In this document: one piece after another, positions 1-64,000 of the stretch | How positions within the stretch are numbered: the stretch's first letter is position 1 | How the letters are laid out: each line of letters begins with the position of its first letter | NCBI RefSeq assembly: GCF_016097555.1 | Contig: NC_054702.1 | Location: 69,630,695 to 69,694,694, forward strand | From: Gigantopelta aegis | Lineage: Eukaryota > Mollusca > Gastropoda > Neomphalida > Peltospiridae | DNA length: 64,000 nt | Reading direction: 5' to 3' | Made by a program: the position numbers and the translations under genes | Notes under the pieces: model-generated | What the model saw: only the letters and a program-made list of their open reading frames with translations | What the model was told of the DNA's origin: nothing | The model's database searches: none

Positions 1-2
1 CA

Positions 3-200
3 ACAGAGCACGCCTGGGACGAATTAGGCAGGAGAGTTCGGGATAACCATGCCCCTCCGGCCAACCTTCATGATCTGGGTCAACTTCTTATGGCAGAGTG
101 GCAGGCCATTCCCCAAGAGTTCTTCAGACGTCTGATCAACAGCATGAGGCAACAATGTGTCGAGTGTATTCGCGCCAGGGGTGGATTCACACACTATTAA
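3..200 (+). pseudogene. Tc1/mariner transposase, C-terminal part (cut by window edge)
   Basis: Frame 3 from base 3 is open for 65 codons and ends in TAA at 198-200. It starts with EHAWDELGRR, the region around the third catalytic acidic residue of Tc1-family DDE transposases (family pattern PIEHxWDxLxRR), and ends with the usual RGGFTHY-like tail. The rest of the element lies outside the window, so it cannot be judged intact or dead. Its sequence differs clearly from the Tc1 copy at 25.5-27.0 kb, so it is another lineage. A transposase cuts and pastes its own element at TA sites; it is not a host gene. Confidence 0.85.
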
Positions 201-1386
201 ACGAATGTTCTAATGTGTAAAATCCATGTTTGACAACCTTCAACTTTGACAGCATGTCATGTGACTTTCTTGTATACAGTGACGTTTATTTGTTTTTTTT
301 TTGTAAATATGGAACAATAAATTAAATTTTTGGTGTAGTTTACATCATCAATGTAATACACTCTGAAACTTATTTGGTTATAAATTTTTGACCCTTAAAT
401 TCTTTTGAGTAGTATATATATGTTAATTTGAATAATGGCCGCCATGACTTGTATATTCAAAAACAATGGCAAACTATTTTGAAGATTCAGTGGACAAATA
501 CATGGAAATATTATTACTATAAATTAAATATATGCACATATGTTCTTAAAACTGCATTCGGAGATATATGTATGAAAAGTAAAATTTAAAATCGCTACCT
601 TTATCCAAAATGGCTACAAATATTCCCAAAATCACATATATTTGTTGATACAACTGGTGTACTTGTATTAGTTATAATCAAGATCTCTGATTACTTTTGA
701 ATTTTAAGGACTTGTAATTTCAGTGGGAATGTAGGCAACCATCATTGAAAGCCATCTTAAAAAGACCTTTCTTAGTCATTATGCAAGTTACTACAGACAA
801 CATCATTTACCAAATATATCTTGTATCGGCAAACTTATGTGTTGACTATTGAAACATAATATGTCATGTGGCGGCCATTTTAATCAATGTAATCATTCCC
901 TCACATTAATATATGTTGTCTAAGATGGTTTTGAGAGTAAATTACAACCTAAATAAATTATGTTGCAAGATTACCACGATCTCCGATCACGTTAGAATGT
1001 TTAGTAACTGTTATTTCAATGGGAATGTTGGCAGCCTCTTGAAAAATAAAAAATATCTTAAATAATAAATACAGGGAGGTCTTTCTAAGTCATCAAGTAA
1101 GTTATTACAGACAAAAAACAATACATATAAAACATTATTTACTAAATATATCTTGTATCGGCACACATATAAACATGTGTATATGTATACTGTTTGATAG
1201 TGACTGATGATGAATGTGATGGGAATACATTTTCAGTGTTAAAGAGTTAATAAATGCAATGACCGTTATATGCTTGGAAATAACAATAATGTATTGAATG
1301 TCCAGTATTATATTTTCTATGAACTTATATACCCTTCTATACTTGTATTTCATGTGGTTTACACAATGCTACAGCAGCACGTGCAA
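201..1386. repeat. AT-rich non-coding DNA with degenerate tandem duplication (~300 bp)
   Basis: No gene is seen. Two related stretches, about 672-836 and 972-1165, share GACCTTTCTTAGTCAT-like and TATCTTGTATCGGCA blocks in the same order and direction about 300 bp apart, so this is a decayed two-unit tandem repeat. Motifs of the kind GGCCGCCAT recur at 436 and 870. Confidence 0.5.
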
Positions 1387-1420
1387 TCATATATTATACT
1401 TCGAAAATACATGTAATATG

Positions 1421-1626
1421 TTATTGACCATCGACTTGATATGAACAAGCAATGTTATCGTATTTTCGACATTCAGGACCGTGTTTAGGGGATGGGCAAG
1501 TGGTTGAACCCCCGAAAAAGTCTGAACAGTAGCGTTTTGGTTTACAAAATTGCTTTGCGCATTACAAAAGTACATCCCCCACAGCACCACCATGAATACT
1601 ATAGATTTGACCACAAGGGATCCCAA
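1421..1626 (-). pseudogene. Possible secreted Cys-rich peptide fragment, frames broken
   Basis: On the minus strand a hydrophobic, signal-like stretch (VFMVVLWGMYFCNA, around 1597-1556) is followed, in a different frame, by a 46-residue open segment at 1561-1421. That segment has six cysteines spaced C-x4-C-x5-C-x9-C-x8-C-x7-C and a TAA stop at 1423-1421. The Cys-rich frame is closed just upstream by TAA at 1564-1562, so the two parts are not joined without a frame change. The frame containing the hydrophobic stretch opens with TTG, not ATG; its first ATG lies inside that stretch. It could be a decayed gene for a small disulphide-rich secreted peptide, an exon with a non-obvious acceptor, or chance. 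I do not recognise the family. Confidence 0.3.
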
Positions 1627-1639
1627 TTAAAAGAAAATA

Positions 1640-2640
1640 ATTGTGGAAAGGGGAGGTCCTACCAGACCTAACACTGTGGACTCTGTAACACCCCGAACTT
1701 GTGTTTGTTACTACACCCCATTTGTGTTAGATTAGGTACGGTAAGTATATAATTTATAAAATAAAAATCAAATAAATAATGTATTGGCAAAATCGATTCA
1801 ATGTACTGCAGGTACATGGAATGGTTACATGTAGTTTTACGTACATGTTTAAAGAAAATGTTAGACAAAGCTGGTACACAATTTACATTCCAAAACCATC
1901 ATAACCTTGATTTATTGAAACTAGCTATAATGGCCTTCACGTAGCCTCGGATCCTAATCTTTTGTTATGAAAATAACCTTAGTTATTTATAGGAGAACGA
2001 AACTGCATTCAAAACATGCAGAGATTTTTGTAAAATGGAAATAAGTCAACTTCGTACATTTTAGATGATGAATTGTATGTAAAACCTGTCGGGGTTTGGG
2101 TTTGTTTCCACGCAAATGTAAAGAAAACAAAGATTGATTAGGAATTAAACGAAACATTTACCAATTTTTTTTAGGGTCAAAACAATTGAACAGGACCGCG
2201 ATGGTCATCCAGGATTCAACATCGATTAATCGCAAAGACATGACAGTGACAATGGTGGAAATGTGACAATTGAACTTTGTCCAATCCAGTACCAAGCGAC
2301 ACTACAGATTATTTTAAATTAAAACAGTCACTGTATGAAAACCAAAACACACGAAATCTTGAAATACAACCACTGCCACTGTAGTTTCTCCCCAATTACC
2401 ACATTTAGTGCACGCTGTATGGACACGAAATCGTGATTTTCATTGATCAACTCCACTGACTGCAGGTGCGGAGTACCTTGATTGCATATCGATGCATGTT
2501 CTTCCCATGACATATCACATTTGAGTGTCATTTGTAGCATATTTTCAGCACAATTTAGCTTTTACCTTTACTTCACATAATTCATTCCATGGATGGAGTA
2601 AAATGATGCCTTGGTAATGGAGATGAAGCCTCAGGTGCGA
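1640..2640. other. Intergenic, no feature recognised
   Basis: AT-rich unique-looking sequence without a convincing exon. Small open frames here lack codon structure or known motifs. Confidence 0.5.
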
Positions 2641-2653
2641 TGAGTTGCTGGAT

Positions 2654-2656
<3 letters not shown>

Positions 2657-2732
<76 letters not shown>
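2657..2732. repeat. (CT)n microsatellite
   Basis: About 38 uninterrupted CT dinucleotides, followed by a short CA tract. The Arg/Glu-rich open frame over it is only repeat translation. Confidence 0.95.
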
Positions 2733-2735
<3 letters not shown>

Positions 2736-3202
2736 ACACACACATGTTTTGCTGCTTACTAAAATATTTCACAACGCAACCCATTTTATGTTTAAAGTTT
2801 GTTTTGTTTAATTAATCATTGGCTATTGTGGATATTAAACATTTCCCATTTTTATTTGTGCTATGCCAAAATTTTCGTTAAGATTTTCAACTTAGTCACC
2901 TTGTATCTCAGCGCACTTAGTCTATAGCTAATTTCGCTATCTCATGATATTCCATGCGATATTTTCTTAGAGAAATGTCGTATACATGTATATATATTAA
3001 GCATGCGGACGAATGACATATTGGTAACAACTGTATTGGAAAAAGGATTTTGTTTAAATCAGAATTTGAAGTGAAAAGCTTAACTTGGGTATTTATTGCA
3101 ACAATACAGCATTGCATATGGAAATCTTTTTGCACGTGCGTTGCCTGCACTCGTCTATCTATAAAGGCAACCGGTTTTGATGTGAGGTTTTCTGTCTTTG
3201 TT

Positions 3203-3598
3203 TTAAAGGGACATTCCTGTGTTTGCTGCAATTTTTAAGAAGTTATCCACTAACAGAGACTTTTTAACGATTGTAATTACATATCAAATATATTTTTCTG
3301 CATAACATATTAGTGGCTGTATATTAAATATGTTCCTGATCGTTCTAATATTTGTACTACGTTAAATTTCATTTTATTTTTATTTTCTAAAATATTGTTT
3401 TTCGTACATACGAAATTATTTGAAGACAAAATCCAGTTTGGGCTTCTTACAAATATTAAGACGACCAGAAACACACTGAATATACAGACACTGATATTCT
3501 AAACAAGAAAATGTATTTAATATGTAAGTTTAATCGTAGAAATATTTTATTAGTCGGAAACATCGTACAATGCAGCAAACTCAGGAATGTCCCTTTAA
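3203..3598. mobile_element. TTAA-ended fold-back MITE, copy 1
   Basis: A 396-bp non-coding element bounded by TTAAAGGGACATTCC at the left and its reverse complement GGAATGTCCCTTTAA at the right. Terminal inverted repeats extend about 30 bp (to GTTTGCTGCA) and the arms stay partly complementary toward the centre. A second copy is at 14780-15169 and a fragment at about 43777-43915. TTAA ends suggest a piggyBac-type source, by inference only. Confidence 0.8.
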
Positions 3599-3599
3599 T

Positions 3600-4228
3600 A
3601 TGCCACGATGATTAATGTTAAAAAACTGATGTTTTATTGGGAACAAAAATACCAAGTTCTGTTTGTTTGTTTGAAAAAACACTTTATTGAATTTGTTTTC
3701 CACAATTTGAACGTTATCTTCTTTCAAAACCAATTGTTACCAGAATCCGATTTGTCCGCACGCTTAATATATATGATATGACAACTCAGTCCCCGAAGAA
3801 ATCGAAACTGTATCCATATTAACTGGTACATTGTCATACAGGAGCATGAAGGCTTTACAGCTTTGCGCAGCATTACTTTCAATAGCTATGTTTACCAAGT
3901 GCCTTTTTCAATGTTGTTGAATATAAAATTCCTTCAGAATCCGATGACTTGAACCCATAACAATTCCCACAGAAGCAACATTTTCAAACGGTATTGGATG
4001 AGCAAAGACCATTAGCGTACATGCTTTATTTTTTCTTGGTTTGCACAGCATAATTAAACAATTGTCATCTTTGACTTATAAATCGTTGTAGGTCTTCGTG
4101 AAATTACATCAAAATGTCAAGTGTTGCCTTCTTTTGTACCGTATTGGTAGTTATTCAAAACGCATTGCAAACCATTAAAAAGGCAGTTGTCAAAAGCTGC
4201 CGTGACGTTTCTCGTCGAATGTTTCGAT
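3600..4228. other. Intergenic, no feature recognised
   Basis: AT-rich sequence with no supported gene or repeat. Confidence 0.45.
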
Positions 4229-4229
4229 T

Positions 4230-4294
4230 AGTTACAATACAATACAATACAGTACAATACAATACAATACAGTACAATACAATACAATACAACA
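4230..4294. repeat. (ACAAT)n pentamer tail of the LINE
   Basis: About 12 imperfect ACAAT/ACAGT pentamers, directly next to the LINE's AATAAA-like 3' end on the minus strand. Confidence 0.85.
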
Positions 4295-4441
4295 CAATCT
4301 TTATTGCAACCAGTGTATGTTTAAACTGTTTAAGGGAACAGATTCCCATTAAAAAAAAGCAAAAAGCAAACATATTAACTGGTCTAACAGCAATACACAA
4401 CAGAGATCCACATTTTACACGTACATAAATACACATACACA

Positions 4442-4457
4442 CATGTACGCACGCACG

Positions 4458-4502
<45 letters not shown>
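4442..4502. repeat. (CA)n microsatellite
   Basis: GCAC repeats running into about 20 CA units. Confidence 0.95.
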
Positions 4503-4504
<2 letters not shown>

Positions 4505-5687
4505 CACATACGACACATATAGTATCTGGGGCGTAGCCAGAGAGGAAAAAACGCCAAGGAAAACCCAGACCTGTAAAATAATTATCAGTGTCATGGGAGA
4601 AATAAAATAAATCTGGGTAAATTCCGGACGAGGCAAACGTCTCGTCTGCCTCATGCTGGTTACGCCATTGAGTATGATAACAATATAGTAATGATCTGCC
4701 AAGCAGCTATATACAAAATACTCAACCAACCATTTTTTTGTATCTTAGTGTATTAATTTTGATACCCGCAGCGTGGTGTTTGGATTACATTCAAGGATAA
4801 CTTTTACTTTGTCAGAATCACTCAATGATTTTAAATGTTTTGTTCTATTTCTCTATATGACACAAATTTATTATATGTATTTTCCAGTATGGGACGTTTG
4901 CAAATGGATTTCGCCTTCTATTTCTTTACCACATAATTTGCAAAGTCTAAATTGTCTAGCAACACTTTTGGAACGTCCTTTTTCTATTTCCAGGTTTTAT
5001 GTGCAGATATACGTAGTTTTATTAAAGCTTGTCTATAGTTTTGGTTTTTGATAGCGTTTAAACAATGCTGACGATTCTCAGAGTTGTATAATAAATTATA
5101 CGTTTCTAGTTTCGGAGAATTATATATATTTTTCTTTTTATAGTTTTGAATGATGTAGACTACTTATCTTCAAGGCTATGTACAATGTGTGTTTTAAAAG
5201 AACTTGGAAATGGGATATCGTGTTGCTCTAGCAGTTTTCTGCATGTCGTAATTTGTTGCATTGATAGGCGACATTAAGAAGTGTGTTGTTTGTATCTTCA
5301 CTGAGGCGAATTTAGTATTTTAAAATGGCAGTATTAATATCAAATATAAGAGGGCATCTTTCTAACTTATTTTTGGTTTACCCTTAAGTTAAGTTTACAA
5401 AATTTATTATGCAGTTTTTTTGTATGGTTCACTGTCGATTAAATCATAATAGTGATTTATGTTATTTATTGAACTGTTATATGCACAGCTCCCCAAATTT
5501 CACATCCGTATAATAATATGGGCTTGATTAATATGTCGAACACTTTTGACACTGTAAATGTTTCGACCAATGCTGAATGTGCCATTCGGAAGCTCATAGA
5601 CAATCGCCTGTTTGATTACAACGTCTGCACCTGACAAGCTGACTTGAGTTCGCCTAGACTTGCCGCAAAGCCAGCGACACTGACAAA

Positions 5688-5975
5688 CATCTGGCCTTGG
5701 TGGCGCTGTTGATAAGTCATCGGACTACAGGCTGGTAGGTACAGGGTTCGCAGCCCAGTACCGGCTCCAACCCAGAGCGAGTTCTTAAGGGCTCAATGGG
5801 TAGGTGTAAGACCACTACACCCTCTTCTCTTACACTAACCACTAACCACTAACCAACTAACAACTAACCCACTGTCCTGGACAGACAGCCCAGATAGCTG
5901 AGGTGTATGCCCAGGACAGAGTGCTTGAACCTTAATTGGATATAAGCACGAAAATATGTTGAAATGAAAAAGTAC
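5688..5975 (+). mobile_element. SINE family E
   Basis: tRNA-like head (GGCCTTGGTGGCGCTGTTG then GGTTCGCAGCCCAGT, a box B-like motif), body with TCAATGGGTAGGTGTAAGA, a CACTAACCACTAACC stretch and tail TTGAACCTTAATTGGATA. Related copies are at 50896-51155 (plus), 50060-50265 and 49425-49843 (minus). Confidence 0.75.
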
Positions 5976-6796
5976 ACACCGGAACATTTAATTATGTCCA
6001 TGTATTTACTTTACTTGCTTAAAAAATAGTATAATTTGGCATACACAAAGTACAAACTGAATATAATGATTATGTCCAAGTGTATTCATTATGTTTTGAA
6101 CCAAATTGGTTTATAATTTATCTCATACGTGCAATTACTGGAATCTTATAGTATTTTTGCGTCAAAGGGGAACAGATGGATTAGCAGGCATGTAACTGTA
6201 GTGAACCATGCTAAGACTCGTATAAAGACACATTACATTTTAAAGCCATACCAACTGGTATAACATTTTTTGAAAAAGATTTCAGTGTAAATAATTAAAA
6301 AAAAGTTTCTTTACAAATAACCATCAAATTGCACATGTTAAAACAACCAAATAAAGTAAAGCAGTTGCTGTATTCTGCCTCTGCATTCAGCATCTGCATT
6401 ATTGGTTGCTAGTAACCATGCAGGCATTGATTGGTTTTGTTTTTGTTGTTGTTGTTGTTGACCACTACCATTTGTTTGTCACCCGATAGTCGCCTGTTAT
6501 ACTATGCTGGAGTGTCGTTAAAATATTTATTTACTTCTCTACATGCCCACCTCATCCTGCCACTCTTCTATATTTACCATTTACAGAACTGTCCTTACTT
6601 CAATCCGCACTGTATGAACGCACTGTTAGTTACAGTGTTGTGGGTGCTGTTGGATTGTTTTGTTCACGGCATCGTCTTGTTAAAGGCTATCTTCTTTAGT
6701 ACAAAGAGGACACGGCAACTGCAAAAAAAGATCGTGTTGATAGCTTATCAAAGAAACCCCCAAAGTTTCTTCATTGCAGAAAGAAGGAAGGGGGTG
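5976..6796. other. Intergenic, no feature recognised
   Basis: AT-rich sequence with a GTT trinucleotide run near 6440. The open frame at 6431-6823 is hydrophobic but has no recognised domain and runs into a SINE. Confidence 0.4.
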
Positions 6797-7144
6797 GGGA
6801 GCGGGGGCGTAGCCCAGTGGTAAAGAGCTCATCTGATGCGCGGTCGGCCTAGGGTCGATTCCTGTCAGTGGGTCCTTTGGGCTTTTGCTCGTTTCAGCCA
6901 AGTGCACCACGACTGGTATATCAAGGGGCATATCAATGTGCTATATCAAAGGCCGTGGTATATGCCATCCTGTCTGTGGGATGGTGCATATAAATGATCC
7001 CTTGCTACTAATAGAAAAATGTAGCGGGTTTTCTCTCTAAGACTGTATGTCAAAATTACCAAATGTTTGACGTCCAGTAGACGATGATTGATAAATAATT
7101 TTGCTCTAGTAATGTCGTTAAACAAAACAAACTTTAACTTTAAT
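6797..7144 (+). mobile_element. SINE family A, near full length
   Basis: Starts GGGGCGTAGCCCAGTGG (RNA polymerase III box A-like), has GGGTCGATTCC (box B-like), a conserved body with AAATGTTTGACG and ends GTCGTTAAACAAAACAAAC plus a TTTAAC tail. Confidence 0.9.
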
Positions 7145-7204
7145 AAGGAAGGGATGTTAGAAAATAATCCGATACTGTAGCTAAATCCAGATCAAAACTC
7201 CTCT

Positions 7205-7245
7205 CTATCACAACCCCCCCCCCCCCCTCCCCACACACACACACG
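7205..7245. repeat. Poly-C / CA tract
   Basis: A run of C bases followed by CCCCACACACACACAC. Confidence 0.85.
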
Positions 7246-7557
7246 TCAGAACACACCATTTTTATATTTACATTTATTATTGTTAATGTTAACTATTAAT
7301 GGTCTAACTATCGACTAACATCACCCATAGTTTTCGGTTAATTTGAAAATTATAGTAATTTAGTATAATGTGTATCGCACATCATATTTATCTTTAAAAT
7401 TAAACACCACCTACTACTGTCCTTGGCAGATCTTTTGGTGATATCGGATGTCGTGCCCAGAACGAACGTGCCTGAACCTTCATCATAATACTATAGTTTC
7501 CTTCCTTCTTTCTCATCAGTACTTATTTTAATAAACTATGGAACTAATATTACAAAT

Positions 7558-8739
7558 TGTCACGGGGATTCTATAATAGCCGTAACTGAATAAAACACGA
7601 TTATCCAAATATCTCTCCTAACTGTATATCTATTAGATCTATCTGTAACGGGCGGTATATACCCGCGTTGGCTCGTCTCTAGGTATGATCAGAGATACGA
7701 TCTTATAAAGTATATATTATTATAGCACGTTTAGTTCACTAGAAAACACAACAAAAGCACAATACACTTTGGAATCTGTATTAATCTACGCTGACAAATG
7801 TTCTGCCACAGTAGTTAATTAATAACAACAACAAATAATGACAACCCAGAACTGATCACTTAATTAGTTAATCTCTAGGTGTCTAGTTTACACAATATGC
7901 TAATCACTTCACCGTGACACAACACCCACACGTGTGATAAATGGAGAAACGCTTCCAGGGGAACTTAATTAATAAAGGAATTACAGCTCTATTCCTAACT
8001 GGTCAATTTTTAATTAACCCTAACTACTCATTCAATAACCTTGTAACACAGAATTAATACTGGTACCTATCACAATAAAGACAATAACCTACAGTTTACC
8101 TAGGTCTTCTAGGATTACTGGCTAAGCTTTATATTACCAAATACTCGTATAATGTTAGAACAAAAAGTCTACGATTTACTTCGTCAGATGACCGAAGACA
8201 CTGTCTAAAGAATATTGGTATAATACAGTATTCAAATATTTAAAAGTCACATCAATCACATCAAGGTTATACAACAGAGCAGAAATAATATATTTACCCA
8301 AAGTCCAAACGGACTAACGTTCCCTGGGAGCCGTCCTTTTTGCTTCCTTTTTGGTTCTCCCAGATATCTCTAAACCCTAGCTATTTATTATAAAATCGAA
8401 TATCGCCTGGGGGTAGAAGGCGGTCCTCCCCCTATCAAGTGATATATCCCCAACTCCCAGAGACGCATTTTTCTCTTTGATCGCTAGACTTACTGTCGCC
8501 ATTCCGCGAGCAATCCCCTGGCCATAAACAGCACTACCGGAGATATTACGTAACTACTAGCCACATGGCCTCCACACCTGCTCTGGGTGTGTATTAGAAA
8601 AGCTCGAGGACAGTCGCGCAGAAGTATTACGTAACAAGTTGCCCACCTGACTAAGTGCAATTTGGAACTGCACACGGCCTTCTAAAACAATTAATATCGC
8701 CACAGGCGAAAACAAAAATTAAGAGCATGTACCGTCACA
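7558..8739. mobile_element. Solo LTR, copy 1
   Basis: A 1,182-bp block beginning TGTCACGG and ending CCGTCACA, flanked by the same 5-bp direct repeat CAAAT at 7553-7557 and 8740-8744. TG...CA ends plus a 5-bp target-site duplication are the signature of an LTR retrotransposon insertion. No internal coding region is present, so this is a solo LTR left by recombination. It matches 35233-36511 closely along its length. Orientation is undecided. Gypsy-like origin is inferred from the 5-bp duplication only. Confidence 0.9.
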
Positions 8740-8764
8740 CAAATGAATGAATGAATGGATGCAT

Positions 8765-8850
8765 TTATGTTTAACGACACCCCAACACAAAAATAGAGAT
8801 CAGATATTGTGTGTCAAACAAAGGTAAATTAATAGAGATTATTATACGAG
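8765..8850 (+). mobile_element. SINE family F fragment
   Basis: GTTTAACGACACCCCAACAC followed by GTGTCAAAC; the same block recurs at 28378-28447 and 49498-49560. Confidence 0.5.
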
Positions 8851-8894
8851 CTAGTGTGTCGTACTGATGATATGCGTACGGGCTCAAATATTTG

Positions 8895-9162
8895 TAAGGG
8901 GGGCAGACTGATTTGTGCCCGAATTAAACGAAAATGTCTGAATCTGGATAACAACATTTATTCATATTAGCATTACTACAAACCAGTTATATAGGGTTGC
9001 AAACGAATCACTACGCATTAATATATGGTTTACAACTAATTTTGATGGTAGAATGATAAAAAATACATGGTAAAAAGGTCTCAAGTTAGCATATTTTGCT
9101 CGAATATCTCTGTAATTTTTGCCCGAATTTGAGGTTTTGTTCCAGCACTAGAGGGGCAGTCG
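8895..9162. repeat. Interspersed repeat, copy 1 (pair with 24958-25262)
   Basis: About 270 bp starting GGGGGGCAGACTGATTTGTG and containing AATCTGGATAACAAC, GCCCGAATTTGAGG and CCAGCACTAGAGGGG. The same order of blocks occurs at 24958-25262. Non-coding; class unknown. Confidence 0.75.
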
Positions 9163-9388
9163 TTTATGGTATTGATTTTACGAAACGAGTGTCAGGTTTA
9201 TTGTATGAATCCTAACACGAGTTTCGTAAAATTAGTACGATTCACACGCAAGTGTAATACTTTCTTTATTATCCACATTATCCAAAATATTATTTTTATG
9301 AATAACAAGCTAGGACCACGTGAAAACGTTTCCAACGTAACCAAGCTTGGGGAAGGCGCGTTAAGATATGACGTAGTTTCTCAAGAAG

Positions 9389-9656
9389 GGGTGGGACGTA
9401 GCCTAGTGGTAAAGCGCTCGCTTGATTAAGCTATTTCTAGTTCTAGCCATTGCACCACGATTGGTATATCAAAAACCGTGTTATGTGCCATCTTGTCTGT
9501 GGGATGGTGCATATAAAACATCCTTTACTACTAATGGAAACATGTAGCGGGCTTCATCTCTTAAGTCTATATGTCTAAATTACCAAATATTTGACATCCA
9601 ATAGTCAATGATTAATACATCAATGTGCTCTAGTGATGTCGTTAAACATTAAAAAA
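9389..9656 (+). mobile_element. SINE family A, internally deleted
   Basis: Head GGTGGGACGTAGCCTAGTGG jumps from CGCTTGATT to CTATTTCTAGTTCTAGCC, losing the box B region. The body and tail GTCGTTAAACATTAAAAAAC follow. Confidence 0.85.
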
Positions 9657-9659
9657 CTT

Positions 9660-10960
9660 CTCTCCAAGAACGATGATAGTGGACAAGTTCATGGTAGAAT
9701 AACTTAAAAAGAAAATTTCAATATGATCGTAGAAAAAATAGCTCTAGAAGTAAAGAATTATATTTCGTCCTGAAAATAACACTAGGCCGTGTTAAAGGAA
9801 ACTGAGCCAATCGACCATCGTTTTCAGTATTTTGTAACAGATGTTCAATATATAACGTCTCAGTAGTACATCATTTTGTGACATTGCGTTTTGTATTATA
9901 CACCATTTTAAAACTAAGCTTGTATCAAAGTAAATATTAATAAATAATACAATGAACTGTGTTCGTGCAAAATTTCATATTTAATGATACATATTTTAAC
10001 TTTATGAAGTAGGACCTTTTAATTTATAAATCGCCGATATAACGAAGTATTTTGACAAATGTTTGTGACGGGTGAGATTCTGAACAGGCGGAACTTTGAC
10101 AAGTTTCAGTGTGTGTGTGTGTGTGTGTGTGTGGTGGGGGGGGGGGGGAAGACATCGACTGAGGGGGAGTTTGACAATGAATCTGCCAGTTTGGTACAAT
10201 ACAATCTTTTCTCTGCTTACATATATAAACATTCCGTCGACATTTAAAAGGTATCAAGTAATACCCATTATAACGTATCGCTTTCGTTGGTTAAATAGGT
10301 TTTGAAACAAATGATTATATGATAGCTGTATCTAACGGTTATTACTCAAATAGTGTTCTCTATATATACTAGTACGTAATGAGAATACTATTAACGAATT
10401 ATACGCTGGCTCATTAGTGTTATTGATATAATTATTTAGAATAATAGGAATAATTGATTATATGCTAGCTTCTTAATGAATGATGACTCTAGATCTGACC
10501 CGACCATCAGGGATGAAAATATTTCACACATAGGCCTACATAAAAGGCAACTGATTATACCTTTAAAAATCACCATATCTCAGTTTCCTTATACAACTTT
10601 TATACTGTCTTAAAACAGTTGCATAATTATAGTCCATGCGTGTTTTGCTTACAACTTAATTTAAGATTTGTTACATGCGCGTCCTGATTACTAGAAATGC
10701 CACAGATTTTGTGGAAAAATCGGCAACTCCGATCGATAGCAGAGTGGGAAGCTCCGCTGTGTCTGATTGTTTCTCTAATTAAGATGCGGTCAATGCAGTA
10801 ATCGTATTTCAACGTCACTGACAATTAGGGACGTCGAATAACGAAACGGTCTCATGTGACTGTTGCAAGTGTGAGGTGTCATGTGAAACACAGACAAGTT
10901 GTGAAGACAGGTCAAAAGTTGAATACGGAATTCATTTCAACTTTTGTTTCATATAACCAT
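9660..10960. other. Intergenic, no gene recognised
   Basis: AT-rich DNA with a TG/G tract at 10108-10148. Frames around this tract are repeat artefacts. Confidence 0.45.
10108..10148. repeat. (GT)n-(G)n tract
   Basis: About 11 GT units followed by a G run broken once by T. Confidence 0.9.
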
Positions 10961-11081
10961 GTCTGATTAATGGTATGTATCACGTAGTATAGTTTTCTCA
11001 TTGATTTATACACCATTTACCGTAATGGATAATTTTAATATATTTGGTAGTACTCTTTTGAACATTCATAATCGTGTAATG

Positions 11082-11109
11082 TATATGACACACACACACA
11101 CACACACAA

Positions 11110-11160
<51 letters not shown>

Positions 11161-11162
11161 CA
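11082..11162. repeat. (CA)n microsatellite
   Basis: CA units with AAATA-type interruptions. Confidence 0.95.
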
Positions 11163-11199
11163 TTAATTATATTATTAGTGATTATGTCTAACACCTGAA

Positions 11200-11252
11200 T
11201 GATGATGATGATGATGATGATGATAATAACAATAATAATAATAAAAATAATG
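11200..11252. repeat. (GAT)n and (AAT)n microsatellite
   Basis: About nine GAT triplets change to AAT triplets. Confidence 0.9.
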
Positions 11253-11254
11253 TC

Positions 11255-12240
11255 TAATTAATTCTAAATCAGTTATGCTGGAACCTGACTGCTAAGAATA
11301 TTTTATAAACTGGGTTGTCTGATTGGAAAATAAATCACCTTCGTTTGCTTTCCTTCTTCATTTTTCATTATTTATTTATTTATTTGTTTATTTACTTATT
11401 TTGTTTCTTTGTTTTGTTTTTCTTTCATGTATATACTTCTCTTTGAATATTTAATTTCTTGTATATTCTTGTAATAGTTGTAGTCGCCGTTATTGTCATA
11501 TTTTCATTATTGTATGTTATTAGTAGAGAGTCTCGTAAGTTGGATAATTGTGCCCAATCCATTTGTACATTATATGCAATAAAATATGTTTCAATCAAAC
11601 GCCTGAACTGTTTAGGTAATTTGTGGAATGTCAGGAAATATGTTTTATCTCTGACAATTTCAGTTATTATATATCTTACCTGAAACTTGAAATTTAATTA
11701 GTTATTTTATACATATTTATTGGAATTGTCTTATCGATAATCATAGCCGAAACATGTAAGTGTCTGTATGTTTATCTCAAACTCTGACATAAAAATACAC
11801 ATGTTATATCAAATGACTTATGTGGTCCCAAATAACATATTTACTATACATTTTGTACATTTTCCCCGAAGTTGAAACATACATTCCAACAACAACAAAA
11901 AATAAAAATAAACCATTGAATGTATTTTGAGACAAAATAGACAAAGCCATATTTTAACTTTAATAGTTTTGTTCTTGATCATAAGATACCAATTATCTCT
12001 AAATATTTACAATGCATTAACTCGTTTCCTTTAGATTAAAACATTAAAACATTATATTGTTATATCATACAGTAATTAAAGTTGTTGTAAATGATATTGT
12101 CAAGGACTAATAATTGAATACTCTTGAAAGTGGTAACTTTTGAAATTACGGCTCTTGACAATCTCTTTTATAACTACAATAATGAAAACCATAAATAATC
12201 ATATCGATCAATATATGAACATTGAAGGAAGGAAGAAGAA
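11255..12240. other. Intergenic, no feature recognised
   Basis: AT-rich sequence with TTTA/TTTG runs near 11370-11430; no supported gene. Confidence 0.45.
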
Positions 12241-12242
12241 AC

Positions 12243-12533
12243 GAAATGTTTCATTTAACGACGCACTCAACACATTTTATTTACGGTTATATGTCGTCGG
12301 ACATATAGTTAAGGACCAGAGAGATATTGAGAGAGGAAACCCACTGTCGCACTTCATGGTCTACTCTTTTCGATTAGCAGCAAGGGATCTTTTATATGCA
12401 CCATCCCACAGACATGATAACACATACCACGGCCTTTGATATATCAACTGTGGTGCACTGGCTGGAGCAGGAAATAACCCAATGGGCCCACCGACAGGGG
12501 ATCGATCCCAGACGGGCCGCGCATCAAGCGAAC
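12243..12533 (-). mobile_element. SINE, chimeric: C/D-type tail with A-type head
   Basis: Plus-strand left end TTTAACGACGCACTCAACAC is the C/D tail, but the right end has CCAATGGGCCCACCGACAGG and GATCGATCCCAGAC of the A head. The head ends at CGCATCAAGCGAACG. This copy shows the families exchange modules. Confidence 0.8.
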
Positions 12534-12681
12534 GATGAACATTAAAGTATAATACAACAGAAAATAAACTAACGATAACGTTGAGCAATTCAGATCGTTA
12601 TTGAAAAGACCTATTGAGACTGTCACAGGAGCATGGGTTAAGCATAATATGATCGACAAAATCGCAAAACACGATAAAACA

Positions 12682-12897
12682 AGCTTGTTTTGTTTAACGA
12701 CACCACTAGAGCACATTGACATATTAATCATCAGCTACTGAATGTCAAACATTTGGCGATTTTTACATATATTCTTAGAAAGGAAACCCGCTACATTTTT
12801 GCCATTAGTAGCAAAGGATCGTTTATATGCACCATCACACAGAAAGGATAGCACATACCACGGCCTTTGGTATACCAGTCGTGGTGTTATCACGATC
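12682..12897 (-). mobile_element. SINE family A, head-truncated
   Basis: Tail TTTGTTTAACGACACCACTA and the body are present up to TACCAGTCGTGGTG; the tRNA-like head is missing. Confidence 0.85.
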
Positions 12898-13083
12898 AAG
12901 ACCGTATCTCTGGACAATGCATTTTGACATTTGGCAAACTACTGATTAATTCCACGAATCTCCATTTAGTGCCTGGTCTATAGGACAACCACTCCAGAGG
13001 AGACCCTTTCCTCAGCAATATATCATTCCTGCACTCCTAAAAGAGGAGTGCCACTCTCAGACTAGTTTACTGAATCAAAACTC

Positions 13084-13152
13084 CCACAGACAGGATAACA
13101 CATACTACGGCCTTTGATACACTAGTCGTGGTGCACTGGCTGGAGCGAGATG
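13084..13152 (-). mobile_element. SINE body fragment
   Basis: Only the CCACAGACAGGATAACACAT to TGGTGCACTGGCTGGAGCGA segment remains. Confidence 0.7.
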
Positions 13153-13159
13153 AAATGAT

Positions 13160-14280
13160 GACTTGCACTCATGAATCACTATCAAAATAGTGATGATATC
13201 AGGTGTCCGCGAAAGGTGAGCATATCCTGCCCCACCCGTGGCACCCGTCATGAGTAGTGCCACCACATCTGTCAAGTATTTACTAGAATATAGAAAGACT
13301 TAGTGCTACATATATAATGCAATAGGGGATAAATACCACTTTGTATTTACCTGTCCAATGTAGAAAAGTACATATTCCAGTAAATGAAAATACTCTAGCA
13401 AGTATATTCAAAATAAATAATTTATGTAAATAATAAAACTAATATATAGCTATTTTTCTCTCAAAATACGTTTGTTGAATTTGTAAATTACTTTTTAATT
13501 GCAAAATATATTTCAGCTTCGAGAAAAATATAGAAAGGAATAAAAATAATAAACTTAATATGTACTGGTAGACAATTTGACATTGAATGTCATCTGTTAT
13601 CTGAGTTTAATTTACTATTTGTACAGTCAGTCGAACAGTTTTCTTGATACAGAATCTCTCATTCAAACTGATAAATTGATTTGTTATAGTTAATGATCAT
13701 TGAAAGTTTCACTTGTCATCCAAATTGCATGGCAATTGTAAATCGTCCAAGCATTAGTTTCATAAATACCGTCAGGCCTGTATCATGCCACGGCCAATCT
13801 GGTGTATCGGAGTCTCCCGAGAGCACTGGCTGAAAACCATTGGCATTTGAAGTCGTGACTAGACACACGATATTTGAGTAATTCTTGTAACGCGTATTAA
13901 TTCCAGTATTTGTCAGTAGTTTATTTAACCTTTAGCAAATGCTCGTATATTGTGTAGCAGTTAACGACGGCGGATGTTTAACAGTTAATGGCATTGTATT
14001 TATTAAGTTGGCATCAAATGTTGCTATAAAATACATTGCAATGAACGACTATGGATTTGTTTCAGCTTTTATCAAATAAAACTAATGTTTAATACCAATA
14101 TTTAGTTAATTGTTATTTACCAATCGTTATTTACCAATCGTACCCAGCCAATTGTAACAGTGATTATGCTTCCGAAGTGATATGTGACTGATACTGGTTT
14201 ACGCTCTGATCGCCCGGTTTTCAGGGGTATAATTTGCACTAGACCTAAATAAACACATTGGGACTGAATTACTTGTCTTT
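13160..14280. other. Intergenic, no feature recognised
   Basis: AT-rich sequence without a supported gene. Confidence 0.45.
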
Positions 14281-14281
14281 G

Positions 14282-14680
14282 AAACTTTGAAACTTTATTT
14301 TGGTGCACTCAGGCCGTCAAACGCCGGCATATGAGGAATAATTGTACACTAGATATTTACAGTGACAAGATGACAACAGGAGTTCTTCGTAGTATATATA
14401 CAAACATAATTCAAAATAGCTATGTACACATTTTAAAATGAAGACACATGGTGACAAGACAATCAATTACAGAAAACATGATTTTACCAAGTCAGTCTTT
14501 TTTAAAAGTATCAAATGATATTGGATGTGTCTATGGTTTACTGAATTTACTTGCAATTTCAGAAATGAATTTTGACATTTTACGGAGGGTGCTTACGCTA
14601 TTACAATTAAACCGTTCTTTGAATTTAAGCGTGGTAGTTTTTTTGTTTGTTTGTTTGTTGTTGTCTAAAAAATAATATGG
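14282..14680 (-). mobile_element. LINE 3' end fragment
   Basis: On the minus strand a decayed coding end (FKERFN, then STLRKMSKFISEIASKF) is followed by a short 3' region ending in CACCAAAATAAAG and a GTTTCAAA direct repeat at 14274-14292. A polyadenylation-like motif plus a short terminal repeat is how many CR1/jockey-type LINE copies end. It is heavily 5'-truncated. Confidence 0.5.
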
Positions 14681-14779
14681 CTTTATAAGCCTTTTGCATG
14701 TGTTCATAAAATAATTACATTTAAATATTCCGATCTTCAGTTTAGAGGGATGTCCGGATTTGAGGGATAAAGTTTAGTG

Positions 14780-15169
14780 TTAAAGGGACATTCCCGAGTT
14801 TGCTGCATTGTAAGATGTTTCCGACTAACAAATTATTTCTACGATTAAACTTACATATTAAATATATTTTCTTGTTTAGAATATCAGTGTCTGTATATTC
14901 AATGTGTTTCTGGTCGTCTTAATATTTGTAAGAACCCCAAACTAGATTTTGTCTTCAAATAATTTCGTACGTACGAAAAAATCTTTTTTAGGAAATAAAA
15001 TGAAATTTAACCTAGTACAAATATCAGAACGATCAGAAACACGTTTAATATACAGCCACTAATATTTTATGCAGAAAAATATATTTGATATGTAATTACA
15101 GTCGTCAAAAAGTCTCTGTTAGTCGATAACATCTTACAAATTGCAGCAAACTCAGGAATGTCCCTTTAA
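14780..15169. mobile_element. TTAA-ended fold-back MITE, copy 2
   Basis: A 390-bp copy of the element at 3203-3598, in opposite orientation, with ends TTAAAGGGACATTCC and GGAATGTCCCTTTAA. Confidence 0.8.
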
Positions 15170-15170
15170 A

Positions 15171-15777
15171 AGATGCATAATTCACAGGACCGTGAAAAAC
15201 CTATTTTAATGGAATTCCGGTTTTGATTTTTAAACAAATTAAAATTACATAATCGAATTTTATTTTTAATGTGTTTTTTTTATATATAAGATAAGAGAAA
15301 ACAACCCTGTATAAATCGATTGCCATTACCTGCTACACGTTTTATACAAGTATTTTGCTACATTAATCGCATTTAATGTTATTCATTTTACATTCGTTGA
15401 AAAAGCAAAAACCAATAAATCCATTGCCAAATTTATTTTAAAGTAGTTTTTGATGAAGACTGAATAATCCATCGCTATTAACTACAATACATTGCTGAGA
15501 AGGCTTATGATGAGATGATCATTTGGGAGAAAGTTCATTTGCCCCCTTCATCCTCAACGGTACTTTAATAGCAAAATATACTGGACGAAAATAATAACTT
15601 CCAGAGTCACTGTAATCAAATCAACGTCTATGGGGTGTTTAGGAGGCAGAACGCTCGCGAATAATTTAACTGGTACCATCATCTTCTGTCATATCACATG
15701 CACCTCAGATTTAGACTGAATAACCAGTCTAGCTGGCGATCGCGATCATTCGTGCTCCAGACAATTCATCCGCCCCA
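15171..15777. other. Upstream flank of insulin gene 1, no feature recognised
   Basis: AT-rich unique-looking DNA. No exon or repeat is supported. Confidence 0.4.
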
Positions 15778-15778
15778 A

Positions 15779-15902
15779 GTTCAGCCAGACCGAGCGGAAA
15801 AACGTCCGCTATACTGGTTTATGCGCTTCGGGTAAACCAAATGGCCATGTTGGGAACCAATCAAATAGTTCGCGAACGTTAGCGAAACGTTTCTTGGCTG
15901 AA
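15779..15902. mobile_element. Short MITE, copy 1 (GTTCAGCCA ends)
   Basis: A 124-bp block running from GTTCAGCCA to its reverse complement TGGCTGAAC, containing GACCGAGCGG and GAACCAATCAAATA. A second copy is at 57590-57714. This copy lies about 530 bp upstream of the TATA box of insulin gene 1. Confidence 0.7.
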
Positions 15903-15967
15903 CATGGACTGGTGTGTTTACAGCGAATGCGTGCGTGTACGCGAACGCGTTAGGGTGTGCATGCGAG

Positions 15968-16014
15968 GATATATATATATATATATATATATATTGAGTG
16001 AGTGAGTGAGTGTC
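15968..16014. repeat. (TA)n and (GAGT)n microsatellite
   Basis: About 13 TA units followed by TGAG tetramers. Confidence 0.9.
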
Positions 16015-16259
16015 TGTTTGTGCGGGGGAGGTAACCTTCTGGAAGTCCAAAATTGGAATCTCGTTGATGAGGCCGACAGGGCAATTAATCCAACAACCCC
16101 CGCTGTTCCATTGTCCCCGCCGTCAGCAAGCCAGCTACATTATTACACCACAAGACACGTGTCAGGCGTATGGCGACGCCAAGATTCCAAAATATAAGAC
16201 AAATCACGAACTGTCTCTATAATATGTGGCGGTGCAGCGTAACAAAAGGAATAAATATT

Positions 16260-16445
16260 CATTTCAGGTGATTCGCCATACCCCGGCGCGGCTCGAGTTA
16301 CGTTGACGTTCGTCTTGGCGCCTATTTCGTTTTTCTCGTCAAGCGTGCTTCTGAGGAGGCAGGCAGTTCTGGGGTGTCAAGCAGACGGATATTAGTTTGA
16401 GTTGTAAAGTTTCTCTTCTTTTGCAATCAGCGGCGTATAAAAAGC
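16260..16445 (+). promoter_or_regulatory. Putative promoter of insulin gene 1 (TATA box)
   Basis: The TATA-like motif GTATAAAAAG (TATA at 16436-16439) sits about 30 bp before the likely start of candidate exon 1. Upstream (16270-16350) is a CpG-richer patch containing TTACGTTGACGTTCGTC, with a TGACGT half-site of the cAMP response element type. A strong splice donor follows at 16567. The assignment is by position and motif; no transcript supports it. Confidence 0.55.
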
Positions 16446-16465
16446 TTCGTGCTCTAATCTATATA

Positions 16466-16566
16466 TTGCGTCTGCTGAATCGCATTGTCATCCACAATGT
16501 CGCTGTCTGTCAAGTGACAGTGCGGACTTCTCCATGCCCAAGTGCCAAGTCGATCTGTCTTTTCGG
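16466..16566 (+). other. Candidate exon 1 of insulin gene 1 (5' leader)
   Basis: It is bounded on the right by donor CGG|GTAAGA (GT at 16567). It holds a 6-codon upstream ORF (ATG 16497-16499, TGA 16515-16517) with the good context CACAATG. A second ATG at 16534 stays open to the donor and, after splicing to the exon 2 acceptor at 19952, is in frame with the insulin ORF. It would add 23 residues before the predicted signal peptide. The left edge is set only by distance from the TATA box. Confidence 0.5.
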
Positions 16567-17057
16567 GTAAGATTATTCGGCTATTTTCAGAATCAATTAG
16601 ACCGTGCAAGTCAATAGGAAGACATTATTATGTTATTAGCTTCCATCCGATTAGTTTCGATAATGTTCTTCAAAGATGCATTCTGAAAATGTTTATCCGT
16701 ATGAGATTTTTTATATAATTTTTTGTTGTTGTTGAAGTGTATTACAATACATTATTAACATTTTATGCTATTTAGTTGGACGTTTTTAATATATAAGTTG
16801 TTTTAAGGTTATAATTTGTATCAGATTAAAAAAATAATAATAGTACGAAGATTTCAGCATTTTAGTGCGACTGGAATGCTATCGGTATTAATTTTGTTAC
16901 GTAGTATATGCACTTAAAATTATACAGACGCAATTGATTGTGTTACACATTATAATGTTTCTAACCTTAAGATAAACATGTTGTTTTTATTTTTGTTTTT
17001 GTTTTTGTTTTCGTTTGATGCGGCCGAATTAATCCAAACTTTTAAAATCTCACTCTT

Positions 17058-17395
17058 GTTCCAGTCAGTGCACCACGACGGGTATATCAAAGACCGTGGT
17101 ATGTGTTATCATATTTACTTAGCTTAGTAACTGGTTTAACGTGTCCATATACCACTAGGGTTTCGAACACGCCTATCCCGAGTCCGGCCTCCGGTAGGAA
17201 CGGGGGTTGACTCGGGACGGGGATAATCATATCTGCGGAAAGGTGTATATTAAAGATATTTTGCTAATAATAGAAAAAATGTAGTGGGTTTCCTCTCTAA
17301 GACTATATGTCAAAATTATCAAATGTTTGACACCCAATTCATAAATCAAGGTGTTCTAGTAGTGTCGTTAAACAAAACAAACTTTAACTTTAAAA
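17058..17395 (+). mobile_element. SINE family A fragment split by another repeat
   Basis: Body pieces 17058-17110 (CAGTCAGTGCACCACGAC) and 17227-17395 (ending GTCGTTAAACAAAACAAAC) belong together. They are separated by a copy of repeat G (GGTTTAACGTGTCCATATAC, 17118-17226). Confidence 0.75.
17118..17226. repeat. Repeat G fragment, nested in a SINE
   Basis: TAACTGGTTTAACGTGTCC through CACTAGGGTTTCGAACACGC to GACTCGGGACGGGG. Copies occur at 31440-32450, 37670-38110, 39183-40130 and 42750-42840. Confidence 0.75.
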
Positions 17396-17667
17396 AAAAT
17401 CTCACATACCTTGGTCTATACATACGATATACTGTAATAGTCGTTGAGCAATGGTCGGAATTTGTGATTTACTTTGAGTCAAACACTCACTTTGAAACAG
17501 ATTGTGTATACTAGTACTGGTGATCAACATGACAGTTAAGTATTATCAAGGACTTAAAAGTTACCCAAGAAAAAGGTATATATACCGTCAGATTTAAGAA
17601 AAAATGTCTGACAGCCATAATTGATTCTGTCCGCTCGTTACGAAACTGACTGTTTTCTATTTCACAT

Positions 17668-17989
17668 CAAAGTTAAAGTTAAAGTTTGTGTTGTTTAACG
17701 ACACCATTAGAGCACATTGATTTATTAATCATCGGCTATTGGATGTAAAAAAGAGGATAATTTCGACATAGTCTCAGTAAGGAAACCCGCTGCATTATTC
17801 CATTAGTAGCAAGGGATCTTTTATATGCACAAGCCCACAGATAGGATAGCATATTCCACGGCCTTTGATATACCAGTCGTGGTGCACAGGTTAGAACGAG
17901 AAATAGCCCAATGGGCCCACCGACGGGCATCGACCCCAAACCGCCGGCGCATCAAGCAAACGCTTTACCACTGGGCTACGTCCCGTCCC
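17668..17989 (-). mobile_element. SINE family A, near full length
   Basis: Tail GTTGTTTAACGACACCATTA at left; head end CTTTACCACTGGGCTACGTC and CCGTCCC at right. Confidence 0.9.
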
Positions 17990-18002
17990 TAGTTCACATT
18001 AA

Positions 18003-18163
18003 AAACATATTATTAATGTTTGGGAGACATATTTGTAATATAGAACATATTGTTAATGTTTGGGAGACATATTTGTAATATAGAACATATTGTTAATGTT
18101 TGGGAGACATATTTGTAATATAAAACATATTGTTAATGTTTGGGAGACATATTTGTAATATAA
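18003..18163. repeat. 40-bp tandem repeat, four copies
   Basis: Four nearly identical units with AACATATTGTTAATG and GGGAGACATATTTGTAATAT. A single related unit, also next to a SINE head, is at 21447-21488. Confidence 0.9.
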
Positions 18164-18276
18164 GTGATGGAAGGCTACATAATTTGAGTAAAGAAATACC
18201 AATTGTTTAGAATATTTTAAATGATAAAATGAATTAATCTGAAAAGCATGGTTTTGAACAAAAAAAAGGAGAAAAA

Positions 18277-18592
18277 AGTTTGTTTTGTTCAACAACACCA
18301 CTGGAGCACATTGATTAATTAATCATCAGCTATTGGATGTCAAACATTTGGTAATTCTGACTCGTAGTCATCAGAGGAAACCCGCTACATTTTTCCTAAT
18401 GAAGGAAGGAATCTTTTATATGCACTTTCCCAGATACAGGAAAACACATACCACGGCCTTTGTCTAGTTGTGGTGCACTGGTTGGAACGAGAAAAAAATT
18501 CAGATGAATGGATCCACTGAGGTGGTTCGATCCTGCGACGCAGATACCTCAAACGAGCACTCAACCGACTGAGCTAAATCCCACCCCCGGTT
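18277..18592 (-). mobile_element. SINE family B, near full length
   Basis: Tail TTTGTTTTGTTCAACAACAC; head GAGGTGGTTCGATCC (box B-like) and CAACCGACTGAGCTAAATCC (box A-like, reversed). Confidence 0.85.
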
Positions 18593-18899
18593 CTGGACAA
18601 ATTCAATTCTAATTGTCAGCCTATTTATCGTTCCCACCAGTGCTCTACAGATGATATTTCAAACGCCGTGGTCGGTGCTGTCCTGTCTGTGCCCTGTGGG
18701 GAAAGAATACTGGCTGCTTCCAGAAGTCGTACAGTTCCCTACATCAGGTTTTGTTTACTCCACTGTGGTGATTTTAGCGGGTTTCTTCTCTATCACTGTA
18801 CACACGCCAGAGGAGTTTCTTTTTCCAATAATGTGGTGAGCGAAACGGTTTTTTTATTATCCATTCCTGTGCTAAGCACAGCGAGTTTCTAATCCATTC

Positions 18900-19212
18900 A
18901 TGGGGCGGGACGTAATCCAGTGGTAAAGCGCTCGCTTGATGCACGGTCGATGCGGGATCGATCCCCGTCAGTGGGCCCATCGGGCTATTTCTCGTTCCAG
19001 CCAGTGCACCACGACTGGTATATCAAAGGCCGTAATATGTGCTATCCTGTTTGTAGGTAGGTGCATATAAAAGATCCCTTGCGACTAATCGAAAAATGTA
19101 GCGGGTTTCCTCGCCAAATAAATGTCAAAATTACCAAATGTTTGAAATCTAATAGCCGATTATTAATAAATCAATATGCTCTAGTGGTGTCGTTAAACAA
19201 AACAAATTTTCC
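18900..19212 (+). mobile_element. SINE family A, near full length
   Basis: GGGGCGGGACGTAATCCAGTG head to GTCGTTAAACAAAACAAAT tail. Confidence 0.9.
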
Positions 19213-19256
19213 ATTCATGTGCTGTGCTAATGTTGATGCTTTTCCTTTTTACTTCT

Positions 19257-19573
19257 GGGGCGGAATTTTGCTCAGTCGGTTGAGTGTTCGCTTCAGGTGC
19301 TTGCGTCACAGGATCGAACCACCTCAGTCGATCGATTCAACTGAATGGGTTTTGTCTCGTTCCAACCAGTGAACCACATCTGGTCAAAGACCGTGGTATG
19401 TGCTTTCCTGTCTGTAGGAAAGTGCATATAAAAGATCCCTTTCTGCATTAGGCAAAATATAGCGGGTTTCCTCTGATGGCTACGTGTCAGAATTACCAAA
19501 TGTTTGACATCCAATAGCTGATGATTAATTAATCATTCTGCTCTAGTGGTGTTGTTAAACAAAACAAACTTTT
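19257..19573 (+). mobile_element. SINE family B, near full length
   Basis: Head TTTGCTCAGTCGGTTGAGTG and CAGGATCGAACCACCTC; tail GTTGTTAAACAAAACAAACT. Confidence 0.9.
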
Positions 19574-19717
19574 TCTTTGTTTTTGGTACCCTGGCCCCTT
19601 CCTCTCCTAAAAGAGTATTTCAAAATTGTTGATTTATGTAAGGAATATATTTATCAACACTTCTTCTTTGTCACTTCTGGCAACATATCAGATGTATATG
19701 ATTTCAACTTTAAATTA

Positions 19718-19926
19718 CACCAAAGGCCGTGGTATGTGCTATCCTGTCTATGGGGAGGTGCATATAAAGATCCCTTTTTGCTAATCGAAAAGAGTAGCCC
19801 ATGAAGTGGTGACAGCTGGTTTCCTCTCTCAATATATGTGTGGTCCTTTACCATATGCCCGACGCCATATAACCGTAAATAAAATGTGTTGAGTGTGTCG
19901 TCAAATAAAACATTTCCTTCCTTCTT
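19718..19926 (+). mobile_element. SINE C/D-type 3' half, abutting insulin exon 2
   Basis: Body from CAAAGGCCGTGGTATGTGC to tail CAAATAAAACATTTCC and TTCCTTCTTT. The pyrimidine-rich tail lies 26 bases before the exon 2 acceptor AG at 19951-19952, so it forms part of the polypyrimidine region of that splice site. Confidence 0.85.
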
Positions 19927-19952
19927 TAAATTATTGGGTTTTTTTTCTTCAG

Positions 19953-20208
19953 AATTTTACAGCTGTCACAGTTCTGGAAGAGACAGGGATGAGTTTGATG
20001 ATTCACGTCCCAGCGGTGCTAGTACTCATACTGTGCGTGTGCGTGGTTCCAGTGGCGGGAGATTTGGAAAAGGTCTGCACCACGGAAGACAGACGAGAGG
20101 GCGCGCCGATCGGCGGGATCTGCGGAGAACGAATCAGCGAAGTGCTCAGCTTAACCTGCAACATGATGGGACGAAAACGTCGCTCTGGTGGATACCAAAA
20201 TATTGACA
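19953..20208 (+). CDS. Insulin gene 1, exon 2 (signal peptide, B chain)
   Basis: The acceptor is TTTTTTCTTCAG (AG 19951-19952) and the donor TTGACA|GTAAAT (GT 20209-20210). Coding starts at ATG 19989-19991, chosen because it begins the signal peptide. The frame is open upstream through the whole exon (NFTAVTVLEETG), so an upstream in-frame start in exon 1 is possible. The exon ends after one base of a codon (phase 1). Confidence 0.9.
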
Positions 20209-23200
20209 GTAAATAGTCTGCTTTTTAATAACTGTGTGTGTGCGTGTGTGGTGTGTCTGTGTGTGTACGTGCGTGCGCGCGCACGTGTGTGTGTATTCAT
20301 GTATGCATGTCTGTCTGTAGGGGCGGGACGTAGCCCAGTGGTAAAGCGCTTGCTTGATGCGCGGTCGGTGTGAGATCGACCCCCTGTCGATGGGCCCATT
20401 AAGCTATTTCTCCTCGTCCCAGCCAGTGGTATATCAAAGGCCGTGGTATGTGCTATCTTGTGTGTGGGATGGTGCATGTAAAAGATCCCTTGCTACTAAT
20501 GGAAACATGTGGCGAGTTTCCTCTGTAAGATTATATGTGAAAATGACCAAATGCTCCTGTATGACAATGTCCCCCTTTTCACATATTGCATGTTGCTGGT
20601 TTAATAGGCCCACCGATGGGTATCGATCCCACACCGATTGTGCATCAAACGACGCTTTACCACTGGGCTATGCCCCGTCTTACAGGAACAGTGGCGTTTA
20701 CTTTCAATAACTTGTCGCAACCTTTTCAACTCACCTGCATAATGTGTCCCGTTTATCGCAATGCATTTCAAATGACAATCGACCTTCAAAATCCCACCAA
20801 AAATCCCTCTATACCAAAACTAATGTTTTCCCTAGCTTGTTTTAGCATGGTGCAGCACCATGTCTCAATAGCCTAGCACCATCTAGCCTTAATCAGCGCC
20901 ATGCTGCCCTGAGATTAAACAAGCTTTTTTCAGTAATTAATTCTAAAATAGCCTTTATAAAACACCCAAAAAGGTATTATTAATTAATAAAATATGCCTT
21001 TTATATCTTTTGCCATTCATTTATTAAAGCAGGCACAAAAATTACATTAATGTTTATTTCAATTACTTTTTGTGTATTTTTAATGAAACACAAGTGCCCC
21101 GAAAATGGTGAAAGTGCCCCAAAAGTGTTTGGTCTACCATGCCTTGCCTAATTTCTAGGGAAATCACTAAAACCCATAACTTTTTTCACGGAGACAAACC
21201 CATTTTTTTTTTTTTTACAATGCAAACCTTTTCATTTTTGAAAACATTCGGGACAAAAATAATGAACCCAAATCCTGTTTCTGCTGTTGTAACTGTCAAG
21301 TTAATGACCATAGTATATGCATCACCGCTGCGCAGGTTGGACGGAGAAATAGCCCAATGGGCCCACCGACGGGTATCGATCCCAAACCGCTGGCGCATCA
21401 AGCGAACGCTTTACCACTGGGCTACATCCCGTCCCTATTTCACATTAAAAACATATTGTTAATTTTGAAGGACATTTTTGTAATATAAGGGATGGAAAGC
21501 TATATAATTTAAGTAAATGGCTGTTATCAGCAATCACTGAAGTTAAATACTATGAATTTTAAGACTGATAACATCATTGTCCTAAAGCATACACATATTT
21601 TAAGGTGTTATAGCCGCCTTAACATTTTTAATCAATCTTTCAAAATCTAAGCCATATAGAACCGTTGTCCCAAAGGGTATACTCATAGTTTAGGGACCTA
21701 TGAAACTATTGGTTCATATAAAAAGTAGGTCATATGTTCGCCATATTGGATTTAAAGATGGCCACCATATACAAACATTTTCAATGAATATGTCGAAACG
21801 TGAAGCATACAGAATCGCGATTCTAAAGCCTAAACCCGTATTTAACTGGTGGACATAAAAGGTAAGCCACGTGTCCATCATATTAGATTTACCAATGTAT
21901 ACATATTAATGAATATTATATTCATTATATCAAAATCTAAGCTAGATAGAACTACTGTTCCAAAGACGATAGCCATATTTTAAGGACCTGTAAAACAACT
22001 GGTGCGTGTAAAAAGTAGGTTATATGTTGGCCATATTGGTGTACATATACTCAGTTCATTTGCAGATGTCTAGTTTTGTTTGATGTGAATTCACCACAAA
22101 CAAACTGGGTTTGAATATTGAACATGTGTAAGTGTAATCATGTTCCTAATGTGCACAAAAAGCCACCACAAATGGCGTGTGTGATCTAATGCCAATAACC
22201 TGGGTACCAGTTTCTCCATTGACTCTACATATATAATATATGGCAGTTGGACACCAGTAGGAGACGTACAAACACCAGAGGCCCAATTCACAAAGCTCAT
22301 TTAGGCTCTGTTAGACAACAAAGCATCCTCTTTGCAAGGATATCGCAAAGTTGCGAGAGTTTAGTGAATTAGGCCCCAGGTAGTTATTTCCAAGTCAAGA
22401 AACCCTAATACAAGGTGCCAGTTTCACACCTCCCCTCACCAAAATACCAATGTCTTCTGAATTGGGAGATCATCAGTGGTGTAAACTGCAAACTGTAAAG
22501 TGATGCAGATGTGATTTGATGAGTTCTACATGTTCTTGTTAAGACGTGTTGCATACGTGCAGATGAATGAAAATGTGAGCAAGCTTTGACGGGATTTGAA
22601 CCACTGTCGTCAGCTTGATTGTTCAGCAACACTAGACCACGGAGTTCAGTTATTAAGTAATTTGTGTTCTTGGTGTGTCTTCTGATCATTTATTAGCTAG
22701 GATCTCAGGGCCAATAATGATTAATTATATTATTCCATTTAGTATTGGCTCGTAGTCATCAGAGGAAACCTGCTACTTGTTTTCTAATACAGCAAGGGAT
22801 CTTTTATATGCACTTTCCCACAGACAGGAAAACACAAACCACGACCTTTGTCCAGTTGTGATGCACTGGTTGGAACGAGAAAAAAATCTAATCAGCCCTA
22901 TACGTCCACCAAGGTGGTTCGATCCTGCGACGCAAACACCTCAAGCGGGCACTCAACCGACTGAGCTAAATCCCGCCCACTTAGTGTTCTAAGACTTTCT
23001 CTTGCAGTGTGCTAGACTATTACTATTAGAACAGCTGAAACCGGCCTCGGTGGCGTCGTGGTTAGGCCATCGGTCTACAGACTGGTAGGTACTGGGTTCG
23101 GATCCCAGTCGAGCCATGAAATTTTTAATCCAGATACCGACTCCAAACCCTGACTGAGTACTCCGCAAGGCTCAATGGGTAGGTGTAAACCACTTGCACC

Positions 23201-25485
23201 GACCAGTGATCCATAACTGGTTCAACAAAGGCCATGGTTTGTGTTATCCTGCGTGTGGGAAGCGCAAATAAAAGATCCCTTGCTGCCTGTCGTAAAAGAG
23301 TAGCCTCCAAAAACAGTGTCAGAATGACCATATGTTTGACGTTCAACAGCCGATGATAAGATAAACAAATCAATGTGCTCCAGTGGCGTCGTTAAATAAA
23401 ACTAACTTTACTTTTTTTTTAGAACAGCTGGAAGGTTGTTTTGTTGAACGACACCACTAGAGCACATTGTTTATTAATCATAGGTTATTGGATATCAAAC
23501 ATTTGGTAATTCTGACTCGTAGTCTTCAAACGAAACCCGCTACATTTTTTCATTAGATGCAAGGTATCTTTTATATTTTTCTGCCGTTTGTTTGTTTTGC
23601 TTCACGATACCACTAGAGCATATCGATTTATTGGATGTCAAACATTTGTTAATTTTGACATATAGTCTTAGAGATAAAACCTACATTTTTCCATTAGTAG
23701 CAAGGGATTTTTTATATGCACCATCCCATAGACAGGGTAGCACACACCACGACCTTTGATATACCAGTCGTGGTGCACTGGTTAGAGCGGTCTATTTCTA
23801 TTTCTAATATCGGGGATCGATCCTAGACCGGACGCTTTACCACTAGGCTCCGTCCCGCCCTCAGAAATGATTAAAATGTGGTGAATGTAAGGAATGTTTT
23901 ATGAGCTAAAGACTAAAATATAATACTATAATAATTTCTGATAGCTGTATGCCCAGGCCATGGTGCTTGGACTACACTTTAAGAAAAACACGAAAACAAA
24001 TTAAAATGAATAAATAGACCATATCATGGAAGAATACGGGTAATGAATCTACCAGTGTTCTCAAAAAGGTATGAAATATAAACATCACGTTTACTTTGAC
24101 CGTTTTTTATTTCTCGCTCCAGTCAGTGCACCACGACTGGTACACCAAAGGCCGTGGTATGTGTTATTCTGTCTATGGGGTGGTGCATATAAAAGATCCC
24201 TTTTTGCTAATCGAAAAGAGTAGCCCATGAAGTGGCGACAGCACGTTTCCTCCCTCAATATCTGTGTGGTCCTTAACCACATGTCTGACGCCATATAACC
24301 GTAAATAAAATGTGTTGTGTGCGTCGTTAAATAAAACATTTCCTTCCTTGACCGTTTTTTTTATCATATGTTTTTTTTTTTTTTTTTTTTTTTTTTTTTG
24401 TCGTATGTTTTTTTTATTTGTCGGATGTTAGCGAATAACAATTTCTTTGCGAAGTCGTACTTTGTTTAACGTAATACTAGTGTACATTAATGTATACTTT
24501 TACGTTTACGTCGTATATTTACTTTTATGTGCGAATAACAAATTAACCGCGAAGTCTTACATGTAACCTAATTTGATGTAAACGTATACCGTAATATAAA
24601 TTTTTACGATAACAGTTAAATGTCTGTCGTATGTTTACTTTTATGTGCGAATAACAAATTAACCGCGAAGTCTTACATGCAACCTAATTTGATGTATTTT
24701 ACGTTTACGTTGACAGTTACGTCTGTCGTATGTTTACGTTTACGTGCGAACAGCACCTTATTGGAGAAGCCGTACATACAACGTCATAGTATGACGTAGA
24801 TCTGCGTTGTTGTTTTATGTCAGTATCTCAATGGGTAAATATTAAAGTCTTAGAAGTTACGAATGCGATCAGACTCATTTATGAGATGTCAGGTTTATGT
24901 GCACCGTCAGGATGCTAACGTAGATCAACTCATAGGCGTATGGGCTCCCAGTTTTGACAATAGGGGGTAGGGTGGGGGAGGGCAGGCTGGTTTTTGCCCA
25001 AATTTAACGAAAATGCCCGAATCTGGATAACAACGTTGTTTCCTATTAGCATTACTGTCAAACAGCTTATATATGGTTGCAAATGAATCACTAATAATTT
25101 TTACATGAATTACAACCAATTTTGCGAGTAGAATGATGGAAATACATAGTAAAAAGACCTCATTTGAGCACATTTTTCAAGAATATCTCACGCTTTTGCC
25201 CGAATTTGAAGATTTGCTCCAGCACTGGGGCGGGGTGGGGGTAGGGGTAGGGGGCTCCCCGTCCCGTACGCGTATGGATCAACTTCCAACGTTACACGCA
25301 GCTTTTCTTTAAATAGGTTCTGTCAGTCATTTGTCCGTTATCCGTATACGTATATGTATACGTAATGCACAATGCATATAGTGTGATCGGACACACACAC
25401 GTGTATAGGGGACGCACAAATGGATTTTACTCAACCCGTTAGCTTAGAAAGAAGATTGATGCAGGTTACGCATTATGTATTACGT

Positions 25486-25545
<60 letters not shown>

Positions 25546-27521
25546 TCTTCAAAAGAAGAAACGCAAAACCACATTGTCGTAACATTTGGAGAATTGATTT
25601 AATTATTGAATGGTGAGTCCGATAATTACCAAATGTTGCAGGATTGTTCACAATTCACTCTAGTCCATTGTGAGTAAGTGATAGGACACACCACCAAGGT
25701 CAAGGTCATCTGGAGTCAATACCGGGTGTGGCCTCCGCGTGTGTTGACAACTGCCTGGCACCGCCTGCCCATTGAAGCAACCAGAGTACGGATGACGTCC
25801 CGGGGGATGGTGGCCCACTCGGCCTGCAAGGCTGCTGCCAGCTCGGGCAGGGTCTGGGGCTGTGGTTGTCGCTGTCGGAGGCGTCGGTCCAACTCGTCCC
25901 ATAGATGCTCAATTGGGTTCAAATCCGGTGATATCGATGGCCAAGGAAGGACATTAATGTTGTTGTTCTGTAGGAAAGCCGTTGTGAGACGTGCTGTGTG
26001 AGGCCTGGCGTTGTCATGTTGGAACACTGCGTTGGCGTTGGCCATAACTGGAACGATGTGTGGCCGGAGGATCTGGTCAATGTAGCCCTGTGCATTCAGG
26101 TTGCCCTGCACGTGGACCAGGTCAGTTCTGCCAGTGTGTGAGATGGCTGCCCACACCATGACACTACCCCCGCCGAATCTGTCCACTTCCTGCACGCAGT
26201 TTGCCGCATAACGTTCACCACGACGCCTATACACGCGACATCTTCCATCATGACGTCGGAGCAGAAATCGGGACTCGTCACTGAACCACACCTGTCTCCA
26301 TCGCAGTTGAGGCCATTGTCGATGAATCTGGCACCACTGCAGTCGGAGTCGACGGTGTTGTGGTGTTAAGATGACACCTCGAACTGGACGTCTGGCACGA
26401 ATTCCTACCTCACGTAGGCGGTTCCGTACGGTCTGGTCGGATATCCTGCGCAAACCTGGTATTGCTGCGGCTGTGGAGGTGGCAGTAGTCAATCGTTCCC
26501 GAAGGTGGCGTACCCGGATGTAGCGGTCCTGCCCGGGGGTAGTGACCCGTGGTCGACCGGATCTAGGGAGGTCACGTGTTGATCCATGTTGCTGGTAACG
26601 GTCCCACAGTCTGGAGATGGTGCTTGGGGACACATGGAATGCCCTGGCAACGGCCGTTCTGGATTCGCCTGCGTCTAGTCGGCCGATGGCATTGTTTCTC
26701 TACGGTTCACTGAGACGTGGCATGTCCTGGATTGTCAACTGTCGGCCAGATACAGAGGCCAGGCAAGCGAACACCCTGCACTTTTATACTGTCGGTGTTC
26801 ATGTTGCACGTGTAGACAACGCACGTGCAGTGGTGACATGGTTTGCACGTGGCTGCGTTTTTGCGAATATTCACATTTTGGAACTTTATTGTACAGTAGC
26901 TGCGTTTTATCGAATGTAACCGTGGGAATGTGTTTGGGACATGCAATGACCTTATATTCACAAAGCATGAACCGGCAGGAAACATAAAATCGGAGTTATA
27001 ACCCATTTGTACCCTTTTGCGTTTCTTTTTTTGAAGAGTATATATTTATATATATAGATATATACACACATACACACAGTCAAATCTGTCATAAGCGGTC
27101 ACACAAGGGAGTAGATAAAAGTGGCCGCTTAAGTCTGATTACAGGTTGCCACGTATAGTGTCTTCAAAACATTTGTTGTTCTTGTTTTACCGTCTGTACT
27201 GCTAATTAACGGTTGTAACTGGAATGTATTAAATTAACCGTTCTTCTGAAGGTGTGAAGATCGGTTATTTGCTGCACATTGTCGCTGTTGTTAAAATATC
27301 TCTTTTATAGAATATACGAGTATAGTAAACATTTACTGTGGCCGCTTAATACAGGTATTGTAGCGATTTGGGATCCGATTTAGGTGGCCGCTGGCCGCGT
27401 TAGACAGGTGACCGCTTATTACAGGTACATTTACATTATAAATCGTTTGGGAGGGGAAAAAGTGGTCGCTTAAGACAGGTTTGAATATATAAATATATAT
27501 ATATATATAAACATGCGCTTA

Positions 27522-27615
<94 letters not shown>

Positions 27616-29448
27616 TAAGCGCATGTGTTTATTACAGACGATTAATATATGCGTCTTAAGGTGACGTGTATGTCCAGACCAACATGTGGGTATTGTATTT
27701 TTGCATAGCTCTTCACACTTTGTTTTAATTTAACTTTTGAACATTTATATTGATGTTGATTATCGATTTATTCATATACTAGTATTTACCTTAATTTGAA
27801 ACCCAATAGCCGATATATTTTTGGTGCTGGAGTGTCGTTAAACGTTAAGTTAAATTCCATATTCTTACCTAAATTCCATATTCTTACTATCTAAAACAAA
27901 TATAAGTTGTAGTTATAATAACTGCATGTAAGTTACATTGTAACATTTTACTGTCATATCAATGCTAATTTACAATATATTTCAAGGGTACCGTTCGGGA
28001 CCTGGAGGTTAACGCTTTAAATAGTTTAAATAATAAATGGTTAATTAATATCGAAACGCTTAGTATTTATAAGCACGTTTTGAACACATTTAAATGTATA
28101 AATACATATTTTGGTAGACATTAAAGTTTGGCAGTTAATATTATAACAACTGGGTTAATAGACAAAAACATGAAATATTCGGCGTCTTCTACTGAGGTAC
28201 ACTTAAATGTATGCCCATTTAAATCACTGGTACCCAAACGGAAACGTCTATGTAGGATATGTTTTCCTTCGGTCGCCTTCAGAGAAATAGGATGGTACAG
28301 TGAAGTCCTGATTTTAAATTTGTTATTTTAATATATTTGTTGAGGTTGAATTTCTAGTATCTATGTTAGATTAGATTAGATGTTTAACGACACCCCAGCA
28401 CGAACAATACATCGGCTATCGGGTGTCAAGCTATGGCAAATGCAATATAATCAATATAAAAATGCAAGAGTTAAATAAAAACACCGTGTAAAGAACTATG
28501 CAGATTCTAGTATCAAACGACGTACTAGTATAACAGTATTGTTCTATAAGTCTCGAGTTTTAAAATGTGTCACCGGATTAAGTTCTAACCACTGGTCCGC
28601 ATATAATACTGTTATAGTTTAGTTTGTTGCATGTCCTGGTATTAACGTTAATATAAGGGATGAATGTAGACTTTAGGTTTCACGGTAACTAATTGGATGT
28701 TGCTTATTATTTCCGATCAACTGTAACAGAAATACTTGTTAGTGTTACGCACGTACAATAATATTGCTCGTGTTAGTTGCTAATTGAAGGTCGTACGTTA
28801 TGCTAGGATAAGACTGTCAACTGTTACGACGAAAGAAAAAAATGTTTTATTTAACGACGCACTCAACACATTTTATTTACGGTTATATTGCGTCAGACAT
28901 GGTTAAGGACCACGCAGAGTTTGAGAGGAAACCCGCTGTCTCCACTACATGGGCTACTCTTTCCGATTAGCAGCAAGGGATCTTTTATTTGCGCTTCCCA
29001 CAGGCAGGATAGCACAAGCCATGGCCTTTATTGAACCAGTTATGGATCACCGGTCAGTGCAAGTGGTTTACACCTACCCATTGAGCCTTGCGGAGCACTC
29101 ACTCAGGGTTTGGAGTCGGTATCTGGATTAAAAATCCCATGCCTCGACTGGGTCCGAACCCAGTACCTACCAGCCTGTAGACCGATGGTCTAAGCACGAC
29201 GCCACCGAGGCCGGTCTGTTACGACGAAGTTGGTCACGTCGACGGTTGTGTTGTAATTTCCCCAACGGGTGCCTTCAGATTAACAACTAATTGGCTATAC
29301 GACGAGAAAATTGATTTGTAAGACCACTTAGACTAGCAAATGGACGACCGTAGAAGTCGTGAGATCGGCGATTTTGCCAACTTAGTCGTAACAGTTGGTA
29401 ATCTGACACTAGCATTATACACGCTATACACACACACAAACAAACAAA

Positions 29449-29533
<85 letters not shown>

Positions 29534-32500
29534 CGGACCGTAAGTTGTATTTAGTTCCATATAATTATCAACAAGTATATCGAATGTCATGGTTTGTACT
29601 GCCCCGACTGTGTTAAAGTATCTACAACAGAAAGTGTATTGCTATGTTGACATATGCAGCATATATATTGACATTGACGAGTTCTTTACCAAACATTAAA
29701 TCAAATGGAACAGTTTATATACTTGTGGGAACAAGAATCTGTGCACCAAATACAACGGTCTCAGACTAACTGCAAAGTTTGTAAATAAGTGAAATAATCG
29801 TCTCATAATCTTAAATGTTATGATTAGATTTTTCCCTTCATTTCCGTTGGACATACATTTGTTCAATACAGCCACATGGACGTTTTGCTTGACACTAACA
29901 TTGCCTATTTAGAAAAGACAGAAACTAAATCATAAAGTTATTCCGAATGCAAAGACTAGAACCCTTTACTAAAGTTTAGACAGACAGAGCTATGATGCCA
30001 GAGATTAGAAAGTGTGGGTGTTTTTTTGTTTTTGTTTGTTTTGTTTTGTTAAAATAATTGATAACAAAAAATCAGTAAGTATAAAATGTATTGAATACTC
30101 AGAGAAGAAACAAATGTAATAATTAATGCTAGTATAAGGCTGCCAACTGTCACGGCGAAATTGGCCAACTCGACGGTTGCGTTGTAATCTCCTCAACTCC
30201 CGATTTACAACAGATACGCTCAGATTAACAACTAAAATTGTTATAGAATCGTATACGACGAAAGTCGTGACAGCAGAAAGTTGCCAACTTTGTGCTGGCA
30301 GTGATTGTTGGTAATCTATACCTAGCATTAGTGTAATATCTGGCGATGGAAGTTCAGTGTTTGCTGAAAGAATCAGATTGTGTATATTTTTTAGCGTCTC
30401 AAGATGAACCATCTGTGTTTCTTCAGTGCATTAAACAGTTACACTTCAGAGGAAACCCGCTACATTTATTCCATTAGCAGCAAATGATCTTTTATATGAA
30501 CTTTCCCACAATTAGGATAGCACATACCACAACCTTTGATACACCAGTCAGTGAGGCACTTATTGGAACGGAGGGCGGGACATAGCCCAGTGGCAAAGAG
30601 ATTGCCTGATGCGTGGTTGATCTTGGATCGATTCCATTTGGTGGACCTATTAGGCTATTTCTGGTTCTAGCCAGTGCACCACGACTGGTATATCAAAGGC
30701 CGTGGTATGTGCTATCCTGACTGTGGGATGGTGCACGCAAAAGATCCCTTGTTATTAATGAAAACAATGTAGCGGGTTTCCTCTCTAAGATTATATGTAA
30801 AAATTACCAAATGTTTGACATCCAACAGCCGATGATTAATAAATCAGTATGCTTTAGTGGTGTCATTAAACGCAAAACACTTTAACTTTATTGTACAGGG
30901 ATAACTAAATTTATTGAGCTGGTTCGATCCTGTGACGCAAGCACCTCAAGCGAGCGCTCAACCGACTGAGATAAATCCCGCCCCTCCCCCCAGTTTAAAA
31001 TAATGCAGTTATATGTACTCGTTTACACGTTTACATCTTGATTGTTCTTCGTTGTACCATGTGTTTGTTTAGATGCGAAGGCTCCACGGGGAAAACGACC
31101 TAAGTCACAAGTGATAAAAAAGTGAGATTACCCCAACTATCGGCAATTGCCAAAAAAATACATAGCTTGGTCTCTGACTGTAATGAGATCGTATTTATCA
31201 CCCCCCCCCCCCCCCGAATTCCGCGGCAAAAATTTTAAAATTCCGCGGTAAAATTTGACATTCTGCGGTAGAATTTTATGAATTCTGCAGCAAATTCTGC
31301 AACATATAAAACTGAAAAATAACACTTATAAATTAAAACTAGATGTTCAAAATGTTACATATTTATTTGAAATTCGCGAGAGAGAAGACGATTTATGTTT
31401 TAAGCAGACGGGTGCTTCCGGAAGATTGAGTGCGAGTGCGAACAATTTTTACATGCTCATATACCACTAGAGTTTTGAGCATGTCCGTCCCGGGGCCTGT
31501 CTCTGGATAGCCAGGGGCTTGTTCCGGGACAGAAAAAAAATAAGCGGACAATTTAGAAATTTACATCCAAAAATTAAATAGTGGGCCTTTAAAATTTTGA
31601 TGCGCATCTCTAATTAATATAATTAATAAAGAAAATTCTACTCATTAAATTTGGTCACTAAATTAGATCGGGTGGGCAAAAAGAAATTGGATAAGATCGG
31701 TGACCTGACTCGGGATGGAGGTGGGTGAGGGGTATTGTTGAAAATGGGCAGAATTTTGAAAATAGCAATTAGGAGAAAGGTTAATAGAATTTAAAGAAAA
31801 AAAAAAAGTTACAAGCCAAAAATAAAAAGAATTGACTGCTCGGTCGAATATTTATATAATTTGGAGCATTTTAGGACAGTCCAAAAATAAATAAGAGAAA
31901 GAAGAGAGGATCGGACTATTTAATAATATTTTTTAAAAATTAAGTAATTTCGACATAAACTTTTGAACGTTAGGGTGCACAGCTTGTAGGGACAAGATGG
32001 GTTGCATCCCGTCAAGAAAACCCCTAGATTGACAGTCAATAGACGTTGAAGGTGTAGTGCTATGCTGAAATACAGATCTTGAGAAGCCGGATCCGTCTGA
32101 ACGAGAGAGAGAATCAGACTAGGGTATAGTCCAGTCATCATGGGTTGGTATAGTGGTGCGGACAGGCCCGACTCCGGAGGATACGAGATGGTATCACAAT
32201 AAAACAAAGTAAAGTCAAGAAAAGAGTAGTAGGGGCCGACCCCGCTTCCTATTTCTTCTTAGAGTGGGGCGGTCAATCTTCCAGTGCTGTCAGGACAGGC
32301 TCGGACATGTAGAGACTAAACGCGAACCATGGCGTTCTGCAGAATGGCTGTCATACGAGTCACGAAAAAAAAAAGTCAACATAGTCAGGCGGAGAAATGA
32401 CGTGGAGGCGAGGAATCTCGCTAAAAAATAATCGGAAGATTGAATCATTAAAACTTGAAAAAGAATCGGAAGACTGAATCATTAAAACTTGAAATGGAAA

Positions 32501-34275
32501 CGATATGGAAAAAACTCCTATTATTACGCTTACGGATTCTATGTTAAATGTGATTTGTGATTAATAAATACTTAAATATAGATGCTTAACATCACGATTC
32601 CAACAATCGATACTTATATGTTAATATAATTATTTTATATTAAATAGAATGGAATTGCTGAATCCTATTTGGTATTTGTGGAATCTGTCAAAGTGTAATT
32701 ACAAGCCGTCTTCGTCGGTTTCCGTAACCTCCGCACCGAGCATCGATCGGAACATCTCGCCACAATCTATTGCGCTCCAACTTGCGAGGATTTCCGATTC
32801 AATGACAGAAACTAAAGGCTGGTCCCAAACGCAGGTTACGCAGACTAGTAGAGGCGGTTACCAGTCCAGCCTGTAATAACTTAAAAGAAAAGAAAGAAAT
32901 GCTTTGTGCTTCTATTTATTACTGCATGGAAAGTAAACACTATTAAAATTCCATGTTTAGTGTTACAATTCAGAAATATCGAACATTTTGCGGTGTTTAA
33001 GACAAATTCCACGGCCTAAAATTATGAATTCTGCACGTGTTCTGCACGAAAAGTGATTTTCCGCGGACGAACAACTATTCTGCACGATGGTGCAAATTCT
33101 GCAAATCGCGGAATTCAGAAGGGACTGAAATTTATGTCCAAATGTCCGTCTAGCTCTCTTACAGACTACTCGAGGCGAGACATAGCCCAGTGGTAAAGCC
33201 CTAGTTTGATGCGCTGTCGGTCTAGGATCGATCCATGTCGGTGGGTCCATTCGGCTATTTATCTTTCCAGCTAATGCACCACGGCTGGTATATCAAAGAC
33301 CGTGGTATGTGCTCTCTTGTCTGTGGGATGGTGCATATAAAAGATCCGTTACTACTAATGGACAAATATAGCGGAATTACCAAATTTTAATGTTTGAAAC
33401 CCAATAGTCGATTAATAAATCAATGTGCTCTAGTGGTGTCGTTAAATAAAACTATTTTTTTCCTATGTTTCTTATACTGGATTTGCTGAGATGTTGTTAT
33501 AAAACCCTTTACATTCCTAACTTTAACTGATTGATTGATTAACTGATTGATTTTTTGATTAAGTGATTGCTTGATTAACTGATTAATTTATTGATTAAGT
33601 GATTATTCGATTAACTAATTGATTGCTTGATTAAGTGATTGTTGCTTGATTAAGTGATTGATTGATTAACTGATTGATTTATTAATTAAGTTATTGCTTG
33701 ATTAAATGATTGATTTATTAAGTTACTGCTTGATTAAGTGATTGATTTATTGATTAACTGATTGATTTATTGATTAAATGATTGATTGATTAACTGATTA
33801 ATTTATTGAGCAAGCTGTATGCTTAACTGATTGATTTATTGATTGATTAAGTGATTGCTTGATTAAGTGATTGATTAAGTGATTGATTAACTGATTGATT
33901 TATTACGTTATTGCTTAATTAAATGACTGTTTAACTGATTAACCGATTGTATTAATTGCTTAACTAAGTGATTGGTTAACTGATTAACTGAGTAAGTGAT
34001 TGATTGATTAAGCGATTGCTTGATTAAGTGCTTGATTTATTGATTAACTGATTTATTGATTAACTGATTGATTGATTGATTAAGTTATTGATTAACTGAA
34101 TGATTTATTGGTTTTAGATGACAGCCACTCGTCCATTGCCAGAGATCTTCGTTTGAAGAAGTCTGTAGCCCTGTCGTATATCATGAAGAGAAAGACAGCG
34201 TTCGGGACGCAGGGAATCACGTGCGAGTGTTGCTACAACAGGTGCACGTTTGTCGAGTTGGCACAATACTGCTGA
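19989..34275 (+). CDS. Insulin-like preprohormone 1 (join 19989-20208, 34118-34275)
   Basis: A 125-residue secreted hormone precursor of the insulin superfamily; such peptides act extracellularly through insulin-type receptor tyrosine kinases. Seen: residues 1-24 form a signal peptide (hydrophobic [11 protein letters not shown]); the B chain has Cys 30, 45 and 57 with [13 protein letters not shown] (C-x11-C as in insulin B7-B19); GRKRR at 61-65 is a prohormone convertase site, and the preceding Gly could allow amidation; a short C peptide follows; MKRK at 96-99 precedes the A chain with CECCYNRC and final C125 (CCx3Cx8C). The extra Cys 30 and Cys 109 match the fourth disulphide of molluscan insulin-related peptides. 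The intron is phase 1 and lies in the C peptide, as in the family and in gene 2. Exons and stop are clean, so it looks functional. Weaponised insulins exist in cone snails, but nothing here indicates that use. Confidence 0.93.
20222..20318. repeat. (TG)n-like microsatellite
   Basis: TGTGTGTGCG, GCGCGCGCAC and GTCTG variants just after the exon 2 donor. Confidence 0.85.
20319..20551 (+). mobile_element. SINE family A, 3'-truncated
   Basis: Head GGCGGGACGTAGCCCAGTGG to ATGACCAAATG. Confidence 0.85.
20604..20682 (-). mobile_element. SINE family A, head only
   Basis: GGCCCACCGATGGGTATCG to CTTTACCACTGGGCTATGCC. Confidence 0.8.
20683..21340. other. Intronic, no feature recognised
   Basis: AT-rich, with a T run at 21203-21216. 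Nothing is supported. Confidence 0.4.
21343..21488 (-). mobile_element. SINE A head next to a single 40-bp unit
   Basis: GAAATAGCCCAATGGGCCC to CTGGGCTACATCCCGTCCC, then TTCACATTAAAAACATATTG, the same junction as at 17990-18020. The two loci therefore share a segment longer than the SINE. Confidence 0.75.
21540..22070. repeat. Degenerate direct repeats (GGCCATATTGG type)
   Basis: AAAATCTAAGC...AGATAGAAC, GACCTATGAAAC or GACCTGTAAAAC, and GTAGGTxATATGTTxGCCATA recur with roughly 150-320 bp spacing. Non-coding. Confidence 0.5.
22277..22380. mobile_element. MITE with GGGGCCTAATTCAC ends, copy 1
   Basis: Left AGGCCCAATTCACAAAG and right TTTAGTGAATTAGGCCC are inverted repeats. The core AGACAACAAAGCATCCT is shared with 49559-49679. 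Confidence 0.75.
22746..22979 (-). mobile_element. SINE family B, tail-truncated
   Basis: GGCTCGTAGTCATCAGAGG to CAACCGACTGAGCTAAATCC. Confidence 0.85.
23040..23412 (+). mobile_element. SINE family D, full length
   Basis: Head GGCCTCGGTGGCGTCGTGG and GGGTTCGGATCCCAGTCG (box B); body with CCATAACTGGTTCAACAAAG; tail GTCGTTAAATAAAACTAAC. Confidence 0.9.
23434..23580 (-). mobile_element. SINE family B, 3' half
   Basis: TTGTTTTGTTGAACGACACC to GGTATCTTTTATA; cut where another SINE begins. Confidence 0.8.
23587..23868 (-). mobile_element. SINE family A, near full length
   Basis: GTTTTGCTTCACGATACCAC to CTTTACCACTAGGCTCCGTC. Confidence 0.85.
24108..24350 (+). mobile_element. SINE C/D, head-truncated
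   Basis: CTCGCTCCAGTCAGTGCACC to GTCGTTAAATAAAACATTTCC. Confidence 0.85.
24361..24410. repeat. Poly-T tract
   Basis: About 29 consecutive T bases with flanking T-rich sequence. Confidence 0.9.
24410..24780. repeat. Degenerate tandem repeat, about 100-120 bp, 3-4 units
   Basis: TGTCGTATGTTTAC, GTGCGAATAACAAATTAACC and GCGAAGTCTTACATG recur in order. The middle two units are nearly identical and the outer ones diverged. Confidence 0.75.
24958..25262. repeat. Interspersed repeat, copy 2 (pair with 8895-9162)
   Basis: Shares CCCGAATCTGGATAACAAC, GGTTGCAAATGAATCACTA and GCTCCAGCACTGGGG with copy 1. Confidence 0.75.
25486..25544. repeat. (TA)n microsatellite, target of a Tc1 insertion
   Basis: About 29 TA units; the Tc1 element begins immediately after. 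Confidence 0.9.
25545..27038 (-). mobile_element. Tc1-family transposon, near intact
   Basis: A 1.49-kb element with inverted ends CTCTTCAAAAGAAGAAACGC and, at the right, GCGTTTCTTTTTTTGAAGAG, flanked on both sides by TA as expected for Tc1/mariner. It encodes one transposase on the minus strand. The left TA is the end of a (TA)n microsatellite and TATATTTATA continues on the right, so it inserted inside the microsatellite. It sits in intron 2 of insulin gene 1, in antisense orientation to that gene. Confidence 0.9.
25716..26723 (-). pseudogene. Tc1 transposase, one nonsense codon
   Basis: A DDE transposase that cuts and pastes its element at TA sites. The likely start is ATG 26723-26721 (MPRLSEP), followed by TAG at 26702-26700 as codon 8. 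The frame then stays open to 25716: helix-turn-helix region with [12 protein letters not shown] and GRPRVTT, then catalytic motifs [20 protein letters not shown] and [14 protein letters not shown]. The second Asp and the Glu are 34 residues apart (DD34E, Tc1 type). The C terminus RGGHTRY is typical. All catalytic residues are kept and only one stop is seen, so the insertion is young and probably inactive, unless a downstream start or readthrough is used. Confidence 0.9.
27085..27485. repeat. Interspersed GTGGCCGCTTA repeat cluster
   Basis: At least five variants of (G)TGGCCGCTTAA...ACAGGT occur at about 27092, 27121, 27341, 27384, 27408 and 27461, spaced irregularly. It is not a simple tandem repeat and not coding. 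Confidence 0.65.
27511..27625. repeat. Palindrome: (TA)n inside ACATGCGCTTAG arms
   Basis: Left arm ACATGCGCTTAGTATATA and right arm TATATACTAAGCGCATGT are exact inverted repeats. Between them lie about 40 TA units, themselves self-complementary. Confidence 0.9.
27640..28370. other. Intronic, no feature recognised
   Basis: AT-rich; a fragment CCAATAGCCGATATATTTTT with AGTGTCGTTAAACG near 27800-27845 is probably a SINE tail relic. Confidence 0.4.
28378..28450 (+). mobile_element. SINE family F fragment
   Basis: TTTAACGACACCCCAGCACG to GGGTGTCAAGCTATGGCAAA. Confidence 0.6.
28799..29417. mobile_element. Fold-back element T with a SINE inserted
   Basis: Left end ATGCTAGGATAAGACTG and right end AATCTGACACTAGCAT form inverted termini. 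The interior also has ACTGTTACGACGAA against TTAGTCGTAACAGTTGG. The element is split by the SINE at 28834-29215. Related copies are at 30124-30330, 53810-53950 and 58908-59146. Confidence 0.75.
28834..29215 (-). mobile_element. SINE family D, full length with 13-bp target duplication
   Basis: 382 bp flanked by perfect direct repeats CTGTTACGACGAA (28821-28833 and 29216-29228). The head (GGCCTCGGTGGCGTCGTG) is at the right and the tail (TTTAAATAAAACAT, reversed) at the left. Direct repeats of this length are what target-primed reverse transcription leaves, so the element boundaries are certain. Confidence 0.95.
29430..29532. repeat. (CA)n microsatellite
   Basis: CAAACAAACAAAC followed by about 40 CA units. 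Confidence 0.95.
29540..30123. other. Intronic, no feature recognised
   Basis: AT-rich, no exon or element supported. Confidence 0.4.
30124..30330. mobile_element. Fold-back element T, intact copy
   Basis: Inverted ends TAATGCTAGTATAAGGC and ATACCTAGCATTA bound 207 bp. Internal inverted segments carry GCCAACTGTCACGGCGAA and AAGTCGTGACAGCAG. Non-coding MITE. Confidence 0.8.
30430..30992 (-). mobile_element. SINE family B split by a SINE family A
   Basis: B body 30430-30570 (AGAGGAAACCCGCTACATTT to TTATTGGAACGG) and B head 30898-30992 (GAGCTGGTTCGATCCTGTG to CCGACTGAGATAAATCCCG) are separated by an A element in the opposite direction, so A inserted into B. Confidence 0.8.
30572..30891 (+). 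mobile_element. SINE family A, full length, nested
   Basis: GGGCGGGACATAGCCCAGTGG to GTCATTAAACGCAAAACAC and TTTAACTTTA. Confidence 0.9.
31201..31216. repeat. Poly-C tract
   Basis: About 15 C bases. Confidence 0.9.
31440..32450. repeat. Repeat G, long copy 1
   Basis: Starts TTTTTACATGCTCATATACC and includes GTTGCATCCCGTCAAGAAAA, CCTAGATTGACAGTC and GTAGAGACTAAACGCGAAC. It aligns block by block with 39183-40130. No complete protein is recognised on either strand. The (ATC)n tail of the other copy suggests a non-LTR element transcribed on the minus strand; class unproven. Confidence 0.7.
33170..33450 (+). mobile_element. SINE family A, body-deleted
   Basis: GAGACATAGCCCAGTGGTAA to GTGGTGTCGTTAAATAAAAC; part of the GCGGGTTTCC block is missing. 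Confidence 0.85.
33526..34110. repeat. Degenerate (TGAT/TTGA)n repeat abutting insulin exon 3
   Basis: About 580 bp of GATTGATTAACTGATT, GATTAAGTGATTGCTTG and similar variants, all T/A/G-rich on the plus strand. It runs to 7 bases before the exon 3 acceptor AG. It contains many ATTAACTGAT motifs that resemble splice branch points. Confidence 0.9.
34118..34275 (+). CDS. Insulin gene 1, exon 3 (C peptide end, A chain)
   Basis: The acceptor is TTGGTTTTAG (AG 34116-34117). Joined in phase 1 to exon 2, it encodes [20 protein letters not shown], a MKRK cleavage site, then the A chain with CECCYNRC and final Cys, stop TGA 34273-34275. AATAAA signals follow at 34438 and 34442, so the 3' untranslated part is about 180-200 bp. 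Confidence 0.93.
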
Positions 34276-34437
34276 TAACGTCACTACCATGACAGCAGCA
34301 GCAGCAGCAACAGCAACATAACAATATCGCCGAATCGTTGTCATATCAGACTGTGCCTTATCAAAACATTTGAACAGGTTTTATGGATTAGTGTTAAAAT
34401 CGAATCACTATGTAGCAAGGCAAACACAAATTTTAAA

Positions 34438-34447
34438 AATAAATAAA
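34438..34447 (+). terminator. Polyadenylation signals of insulin gene 1
   Basis: Two overlapping AATAAA hexamers about 165 bases after the stop. Further AATAAA-like motifs occur near 34505. Confidence 0.5.
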
Positions 34448-34459
34448 TGTTAATTTTTA

Positions 34460-35232
34460 AGGTGTCTGATGTTTCTTTGACACGACACAAGCATAACTCA
34501 ATGGAATAAAATATTAAAACAAATAATTAAAATATTTATAAAATGAAACCAAATGCGTTATGTTCCCATGTAATCAAATTTAAAAAGAATGAAAGAAGTA
34601 ATTTTTTGCTCCTCATGACTAATTATTTTTAAAACAACGTCTACTTTTTTTTAATACAACGTATTAATGATATATCATGATATGAAACATCATATATAAT
34701 AAGCGGTTTGCTTGCAAATTCAGTGGGTACTGTTCCCCAGTGATTTGAAAAGTTTATATCATCTAAGAATGGACCTTTAAATTAATGGCAAAGCAAGAAA
34801 GGTAAACTGTAAACATATTTGATAACTTGTAATTTAATTATAAATTTTTCAATACATATTTTATTTAAACTATGCATTTTAATCATGAAACATTAAATAC
34901 ACCATTTTAACAAGAGCATATCAATTTAATTAAAACTTTTTTCATGTTAAAAGCAATGGAAATTCAATACGTAACGGTGCAGTAGTTCAGACATTGCATT
35001 TTTTTGTAAGTAAATATCGTATTTTGTAAAAAAAATAAAAATAAAACCTCTTGATTTTACTAAAACAAACATTGAAAACGAAAATAAGTCAAAAGTTCAC
35101 ATATACAAATATTTATCTGTACCGCGAGCGAACGTTATTTACTTCTAATTTGTTTATTAATATTTTTTATCTTTCATACCGACTACAGAAAATATATGAC
35201 ACTACTCACAAAGTATGATTTTCCAACAATGT
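34460..35232. other. Intergenic, no feature recognised
   Basis: Strongly AT-rich unique-looking DNA. Confidence 0.45.
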
Positions 35233-35900
35233 TGTCACGGGGGTCCTATAATACCCGTAACTGAATAAAACACGATTATCCAAATCTCTCTCCTAACTGT
35301 ATATCTATTAGATCTCTCTGTAACAGGCAGTTATACCCGCTGGCTCGTCTAGGTATGATCAGAGATAAGATCTTATATAAAGTATATATTATTATAGCAC
35401 GTTTAGTTCACTAGAAATCACAACAAAAACACAATACACTTTGGAATATGTATTAACCTACGCTGACAAATGTACTGCCGCAGTAGTTAATTAACAACAA
35501 CAAATAATAACAACCCAGAACTGATCACTTAATTAGTTAATCCCTAGGTGTCTAGATTATACAATATGCTAAACTTCACCGTGACACAATACCCACACGT
35601 GTGATAATTGAGAAATGCTTCCAGGAGAACTTAATTAATAAAGGAATTACAACTCTATTCCTAACTGGTTAATTTTTAATTAACCCTTACTACTCGTTCA
35701 GTAACGTGTGATAATTGAGAAACGCTTCCAGGGGAACTTAATTATTAAAGGAATTACAACTCTATTCCTAACTGGTTAATTTTTAATTAACCCTTAACTA
35801 CTCATTCAGTAACCTTGTAATACAGACTTAATACTGGTACCTATCACAATAAAGACAATAACCTACAGTTTACCTATGTCCTCTAGGATGACTGGTTAAG

Positions 35901-35952
<52 letters not shown>

Positions 35953-36511
35953 GAACAGTGAGCTTACAGTATTACTGCGTCAGATGACCGGCAGCACCAT
36001 CTAAGTAATATTGGTATAATACAGTATTAAAATATTTAAAGTCACATCAATCACATCAAGGTTATACACAGAGCAGAAAATATATAATTACCAAGTCCAA
36101 ACGGACAGCGATCCCTGGGAGCCTTTCTATGTTTCTCCTCGATATCTCTAAAACCCTAGCTATTTATCATAATAACCGAATATCGCCTGGGGGCACAACG
36201 CGGTACCTCACGTATCATGAGATATTTCCCCAACTACCACGCCGGCATATTTTCTCTTAGATGGCCAGACTCAATGACGCCTAGTCGCCAAAATAACGGT
36301 TGTAAAAACCGCACTCGCGGAGGTATTACGTAACTACTGGCCACATGGCCTCCACACCTGGACTAAGTGCATATTGGGATGCAAGGTCGTGCGAAGGTAT
36401 TACGTAACAAGGTGCCCATCTGGGCTAAGTGCATATTGGAACTGCACACGGCCCTCTAAAACAATTAATATCGCCACAGGCGAAAAGAAATTAAGAGCAT
36501 GTACCGTCACA
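35233..36511. mobile_element. Solo LTR, copy 2
   Basis: Starts TGTCACGGGGGTCC and ends CCGTCACA, flanked by direct repeats AATGT at 35228-35232 and 36512-36516. Same family and direction as 7558-8739. It differs by an internal duplication of about 115 bp (around 35590-35820, repeating GAGAAACGCTTCCAGG and TCCTAACTGGTTAATTTT) and a (TA)n expansion at 35904-35949. Confidence 0.9.
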
Positions 36512-36869
36512 AATGTAATACAATTTATTTCCATATTTAAGATGGTGGTAATAAGCTGTAATATCCACACGTGTAGTGAGAGATACATGGTCCAGAAATT
36601 ATTTTCAAGTCTTAAAACCGGATGTTCACAGCGCCGCCTGTCGCTGTTTGCATTGCTACATTATGAACACTGAATGCATTATAGAATATATTAAAAGCAA
36701 ACGTTCATACAAAGTAATTAACATTTTAGAACTGTATTCTATTAATGTATGGCAATACAAATTTAAAAAAAATATCGGGAGATCTATAACTTTATTATTA
36801 ACTACCTTTTTGGACAGTACGTGACATTTCACAGACAACACGATATTAAAACATTTTTTTTTTTATGTA

Positions 36870-37232
36870 TGGTTAATAGGGCCTCCACGAGTTCAAAATA
36901 TTGGACTCGAGTACTCGAGGGTAAAACTCGACCCGGACCCGAGTGCCCGACACTAGATGACGATGAGACTAAGGAATAAAGTAAACTAGCATTGTGCATC
37001 TTAATTCCAGCGCTGAACATGGATGCCAAATCATGCCATTGTATTGCATTCCACACATTCTCATAACCCTATAATGTGACCGGTGGTAAGCATATGGCAA
37101 AATGACGTAAAAATATAATTTAATGAGAGTGTTTTTCTTTGCATGGGTACTGGAGTCACGTGAACGGACTCGAGTTTTGTTAGAATCGGCCCGTGTCCGA
37201 GTACTCGAGTACTCGTGGAAACCCTCGGGGCA
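36870..37232. mobile_element. Possible hAT-like MITE with CTCGAGTACTCG ends
   Basis: Left GGGCCTCCACGAGTTC, GACTCGAGTACTCGAGG and right CCGAGTACTCGAGTACTCG, GTGGAAACCCTCG are imperfect inverted ends around 360 bp. No target duplication could be fixed. Confidence 0.5.
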
Positions 37233-37669
37233 GGAAAGCTCATATCAAGAAAGATACGTTAGTGTCCACCGCTGGTTAATCGTCAGTGTTCAAGTAGTTC
37301 CCGTACGTCATTAAAATCTCAGTAATACTTAATTTTTTTAATAAGTCAAAACCGTTTATTTGTAATGTATGTATTATTTATCTGTTAAAAGTATAGTGGA
37401 CCAGACGTGACTTCTGAACCTAAAGAGTAGTCTACACCATTACCTGGTGCATCGTCGATGACGTAACAGGACAACGTATTACTAAACAGTTGTGGTTATT
37501 TTTTTCTAATCACGTAACCGGTTGAGGTACAGTTATTCCACTAATTTGTTTTAAGTCAGGGATGTTTCCAAATGATTCCGTAGGTGTACTAGCCTTGTAA
37601 AGGCATTTTGCAAACATGACGTCACATGTAGGCTCCCTAAATACAGAAGATCTCTAGACTTAGACACGG

Positions 37670-38110
37670 TTTTAACGTGTTCCTATACCTCTATGGTTTC
37701 GAACACGCCTACCCCGAGTCCGGTGGTCTGACTCGGGGCAGGAAAAACCTAACTATTATGATAATTTAGAAATTTTGAAATTTAATGCCAAAATAATAAA
37801 AAACGAGATAAAGGGAAATTAATAACTTTTGATTGCGTCCTTAAAAAAGATATAACCTTATTCTACAATAATTATCAATAGATTAATTTGACGCAAATTT
37901 AGATGGGTAAGTCTAAAATTAAATAAATTACCTATAATTTTTATTTTATTTACTCCCCAGAGGTAAGGAGGAAGGGTAGGAGGGTAAGCCCAGCCCACAG
38001 AAAAGTTGTATTAAATTTAATATTAATTATTTCAATATAAAAGATTATTATAAAAGATTACCAATCCTATTTCGGGCCTTAGTGTGACCAGGAGGGGAGA
38101 GAAGATCTCT
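37670..38110. repeat. Repeat G, diverged copy
   Basis: TTTTAACGTGTTCCTATACC and GGTTTCGAACACGCCTACCC begin it; the distal part is only weakly alike. Confidence 0.55.
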
Positions 38111-38665
38111 AGTACTCCTAACCATTGATAACATCTCAGCAGACAATGTATGATGTTCTGATGAAAACTAATCAACACCACAAAGTCTAACAAAAATGCT
38201 GTGTGCTATTCCAACTTCAAGCATACCATTCACTCGAAGATGTACATTTCTAAGAGGCGTGACATCATGCTGATGACAATAAGATACCGCTGTTTTTCTG
38301 AGTAATGAGAAGCCATACAGTCGTTTTGCAGTCCAGTGCGTATCAATAAGAAAAACGATGTCAAACAGGAGCATGTGACCCGAAATGCTCATAAGCAAGC
38401 TATGCGCATAAAGCGTGAATAGCACGTGCAACTGACGAAACGCCTTTAGAATATCGAGTGAATGGTTACACAATCATCTTCATGACCAGACTTCAAGTAA
38501 ATGCAATTCTGTATACATTCATTTGGTGCACATGGACGTTTTTCCGGTAGTATAATATATATAATTTGTTATTACATACCCATTCAATCATAAGTCGTAA
38601 GAAAACGTTTTGTACATCACCTTTAAAATAAAAACCAAAGCAGATATAACATTATTATATTATTT
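38111..38665. other. Intergenic, no feature recognised
   Basis: An open minus-strand frame of 101 codons at 38473-38168 has no recognised motif and no conserved context; I do not call it a gene. Confidence 0.4.
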
Positions 38666-38980
38666 ATATGGGTGAGATTTAGCCCAGTCGGTTGAGTGCT
38701 CTCCAGAGGTGCTTGCGTCTCAGGATCGAACCACCTCGGTGGATCCTTTCAACTGATTTGGAAGTTTTCTTGTTCCAACCAGTGCAGCATAGCTGGTCAA
38801 AGGCCGTTCTATGTGCTTTCCTGTCTGTGGGAAAGTGTATATCCCTTGCTGCTAATGGAAACATGTAGCGGGGTTCCTTTGATAACTACGTGTGAGACTT
38901 ACCAAATGTTTGACATCCAATAGCCGATGATTAATTAATCAATGTACTCTAGTGGTGTCGTTAAACAAAATAAACTTTAT
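38666..38980 (+). mobile_element. SINE family B, near full length
   Basis: TGAGATTTAGCCCAGTCGG head and GGATCGAACCACCTCGG; tail GTCGTTAAACAAAATAAAC. Confidence 0.9.
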
Positions 38981-39156
38981 ATTATCGTCGTTTTAGCCTT
39001 TTCGCGGCCAACCAAAAATCATAAATGTGCTCTGCTGAGAAAACGTACTTAACCTGGAAGTGTTACCCAAACTTTTTCTGAAGGCCTTGGCATATAGAAC
39101 AAGAAAATTTAAGTTAACTCTCTAAAAGATAAATGTATGCGAACTACCCGCCAGAT

Positions 39157-40130
39157 GATGATGATGATGATGATGATGATGATAACTAGTTTAACGTGCC
39201 CATATACCACTAGGGTTTCGAACACGCTCATCCCGAGTCCGACCTCCGATATGATCGGTGGCCTGACTCGGGATGGGGGGGGGGGGGGGGGGGGTTGAAA
39301 ATGGGCAGAATTTTGAAAATAGCAATTAGTAAAAAAGTTAATAGATTAAATAAAAAAATAAAAAGGTTACAAGCCAAAAATAAAAAAGAATTGACTGCTC
39401 GGCCGAATATTTACATAATTTGGAGCATTTTAGAAGGACAGTCCAAAATTAAATAAGAGAAAGAAGAGAGGATCGGACTATTTAATAATATTTAAAAAAA
39501 GAGAATAATTTCGACATAAAATTTTGAACGCAGATCTAAAAGTTTAAAGTCCGATCGATATGTCCACGCGAGTGGCCTCGTTAAGGCCGTTTGGGTGCAC
39601 AGCTTAAAGGGACGAGATGGGTTGCATCCCGTCAAGAAAACCCCTAGATTGACAGTCGATAGACGTTGAAGGTGTAGTACTGTGCTGAAATACAGATCTT
39701 GAGAAGCCGGATCCGTCTGAACGAGAGAGAGTATCAGACTAGGGTATAGTCCAGTCGTCATGGGTTGGTATAGTGGTGCGGACGGGCCCGACTCCGGAGG
39801 ATACGAGATGGTATCACTATAAAGCAAGGTAAAGTCTAGAAAAAGAGTAGTAGGGGCCGACCCCACTTCCTATTTCTTCTTAGAGTGGGGAGGTCAATCT
39901 TCCAGTGCTGCTAGGACAAGCTCGGACATGTAGAGACTAAACGCGAACAATCGTGGCGTTCTGCAGAATGGCCGTCATACGAGTCACGAAAAAAAACAAG
40001 TCGACAGTCAGACGGAGAAATAACGTGGAGGCAAGGTATCTCGCTAAAAACAGAATCCAACCTGGTGGTGCAGGCTGTCGAAACGAGAAGCGTTCTAGCG
40101 TTCAATCAGTTCCAATGGCCGCATACATCC
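39157..40130. repeat. Repeat G, long copy 2 with (GAT)n end
   Basis: (GAT)n at 39157-39182, then TAACTAGTTTAACGTGCCC, GGGTTTCGAACACGC, a G run at 39276-39292, GGGCAGAATTTTGAAAATAG and the same distal blocks as 31740-32450. Read on the minus strand the end is GTTAAACTAGTTA followed by (ATC)n, a tail style known for non-LTR retrotransposons. Confidence 0.75.
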
Positions 40131-40283
40131 CAGTAGAAAACTTCATTTCGCTGACAAAAACAACGAAATGAAGGACCCCCAAGTCGAGCACACGAAAGCA
40201 CGTGCAGTGTGCACAAGCGAAACAAACACGTCTTACCGCGTGGAGCTCCAGACTGGGAATGCACCCGCCAGAGCCAGGACTAA

Positions 40284-40408
40284 TACGTTGTTTTCGCTTC
40301 CTTTTTATTGTACGAGTTTATTTGGCGCAAGAACATACCATTCGACCGCTGGTATATATTTTTGCACAAAATAAACTCGTGCAATAAACAGGAAGCGAAA
40401 ACAACGTA
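40284..40408. mobile_element. 125-bp hairpin MITE
   Basis: The arms TACGTTGTTTTCGCTTCC... and ...GGAAGCGAAAACAACGTA pair over about 40 bp with two mismatches, around a 45-bp loop. TA lies at each outer end. Confidence 0.85.
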
Positions 40409-40513
40409 TGTGAAGTTCTGTATATTTATTGCTTTATGACTTTGTGAGAAAATTCCAGTTAGCTAGTATATCAAATTTTACAATATTACAACAGCAAAAA
40501 ATAAATTAAAAAA

Positions 40514-40516
<3 letters not shown>

Positions 40517-40576
<60 letters not shown>

Positions 40577-40577
40577 T
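40517..40577. repeat. (TA)n-(TAA)n microsatellite
   Basis: TA units change to TAA triplets; on the minus strand it is the tail of the LINE beginning at 42.2 kb. Confidence 0.9.
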
Positions 40578-42230
40578 AGATTTTATTTCAGATCGGTGAT
40601 CTATAGAACAAATTTAAACATCACATACAAAACTTATTACATAATGTACAGTAGCTTGTGCCAGCGATTTACACATACAGATTTGACGTACACATTTGTA
40701 CACCGCAGGTGTGCAAGTTGGTCGTTTGAGGTTGTTTCGATTCTGCTCTTCAGCGTATATGCTGTTGAGCGAAGTAAAGCACCAAAGCTTTTCACTCGAT
40801 GACTGACAAACATCTTGCTGGCACTGTATGGTCGTCGTTGTCCGATTATCCATCGCTATGCATTGTTATAACATATATTAAGATCTTTCATGGTATTCTG
40901 TGTAAATTTCACTCATAATGCACACGCGTACAAATTACTACAATAACTCACAAATAATTGTGTTTTAACAAATTCTGAACATTTTGCAAATCGCCGCAAC
41001 AACATATTTGCACGTACACAAAGGCCTCTATACTGTCGTTTAATGTCTTTATCGTCTTTCATGTTTTTGCATATAATATGACCTAGATATTTATAGTTGT
41101 CAACAACTTTTAGTACATCACCACACAAATAAATCGAAGGAACATTAATCAACTTCAGAGTTTCTGGTTCAATACACATACAAAAAGTTTTCATTATATT
41201 ATATATACTATCATAATCTTCTGCAAATTTCTCGCAAATCGTTAACATTTTTCTTAATGCTGAAATAGATGAGCAAAGATGTGACATATATTATCATCAG
41301 CAAAACTGAAGTTATTCAGAAAACCCCCACCAACATTACACCCAACTGCACATTTCAACAACTGTAGGTTAAGGTCATCAATATATATATTAAATAATAA
41401 GGTTGACATTACCCCCACCTTGCCAGACGCCATTTGTTACATTAAACTTACAGGAAATATATGCACCCCATTTTACACAAAGCAATTGGGTTAAATATCA
41501 TGCCTTGATAAAGCGAACTACAAAAGCCCTTTTTCGAAAGTGTCATATATAATGTCCAGTGATTTACTCGGTCAAAGGCATTTTTCGTATCCAAAAAGCA
41601 AACATACACAGGACTACCTTGTGAAATGTAAAAGTTAATAACTTCCTTAAAAGCAAATAAACACATATCAGTGGATGTCCCACTTTTAAAACCAAACTGA
41701 TAGTCCGATGTACTCAGGTCTGTTCGTTATAACAGTACATTTAATATTTTTGATATCACAGTTGCTAATGCATTTGGACGGTAATTGTCTTTATCTGTTA
41801 CGTCTCCGGTTTTGTTTTTCACAATAGGAACAAGACTAACACCTGTCATACTACTAGATACATGCCCGTGTACAAGCATGGCACTGCAACAAACTGACAA
41901 TAGAACAAATAATCTCTTAGACGCATATTGGAGGTGTTCCGCTAACAGACCGTCATTCCATGCTGATTTCCCACCGCTAAGTTTAAAAACGAGCTCCATT
42001 TACGTTCATTTTAGCAACATAACTTGAATCATTAGTAATATACTCTTCAACATACGCTCGATGATGCTGACCCGTCACAGAATTCAGAAGTTTTTTTAAT
42101 AATGTTCTTTAAACACACCTGCAATATTCTCTTCCCCGGTCACACCATCCACAGTTGTTGCCAAGAGAATTCGTTTATTATTTTCTATAGAAATATTTTT
42201 CCTATTAACGTCCGGATATTAGATATATAC
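40576..42230 (-). mobile_element. LINE reverse transcriptase remnant, 5'-truncated
   Basis: Minus-strand frames carry reverse-transcriptase motifs in order: SAWNDGLLAEHLQYAS (about 41970), VPIVKNKTGDVTDKDNYRP, FLDTKNAFDRVNHW (about 41590), LFNIYIDDL and FSFADDN (about 41390-41300, the YADD-like active site), then YKYLGHIICKNMKDDKDI and SYCSNLYACAL. Frames change and stops intervene, so it is dead. The 3' end is AAATAAAATC followed by TTA repeats. The motif set is of jockey/CR1-type non-LTR elements; the clade is not certain. Confidence 0.85.
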
Positions 42231-42749
42231 TTAAACGTCTTTGCAGTTCAAACGCCATAACCTGTCCCGGAATATCTTTGTTAAATCAAACAATACATTC
42301 AATTACCACCTATAAAAAACCAAAAAAAAACCCCCAAAAAACCCAACATTTTCTGTAAAGTTTAACACGCCATTAAAGTGAACCTAACCATAAATATCCT
42401 TATTTATATCACAATAATATGGCAAAATGTTTAAGAATATTCACGAACATTTACGACTCCGCTTTTAACGTCACAACCAGGAAATCAAAGTCAACCTGTC
42501 TGTCGAGTGTCTCGTTATGTTAACTTTACTTCTACGATATTTTAAAACGATTGCCCTGAATTGGCAGCCATTGTTAGGCGCGGATCCAGGATTCTTTAAT
42601 AGACGGGGCCCAAAACCCGTTTTTCGTTGTTTTAAAAAAACCATATTATTTAAAGGTCATTGACAGGTGGACGGGATATGTTTGCATTTTGTGGTGTATT
42701 CTGTATTGTTTGACCAAAAATAAGTGGAGCGTGCCGTGCCCCTTGGTTT

Positions 42750-43740
42750 AGCTTAGTAACTGGTTTAACGTGTCCATATACCACTAGGGTTACGAACACG
42801 CCTATCCCGAGTCCGGCCTCCTCAGTTGTCCTCTAAAACAACACGATTAAGTAATTTAGAAGACGCGGCGAACACTTTAATCTATAATACCTAGGGCAGT
42901 AGTCGAGGTAATATTAACCAAGCCACTACCAAAGGCACAGACCAGACACCTGCCCGGTTAAATTACATAAAAATATAAAATAATTAAAATATGGATAAAA
43001 TATACATATACATCAAATTAACCTATCAAATTTATTTACCAAAAAAAAAAAATCAATAAATCAATAAATCAATCAATAAATAAACAAACAACAACAACAA
43101 AAAAACACACACAAAAAAAACAAACAATAAAAAAAAAAAAAAAATAAATAAAAATTAAAAAAAAAAAAAAAAAAAAAAATAAAAATAAATAAAAACAAAA
43201 ATAAATAAATAAAATAAAATAAAATAAAAGGAAAAAAAACCCCAACAAAAAACCCACACAACCAAAGCCAAAATTAAAAGATACACATATTTATAACATG
43301 CAATTTTCCGGAAGGGGGAGGGGATTACTGCCAGATAAGCCCCCACCCAATACCGAGCAATACACTTATACTCACACACTTGCATACCAAAAACATATAA
43401 CATATATACACAGCTAAAAGAAATGTTCCCATCCAGCCACCATAAAAGTTTGGTAGAGCTGGTAGAGACATATAAATTGATTAAAAAGAATAAATATGTT
43501 AAATAATATCTTTAATTATTAAAAAGCGATTAACCTGGCCCCGGAGAAACGCAGCCACGCGCGACCAACCAGTTACCAAACATATGTTGACATAGCCGGC
43601 AGAATCGTACGGACTGCCCGGCCTCGGGGACATAGACAACCACTTATATAAATAAAGATAATCAAAGATTTTAATTTTTTTTTAAAATTGAGTTAAAATA
43701 ATTAACATACAACGAGACACGCGGCCGATCGATAGCTGTA
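42750..43740. repeat. Repeat G fragment with A-rich low-complexity DNA
   Basis: TAACTGGTTTAACGTGTCC at 42761 starts it. 43040-43250 is A-rich (AAAATAAATAAA and similar). 43520-43740 has a GC-richer piece that may belong to the same element. Confidence 0.5.
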
Positions 43741-43776
43741 GGGCCACTTGGGCCCCCCTCCTGAATCCGGACCTGA

Positions 43777-43915
43777 TTGTAAGATGTTTCCGACTAACAG
43801 AGCCTTTTTGTCCACTAAAATTACATATTCCTTACATTTGTCTTTGTTGAGAATATCAATGTGTGTACATCCAATGTGTTTGCGATAGAGTGATAATGTT
43901 TGTAGCAGACACTGT
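43777..43915. mobile_element. TTAA-ended MITE, terminal fragment
   Basis: TTGTAAGATGTTTCCGACTA and CCAATGTGTTTGCGA match one arm of the element at 14780-15169. Confidence 0.6.
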
Positions 43916-44099
43916 TGGTGTATTCCTGATATATATATATATATATTTGGATTTCGAAAAGAATACCTGAGCAATAAATGTTTTTGTTGTGAACAGCAAT
44001 AGATGGATGATTGAAAATGACAACAAACAAAAAAGGATGCACAATCATTGATTAGTTTTAATTTATCTACGTATGAAATACATGTGGGGTCACAATGGA

Positions 44100-44945
44100 A
44101 AGTCAATAGCGCGTATGAAGGTTATTCATTTATGGACGACGTGAGATGCGTTGACCAAGGTAATCCCAAAGATTCTCTATTGGCAATAAATCAGGAGACA
44201 ACGCTGGTCATTCAAGCAAAGGGACATTATTGTTCGCTAGATACTGTGTTGTAACGTGCTGCGTGAGCTCGGGCGTTGCTGAAATGTATGCATATCCCGA
44301 TGCTAATAAAAGAAGGGAATGACGTAATTTTGCAAGACGTTATCCCGGTAGTAAATGGCATTCATTCTGCCACGGCAAACATGGAGTGCTGTTCGGCGAT
44401 GATAACTGATCCCACCCCACATCATGACACTCCACCCCATCGATCCGTCTGGACAAGGCAGTCATTGTGGTAACGTTCTCCACGCCTACGCCACACCCGC
44501 AACCAACCATCAGCATTCCTTAAATGGAAACGGGATTCGTCAGAGAATAGCACACCATGCCACCGTTGTAATCTCCAATGACGATACCTTCCTGCCAAAC
44601 GTCGACGCTCATTTCGATGTCGATCAGTCAGGATAGGTCCAACATATGGTCGTTGAGCACGCAGCCCAGCAGAGCGAAGACGACCCCTCGTCGACTTTGA
44701 ACAGTTGATGCAGTCTTGGCAGCTGGCAGCATTCGATCACGAATATGGAGGCAAACAATTTGGCGATCTTGTCGTGGTGTCGTAACACGTTGTTGGCCTG
44801 GAAGTGGACGGTCCCTGGTGGTTCCTGTCTGCTGGTATCTCCTGTGAAGTCTAGTGATTGTTAAATGGTGGCATCCAAACTGCTGTGCGATGACTCTACT
44901 CGAAATACCGACTTGAAGCATGCCTAAGGCACGTTCACGTTCCTA
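44100..44945 (-). pseudogene. Tc1 transposase remnant
   Basis: On the minus strand an N-terminal part (VIAQQFGCHHLTITRLHRRY, RVTTPRQDRQI, about 44920-44700) is followed in other frames by LFSDESRFHLRNADG and WRRRGERYHND (about 44550-44430). The catalytic FSDESRF motif is recognisable, but frameshifts and stops break the gene several times. It is a different, older lineage than the copy at 25.5 kb. Confidence 0.85.
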
Positions 44946-45266
44946 AGCTATCAACCTTGCCATCACTTGTTTAAAGTTCCCTCAAAGACTACTTCATAAA
45001 TGAAAGTGGCTTTTCAGAGACCATCTTTTATAGCCCTAATCAGCATGATTTGCACATTCAATTTACGTTTTTCATGCTATGCATGCAATATGTTGTGTTT
45101 TGGTGTTGTGTTTCATGGAATGTTCAGGCAATCGTTTTTGTAAGTTATTCGTCTTCATGCATGTTCTATAAGGCAGTACGGTACTTATTCATTGATATTT
45201 TTAATGCTGATATACGCCCCATTCACATTTGTTATCATCAACTGGCGGTACGTTTTCAATGTTGTT

Positions 45267-45376
<110 letters not shown>

Positions 45377-45379
45377 TAT

Positions 45380-46260
45380 AATGGTATGGTGGGGTTTGAA
45401 AGTATCATGACGTTCAACATCTAAATGTTACAATGTACTTCGTAATACATGCAAAGTGTTTATATGGTGGTTTTAAATTTTATGTAGGTATGTAAAATTT
45501 CTTTTAGACGTCAGTATATATTCATGTCAGTATGCATACAATGGTTCGCTGCACACGAGCGAGTTCATATTAACTAAATTATGGAGCACTCATATTATTA
45601 GCTGGTCGTATAAGAATAGCAGCTCATTTAAATATGCCAGAATTAAGAGTTTTGCATATCAGACCCATTAAAAATAACTTTGAAATAGATAGCAAATATG
45701 AATTAACAGTTTCGCATATTATACCCGTTGCAAGTAATTTCAAGTGGATGTGAACAATAAATTGTATATTCTACTGATATTTTAACAACAGTAGCCGAAG
45801 ACTCCAAGACGCCAGTATTAGGTATATAATAGTTAAAAAGAAAAGAAAGCAACACCCAGTGTCTCTGGGGGCAACTACGATCTCAGACTACCATGATCAG
45901 ACCTTACCATCGCTTGCATCAAGGTCATAACATGTGATATTTCTGTTCTGCCTCCTTGATGAATAAAAATCCTCTTTTATAAAGGTCAAGCAGTTTGGTT
46001 GTTTTTAGATGCAGCATATCATATCGTAGGTATGAAAAGGTTAGAACATTCTTCACAGGCTTTCATTAACACTATATAGACGAAGCGCCAGATATAGATC
46101 CATGGAATCAAACACTATTTTGCCAAATGCCCATTCGACTCTGCACTGTGCAGAAATACGGTCTTGTCGTTCAGATAAGTCTTCTATTAACAAAATTACA
46201 CCATTAAAATATGCACCATATAAAATCATGACATTTGTCCCTATAGTCTTCCTGGCAGAC
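45380..46260. other. Intergenic, no gene recognised
   Basis: A minus-strand frame at 46262-46053 contains SAQCRVEWAFGKI, faintly like a transposase end, but this is too weak to call. Confidence 0.35.
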
Positions 46261-46289
46261 AAGCGTGTGTTGTGGGTTTTTTTGTTTTT

Positions 46290-46366
46290 GTTGTGTTTAT
46301 TTTTTATTTTTTATTTTTTTATTTTTTTATTTTTTATTTATTTTTTGGTGGGGGGGGGGGGGGTAA
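46290..46366. repeat. (T)n-rich and poly-G tract
   Basis: TTTTTTATT-type runs followed by about 12 G bases. Confidence 0.9.
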
Positions 46367-46916
46367 TTCGGACGATAAAATAGATACATCCGCAGCGCAT
46401 GCGTGTTGGTGTCATCTCTTCTTCTTTGTGCTTTCCAGCGTTCAAATGATGAGTTCTTCGCTTATTAGTCTGGGTGGGGTTTTTTAAAAAGTTTTGCGCT
46501 TAACGTTAACTAAATTTAATAGAGCAGAAATAAGACAACTCATTAGAGGGAAAACTTCTCAGCCAAGCCTAGTCTGTACCGATACTCCATACCTACTCCT
46601 AGCATCTATAACAGGGGTTTCCAATGTCGGAAGTGGTACAGTTTCATCGGATACGGCAATACTTGGCTTGGTACATTTCGGTTGTCACAGGATGAGGTGT
46701 AGCCTACTTAAGCTGGGAAAGTGTTTCCCACGATCGGTTGAGCGAAATTACAAAGGTCAGTTAGCTTTTTTTAATGTGAATAACGTCTGTGCTGAAGGTT
46801 AATATGGAGTAGGCCTATAGGTATTGAAGAGAGTCATTGGCTTGCGAACATGTAGAACAATCCAATCCAGATACAAAAAAAACCTTCTCTTATGGAAACA
46901 ATATATACCAAATCGA

Positions 46917-47203
46917 GTTTGTTTTGTTTAACGGCACCACTAGACCACACTGATTAATTAGTCATCAGCTATTGGATGTCAAACATTTGATCATTTTGAC
47001 ACGTAGTCATCGGAGGAAACCCGCTAATGTTTTTCATTAGCAGCAAGGGACCTTTTATATGCACTTTCTCACAGACAGGACAGCACATATCACGGCCTTT
47101 GATCTGTTGTGGTGCAGTGGTTAAAACGAGAAAAAAACCAATCAGTTGAATGGATCCAGCGAGGTGGTTCGATCCTGCGACGCAAGTACCTCAGGCGAGC
47201 ACC
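46917..47203 (-). mobile_element. SINE family B
   Basis: GTTTTGTTTAACGGCACCAC to GAGGTGGTTCGATCCTGCG; the last part of the head is lost. Confidence 0.85.
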
Positions 47204-48597
47204 CCACATCCACTAGATGACATTTTGGGTGATATTTTGAGTGTGCTCTAACTGTAGATGTATGCGCTGTACAGGAGCAGGACCTTTCCTAGCAATGTTT
47301 CAAGGCGATTACATTTTCAGTATCAGTTTCATGCACGTACAAGAATCTGTTCTCAAATCAAGCCAAAGGGAGGTAGGGGAGGGTTCTCAGGTTGAATGAA
47401 AACATTTTAGTGTTTGCCGTTAAAACAGCAAATCATTTATTTTATTTTATGCACAACAGACTATTAAAGCTTAACACCATGTGACATGTTTATGTGTTTT
47501 TCCCCTCCAAATCTGTACGACACAACGTTTTTAAAATCGTATCTCTGTACGAGTCGGAGTCTAAAGTATACTTTGACACGGTTATGACTAGTCCCACGAC
47601 GCCTACCTCGGAATAGTACTGGATCACTGCCAGTATATTTAACCCACATCCAGGACGGATCAAAAAGTGCACGACATTTCAGCATCAATATAGTGGTTGC
47701 GGTTTTCCTTTCTACTAATATAATTTATTAAGCTCCATCCGAGACAACATGACTACAGTGCCATTAAACAACAAACAGCAAAACTTACGTTTTGAGAAAT
47801 TCACTGGAGTTGCCTCCCTTTATTTGGGTCTGTGTTACCACCTCAACGATTGGTCACTGTCGACGTCGATAAAAGCGTCTATGGCGGTCAAACAACTTGA
47901 ACGATATTGATAACAGTATTTGCGAAGAAAACAAGATCAAGTTTCCAAACGGTGTCAGTACAATCTATATCGGTAGAAATAAAACAACGCTTTGTCAATA
48001 AAAGTCTCCGGTTTGTTGTTCAGCTGCATGCATGGTGCTTCAACGTCAATATCTTATAAAGAAGTGGTCGATAAAGTAATTATATACTAATAGATCATTT
48101 TAGTATCTATTGAGAAACAGGACATACAATTAAAATCATTCCAAGGAAAGTTCGGAGTAAAATACGTTTTAAAGCCTAAAATAATATATTGTCCTTCCCA
48201 CAGGGAACGCTTTTTTTTCATACTATGGAATTTACCACAAGTTATTTATTTCTGAGCCAATTGTTTGCTAAATTGGACACAAGAATAGTAAAAAAAACCA
48301 AATTGTTATTTGCAAAACACTTTTACTTTTTTCTTACTTCAACCCAGACTGAAATTATTTACAACAAACATTTTTGTGGCAGGATGAGAAGGGCTATAGT
48401 ACTTTGTTATACTACTGTAAATGTTCTCGGTAATACAAGCCCTTAAACCATAAAGCCAGTGTTTGATGATATTAGAGGTAGAATTAAGTAGTATACTAAT
48501 GCCCATTAAATACCATTTATCTTACAACTCGATGTTTTAAGAAAATGTATTCGACTCATGTTCAATCGTAAAATATGTTTCGAGACAACTCGTTAGT
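47204..48597. other. Intergenic, no feature recognised
   Basis: No supported gene. Open frames at 47464-47688 and 48189-48446 have no recognised motif. Confidence 0.4.
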
Positions 48598-49272
48598 TTA
48601 AAGTTTGTTTTGTTTAACGACACCACTAGAGCACATTGATTTATTAATAATCGGCTATTGATTGTCAAACAGTTGGTTATTCTTACATTTAGTCTTAGAC
48701 AGGAAACCCTTTTATATTTGATATTAAAGACATATTGTCACAGACCACTGACCTATTTAATGGCCTAACAAAGTATTACCTGAACCAAAATAATTCGATT
48801 TGTCCGTAAATGTACTTTATTCAACCATCTTCATAACCACCATACTCCATTTATTAATGACATTTTGTAAAAATAATTGAATTATGGCAAAGGTCCATAA
48901 TTCAAAAACTAAAATTGCGAAGAGGGTTGGCATGGATTTCACTCCATCGTGGTTCAGTTAAGATGATGCGATAGCTAGATTTGGTTTCCAACAATTAATG
49001 TAATTTTTATTTATTATCCATTTTTAGAGAAATAAGGTCCTTTAACAGTATGTATGCCTTTAACAGTGTAATTTTGTAAAGTTTGACGCATAGTCTTACA
49101 GGGGAAACCCGCTAAATGTATTCCAATAGCAGTAAGGGATCTTTTATATGCACCATACCAAAGTCAGGATATTACATCCACTGCCTTTGATATACCAGTT
49201 GTGGTGCACTGGCTGGAACGAGAAATAACCCAATGGGTCCACCAACAGGGATCGATCCTAGACTGACCGCGC
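48598..49272 (-). mobile_element. SINE family A split by about 370 bp
   Basis: The tail half 48598-48712 (GTTTGTTTTGTTTAACGACA to GACAGGAAACCC) and head half 49083-49272 (CATAGTCTTACAGGGGAAAC to GATCGATCCTAGACTGACCG) belong to one element. The interval 48713-49082 is unclassified inserted sequence. Confidence 0.7.
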
Positions 49273-49424
49273 AGAGACAACTTGTTAAAAAACATGAGTG
49301 GTATCTAACGACGACTCTTGTAGTATTATCTTTATCTCAGTTAATAGACCCGATATTTGTGCTGTTTTCATTAATATGCGCTGTTCATTCTTTCATTCAT
49401 TTGTACTTATTTTCATACTTATAT

Positions 49425-49843
49425 CCAATTAAGGTTCAAGTTGTCCTGGGCACACACCTCAGCTATCTGGACTGTCTGTGTACTGCTGGACTGTCTTAAT
49501 GACACCCCGGCACGAAACATACATCTGCTTTTGGGTGTCAAACCAAGGTAGCTAATGTCCAGGGGCCTACTTCACAAAGGCTCTGTTAGACAACAAAGCA
49601 TCCTGTTTGTTGTAAGTCTTTTAGCATTGCACTGCGAGATCGCAAAGTTGCGAGAGTTTAGTGAATTAGACCCCAGGACATAGGGGGTTAGTGGTTAATT
49701 TGCGAGAGAGAAGTCAATGTAGTGACCTGACACTATCTACTAAATTGTCAAACTTGCTCTGGGTGGAAGCCGGTACCGGAATGCGAACCCAGTGTCTACC
49801 AGCATCTAAGTCCGATGGCTTAACCACTAAACCTCCGAGGCCT
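49425..49843 (-). mobile_element. SINE family E with nested elements
   Basis: Tail TATCCAATTAAGGTTCAAG (49429) and head GGAATGCGAACCCAGT...AACCACTAAACC (49775-49835) enclose a family F fragment (49498-49560) and a GGGGCCTACTTCAC MITE (49559-49679). Confidence 0.7.
49559..49679. mobile_element. MITE with GGGGCCTAATTCAC ends, copy 2
   Basis: AGGGGCCTACTTCACAAAGG to AGTGAATTAGACCCCAGG; core TTAGACAACAAAGCATCC shared with 22277-22380. Confidence 0.75.
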
Positions 49844-50059
49844 GTATGTTCAGTCTTTGAAAAGTGCAAATAAATACCTTATGCCGTGTGTTTCTTAACT
49901 AAAGCTCCAAACCAGGTATCACAGTACTGTAGGTTTTAACAAAACATTTCTGAAAATATCTCATAATTCCTGTAAGGAATGATTTATGTACTGTCTTTTA
50001 AAATTAATTTTATTACTGTGCGCGTTTTGTGTGTGCGGTTGTTGTCCATTCCAACCTAT

Positions 50060-50265
50060 TCACGTGCTTATATCCAATTAAGGTTCAAGCACGTTGTCCT
50101 GGGCACACACCTCAGCACACTCCGTAGCTATCTGGGCTGTCTGTCCAGGACAGAGGGTTAGTTTTTTTTTGAGAGAAGGGTGTAGTGGTCTTACACCTAC
50201 CCATTGAGTCGATAGATGTTGCTATGGGTTGGAGCCGGTACCTACGAACTCGGCACCTCCTGTAT
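50060..50265 (-). mobile_element. SINE family E
   Basis: TATCCAATTAAGGTTCAAGC, TGGGCACACACCTCAGC, CTTACACCTACCCATTGAG and GGTTGGAGCCGGTACC, in reverse order of the plus-strand copies. Confidence 0.8.
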
Positions 50266-50269
50266 GCAT

Positions 50270-50892
50270 AAGGTGCTTACATATTTGTCTTCTTTTCTGT
50301 ATGTAACAGGTGATTAAACAAAGCGCAAAAGACGTTCAACAACAAACAAAAACAAAACCCATTATCGTCTTCTTCTTCTTCCCACATGATAACTGAGATT
50401 TACTTCTCAATTATTTGTTTGTTAAGAGATAAGGCTGATGGAGGAAAACAAAGCTAATTCAAAACGATTCATCAGACGCTGACGCGCCGATCAATAGGGT
50501 AACGCACATTTGTGGCCTGCCATTGATTATAACGGTAACTAATACCGCTCATTTGGCTCTCGTCATTTATTTAAGGTACAACAAAGGGCAAGAGTTTCAA
50601 ACGATCAAAGATGACACGGCGCCGCAAAACAATGATTTTTATAATTCACGTGGGCGTGGAACTAACATGTAACGATACTGACAAAGTTTTACAATTTCAA
50701 ATGGATTTGACAGAATGACTATTCTAAGCATCCAAAACAAAACTTAATGAACAGAAATTGCTATTCAAAGCAAATAACTGTAAGATTCAACCAAACATTT
50801 TGTACAATAATTGTAAAAGAATATATACCTTTAATGAAACCCTGCTAAGATGGCAAAACTTAAATATTAAAACCTTAGACCATATTAATTAC
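50270..50892. other. Intergenic, no feature recognised
   Basis: No supported gene or repeat. Confidence 0.4.
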
Positions 50893-50895
50893 TAG

Positions 50896-51155
50896 TACTG
50901 GCCTCGGTGGTGTTGTGGGTAGTCCATCGGACATAAGGCTGGTAGGTACTGGGTTCCAGCTCCGATACTAGCTCCCATCACCCAGAGCGAGTTTAACAAC
51001 TCAATGGGTAAGTGTAAGATCACTACACCCTCTTCTCTCTCACTAACCACTAACTCTCTGTCCTGGACATACAACCTAGATAGCTGAGGTGTGTGCCCAG
51101 GACAACATGCTTGAACCTTGATTGGAAAATAAGCACAAAAATAAATTAAAATGAA
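50896..51155 (+). mobile_element. SINE family E, full length
   Basis: ACTGGCCTCGGTGGTGTTG head, box B-like ACTGGGTTCCAGC, tail TTGAACCTTGATTGG and AATAAATTAAAATGAATGA. Confidence 0.85.
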
Positions 51156-51162
51156 TGAACGA

Positions 51163-51337
51163 GTCTGGGCCGCAGAAATTTGCAATGACTTGGGATCTTT
51201 AAGTGCACTATTGCATTGACAGGATAGTACCAGTCGTGAAGCACTGGCTGCAACGAAAAATAGACCACTGACGGAGATCGATCCCAGATCCATCGCCTAT
51301 CAGGCAAGCGATTTACCAATGAGCTACGTTCCACCCC
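51163..51337 (-). mobile_element. SINE A-like, diverged
   Basis: GTACCAGTCGTGAAGCACTG, GAGATCGATCCCAGATCC and GATTTACCAATGAGCTACG correspond to the A head and body; the tail differs. Confidence 0.7.
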
Positions 51338-51412
51338 AGAAAAAAGCGCCAGTGAGACTGTTACGATGCATCAAAGAATCAATAATCACAATCCGTTCTA
51401 ACATCTTTCGGA

Positions 51413-51962
51413 TTTACTGAACTGAACTGAACTGAACTGAACTGAATTGTCATGTTGTGTCGACAAAAGACTGGGTGAACTGAACTGAACTGAATTGTCA
51501 TGTTGTGTCGACAAAAGACTGGGTGAACTGAACTGAACTGAATTGTCATGTTGTGTCGACAAAAGACTGGGTGAACTGAACTGAACTGAACTGAACTGAA
51601 TTGTCATGTTGTGTCGACAAAAGACTGGGTGAACTGAACTGAACTGAATTGTCATGTTGTGTCGACAAAAGACTGGGTGAACTGAACTGAACTGAACTGA
51701 ACTGAATTGTCATGTTGTGTCGACAAAAGACTGGGTGAACTGAACTGAACTGAACTGAACTGAATTGTCATGTTGTGTCGACAAAAGACTGGGTGAACTG
51801 AACTGAAATGAACTGAACTGAATTGTCATGTTGTGTCGACAAAAGACTGGGCGAACTGAACTGAACTGAACTGAATTGTCATGTTGTGTCGACAAAAGAC
51901 TGGGTGAACTGAACTGAACTGAATTGTCATGTTGTGTCGACAAAAGACTGGGTGAACTGAAA
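51413..51962. repeat. Minisatellite of about 48-58 bp, 10 units
   Basis: Each unit has a variable number of ACTGA pentamers followed by ATTGTCATGTTGTGTCGAC and AAAAGACTGGGTG. The pentamer number varies from about 2 to 5, which explains the length variation. A diverged trace (ACTGAACTGAATTGTCA) is at 52363. Confidence 0.95.
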
Positions 51963-51976
51963 CTAATTAAAACGTA

Positions 51977-52260
51977 AACTTTCTTTTGTTTAACGGCACC
52001 ACATTTATTTTATTTATTTAGCATCGGCTATTTGGTAATTTTTACATAATTATAGTCTTTGAGAGAACATGCGCTACGTTTGCAATTAGTAGCAAGGGAT
52101 CTTTTACATGCACTATCCCGCAGAGAGAATAGCACATACCACGGCTTTTGATATACCAGTCGTGGTGCACTGGCGGGAACGAGAAATAACCCAAATGGGC
52201 CCACCGACAGGGATCAGCCATAAACCGACCATGCATTACCGGCGCTTTACCACTGGGCTA
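51977..52260 (-). mobile_element. SINE family A
   Basis: TTTTGTTTAACGGCACCAC to CTTTACCACTGGGCTA, followed by a C run at 52261-52285. Confidence 0.85.
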
Positions 52261-52454
52261 CCCCCCCCCCCCCCCCCCCCCCCCCGAAACAGAATAATAT
52301 GACAATTGCAGCATAACCAGTGAATCGGTTTATTTCAGACTATTCTTTCCGATTTACTGAATTAAACTGAACTGAATTGTCACTGTGAGTATTACTCACA
52401 TACAAAGACTGTTGTGTCAACTGACTGACTGGACTGAAACTAACGAAGAAGAAG

Positions 52455-52725
52455 AAGTTTGTTTTGTTTAACAACACCACTAGAGCACATTAATTAATTA
52501 ATCGTCGGCTTTTGGATGTCAAACATTTGATAATTCTGACTCGTAGTCATCAGAGGAAACCCGCTACATTTTCCCTAATGAAGCAAGGTATCTTTTATAT
52601 GCACCATCCCACAGGCGTGATAGCACATACCACGACCTTTGATAAACCAGTTGTGGTGCACTAGCTGTAACGAGAAATAGCCCAATGGGCCCACCGACGA
52701 GAATCGATCCCAAACCGAAACTAAA
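52455..52725 (-). mobile_element. SINE, B-type tail with A-type head
   Basis: TTTGTTTTGTTTAACAACAC and CTCGTAGTCATCAGAGG (B tail/body) join CCAATGGGCCCACCGACGAG and AATCGATCCCAAACC (A head). A second chimera. Confidence 0.75.
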
Positions 52726-52729
52726 GATT

Positions 52730-53110
52730 AAAAACAATTCTGCGGACAACAATCTACGCGAACGTGCTTCAGGGTCAGCGACATTGAAACAAAATAATTT
52801 AGCTGCCAACTAAGATCAGACGTGCCGCTTCCGATTCTTCATTAGTAATCGCGGTAATTTGAAGACATTAATTTGCTCGTAAACGTCAAGACTGGAAGAC
52901 CAATCGATTAGAGACTGCATGTTGAAAGAAAATTGGAGTGATGGAAATTTATTACTATTCAAGTCACAAATTAAATGGCGTCTAATTCGTTTCTAGTCTA
53001 GTGTTTATAGATCTTTAAAGATGTTAACTGTAATATGACTCCTCTATTTAAACAGTGAATCTGTCGTTATATCCATAATATTTAATTATATTTTTTTTAT
53101 TAAAAATGAA
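52730..53110. other. Intergenic, no feature recognised
   Basis: Unique-looking AT-rich DNA. Confidence 0.4.
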
Positions 53111-53112
53111 AA

Positions 53113-53283
53113 CGCCCAGTACAGCGTTCGCCTGATGCGCGGACGGTTTAGGATCGACCCTGTCGGTGGGCCCAGTGGGCTACTTCTCGTTTCAAAGAGT
53201 GAACCACGACTGGTAAATCAAAGGCCGTGCTATCCTGTCCGTGGCATGGTGCATATAAAAGATCCATCGCTTCTGGAAAAATA
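53113..53283 (+). mobile_element. SINE family A, tail-truncated
   Basis: CGCCCAGTACAGCGTTCGCC head (decayed box A) to CATATAAAAGATCC. Confidence 0.8.
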
Positions 53284-53531
53284 TGATTTATTAATCATCA
53301 GCTATTGGATGTCAAACATTTGGTAATTTAGGGAGCAAACCCGCTACATTTTTCCATTATTAGCAAGGGATCTTTTATATGCACCATCCCAGACAGGACA
53401 GCACATACCACGGCCTTTGGTATACTAGTAATGGTGGACTGGCTGGAACGAGAAATAGCCCAATGGGCTCACCGATGGGGATCGATCTTAGACCGACCGC
53501 GCATCAGCAGAGCGCTTTACCAACTGGCCCG
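53284..53531 (-). mobile_element. SINE family A, tail-truncated, facing the previous one
   Basis: GATTTATTAATCATCAGC to CGCTTTACCAACTGGCCCG. Confidence 0.8.
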
Positions 53532-53809
53532 TAAAGAAAATGTTGAATAACGGGAGTTTTATTGATTTGTATCACCTGATGAAATAGGATTTCAATTAGT
53601 TAACTAACTAAGTTAACTGTCGAGACTGGCAACAATTAAACAGTGATGCATCTAAACAGCCAATATTGCCAATATAGTACCGTAAGTATGATGCAGGTAT
53701 GTCATGTGTCATCTGGAATAATGGGATTACACTTCGCTGAAAGACGGAAGGAATTTGTTGTACAATTTGTTAAGTTAATCTGATTTCTACATAATTACTA
53801 TATGTAGCA
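53532..53809. other. Intergenic, no feature recognised
   Basis: No supported gene or repeat. Confidence 0.4.
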
Positions 53810-53955
53810 TAATGATAGGTTCAGACTACCAACTGTCATGCATATGCCGAAGTTGGCCAACTCGCCGATCTCTCGCTTTCTTCGACTGTCTAGTTGCTAG
53901 TCTGAGGGCTCTTACAACTTGTTTCTTGTCGTATACAACGATTAGTTGACAGAAG
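53810..53955. mobile_element. Fold-back element T, partial
   Basis: CAGACTACCAACTGTCATG and GAAGTTGGCCAACTCGCCG to GTCGTATACAACG, as in 58908-59146. Confidence 0.7.
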
Positions 53956-54012
53956 GAAAGAAATATTTGTTAATGACATCTCAGAGCATTTTAAAATTTC
54001 GATTATTTTGTG

Positions 54013-54745
<733 letters not shown>

Positions 54746-54797
54746 CGAGAAGAGAGAAATGGTACAAGACAAGATTGCCATTACTAGTCTATTGTCA

Positions 54798-55003
54798 TAA
54801 ACCAATGCCTCACGACTGGTGTATCAAAAACCGTTGAATGTCTGTGGTAAAGTGCATATAAAAAAGCCGTTGCTGCTAATGAAAAAAGTCAGCGTGTTTC
54901 TTCTAAAAACACGTGCCAAAATTACCCAATGTTTGACATCCAGTGACCGATGATCATTGAATCAATGTATTCTAGTGGTGTCGTTAAACACAACAAACTT
55001 GAC
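54798..55003 (+). mobile_element. SINE, head-truncated
   Basis: CACGACTGGTGTATCAAAAA to GTCGTTAAACACAACAAAC. Confidence 0.8.
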
Positions 55004-55740
55004 GGAGCAGTGATTAAGCCAGTACTTTAAGTCTCACTATAACTCAGCAGTCAGTGGCCTGGTAAGGACGGCGAGTGATCGCAATTTGTTCACCTAATGT
55101 GATATGATACGATGGTACCAGTCAAACTGTTCGCAAGCACTCGGTTTCCTGAATACACATGTATAAGCCACTTTTGTCCATTTGCGTGAACCGAGGAATT
55201 GGAGCGAAACTTATAAAAAATAATAAAATTAAAATTCATATAAAAACATATTATTCAGTTTTAAACACATACCAATTAAATAACTTTTTTGGGGGGTATA
55301 AATTTCAATGTAAATAAAACTTTTCTTTACAAATTACCATCATATTGCATAGGTTAATAGAACAGCCAAAGTACTGCATTTCCGTGTGCTGCATTATTGA
55401 TTATTTCAGTGAAAGTGCAAAGTGAAACTGCATACATTGGCTGTTCTAGCATTTTGTCTTCACCCCAGTATTAAAAATGATATTTAATCTATATAATTTG
55501 ATGATAATTTGTTAAGAAACTTGTTTTTATTTACATAGGCATTTAAAAAAAATAAAAATTGATTTGGTATGGATTTAAAACTTAATAATAAAATATTGTT
55601 ATACGCATTTTAAGTTTATTCATTGCAGAGTTACATGGCAATTCATCGGTCTCCTTTTGACGCAAACGAACTATACACAAGTTTTTCTCTCAGAAGCCAG
55701 GACAATTTTACCACCCATTTTAATTGTTTTCTAAAAAAAA
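55004..55740. other. Intergenic, no feature recognised
   Basis: AT-rich, no gene supported. The frame at 55623-56003 overlaps a microsatellite and has no motif. Confidence 0.4.
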
Positions 55741-55755
55741 CCCAGTTCTTAACAA

Positions 55756-55822
55756 ACACACACACACACACACGCACACACGCAAGCACGCACGCATGCA
55801 TGCATATACACACACACACACA
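55756..55822. repeat. (CA)n/(GCAC)n microsatellite
   Basis: CA, CGCA and TGCA units. Confidence 0.9.
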
Positions 55823-55856
55823 GAAAACAACAGAAAAATTAAATGAAAATTCATAT

Positions 55857-55906
55857 TTTATTGTTGTTGTTAATAATTCAAGACATTGTTTAAAATTCTT
55901 TTTATT
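55857..55906 (-). terminator. Candidate polyadenylation signals of insulin gene 2
   Basis: AATAAA on the minus strand at 55906-55901 and 55862-55857, about 175-220 bases after the stop codon. Confidence 0.45.
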
Positions 55907-56079
55907 TCATAAAAATGTATTTGTCACAATAATATGTATTCCATCAATATACAGGTTGCAGAGAAATACAAACGAAAACACATTTTCCAATTTGGTTTCA
56001 TAAGAGACGGTAAAACCTTTTTTAAAAAAAAACAATTTAGTTAGTTAGTTTAGAAAAGAGTTAGAAATAAACGTTCTCG

Positions 56080-56231
56080 TTAAGGACAGTACTCTATGAG
56101 TTCCTGTAATGAGCACTGGTTAAAACAGCACTCGCAGGTTGCGGTGGCCCCGCTTCGTTTCTCGAGATATTCCATGGCGGTTTTCTTTTCCAAAATTATT
56201 CTTTTCAGTCTGCTTATTGCGGTCAATGGAT
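56080..56231 (-). CDS. Insulin gene 2, A-chain exon
   Basis: The acceptor is TTATTTATTTGCAG (AG 56233-56232 on the minus strand). The exon encodes PLTAISRLKRIILEKK, the EKR site, the A chain and stop TAA 56082-56080. The two bases before the first full codon agree with a phase-1 intron. Confidence 0.92.
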
Positions 56232-56235
56232 CTGC

Positions 56236-56266
<31 letters not shown>

Positions 56267-56287
56267 AATAATAATACGAAATACAAC

Positions 56288-56336
<49 letters not shown>

Positions 56337-59300
56337 CAACATACTACTACTACTAATAAATACAATATAATAATAATAATTTAAAAAAAATTAAAAATAA
56401 TAATGGTTAATTGACTTTAAAATAATCAAATAGAAGTCTTTCCTAAAAAAAAAACCCGAGACAACCTTCCCCATAAAAAAATAACAAAACAAACACACAC
56501 GCACTCACACACACACACACTCACACACACACGCACACACACACGCGCGCGCACGCACGCACGCACACACACACACACACACGCCACCATCACAGCAACA
56601 ACAACTATAATTGTAAATATTATATTGTAGTGATTTAAACGGGGTTTACTTTCATACACATTGCACTGAAACTTCGTGCTTTGCATTCACATCCACGTCT
56701 GGTTGTGTTATGTACAGCCCTGTTTATAGGAAAGTGTAGAATAGTACACCGTTAGATGTCATATATTTTACATCGAGTTGTTTGAAAACGCATCTAATAA
56801 GCAAACGCGTCTTGGTGACGTTTTAAATCAAACACCTGTACGATAAATGGTATCTGACTAATATCATTCTAATTTTTTAGGCATCCCCAAATGAAAAAGA
56901 AAAAAGGCTAAACATTTTAAAAATACAACTACATGTATTTTATAGCACATTAAACAAACGCCTCAGAGCAATCAGTTTCATTTGTGATAATTTCATTGAC
57001 GTCCGGGTCATTATTGTGGAGCGGCAAGTCAGATGTATTCAAAGCAAACTCCCACACGTATGCGAAACATAGAGGTTATTACCCTCGTATTTCGGTATCG
57101 TCAATATCATATGTTAGGAATACATTATTTTTATTCCTAATATATGATATTGACGATACCGAAACACACGAGGGTAATAATCTGTTTATCATATAATCTC
57201 AAACTTAATACACCGTGTTTTTATAAACTGTGTACTCAACTTTAATTTCAGTTCGCCATTACTCGATATTCAAATAATAGCGTATAAATTCGTGACTTTG
57301 AATCTTTTTGAATGGAAACGAACATTTGGTAATTTTGACATATAGTCTCAAGAGAGGAAATCCGCCCCATTTTTCCATTAGTAGCAAGGGATCTGTTATA
57401 TGCATCATTCCACAGACAGGATAGCACATACCACGGCCTTTAATATTAATATACAAGTCGTAGTGCACTGGCTAGAACGAGATATAGCCCAATGGGCCCA
57501 CTGACGGGGATCGATCCCAAACCGACCGCGCATCAAGCGAGCGCTTTACCACTGGGCTACATCCCGCCCACGATAATTATGAATGTAGAGTTCAGCCAGA
57601 CCGAGCAGGAAAACGTCCGCTAGACTGGTTTATACGCTGGACGTTAAACCAAATGGTCATGTTGAGAACCAATCAAATACTTCGCGAACATTAGTTAAAC
57701 GTTTGCTCCTGAACTTGGGACTAGTGTGTCGTCGTAGTACGTTTGCTTACATATCAATAAAGGTAGTGCCATGATCTGATAAATTTACATCTAATGTGCA
57801 AAGTTATCAAATGCTGAAAGTATATGATATGAAAAATATCACATACTGTTATTACACTGGATACGCTATCAATTATATGATAAAACAGAAATATCACATA
57901 GTATTGTCTCCAACGGGTGTCTAAGAAGTATAAGGTAATCCTTTCCTGCAGAACGATAATTAGTTTTACTAAGGGGCGAAAATGATTTATTTTCACTTAC
58001 TTTCTACATTAAGAACAATATTTATACCATGTCACACCAAACAGCCATACTGAAAATGAGCGACTTCATATTATTACTAAACTTTCTACTATAATTGCTG
58101 TAAAAGGACATCATCTAATAACTAATTACAATCTGACCATGCAACATTAATTTGACAAATACAGATATAAGAAGCGAACAAGCGGATATATTACTGGAAT
58201 AAGATCTTGAACCAGACGTGCGTGAATAAATAATGTATTCTTTCCGGTGATTAGCGAAACCTGAACTAAGATGCAACGCCCACTGGAAATACAATTTGTT
58301 TTCGTATTGCAGTTTATTGATATCTGTACATGTGCATTGTGATGTACGAATTGCAATGTTTTTGCTGAATTTGTGAAAAATGAAAACAATTGGTTGTTAT
58401 AAGAATATTTTCATTAATTGTTAAATTGTTGCGTTGAAAATATACGCCTGCACGGCCGACTTAAAGGCCAATTTATCGAAGTTACTGACTCTGTTTTTAT
58501 GGTCTGATCATAGCGATTATTTTTGTCTTTTTACTTCATTGTGTCTTTCATGAATGTGATTCTTTTGTAGCTCTCTACACTATTTTTATTAATAATTTTA
58601 GAATTTTAAATGGATGTTGGTCATCATATATCTTGATTTTAACGCTCAAAAGCCAATGTTGTTTTGTTTAGTTGTTTTTGTGGGGTGCCGTTAAATAGTC
58701 ATTTATCGTCTTCAGATTAGCATAACATGTATTTTGAGTTACTACAAACACCGGGCAACCATTCATCGTCATCTAATTAGCATAATATGTAATTTGAGTT
58801 ACTACAAACACCGGGCAACCATTCATCGTCATCTAATTAGCATAATATGTATTTTGAGTTACAACAAACACCGGGCAACAACTGATAATTTACGCATAAC
58901 TGAACAGTAATGCTAGAATCAGACTACCAACTATCACGACGAAGTTGGCGAACTCGCCGATTTCTCAACTTCTAGCACTGTACAGTTGCTAGTCTTAGCA
59001 CTCTTGCAACTCGATTCTCGTCATATACAACTCCTACAGCCGATTAGTTGTTAATCTGAGCGCACCGGTCGTAAGTCGAGAATTGGGCAAATTACAACGC
59101 AACTGTCGAGTTGGCCAGCACCGTCGAGACAGTTGATGGTAGTACTAAACCAAATAACTTCCGGCTGGGTCAAAGTTCGAGGTGCACTTTTGACAGAGCA
59201 GTTAATACCACAAGTCCTGTGATTTGTGATAAATGTGAGTGTGCTGGTTGTAAAAACATAAATTACTTTGATCTGGGCAAAACATGTATGCAATTATATT

Positions 59301-60483
59301 TCATCTAGTACCACTGTGTTAAGTAGACTTGAGCTTGAAACATGTATGGGGTACCTATAAAAAATGTAACATAATTTTGTGAGGAACTAGAGTAGTCATA
59401 GACGCCACCCGTTATATCTGAAATAAGCAGCATGACCCCCAATTTTGTTTCTGATTCACTTTAAGGGTAAGTGGTGATAGTATTTATATATATGGTGTAT
59501 ATATCGATTTTCACGCTGCAGTTAGGAGGTTTAGCCACATATATTACTATTGTAGTCTATGGGATATGATTTTGTGATATACACTCTGACAGCTCGTGAC
59601 AAGTGAACATATTTCACTCGTCACATAAATTTGATAATAACTGGTAACTCGTTAATTATTCTCAAAATATGTCTCAAAACCTATATACTTTTTTGTATCC
59701 TCTTGTTTGAAGGAAGGAATGTTTTATTTGACAACGCACTCAACATATTATTTACGGCTATAATGACACAGAAAACCCACTGTTGCCGCTCCACGGGCTA
59801 CTCGTTTCGATTAGCAGAAAGAGATCTTTTATATGCACTATCCCACAGACGGAATAGGACATAGCATTGTCTTTGTTATGCTAGGGGCGGGAGGTAGCCC
59901 AGTGGTAAAGCGCACGCCTGATGCGCTCTCGGTCTAGGATTAACCTCTATCGGTGGGTCCATTGGGCTATTCCTCGTTCCAACCAGTACACCACGACTGA
60001 TATATCAAAGGCCGCGGTATGTGCTATCCAGTCTGTGGGATGGTGCATATAAAAGATCCCTTGCTACTAATTGAAAAATGTAGCGAGTTTCCTCTCTATG
60101 ACTGTGTCAACATGACCATATGTTTGACATCCAATAGACGATGATTAATAAATCAATGTGCCCTAGAGGTGTCGTTAACCAAAGCAGACGTGTTTGTTAT
60201 TATACCAATATTTGGACCCTGGCTGCAACCAAAACTCTCCCCCCCCCTCCCCCCAATTGGCCCTAGCAAAGTTGGACTGAACTTGTTGTTTCGTACCGCT
60301 TCGTATTAGTCGTCTGTGACATAAACTGTCCAGGGTGTTGGTGAAGGAGTCGCCACAGAGTCCGTTGACGTGCACCCGTCTTAACGACATCGTGTTGCAG
60401 ACTCGGGGACTTCCACCTGACCTGACCATCAAGGGGAACACGCCGAGAAGAAGCACGACAACAGACACCACTGATCCTTTCAT
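56080..60483 (-). CDS. Insulin-like preprohormone 2 (join 60483-60297, 56231-56080)
   Basis: A 112-residue secreted insulin-superfamily precursor. Seen: signal peptide about 1-22 (VVSVVVLLLGVFPLMV); B chain with Cys 29, 43 and 55, including CGDSFTNTLDSLC (C-x11-C); RR at 57-58 right after it; short C peptide with LKR at 71-73; EKR at 86-88 before the A chain, which contains CECCFNQC (Cys 95, 97, 98, 102) and final C111 followed by Pro. The extra Cys 29 and Cys 95 would form the fourth disulphide of molluscan insulin-related peptides. The intron is phase 1, as in gene 1. The chosen donor is GCG|GTACGA (GT 60296-60295), the only upstream site giving the right phase; ACAA|GTTCAG nearby has the wrong phase. 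An in-frame TAA precedes the ATG, so the start is firm. The signalling role is inferred from the family. Confidence 0.9.
56235..56400. repeat. (AAATA)/(AAT)n microsatellite abutting the A-chain acceptor
   Basis: AAAT tetramers then AAT triplets and ACT triplets. On the minus strand they read (TTTA)n and (ATT)n right up to TTTGCAG, supplying the T-rich tract of the splice site. Confidence 0.95.
56490..56584. repeat. (CA)n/(CG)n microsatellite
   Basis: CACACACGCAC, CGCGCGCGCAC units in the intron of insulin gene 2. Confidence 0.95.
56590..57075. other. Intronic (gene 2), no feature recognised
   Basis: No element supported. Confidence 0.4.
57076..57180. repeat. 105-bp hairpin
   Basis: Arms of about 46 bp: TTATTACCCTCGT...TTTCGGTATCGTCAATATCA, and the complementary TGATATTGACGATACCGAAA...ACGAGGGTAATAA. 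The arms differ by a 2-base bulge and one or two mismatches, around a loop of about 10 bp. It lies in the intron of insulin gene 2. It could be a MITE or a hairpin RNA precursor. Confidence 0.85.
57318..57571 (-). mobile_element. SINE family A, tail-truncated
   Basis: AACATTTGGTAATTTTGAC to CTTTACCACTGGGCTACATC and CCGCCC. Confidence 0.85.
57590..57714. mobile_element. Short MITE, copy 2 (GTTCAGCCA ends)
   Basis: GTTCAGCCAGACCGAGCAGG to CTCCTGAAC; 125 bp, same family as 15779-15902 with a decayed right end. Confidence 0.7.
57715..58700. other. Intronic (gene 2), no feature recognised
   Basis: AT-rich, no exon or element supported. Confidence 0.4.
58702..58880. repeat. 60-bp tandem repeat, three copies
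   Basis: Units with GAGTTACTACAAACACCGGG and CATCTAATTAGCATAATATG. Two are nearly identical, the first is diverged. Confidence 0.9.
58908..59146. mobile_element. Fold-back element T, copy
   Basis: TAATGCTAGAATCAGACTAC left; ACAGTTGATGGTAGTACTA right; AACTATCACGACGAAGTTGG inside. Confidence 0.75.
59150..59705. other. Intronic (gene 2), no feature recognised
   Basis: No supported feature. Confidence 0.4.
59709..59880 (-). mobile_element. SINE C/D tail half
   Basis: GGAAGGAATGTTTTATTTGA to CACTATCCCACAGACGG; head missing. Confidence 0.8.
59884..60182 (+). mobile_element. SINE family A, near full length, beside insulin 2 exon
   Basis: GGGGCGGGAGGTAGCCCAGTG to GTCGTTAACCAAAGCAGACG. TTTGTTAT occurs just before it (59871-59878) and just after it (60191-60198), a likely target duplication. 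It sits about 110 bp inside the intron from the B-chain exon donor, antisense to the gene. Confidence 0.85.
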
Positions 60484-60494
60484 TATATGTTAAC
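60297..60494 (-). CDS. Insulin gene 2, exon with signal peptide and B chain
   Basis: The acceptor is TTTGTGTTGCAG (AG 60496-60495). The exon begins GTTAACATATAATG, so the start codon is only 11 bases from the splice site. It ends at 60297 before donor GTACGA. The acceptor and ATG context are the same sequence that is repeated in the adjoining 77-bp array. Confidence 0.9.
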
Positions 60495-62359
60495 CTGCAA
60501 CACAAACATACAGTCAAAACTAGATTAAAGCTTCAAGCCAAATCATTATATGTTAGCCTGCAACACAAACATACAGTCAAAACTAGATTAAAGTAAACTT
60601 GTTAAAGCTTCAAGCCAAATCATTATATGTTAGCCTGCAACACAAACATACAGTCAAAACTAGATTAAAGTTAACTTGTTAAAGCTTCAAGCCAAATCAT
60701 TATATGTTAGCCTGCAACACAAACATACAGTCAAAACTAGATTAAAGTTAACTTGTTAAAGCTTCAAGCCAAATCATTATATGTTAGCCTGCAACACAAA
60801 CATACAGTCAAAACTAGATTAAAGTAAACTTGTTAAAGCTTCAAGCCAAATCATTATATGTTAGCCTGCAACACAAACATACAGTCAAAACTAGATTAAA
60901 GTAAACTTGTTAAAGCTTCAAGCCAAGTCATTATATATTAGCCTGCAACACAAACATACAGTCAAAACTAGATTAAAGTAAACTTGTTAAAGCTTCAAGC
61001 CAAATCATTATATGTTAGCCTGCAACACAAACATACAGTCAAAACTAGATTAAAGTAAACTTGTTAAAGCTTCAAGCCAAATCATTATATGTTAGCCTGC
61101 AACACAAACATACAGTCAAAACTAGATTAAAGTAAACTTGTTAAAGCTTCAAACCAAATCATTATATGTTAGCCTGCAACACAAACATACAGTCAAAACT
61201 AGATTAAAGTAAACTTGTTAAAGCTTCAAACCAAATCATTATATGTTAGCCTGCAACACAAACATACAGTCAAAACTAGATTAAAGTAAACTTGTTAAAG
61301 CTTCAAGCCAAGTCATTATATGTTAGCCTGCAACACAAACATACAGTAAAAACTAGATTAAAGTAAACTTGTTAAAGCTTCAAGCCAAGTCATTATATGT
61401 TAGCCTGCAACACAAACATACAGTAAAAACTAGATTAAAGTTAACTTGTTAAAGCTTCAAGCCAAATCATTATATGTTAGCCTGCAACACAAACATACAG
61501 TCAACACTAGATTAAAGTAAACTTGTTAAAGCTTCAAGCCAAATCATTATATGTTAGCCTGCAACACAAACATACAGTCAAAACTAGATTAAAGTAAACT
61601 TGTTAAAGCTTCAAGCCAAATCATTATATGTTAGCCTGCAACACAAACATACAGTCAAAACTAGATTAAAGTAAACTTGTTAAAGCTTCAAGCCAAGTCA
61701 TTATATATTAGCCTGCAACACAAACATACAGTCAAAACTAGATTAAAGTAAACTTGTTAAAGCTTCAAGCCAAATCATTATATGTTAGCCTGCAACACAA
61801 ACATACAGTCAAAACTAGATTAAAGTAAACTTGTTAAAGCTTCAAGCCAAGTCATTATATGTTAGCCTGCAACACAAACATACAGTCAAAACTAGATTAA
61901 AGTAAACTTGTTAAAGCTTCAAGCCAAATCATTATATGTTAGCCTGCAACACAAACATACAGTCAAAACTAGATTAAAGTAAACTTGTTAAAGCTTCAAG
62001 CCAAATCATTATATGTTAGCCTGCAACACAAACATACAGTCAAAACTAGATTAAAGTAAACTTGTTAAAGCTTCAAACCAAATCATTATATGTTAGCCTG
62101 CAACACAAACATACAGTCAAAACTAGATTAACTTGTTAAAGCTTCAAGCCAAATCATTATATGTTAGCCTGCAACACAAACATACAGTCAAAACTAGATT
62201 AAAGTAAACTTGTTAAAGCTTCAAACCAAATCATTATATGTTAGCCTGCAACACAAACATACAGTCAAAACTAGATTAAAGTAAACTTGTTAAAGCTTCA
62301 AACCAAATCATTATATGTTAGCCTGCAACACAAACATACAGTCAAAACTAGATTAAAGC
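60481..62359 (-). repeat. 77-bp tandem array, about 24 copies, of insulin 2 acceptor/ATG region
   Basis: Units start CATTATATGTTAGCCTGCAA on the plus strand and end AAGCTTCAAGCCAAAT, spaced 77 bp with a few single-base variants and two shortened units (the first, and one near 62128). On the minus strand each unit reads TGTATGTTTGTGTTGCAG, then GCTAACATATAATG, i.e. splice acceptor plus start-codon context. An 11-codon ORF (MIWLEALTSLL) ending in TAA follows, or 9 codons in the GTTAAC variant units. The first unit contains the real exon start of insulin gene 2, with TTAACC in place of TTAGCC. Confidence 0.97.
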
Positions 62360-63178
62360 CGCACACCCTAGTTCCATCCAGCGAAAAATAAATTATAATT
62401 TGATTAATCTACAAACCTGTAACACACTTAGATCACGTTTTTATCAAATGGAGTGAAAAAGCAGGTTTTATATCGATAAATACCATGGGAATCCCCATGT
62501 CCCAATTACTTGAAATAATTTTGAAAGTTTGTATTCTGATGTCACCGGTAGATGTCGCTCGAAGCACAACAGTGCCTACGTCACGACAAAGTTCACAGAC
62601 TTGGGGTGCGTTCTTTTCACCTCTCCTGGACATGTTCCAAATGTTCTGTCCTGGTTGTATCCCCTCTCCAAATATCGTAGGACTTAGCAAATTTATTGGT
62701 TTTAAGGGTTTGTAACGTTTTGTATTAAGATACTTACTTGTCTGAACTTTGTTGTTACTGAAAATGTTCATGAACTGTGAAGAAAAATCTCACAAATGAA
62801 CAACAACAAATCGGATGTTGAAACTTGATTGCGCGAACCGTGCACGAGAAAACAAATCGAACCAAAATGATAACGGTCACGTGGTATACCAACGTCTGTG
62901 ACATTGAAATGGAAATATCCCGCCTAAAAATAGATTAGACTTTGTCTGCTCAACGATTTTTTCTCAAACGTGCGTCCGTTTTTCAGAAATACGAAAAATG
63001 CATTTTGTGGTATTACAAACACCAGGATTACCAGGATTACCAAAAAACACTTCAAGTGAATGGAAATGTATATTCTAAATAATAAACGGTACGTAAAGTG
63101 CAATTTTATTTGTGAAAAAATGGGTTTAATAGCGAAAAACAATGCCGTAATGGTTAACAACTAGCTGTAACTAGGGTG
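62360..63178. mobile_element. Insert between repeat arrays, with 12-bp inverted ends
   Basis: CACACCCTAGTT at 62362-62373 and AACTAGGGTGTG at about 63167-63178 are exact inverted repeats located where the arrays stop and resume. TTAAAG flanks both sides but is also part of the repeat. No transposase is recognised. It may be a non-autonomous DNA transposon inserted into the array. Confidence 0.5.
62738..62775 (-). other. Candidate upstream exon of insulin gene 2
   Basis: On the minus strand CAGACAA|GTAAGTATC is a near-perfect splice donor (GT 62737-62736). TTTTTCTTCACAG, an acceptor-like sequence, lies about 37 bases upstream, and a CACGTG motif is further up near 62880. If used, it splices over the 77-bp array to the B-chain exon. 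It is supported only by splice-site quality. Confidence 0.4.
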
Positions 63179-63184
63179 TGTCCG

Positions 63185-63740
63185 TTTAAAGTAAACTTAT
63201 TACAGCTTCAAGCCAAGACATTATATGTTAGCCTGCAAAACAAACATACAGTAAAAACTAGATTAAAGTAACCTTCCTACGTGCAAGAAATGTGTTAGTA
63301 AACTTGTTTAGGTTTCAAGCCCAGTCATTATATGTTATCCTGCAAAAGACAAAATAGTCAAAATTAAATTAAAGTAAATTCCGTTCGTGCATGAGATGTC
63401 AGTAAATCTGTTAAGGTTTCACGCCAAGACATTATATGTTAGACTGAAAAACAAACATTATATTTAAAAAAAGTTCATACATGCATAAAATATGTTAGTA
63501 AATCTGATAAAGTTTCAAGTCAAGTCGTTATATGTTAGCCTGCAAAACAAAAATACAGTCACAATTAAATTAAATTTTAAATTCCTTTCGTGAATGGAAT
63601 ATGTTAGTAAATATGATAAAGCTTCAAGTCAAATCGTTATATGTTAGCCTGCAAAATAAAAATAAAACCGAAATTTATTTTAACATGTAACGTGCATGAA
63701 ATAATATGTTAGTAAATCTGTTAAAACTTCAAGCTTCGTG
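63185..63740 (-). repeat. Diverged array of the same repeat, longer units
   Basis: About five copies of ATTATATGTTAGCCTGCAAA-like blocks at about 100-117-bp spacing. They contain the 77-bp motifs plus an extra segment of about 28 bp (ACGTGCAAGAAATGTGTTAG type) that is absent from the homogeneous array. The divergence shows it is older. Confidence 0.85.
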
Positions 63741-64000
63741 ACCCTGGATATATAACACAATCGTCAAAAAGATTCTACTGTAAAGAAAAAGTTAATTACA
63801 AAGAAAAACCCGTTAAGGCTGTAATATTAAATAAATCAAAATTCTATGCACGAATCTTTTCATAAATTACGTCATTCGTCAGTATCCTTTAGCTGACATC
63901 GTTAATCTAGGTCAAAAAAAAAATACTGTTTGCTATTTCAGTGCTTAAAAGTCGTTCTACAGTGGGAATTAGTACAATACATTTAATTTATGATAACTTT
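63741..64000. other. Window end, no feature recognised
   Basis: AT-rich DNA. A promoter of insulin gene 2 could lie here or beyond the window. Confidence 0.35.

Follow-up and report, generated by a model that had tools for sequence, protein, structure and literature searches.

The B-chain exon of an insulin-family gene in Gigantopelta aegis (gene 2) is preceded by a tandem array in which the acceptor and start-codon context of that exon recur in 24 units, most of them 77 bp long. The array lies in a 64,000-nt stretch of contig NC_054702.1 (the window), which contains two insulin-family genes in opposite orientation on a contig of 120.6 Mb in a genome of 1.149 Gb. We consider it likely that the array is a minisatellite confined to this locus and active until recently, which arose from the 3′ end of a leader intron by duplication with a breakpoint just beyond the start codon. 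It is probably tolerated, rather than being a control device shaped by selection.

The insulin gene and the array at its start codon

The B-chain exon of gene 2 begins at base 60494, with its ATG at 60482–60480 and a donor GT from 60296, and is separated from the A-chain exon by an intron of 4065 nt (Table 1). The spliced product is an open frame of 112 amino acids that starts with a hydrophobic stretch and has cysteines like those of an A chain. It passes the PF00049 profile with 24.5 bits (cut-off 23, residues 42–111), in agreement with the assignment to the insulin family made in an earlier, sequence-only reading of this DNA. Judged by its sequence, gene 2 is an intact insulin-family (insulin/IGF/relaxin) gene. 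The B exon on its own hit no family in the domain search, and comparison of the product with solved structures gave weak IGF matches (best E 0.22). In the profile search, the A exon of gene 1 also matched PF00049 above the cut-off. Genome-wide there were 15 PF00049 matches, five above the cut-off and the others weaker, and 14 of the 15 lie on the window's contig (loci L014–L027). Rfam (gathering threshold) and ARAGORN gave no matches in the window.

The single relative found in the protein collection was an ENA protein of 107 amino acids, P0001, encoded on a contig of 395,893 bp. It is identical to the gene 2 product at 37 of 48 positions in the aligned part, and the start Met is common to both. 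Compared with the translation of 60482–60297, the first 21 residues of P0001 are identical and 31 of the next 42 are; the start is better conserved than the hormone part, on small numbers. Scans of genome and viral contig collections did not find the locus encoding P0001.

Table 1 Coordinates of gene 2 and the array features in the window.
Feature	Position	Strand	Basis or remark
Gene 2 A-chain exon, including stop codon	56080..56231	-	Joined frame; PF00049
Gene 2 B-chain exon	60297..60494	-	198 nt; frame and splice positions
Exon-proximal shortened copy	60483..60543	-	63-bp unit plus first bases of the ATG
AG of the putative authentic 3′ splice site, gene 2 B exon	60495..60496	-	Sequence
Young array of 77-bp units (24.0 copies)	60517..62358	-	TRF; acceptor, ATG and short ORF per unit
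829-bp element flanked by TTAA tetranucleotides, its inverted ends imperfect	62357..63185	.	Inside one 77-bp unit
Five older diverged copies	63219..63734	-	AG at the acceptor position in each

TRF reported the 77-bp array with 97% matches and a score of 3500, the highest among 72 TRF rows. It has the structure of a minisatellite, with head-to-tail units of 10–100 bp in many copies, and is a candidate VNTR. On the gene strand between 60300 and 64000, the acceptor-plus-ATG anchor, allowing at most 4 mismatches in 20, occurred 30 times: the exon's own copy (60499–60480), 24 in the array (to 62327) and five older ones (63218–63653). The TRF copy number and the 24 array anchors both bear out the earlier count of about 24 units; the five older copies, previously unreported, carry the array on to about 63.73 kb.

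On the gene strand, an array unit contains TTGAC or TTTAC, picked by eye as the candidate branch point, together with a pyrimidine tract, TTGCAG, GCTAACATATAATG and a short upstream open reading frame (uORF). Homology between unit and exon ends one base beyond the exon's ATG, and the 21-nt 3′ splice sites of the 24 units and the B exon are identical (25 of 25), confirming that the array multiplies the acceptor and start context of this exon. Some details of the sequence-only reading required adjustment. The motifs it placed in every unit are present in most, with TAATAT replacing TAACAT in 2 of 24 units and the exon copy having GTTAACATATAATG where the array units have GCTAACATATAATG. Unit length is not entirely uniform: one array unit measures 71 bp, and the unit closest to the exon 63 bp. 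The uORFs starting from the 24 array ATGs have 11 codons in 19 units, 9 codons in four and 8 codons in the unit adjoining the exon, so the description of 11 or 9 codons holds for 23 of 24. The 22 full 77-mers comprise eight distinct sequences with a mean pairwise difference of 1.8%, and a run of three unit types is found again 10 units away within the array, an indirect hint that copy number may vary.

Older copies and the history of the array

Four of the five older copies can be delimited, at 96–109 bp; the fifth (o1) lacks an upstream anchor and its outer end was set by hand. The old copies are 72–81% alike among themselves. Identity to the young consensus is 98% for the exon copy (one difference over 63 aligned bases), 91% for the nearest old copy and 71–86% for the remaining old copies, such that divergence rises with distance from the exon. 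About 30 bp of the old copies are missing from the 77-bp form, and two of the five have ACG instead of ATG. Four of the old copies contain TTTACTAAC and the other TTTACTGAC, with a branch-point-like TACTAAC that has been lost from the 77-bp form.

Between the young array and the older copies, the 829-bp element splits one 77-bp unit. Without the element this unit measures exactly 77 bp (910 − 829 − 4 = 77), and the 77-bp form therefore predates the insertion. Of the array components, the element alone is dispersed, and it is very abundant: there were 3219 first-look candidates, and the best 40 scored, which include the window's own copy, all showed 96–100% identity. Five copies were given for a check of the flanks and four were matched, the window's included; three of these four have TTAA on both sides. 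The element is MITE-like. Elsewhere in the window, a 327-residue open frame (25716–26699, minus strand) matches DDE_3 and Tc3-type transposase domains.

Genome matches of the two unit types were all local (14 of 14 and 8 of 8, in a search that omits very common words), which points to a locally born minisatellite. A dispersed repeat or satellite is rejected for both, as this search, very common words aside, gave no matches elsewhere in the 1.149-Gb genome. The sequence thus shows older units of 96–109 bp, a 77-bp form towards the exon, one 77-bp unit split by the element, near-homogeneous units beside the exon and an exon copy that hardly differs from the array.

Acceptor sites, leader and alternative explanations

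The putative gene 2 acceptor lies 11 nt upstream of the ATG. Among 5160 AG sites of the same strand over 100 kb it falls at the 98.3rd percentile, scored with generic weights and no trained model. Since the 21-nt sites are identical and each site is scored alone, one score applies to all 25, and unit-to-unit identity is independent of the weights. The acceptor-strength check that had been proposed thus left the array units standing as potential sites, equal to the real one. With the same generic weights, the acceptors of the old copies fell at percentiles 99.9, 99.8, 92.6, 99.9 and 99.7, and the putative A-exon acceptor of gene 1 only at the 75th. Each unit also contains ACT/GTATGT, whose GT has a percentile rank of 90.2 among GT sites, compared with 97.9 for the gene 2 B-exon donor (generic weights); cassette exons made from units are possible but weak candidates.

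Use of successive acceptors would yield first coding exons of 198, 261, 338, 415, 492 nt and longer, joined at 60494, 60557, 60634, 60711 and on, the leader growing in 77-nt steps with one short uORF per step. The context of the upstream ATGs is almost identical to that of the real start, and the nearest uORF ends 37 nt upstream of the real ATG. Such a short spacing from uORF stop to start codon hinders reinitiation.

The sequence-only reading placed the array in the first intron or 5′ leader. Five other B-chain-like exons were taken for comparison and four were read, L026 not being located. The distance from an acceptor-like site to the ATG is 36 nt in gene 1, 19 nt in L025, 0 nt in L024 and 2 nt in L027; the PF00049 matches of L024 to L027 are weak and under the cut-off. 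With four of five having such a site 0–36 nt before the ATG, a leader-intron position for the array fits the paralogues. Neither the 3 kb read beyond the array nor the long ORFs listed over 64–100 kb yielded a clear promoter, first exon or donor, so we infer the leader intron of gene 2 rather than observe it, and regard it as plausible. The array would then occupy intron 1. Most splicing would use the exon's own acceptor or those closest to it, and leaky use of the nearest array copies is possible, in which case minority mRNAs with uORF-bearing leaders would be poorly translated.

Repeats beside acceptors are not rare in the window, as two further insulin acceptors are nearly touched by tandem repeats. 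One array (33523–34109) ends 8 nt short of the putative A exon of gene 1 (first base 34118), and AAAT/AAT repeats (56236–56404) end 4 nt short of the gene 2 A exon (first base 56231); both supply part of the pyrimidine tracts of those acceptors. Arrays with a period of at least 15 also occur upstream of the other four B exons that were located (6 kb covered), with none closer than 1.3 kb to the ATG. Among the arrays of the window and the located paralogues, a unit containing an acceptor and a start codon was seen at gene 2 alone. The window also holds a minisatellite at 51476–51961, with nine copies of a 58-bp unit containing inner TGAAC repeats.

The old copies were analysed for signs of selection. 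Over 88 ungapped columns, conservation is 0.905 in the acceptor-to-ATG block and 0.739 elsewhere. Column permutation with all rows reached the fixed-block value in 173 of 20,000 trials and the best-window value in 3397; these counts became 832 and 11,223 without o1, and 22 and 575 without o3. The permutation signal is weak and varies with the rows included. Neutral simulation at divergences of 0.133, 0.10 and 0.07 reached the observed mean acceptor score in 2035, 4566 and 8433 of 20,000 runs, and kept YAG in all five copies in 3218, 5078 and 7820. Acceptor strength in the old copies fits neutral decay. The conservation of the acceptor-to-ATG block is less readily accounted for by neutral drift; it is a weak hint, and selection on the old acceptors is unsupported.

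These results bear on whether the array is a functional ladder, whose acceptors compete with the real one, adding about 77 nt and one uORF per step so that copy number sets output. The 24 sites identical to the real acceptor, the similarity of the uATG context to that of the real start and the acceptor-to-ATG block as the most conserved part of the old copies all speak for it, and human INS offers a precedent, leader-intron splicing changing translation there (PMC4081105). Against it, the old acceptors are kept no better than under neutral decay (2035 of 20,000 even at divergence 0.133), the best-window conservation is not significant (3397 of 20,000), ACG replaces ATG in two of five old copies, and the array reaches the acceptor in none of the four other paralogues examined. 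We therefore think a functional ladder unlikely. Its extension to a copy-number rheostat, in which a fast-mutating array of 0 to n near-identical uORFs varies between individuals and its length sets hormone output, seems to us a little less likely still. A neutral, locally born minisatellite accounts for the evidence. The interpretation offered in the sequence-only reading is partly supported: the anatomy of a ladder is present, its use hypothetical.

Other alternatives concern the position, origin or reality of the array. If the promoter lay within or downstream of it, the array would be part of a promoter or leader and its acceptor motifs would be relics. The failure to find a first exon or donor in the upstream regions covered favours this. 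A 98.3rd-percentile acceptor placed 11 nt from the ATG, with acceptor-like sites close to the ATG in the paralogues too, speaks against it, and we hold it to be about as doubtful as the functional ladder. A pre-existing minisatellite could instead have given the gene its present acceptor and start context, in keeping with the near match of the exon copy to the young units and the stronger acceptor scores of the old copies. That origin is quite improbable, since the units match nowhere else in the genome, the paralogues possess their own acceptors close to the ATG and the same start Met is retained in P0001. Mis-sizing is possible in long near-identical arrays, yet the eight distinct sequences among 22 full 77-mers, the divergence of the outer copies and the presence of the element within one unit make an assembly artefact in unit number or order very improbable. 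A tolerated minisatellite seeded from the leader-intron 3′ end is the reading that we retain.

Significance and comparison with known systems

If the array acceptors are used, gene 2 would provide a naturally occurring titration experiment on 3′ splice-site choice, with 25 identical sites facing one downstream donor and each upstream site marked by a uORF, ahead of a hormone gene. It would tell whether the spliceosome favours proximal or first-made acceptors and reveal how a fast-changing repeat may alter insulin dosage. If they are unused, an identical site sequence would be insufficient for use.

Full-text literature searches, as far as their results describe the papers, turned up no array with units that bear both the acceptor and the start codon of their gene, a result that leaves absence unproven. 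The tandem repeat of the TYMS leader is, like the gene 2 array, a copy-number repeat adjoining a start codon, but is exonic, has few copies and is not known to contain acceptors. Units of the human INS 5′ VNTR are short and are not known to carry an acceptor or start codon. That VNTR is likewise a minisatellite adjoining an insulin gene (PMC10904573); it sits in the control region, whereas the gene 2 array would lie in intron 1. The VNTRs of ABCA7 (PMC5954066) and TERT (VNTR6-1; PMC11830802) are also intronic tandem arrays linked to splicing, set apart in that the descriptions available do not give their units as copies of the gene's acceptor and start. A working array would act much as the human INS leader intron does: weaker splicing there leads to a longer leader and curtailed translation, and proinsulin expression is inhibited by a small uORF (PMC4081105). 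Human INS intron 1 involves one acceptor and intron retention, in contrast to the many duplicated acceptors of gene 2, whose effect is hypothetical. What INS intron 1 (rs689) would share with the arrangement proposed here is an insulin gene, a weakly spliced leader intron and longer leaders that bear uORFs and curtail translation (PMC4081105).
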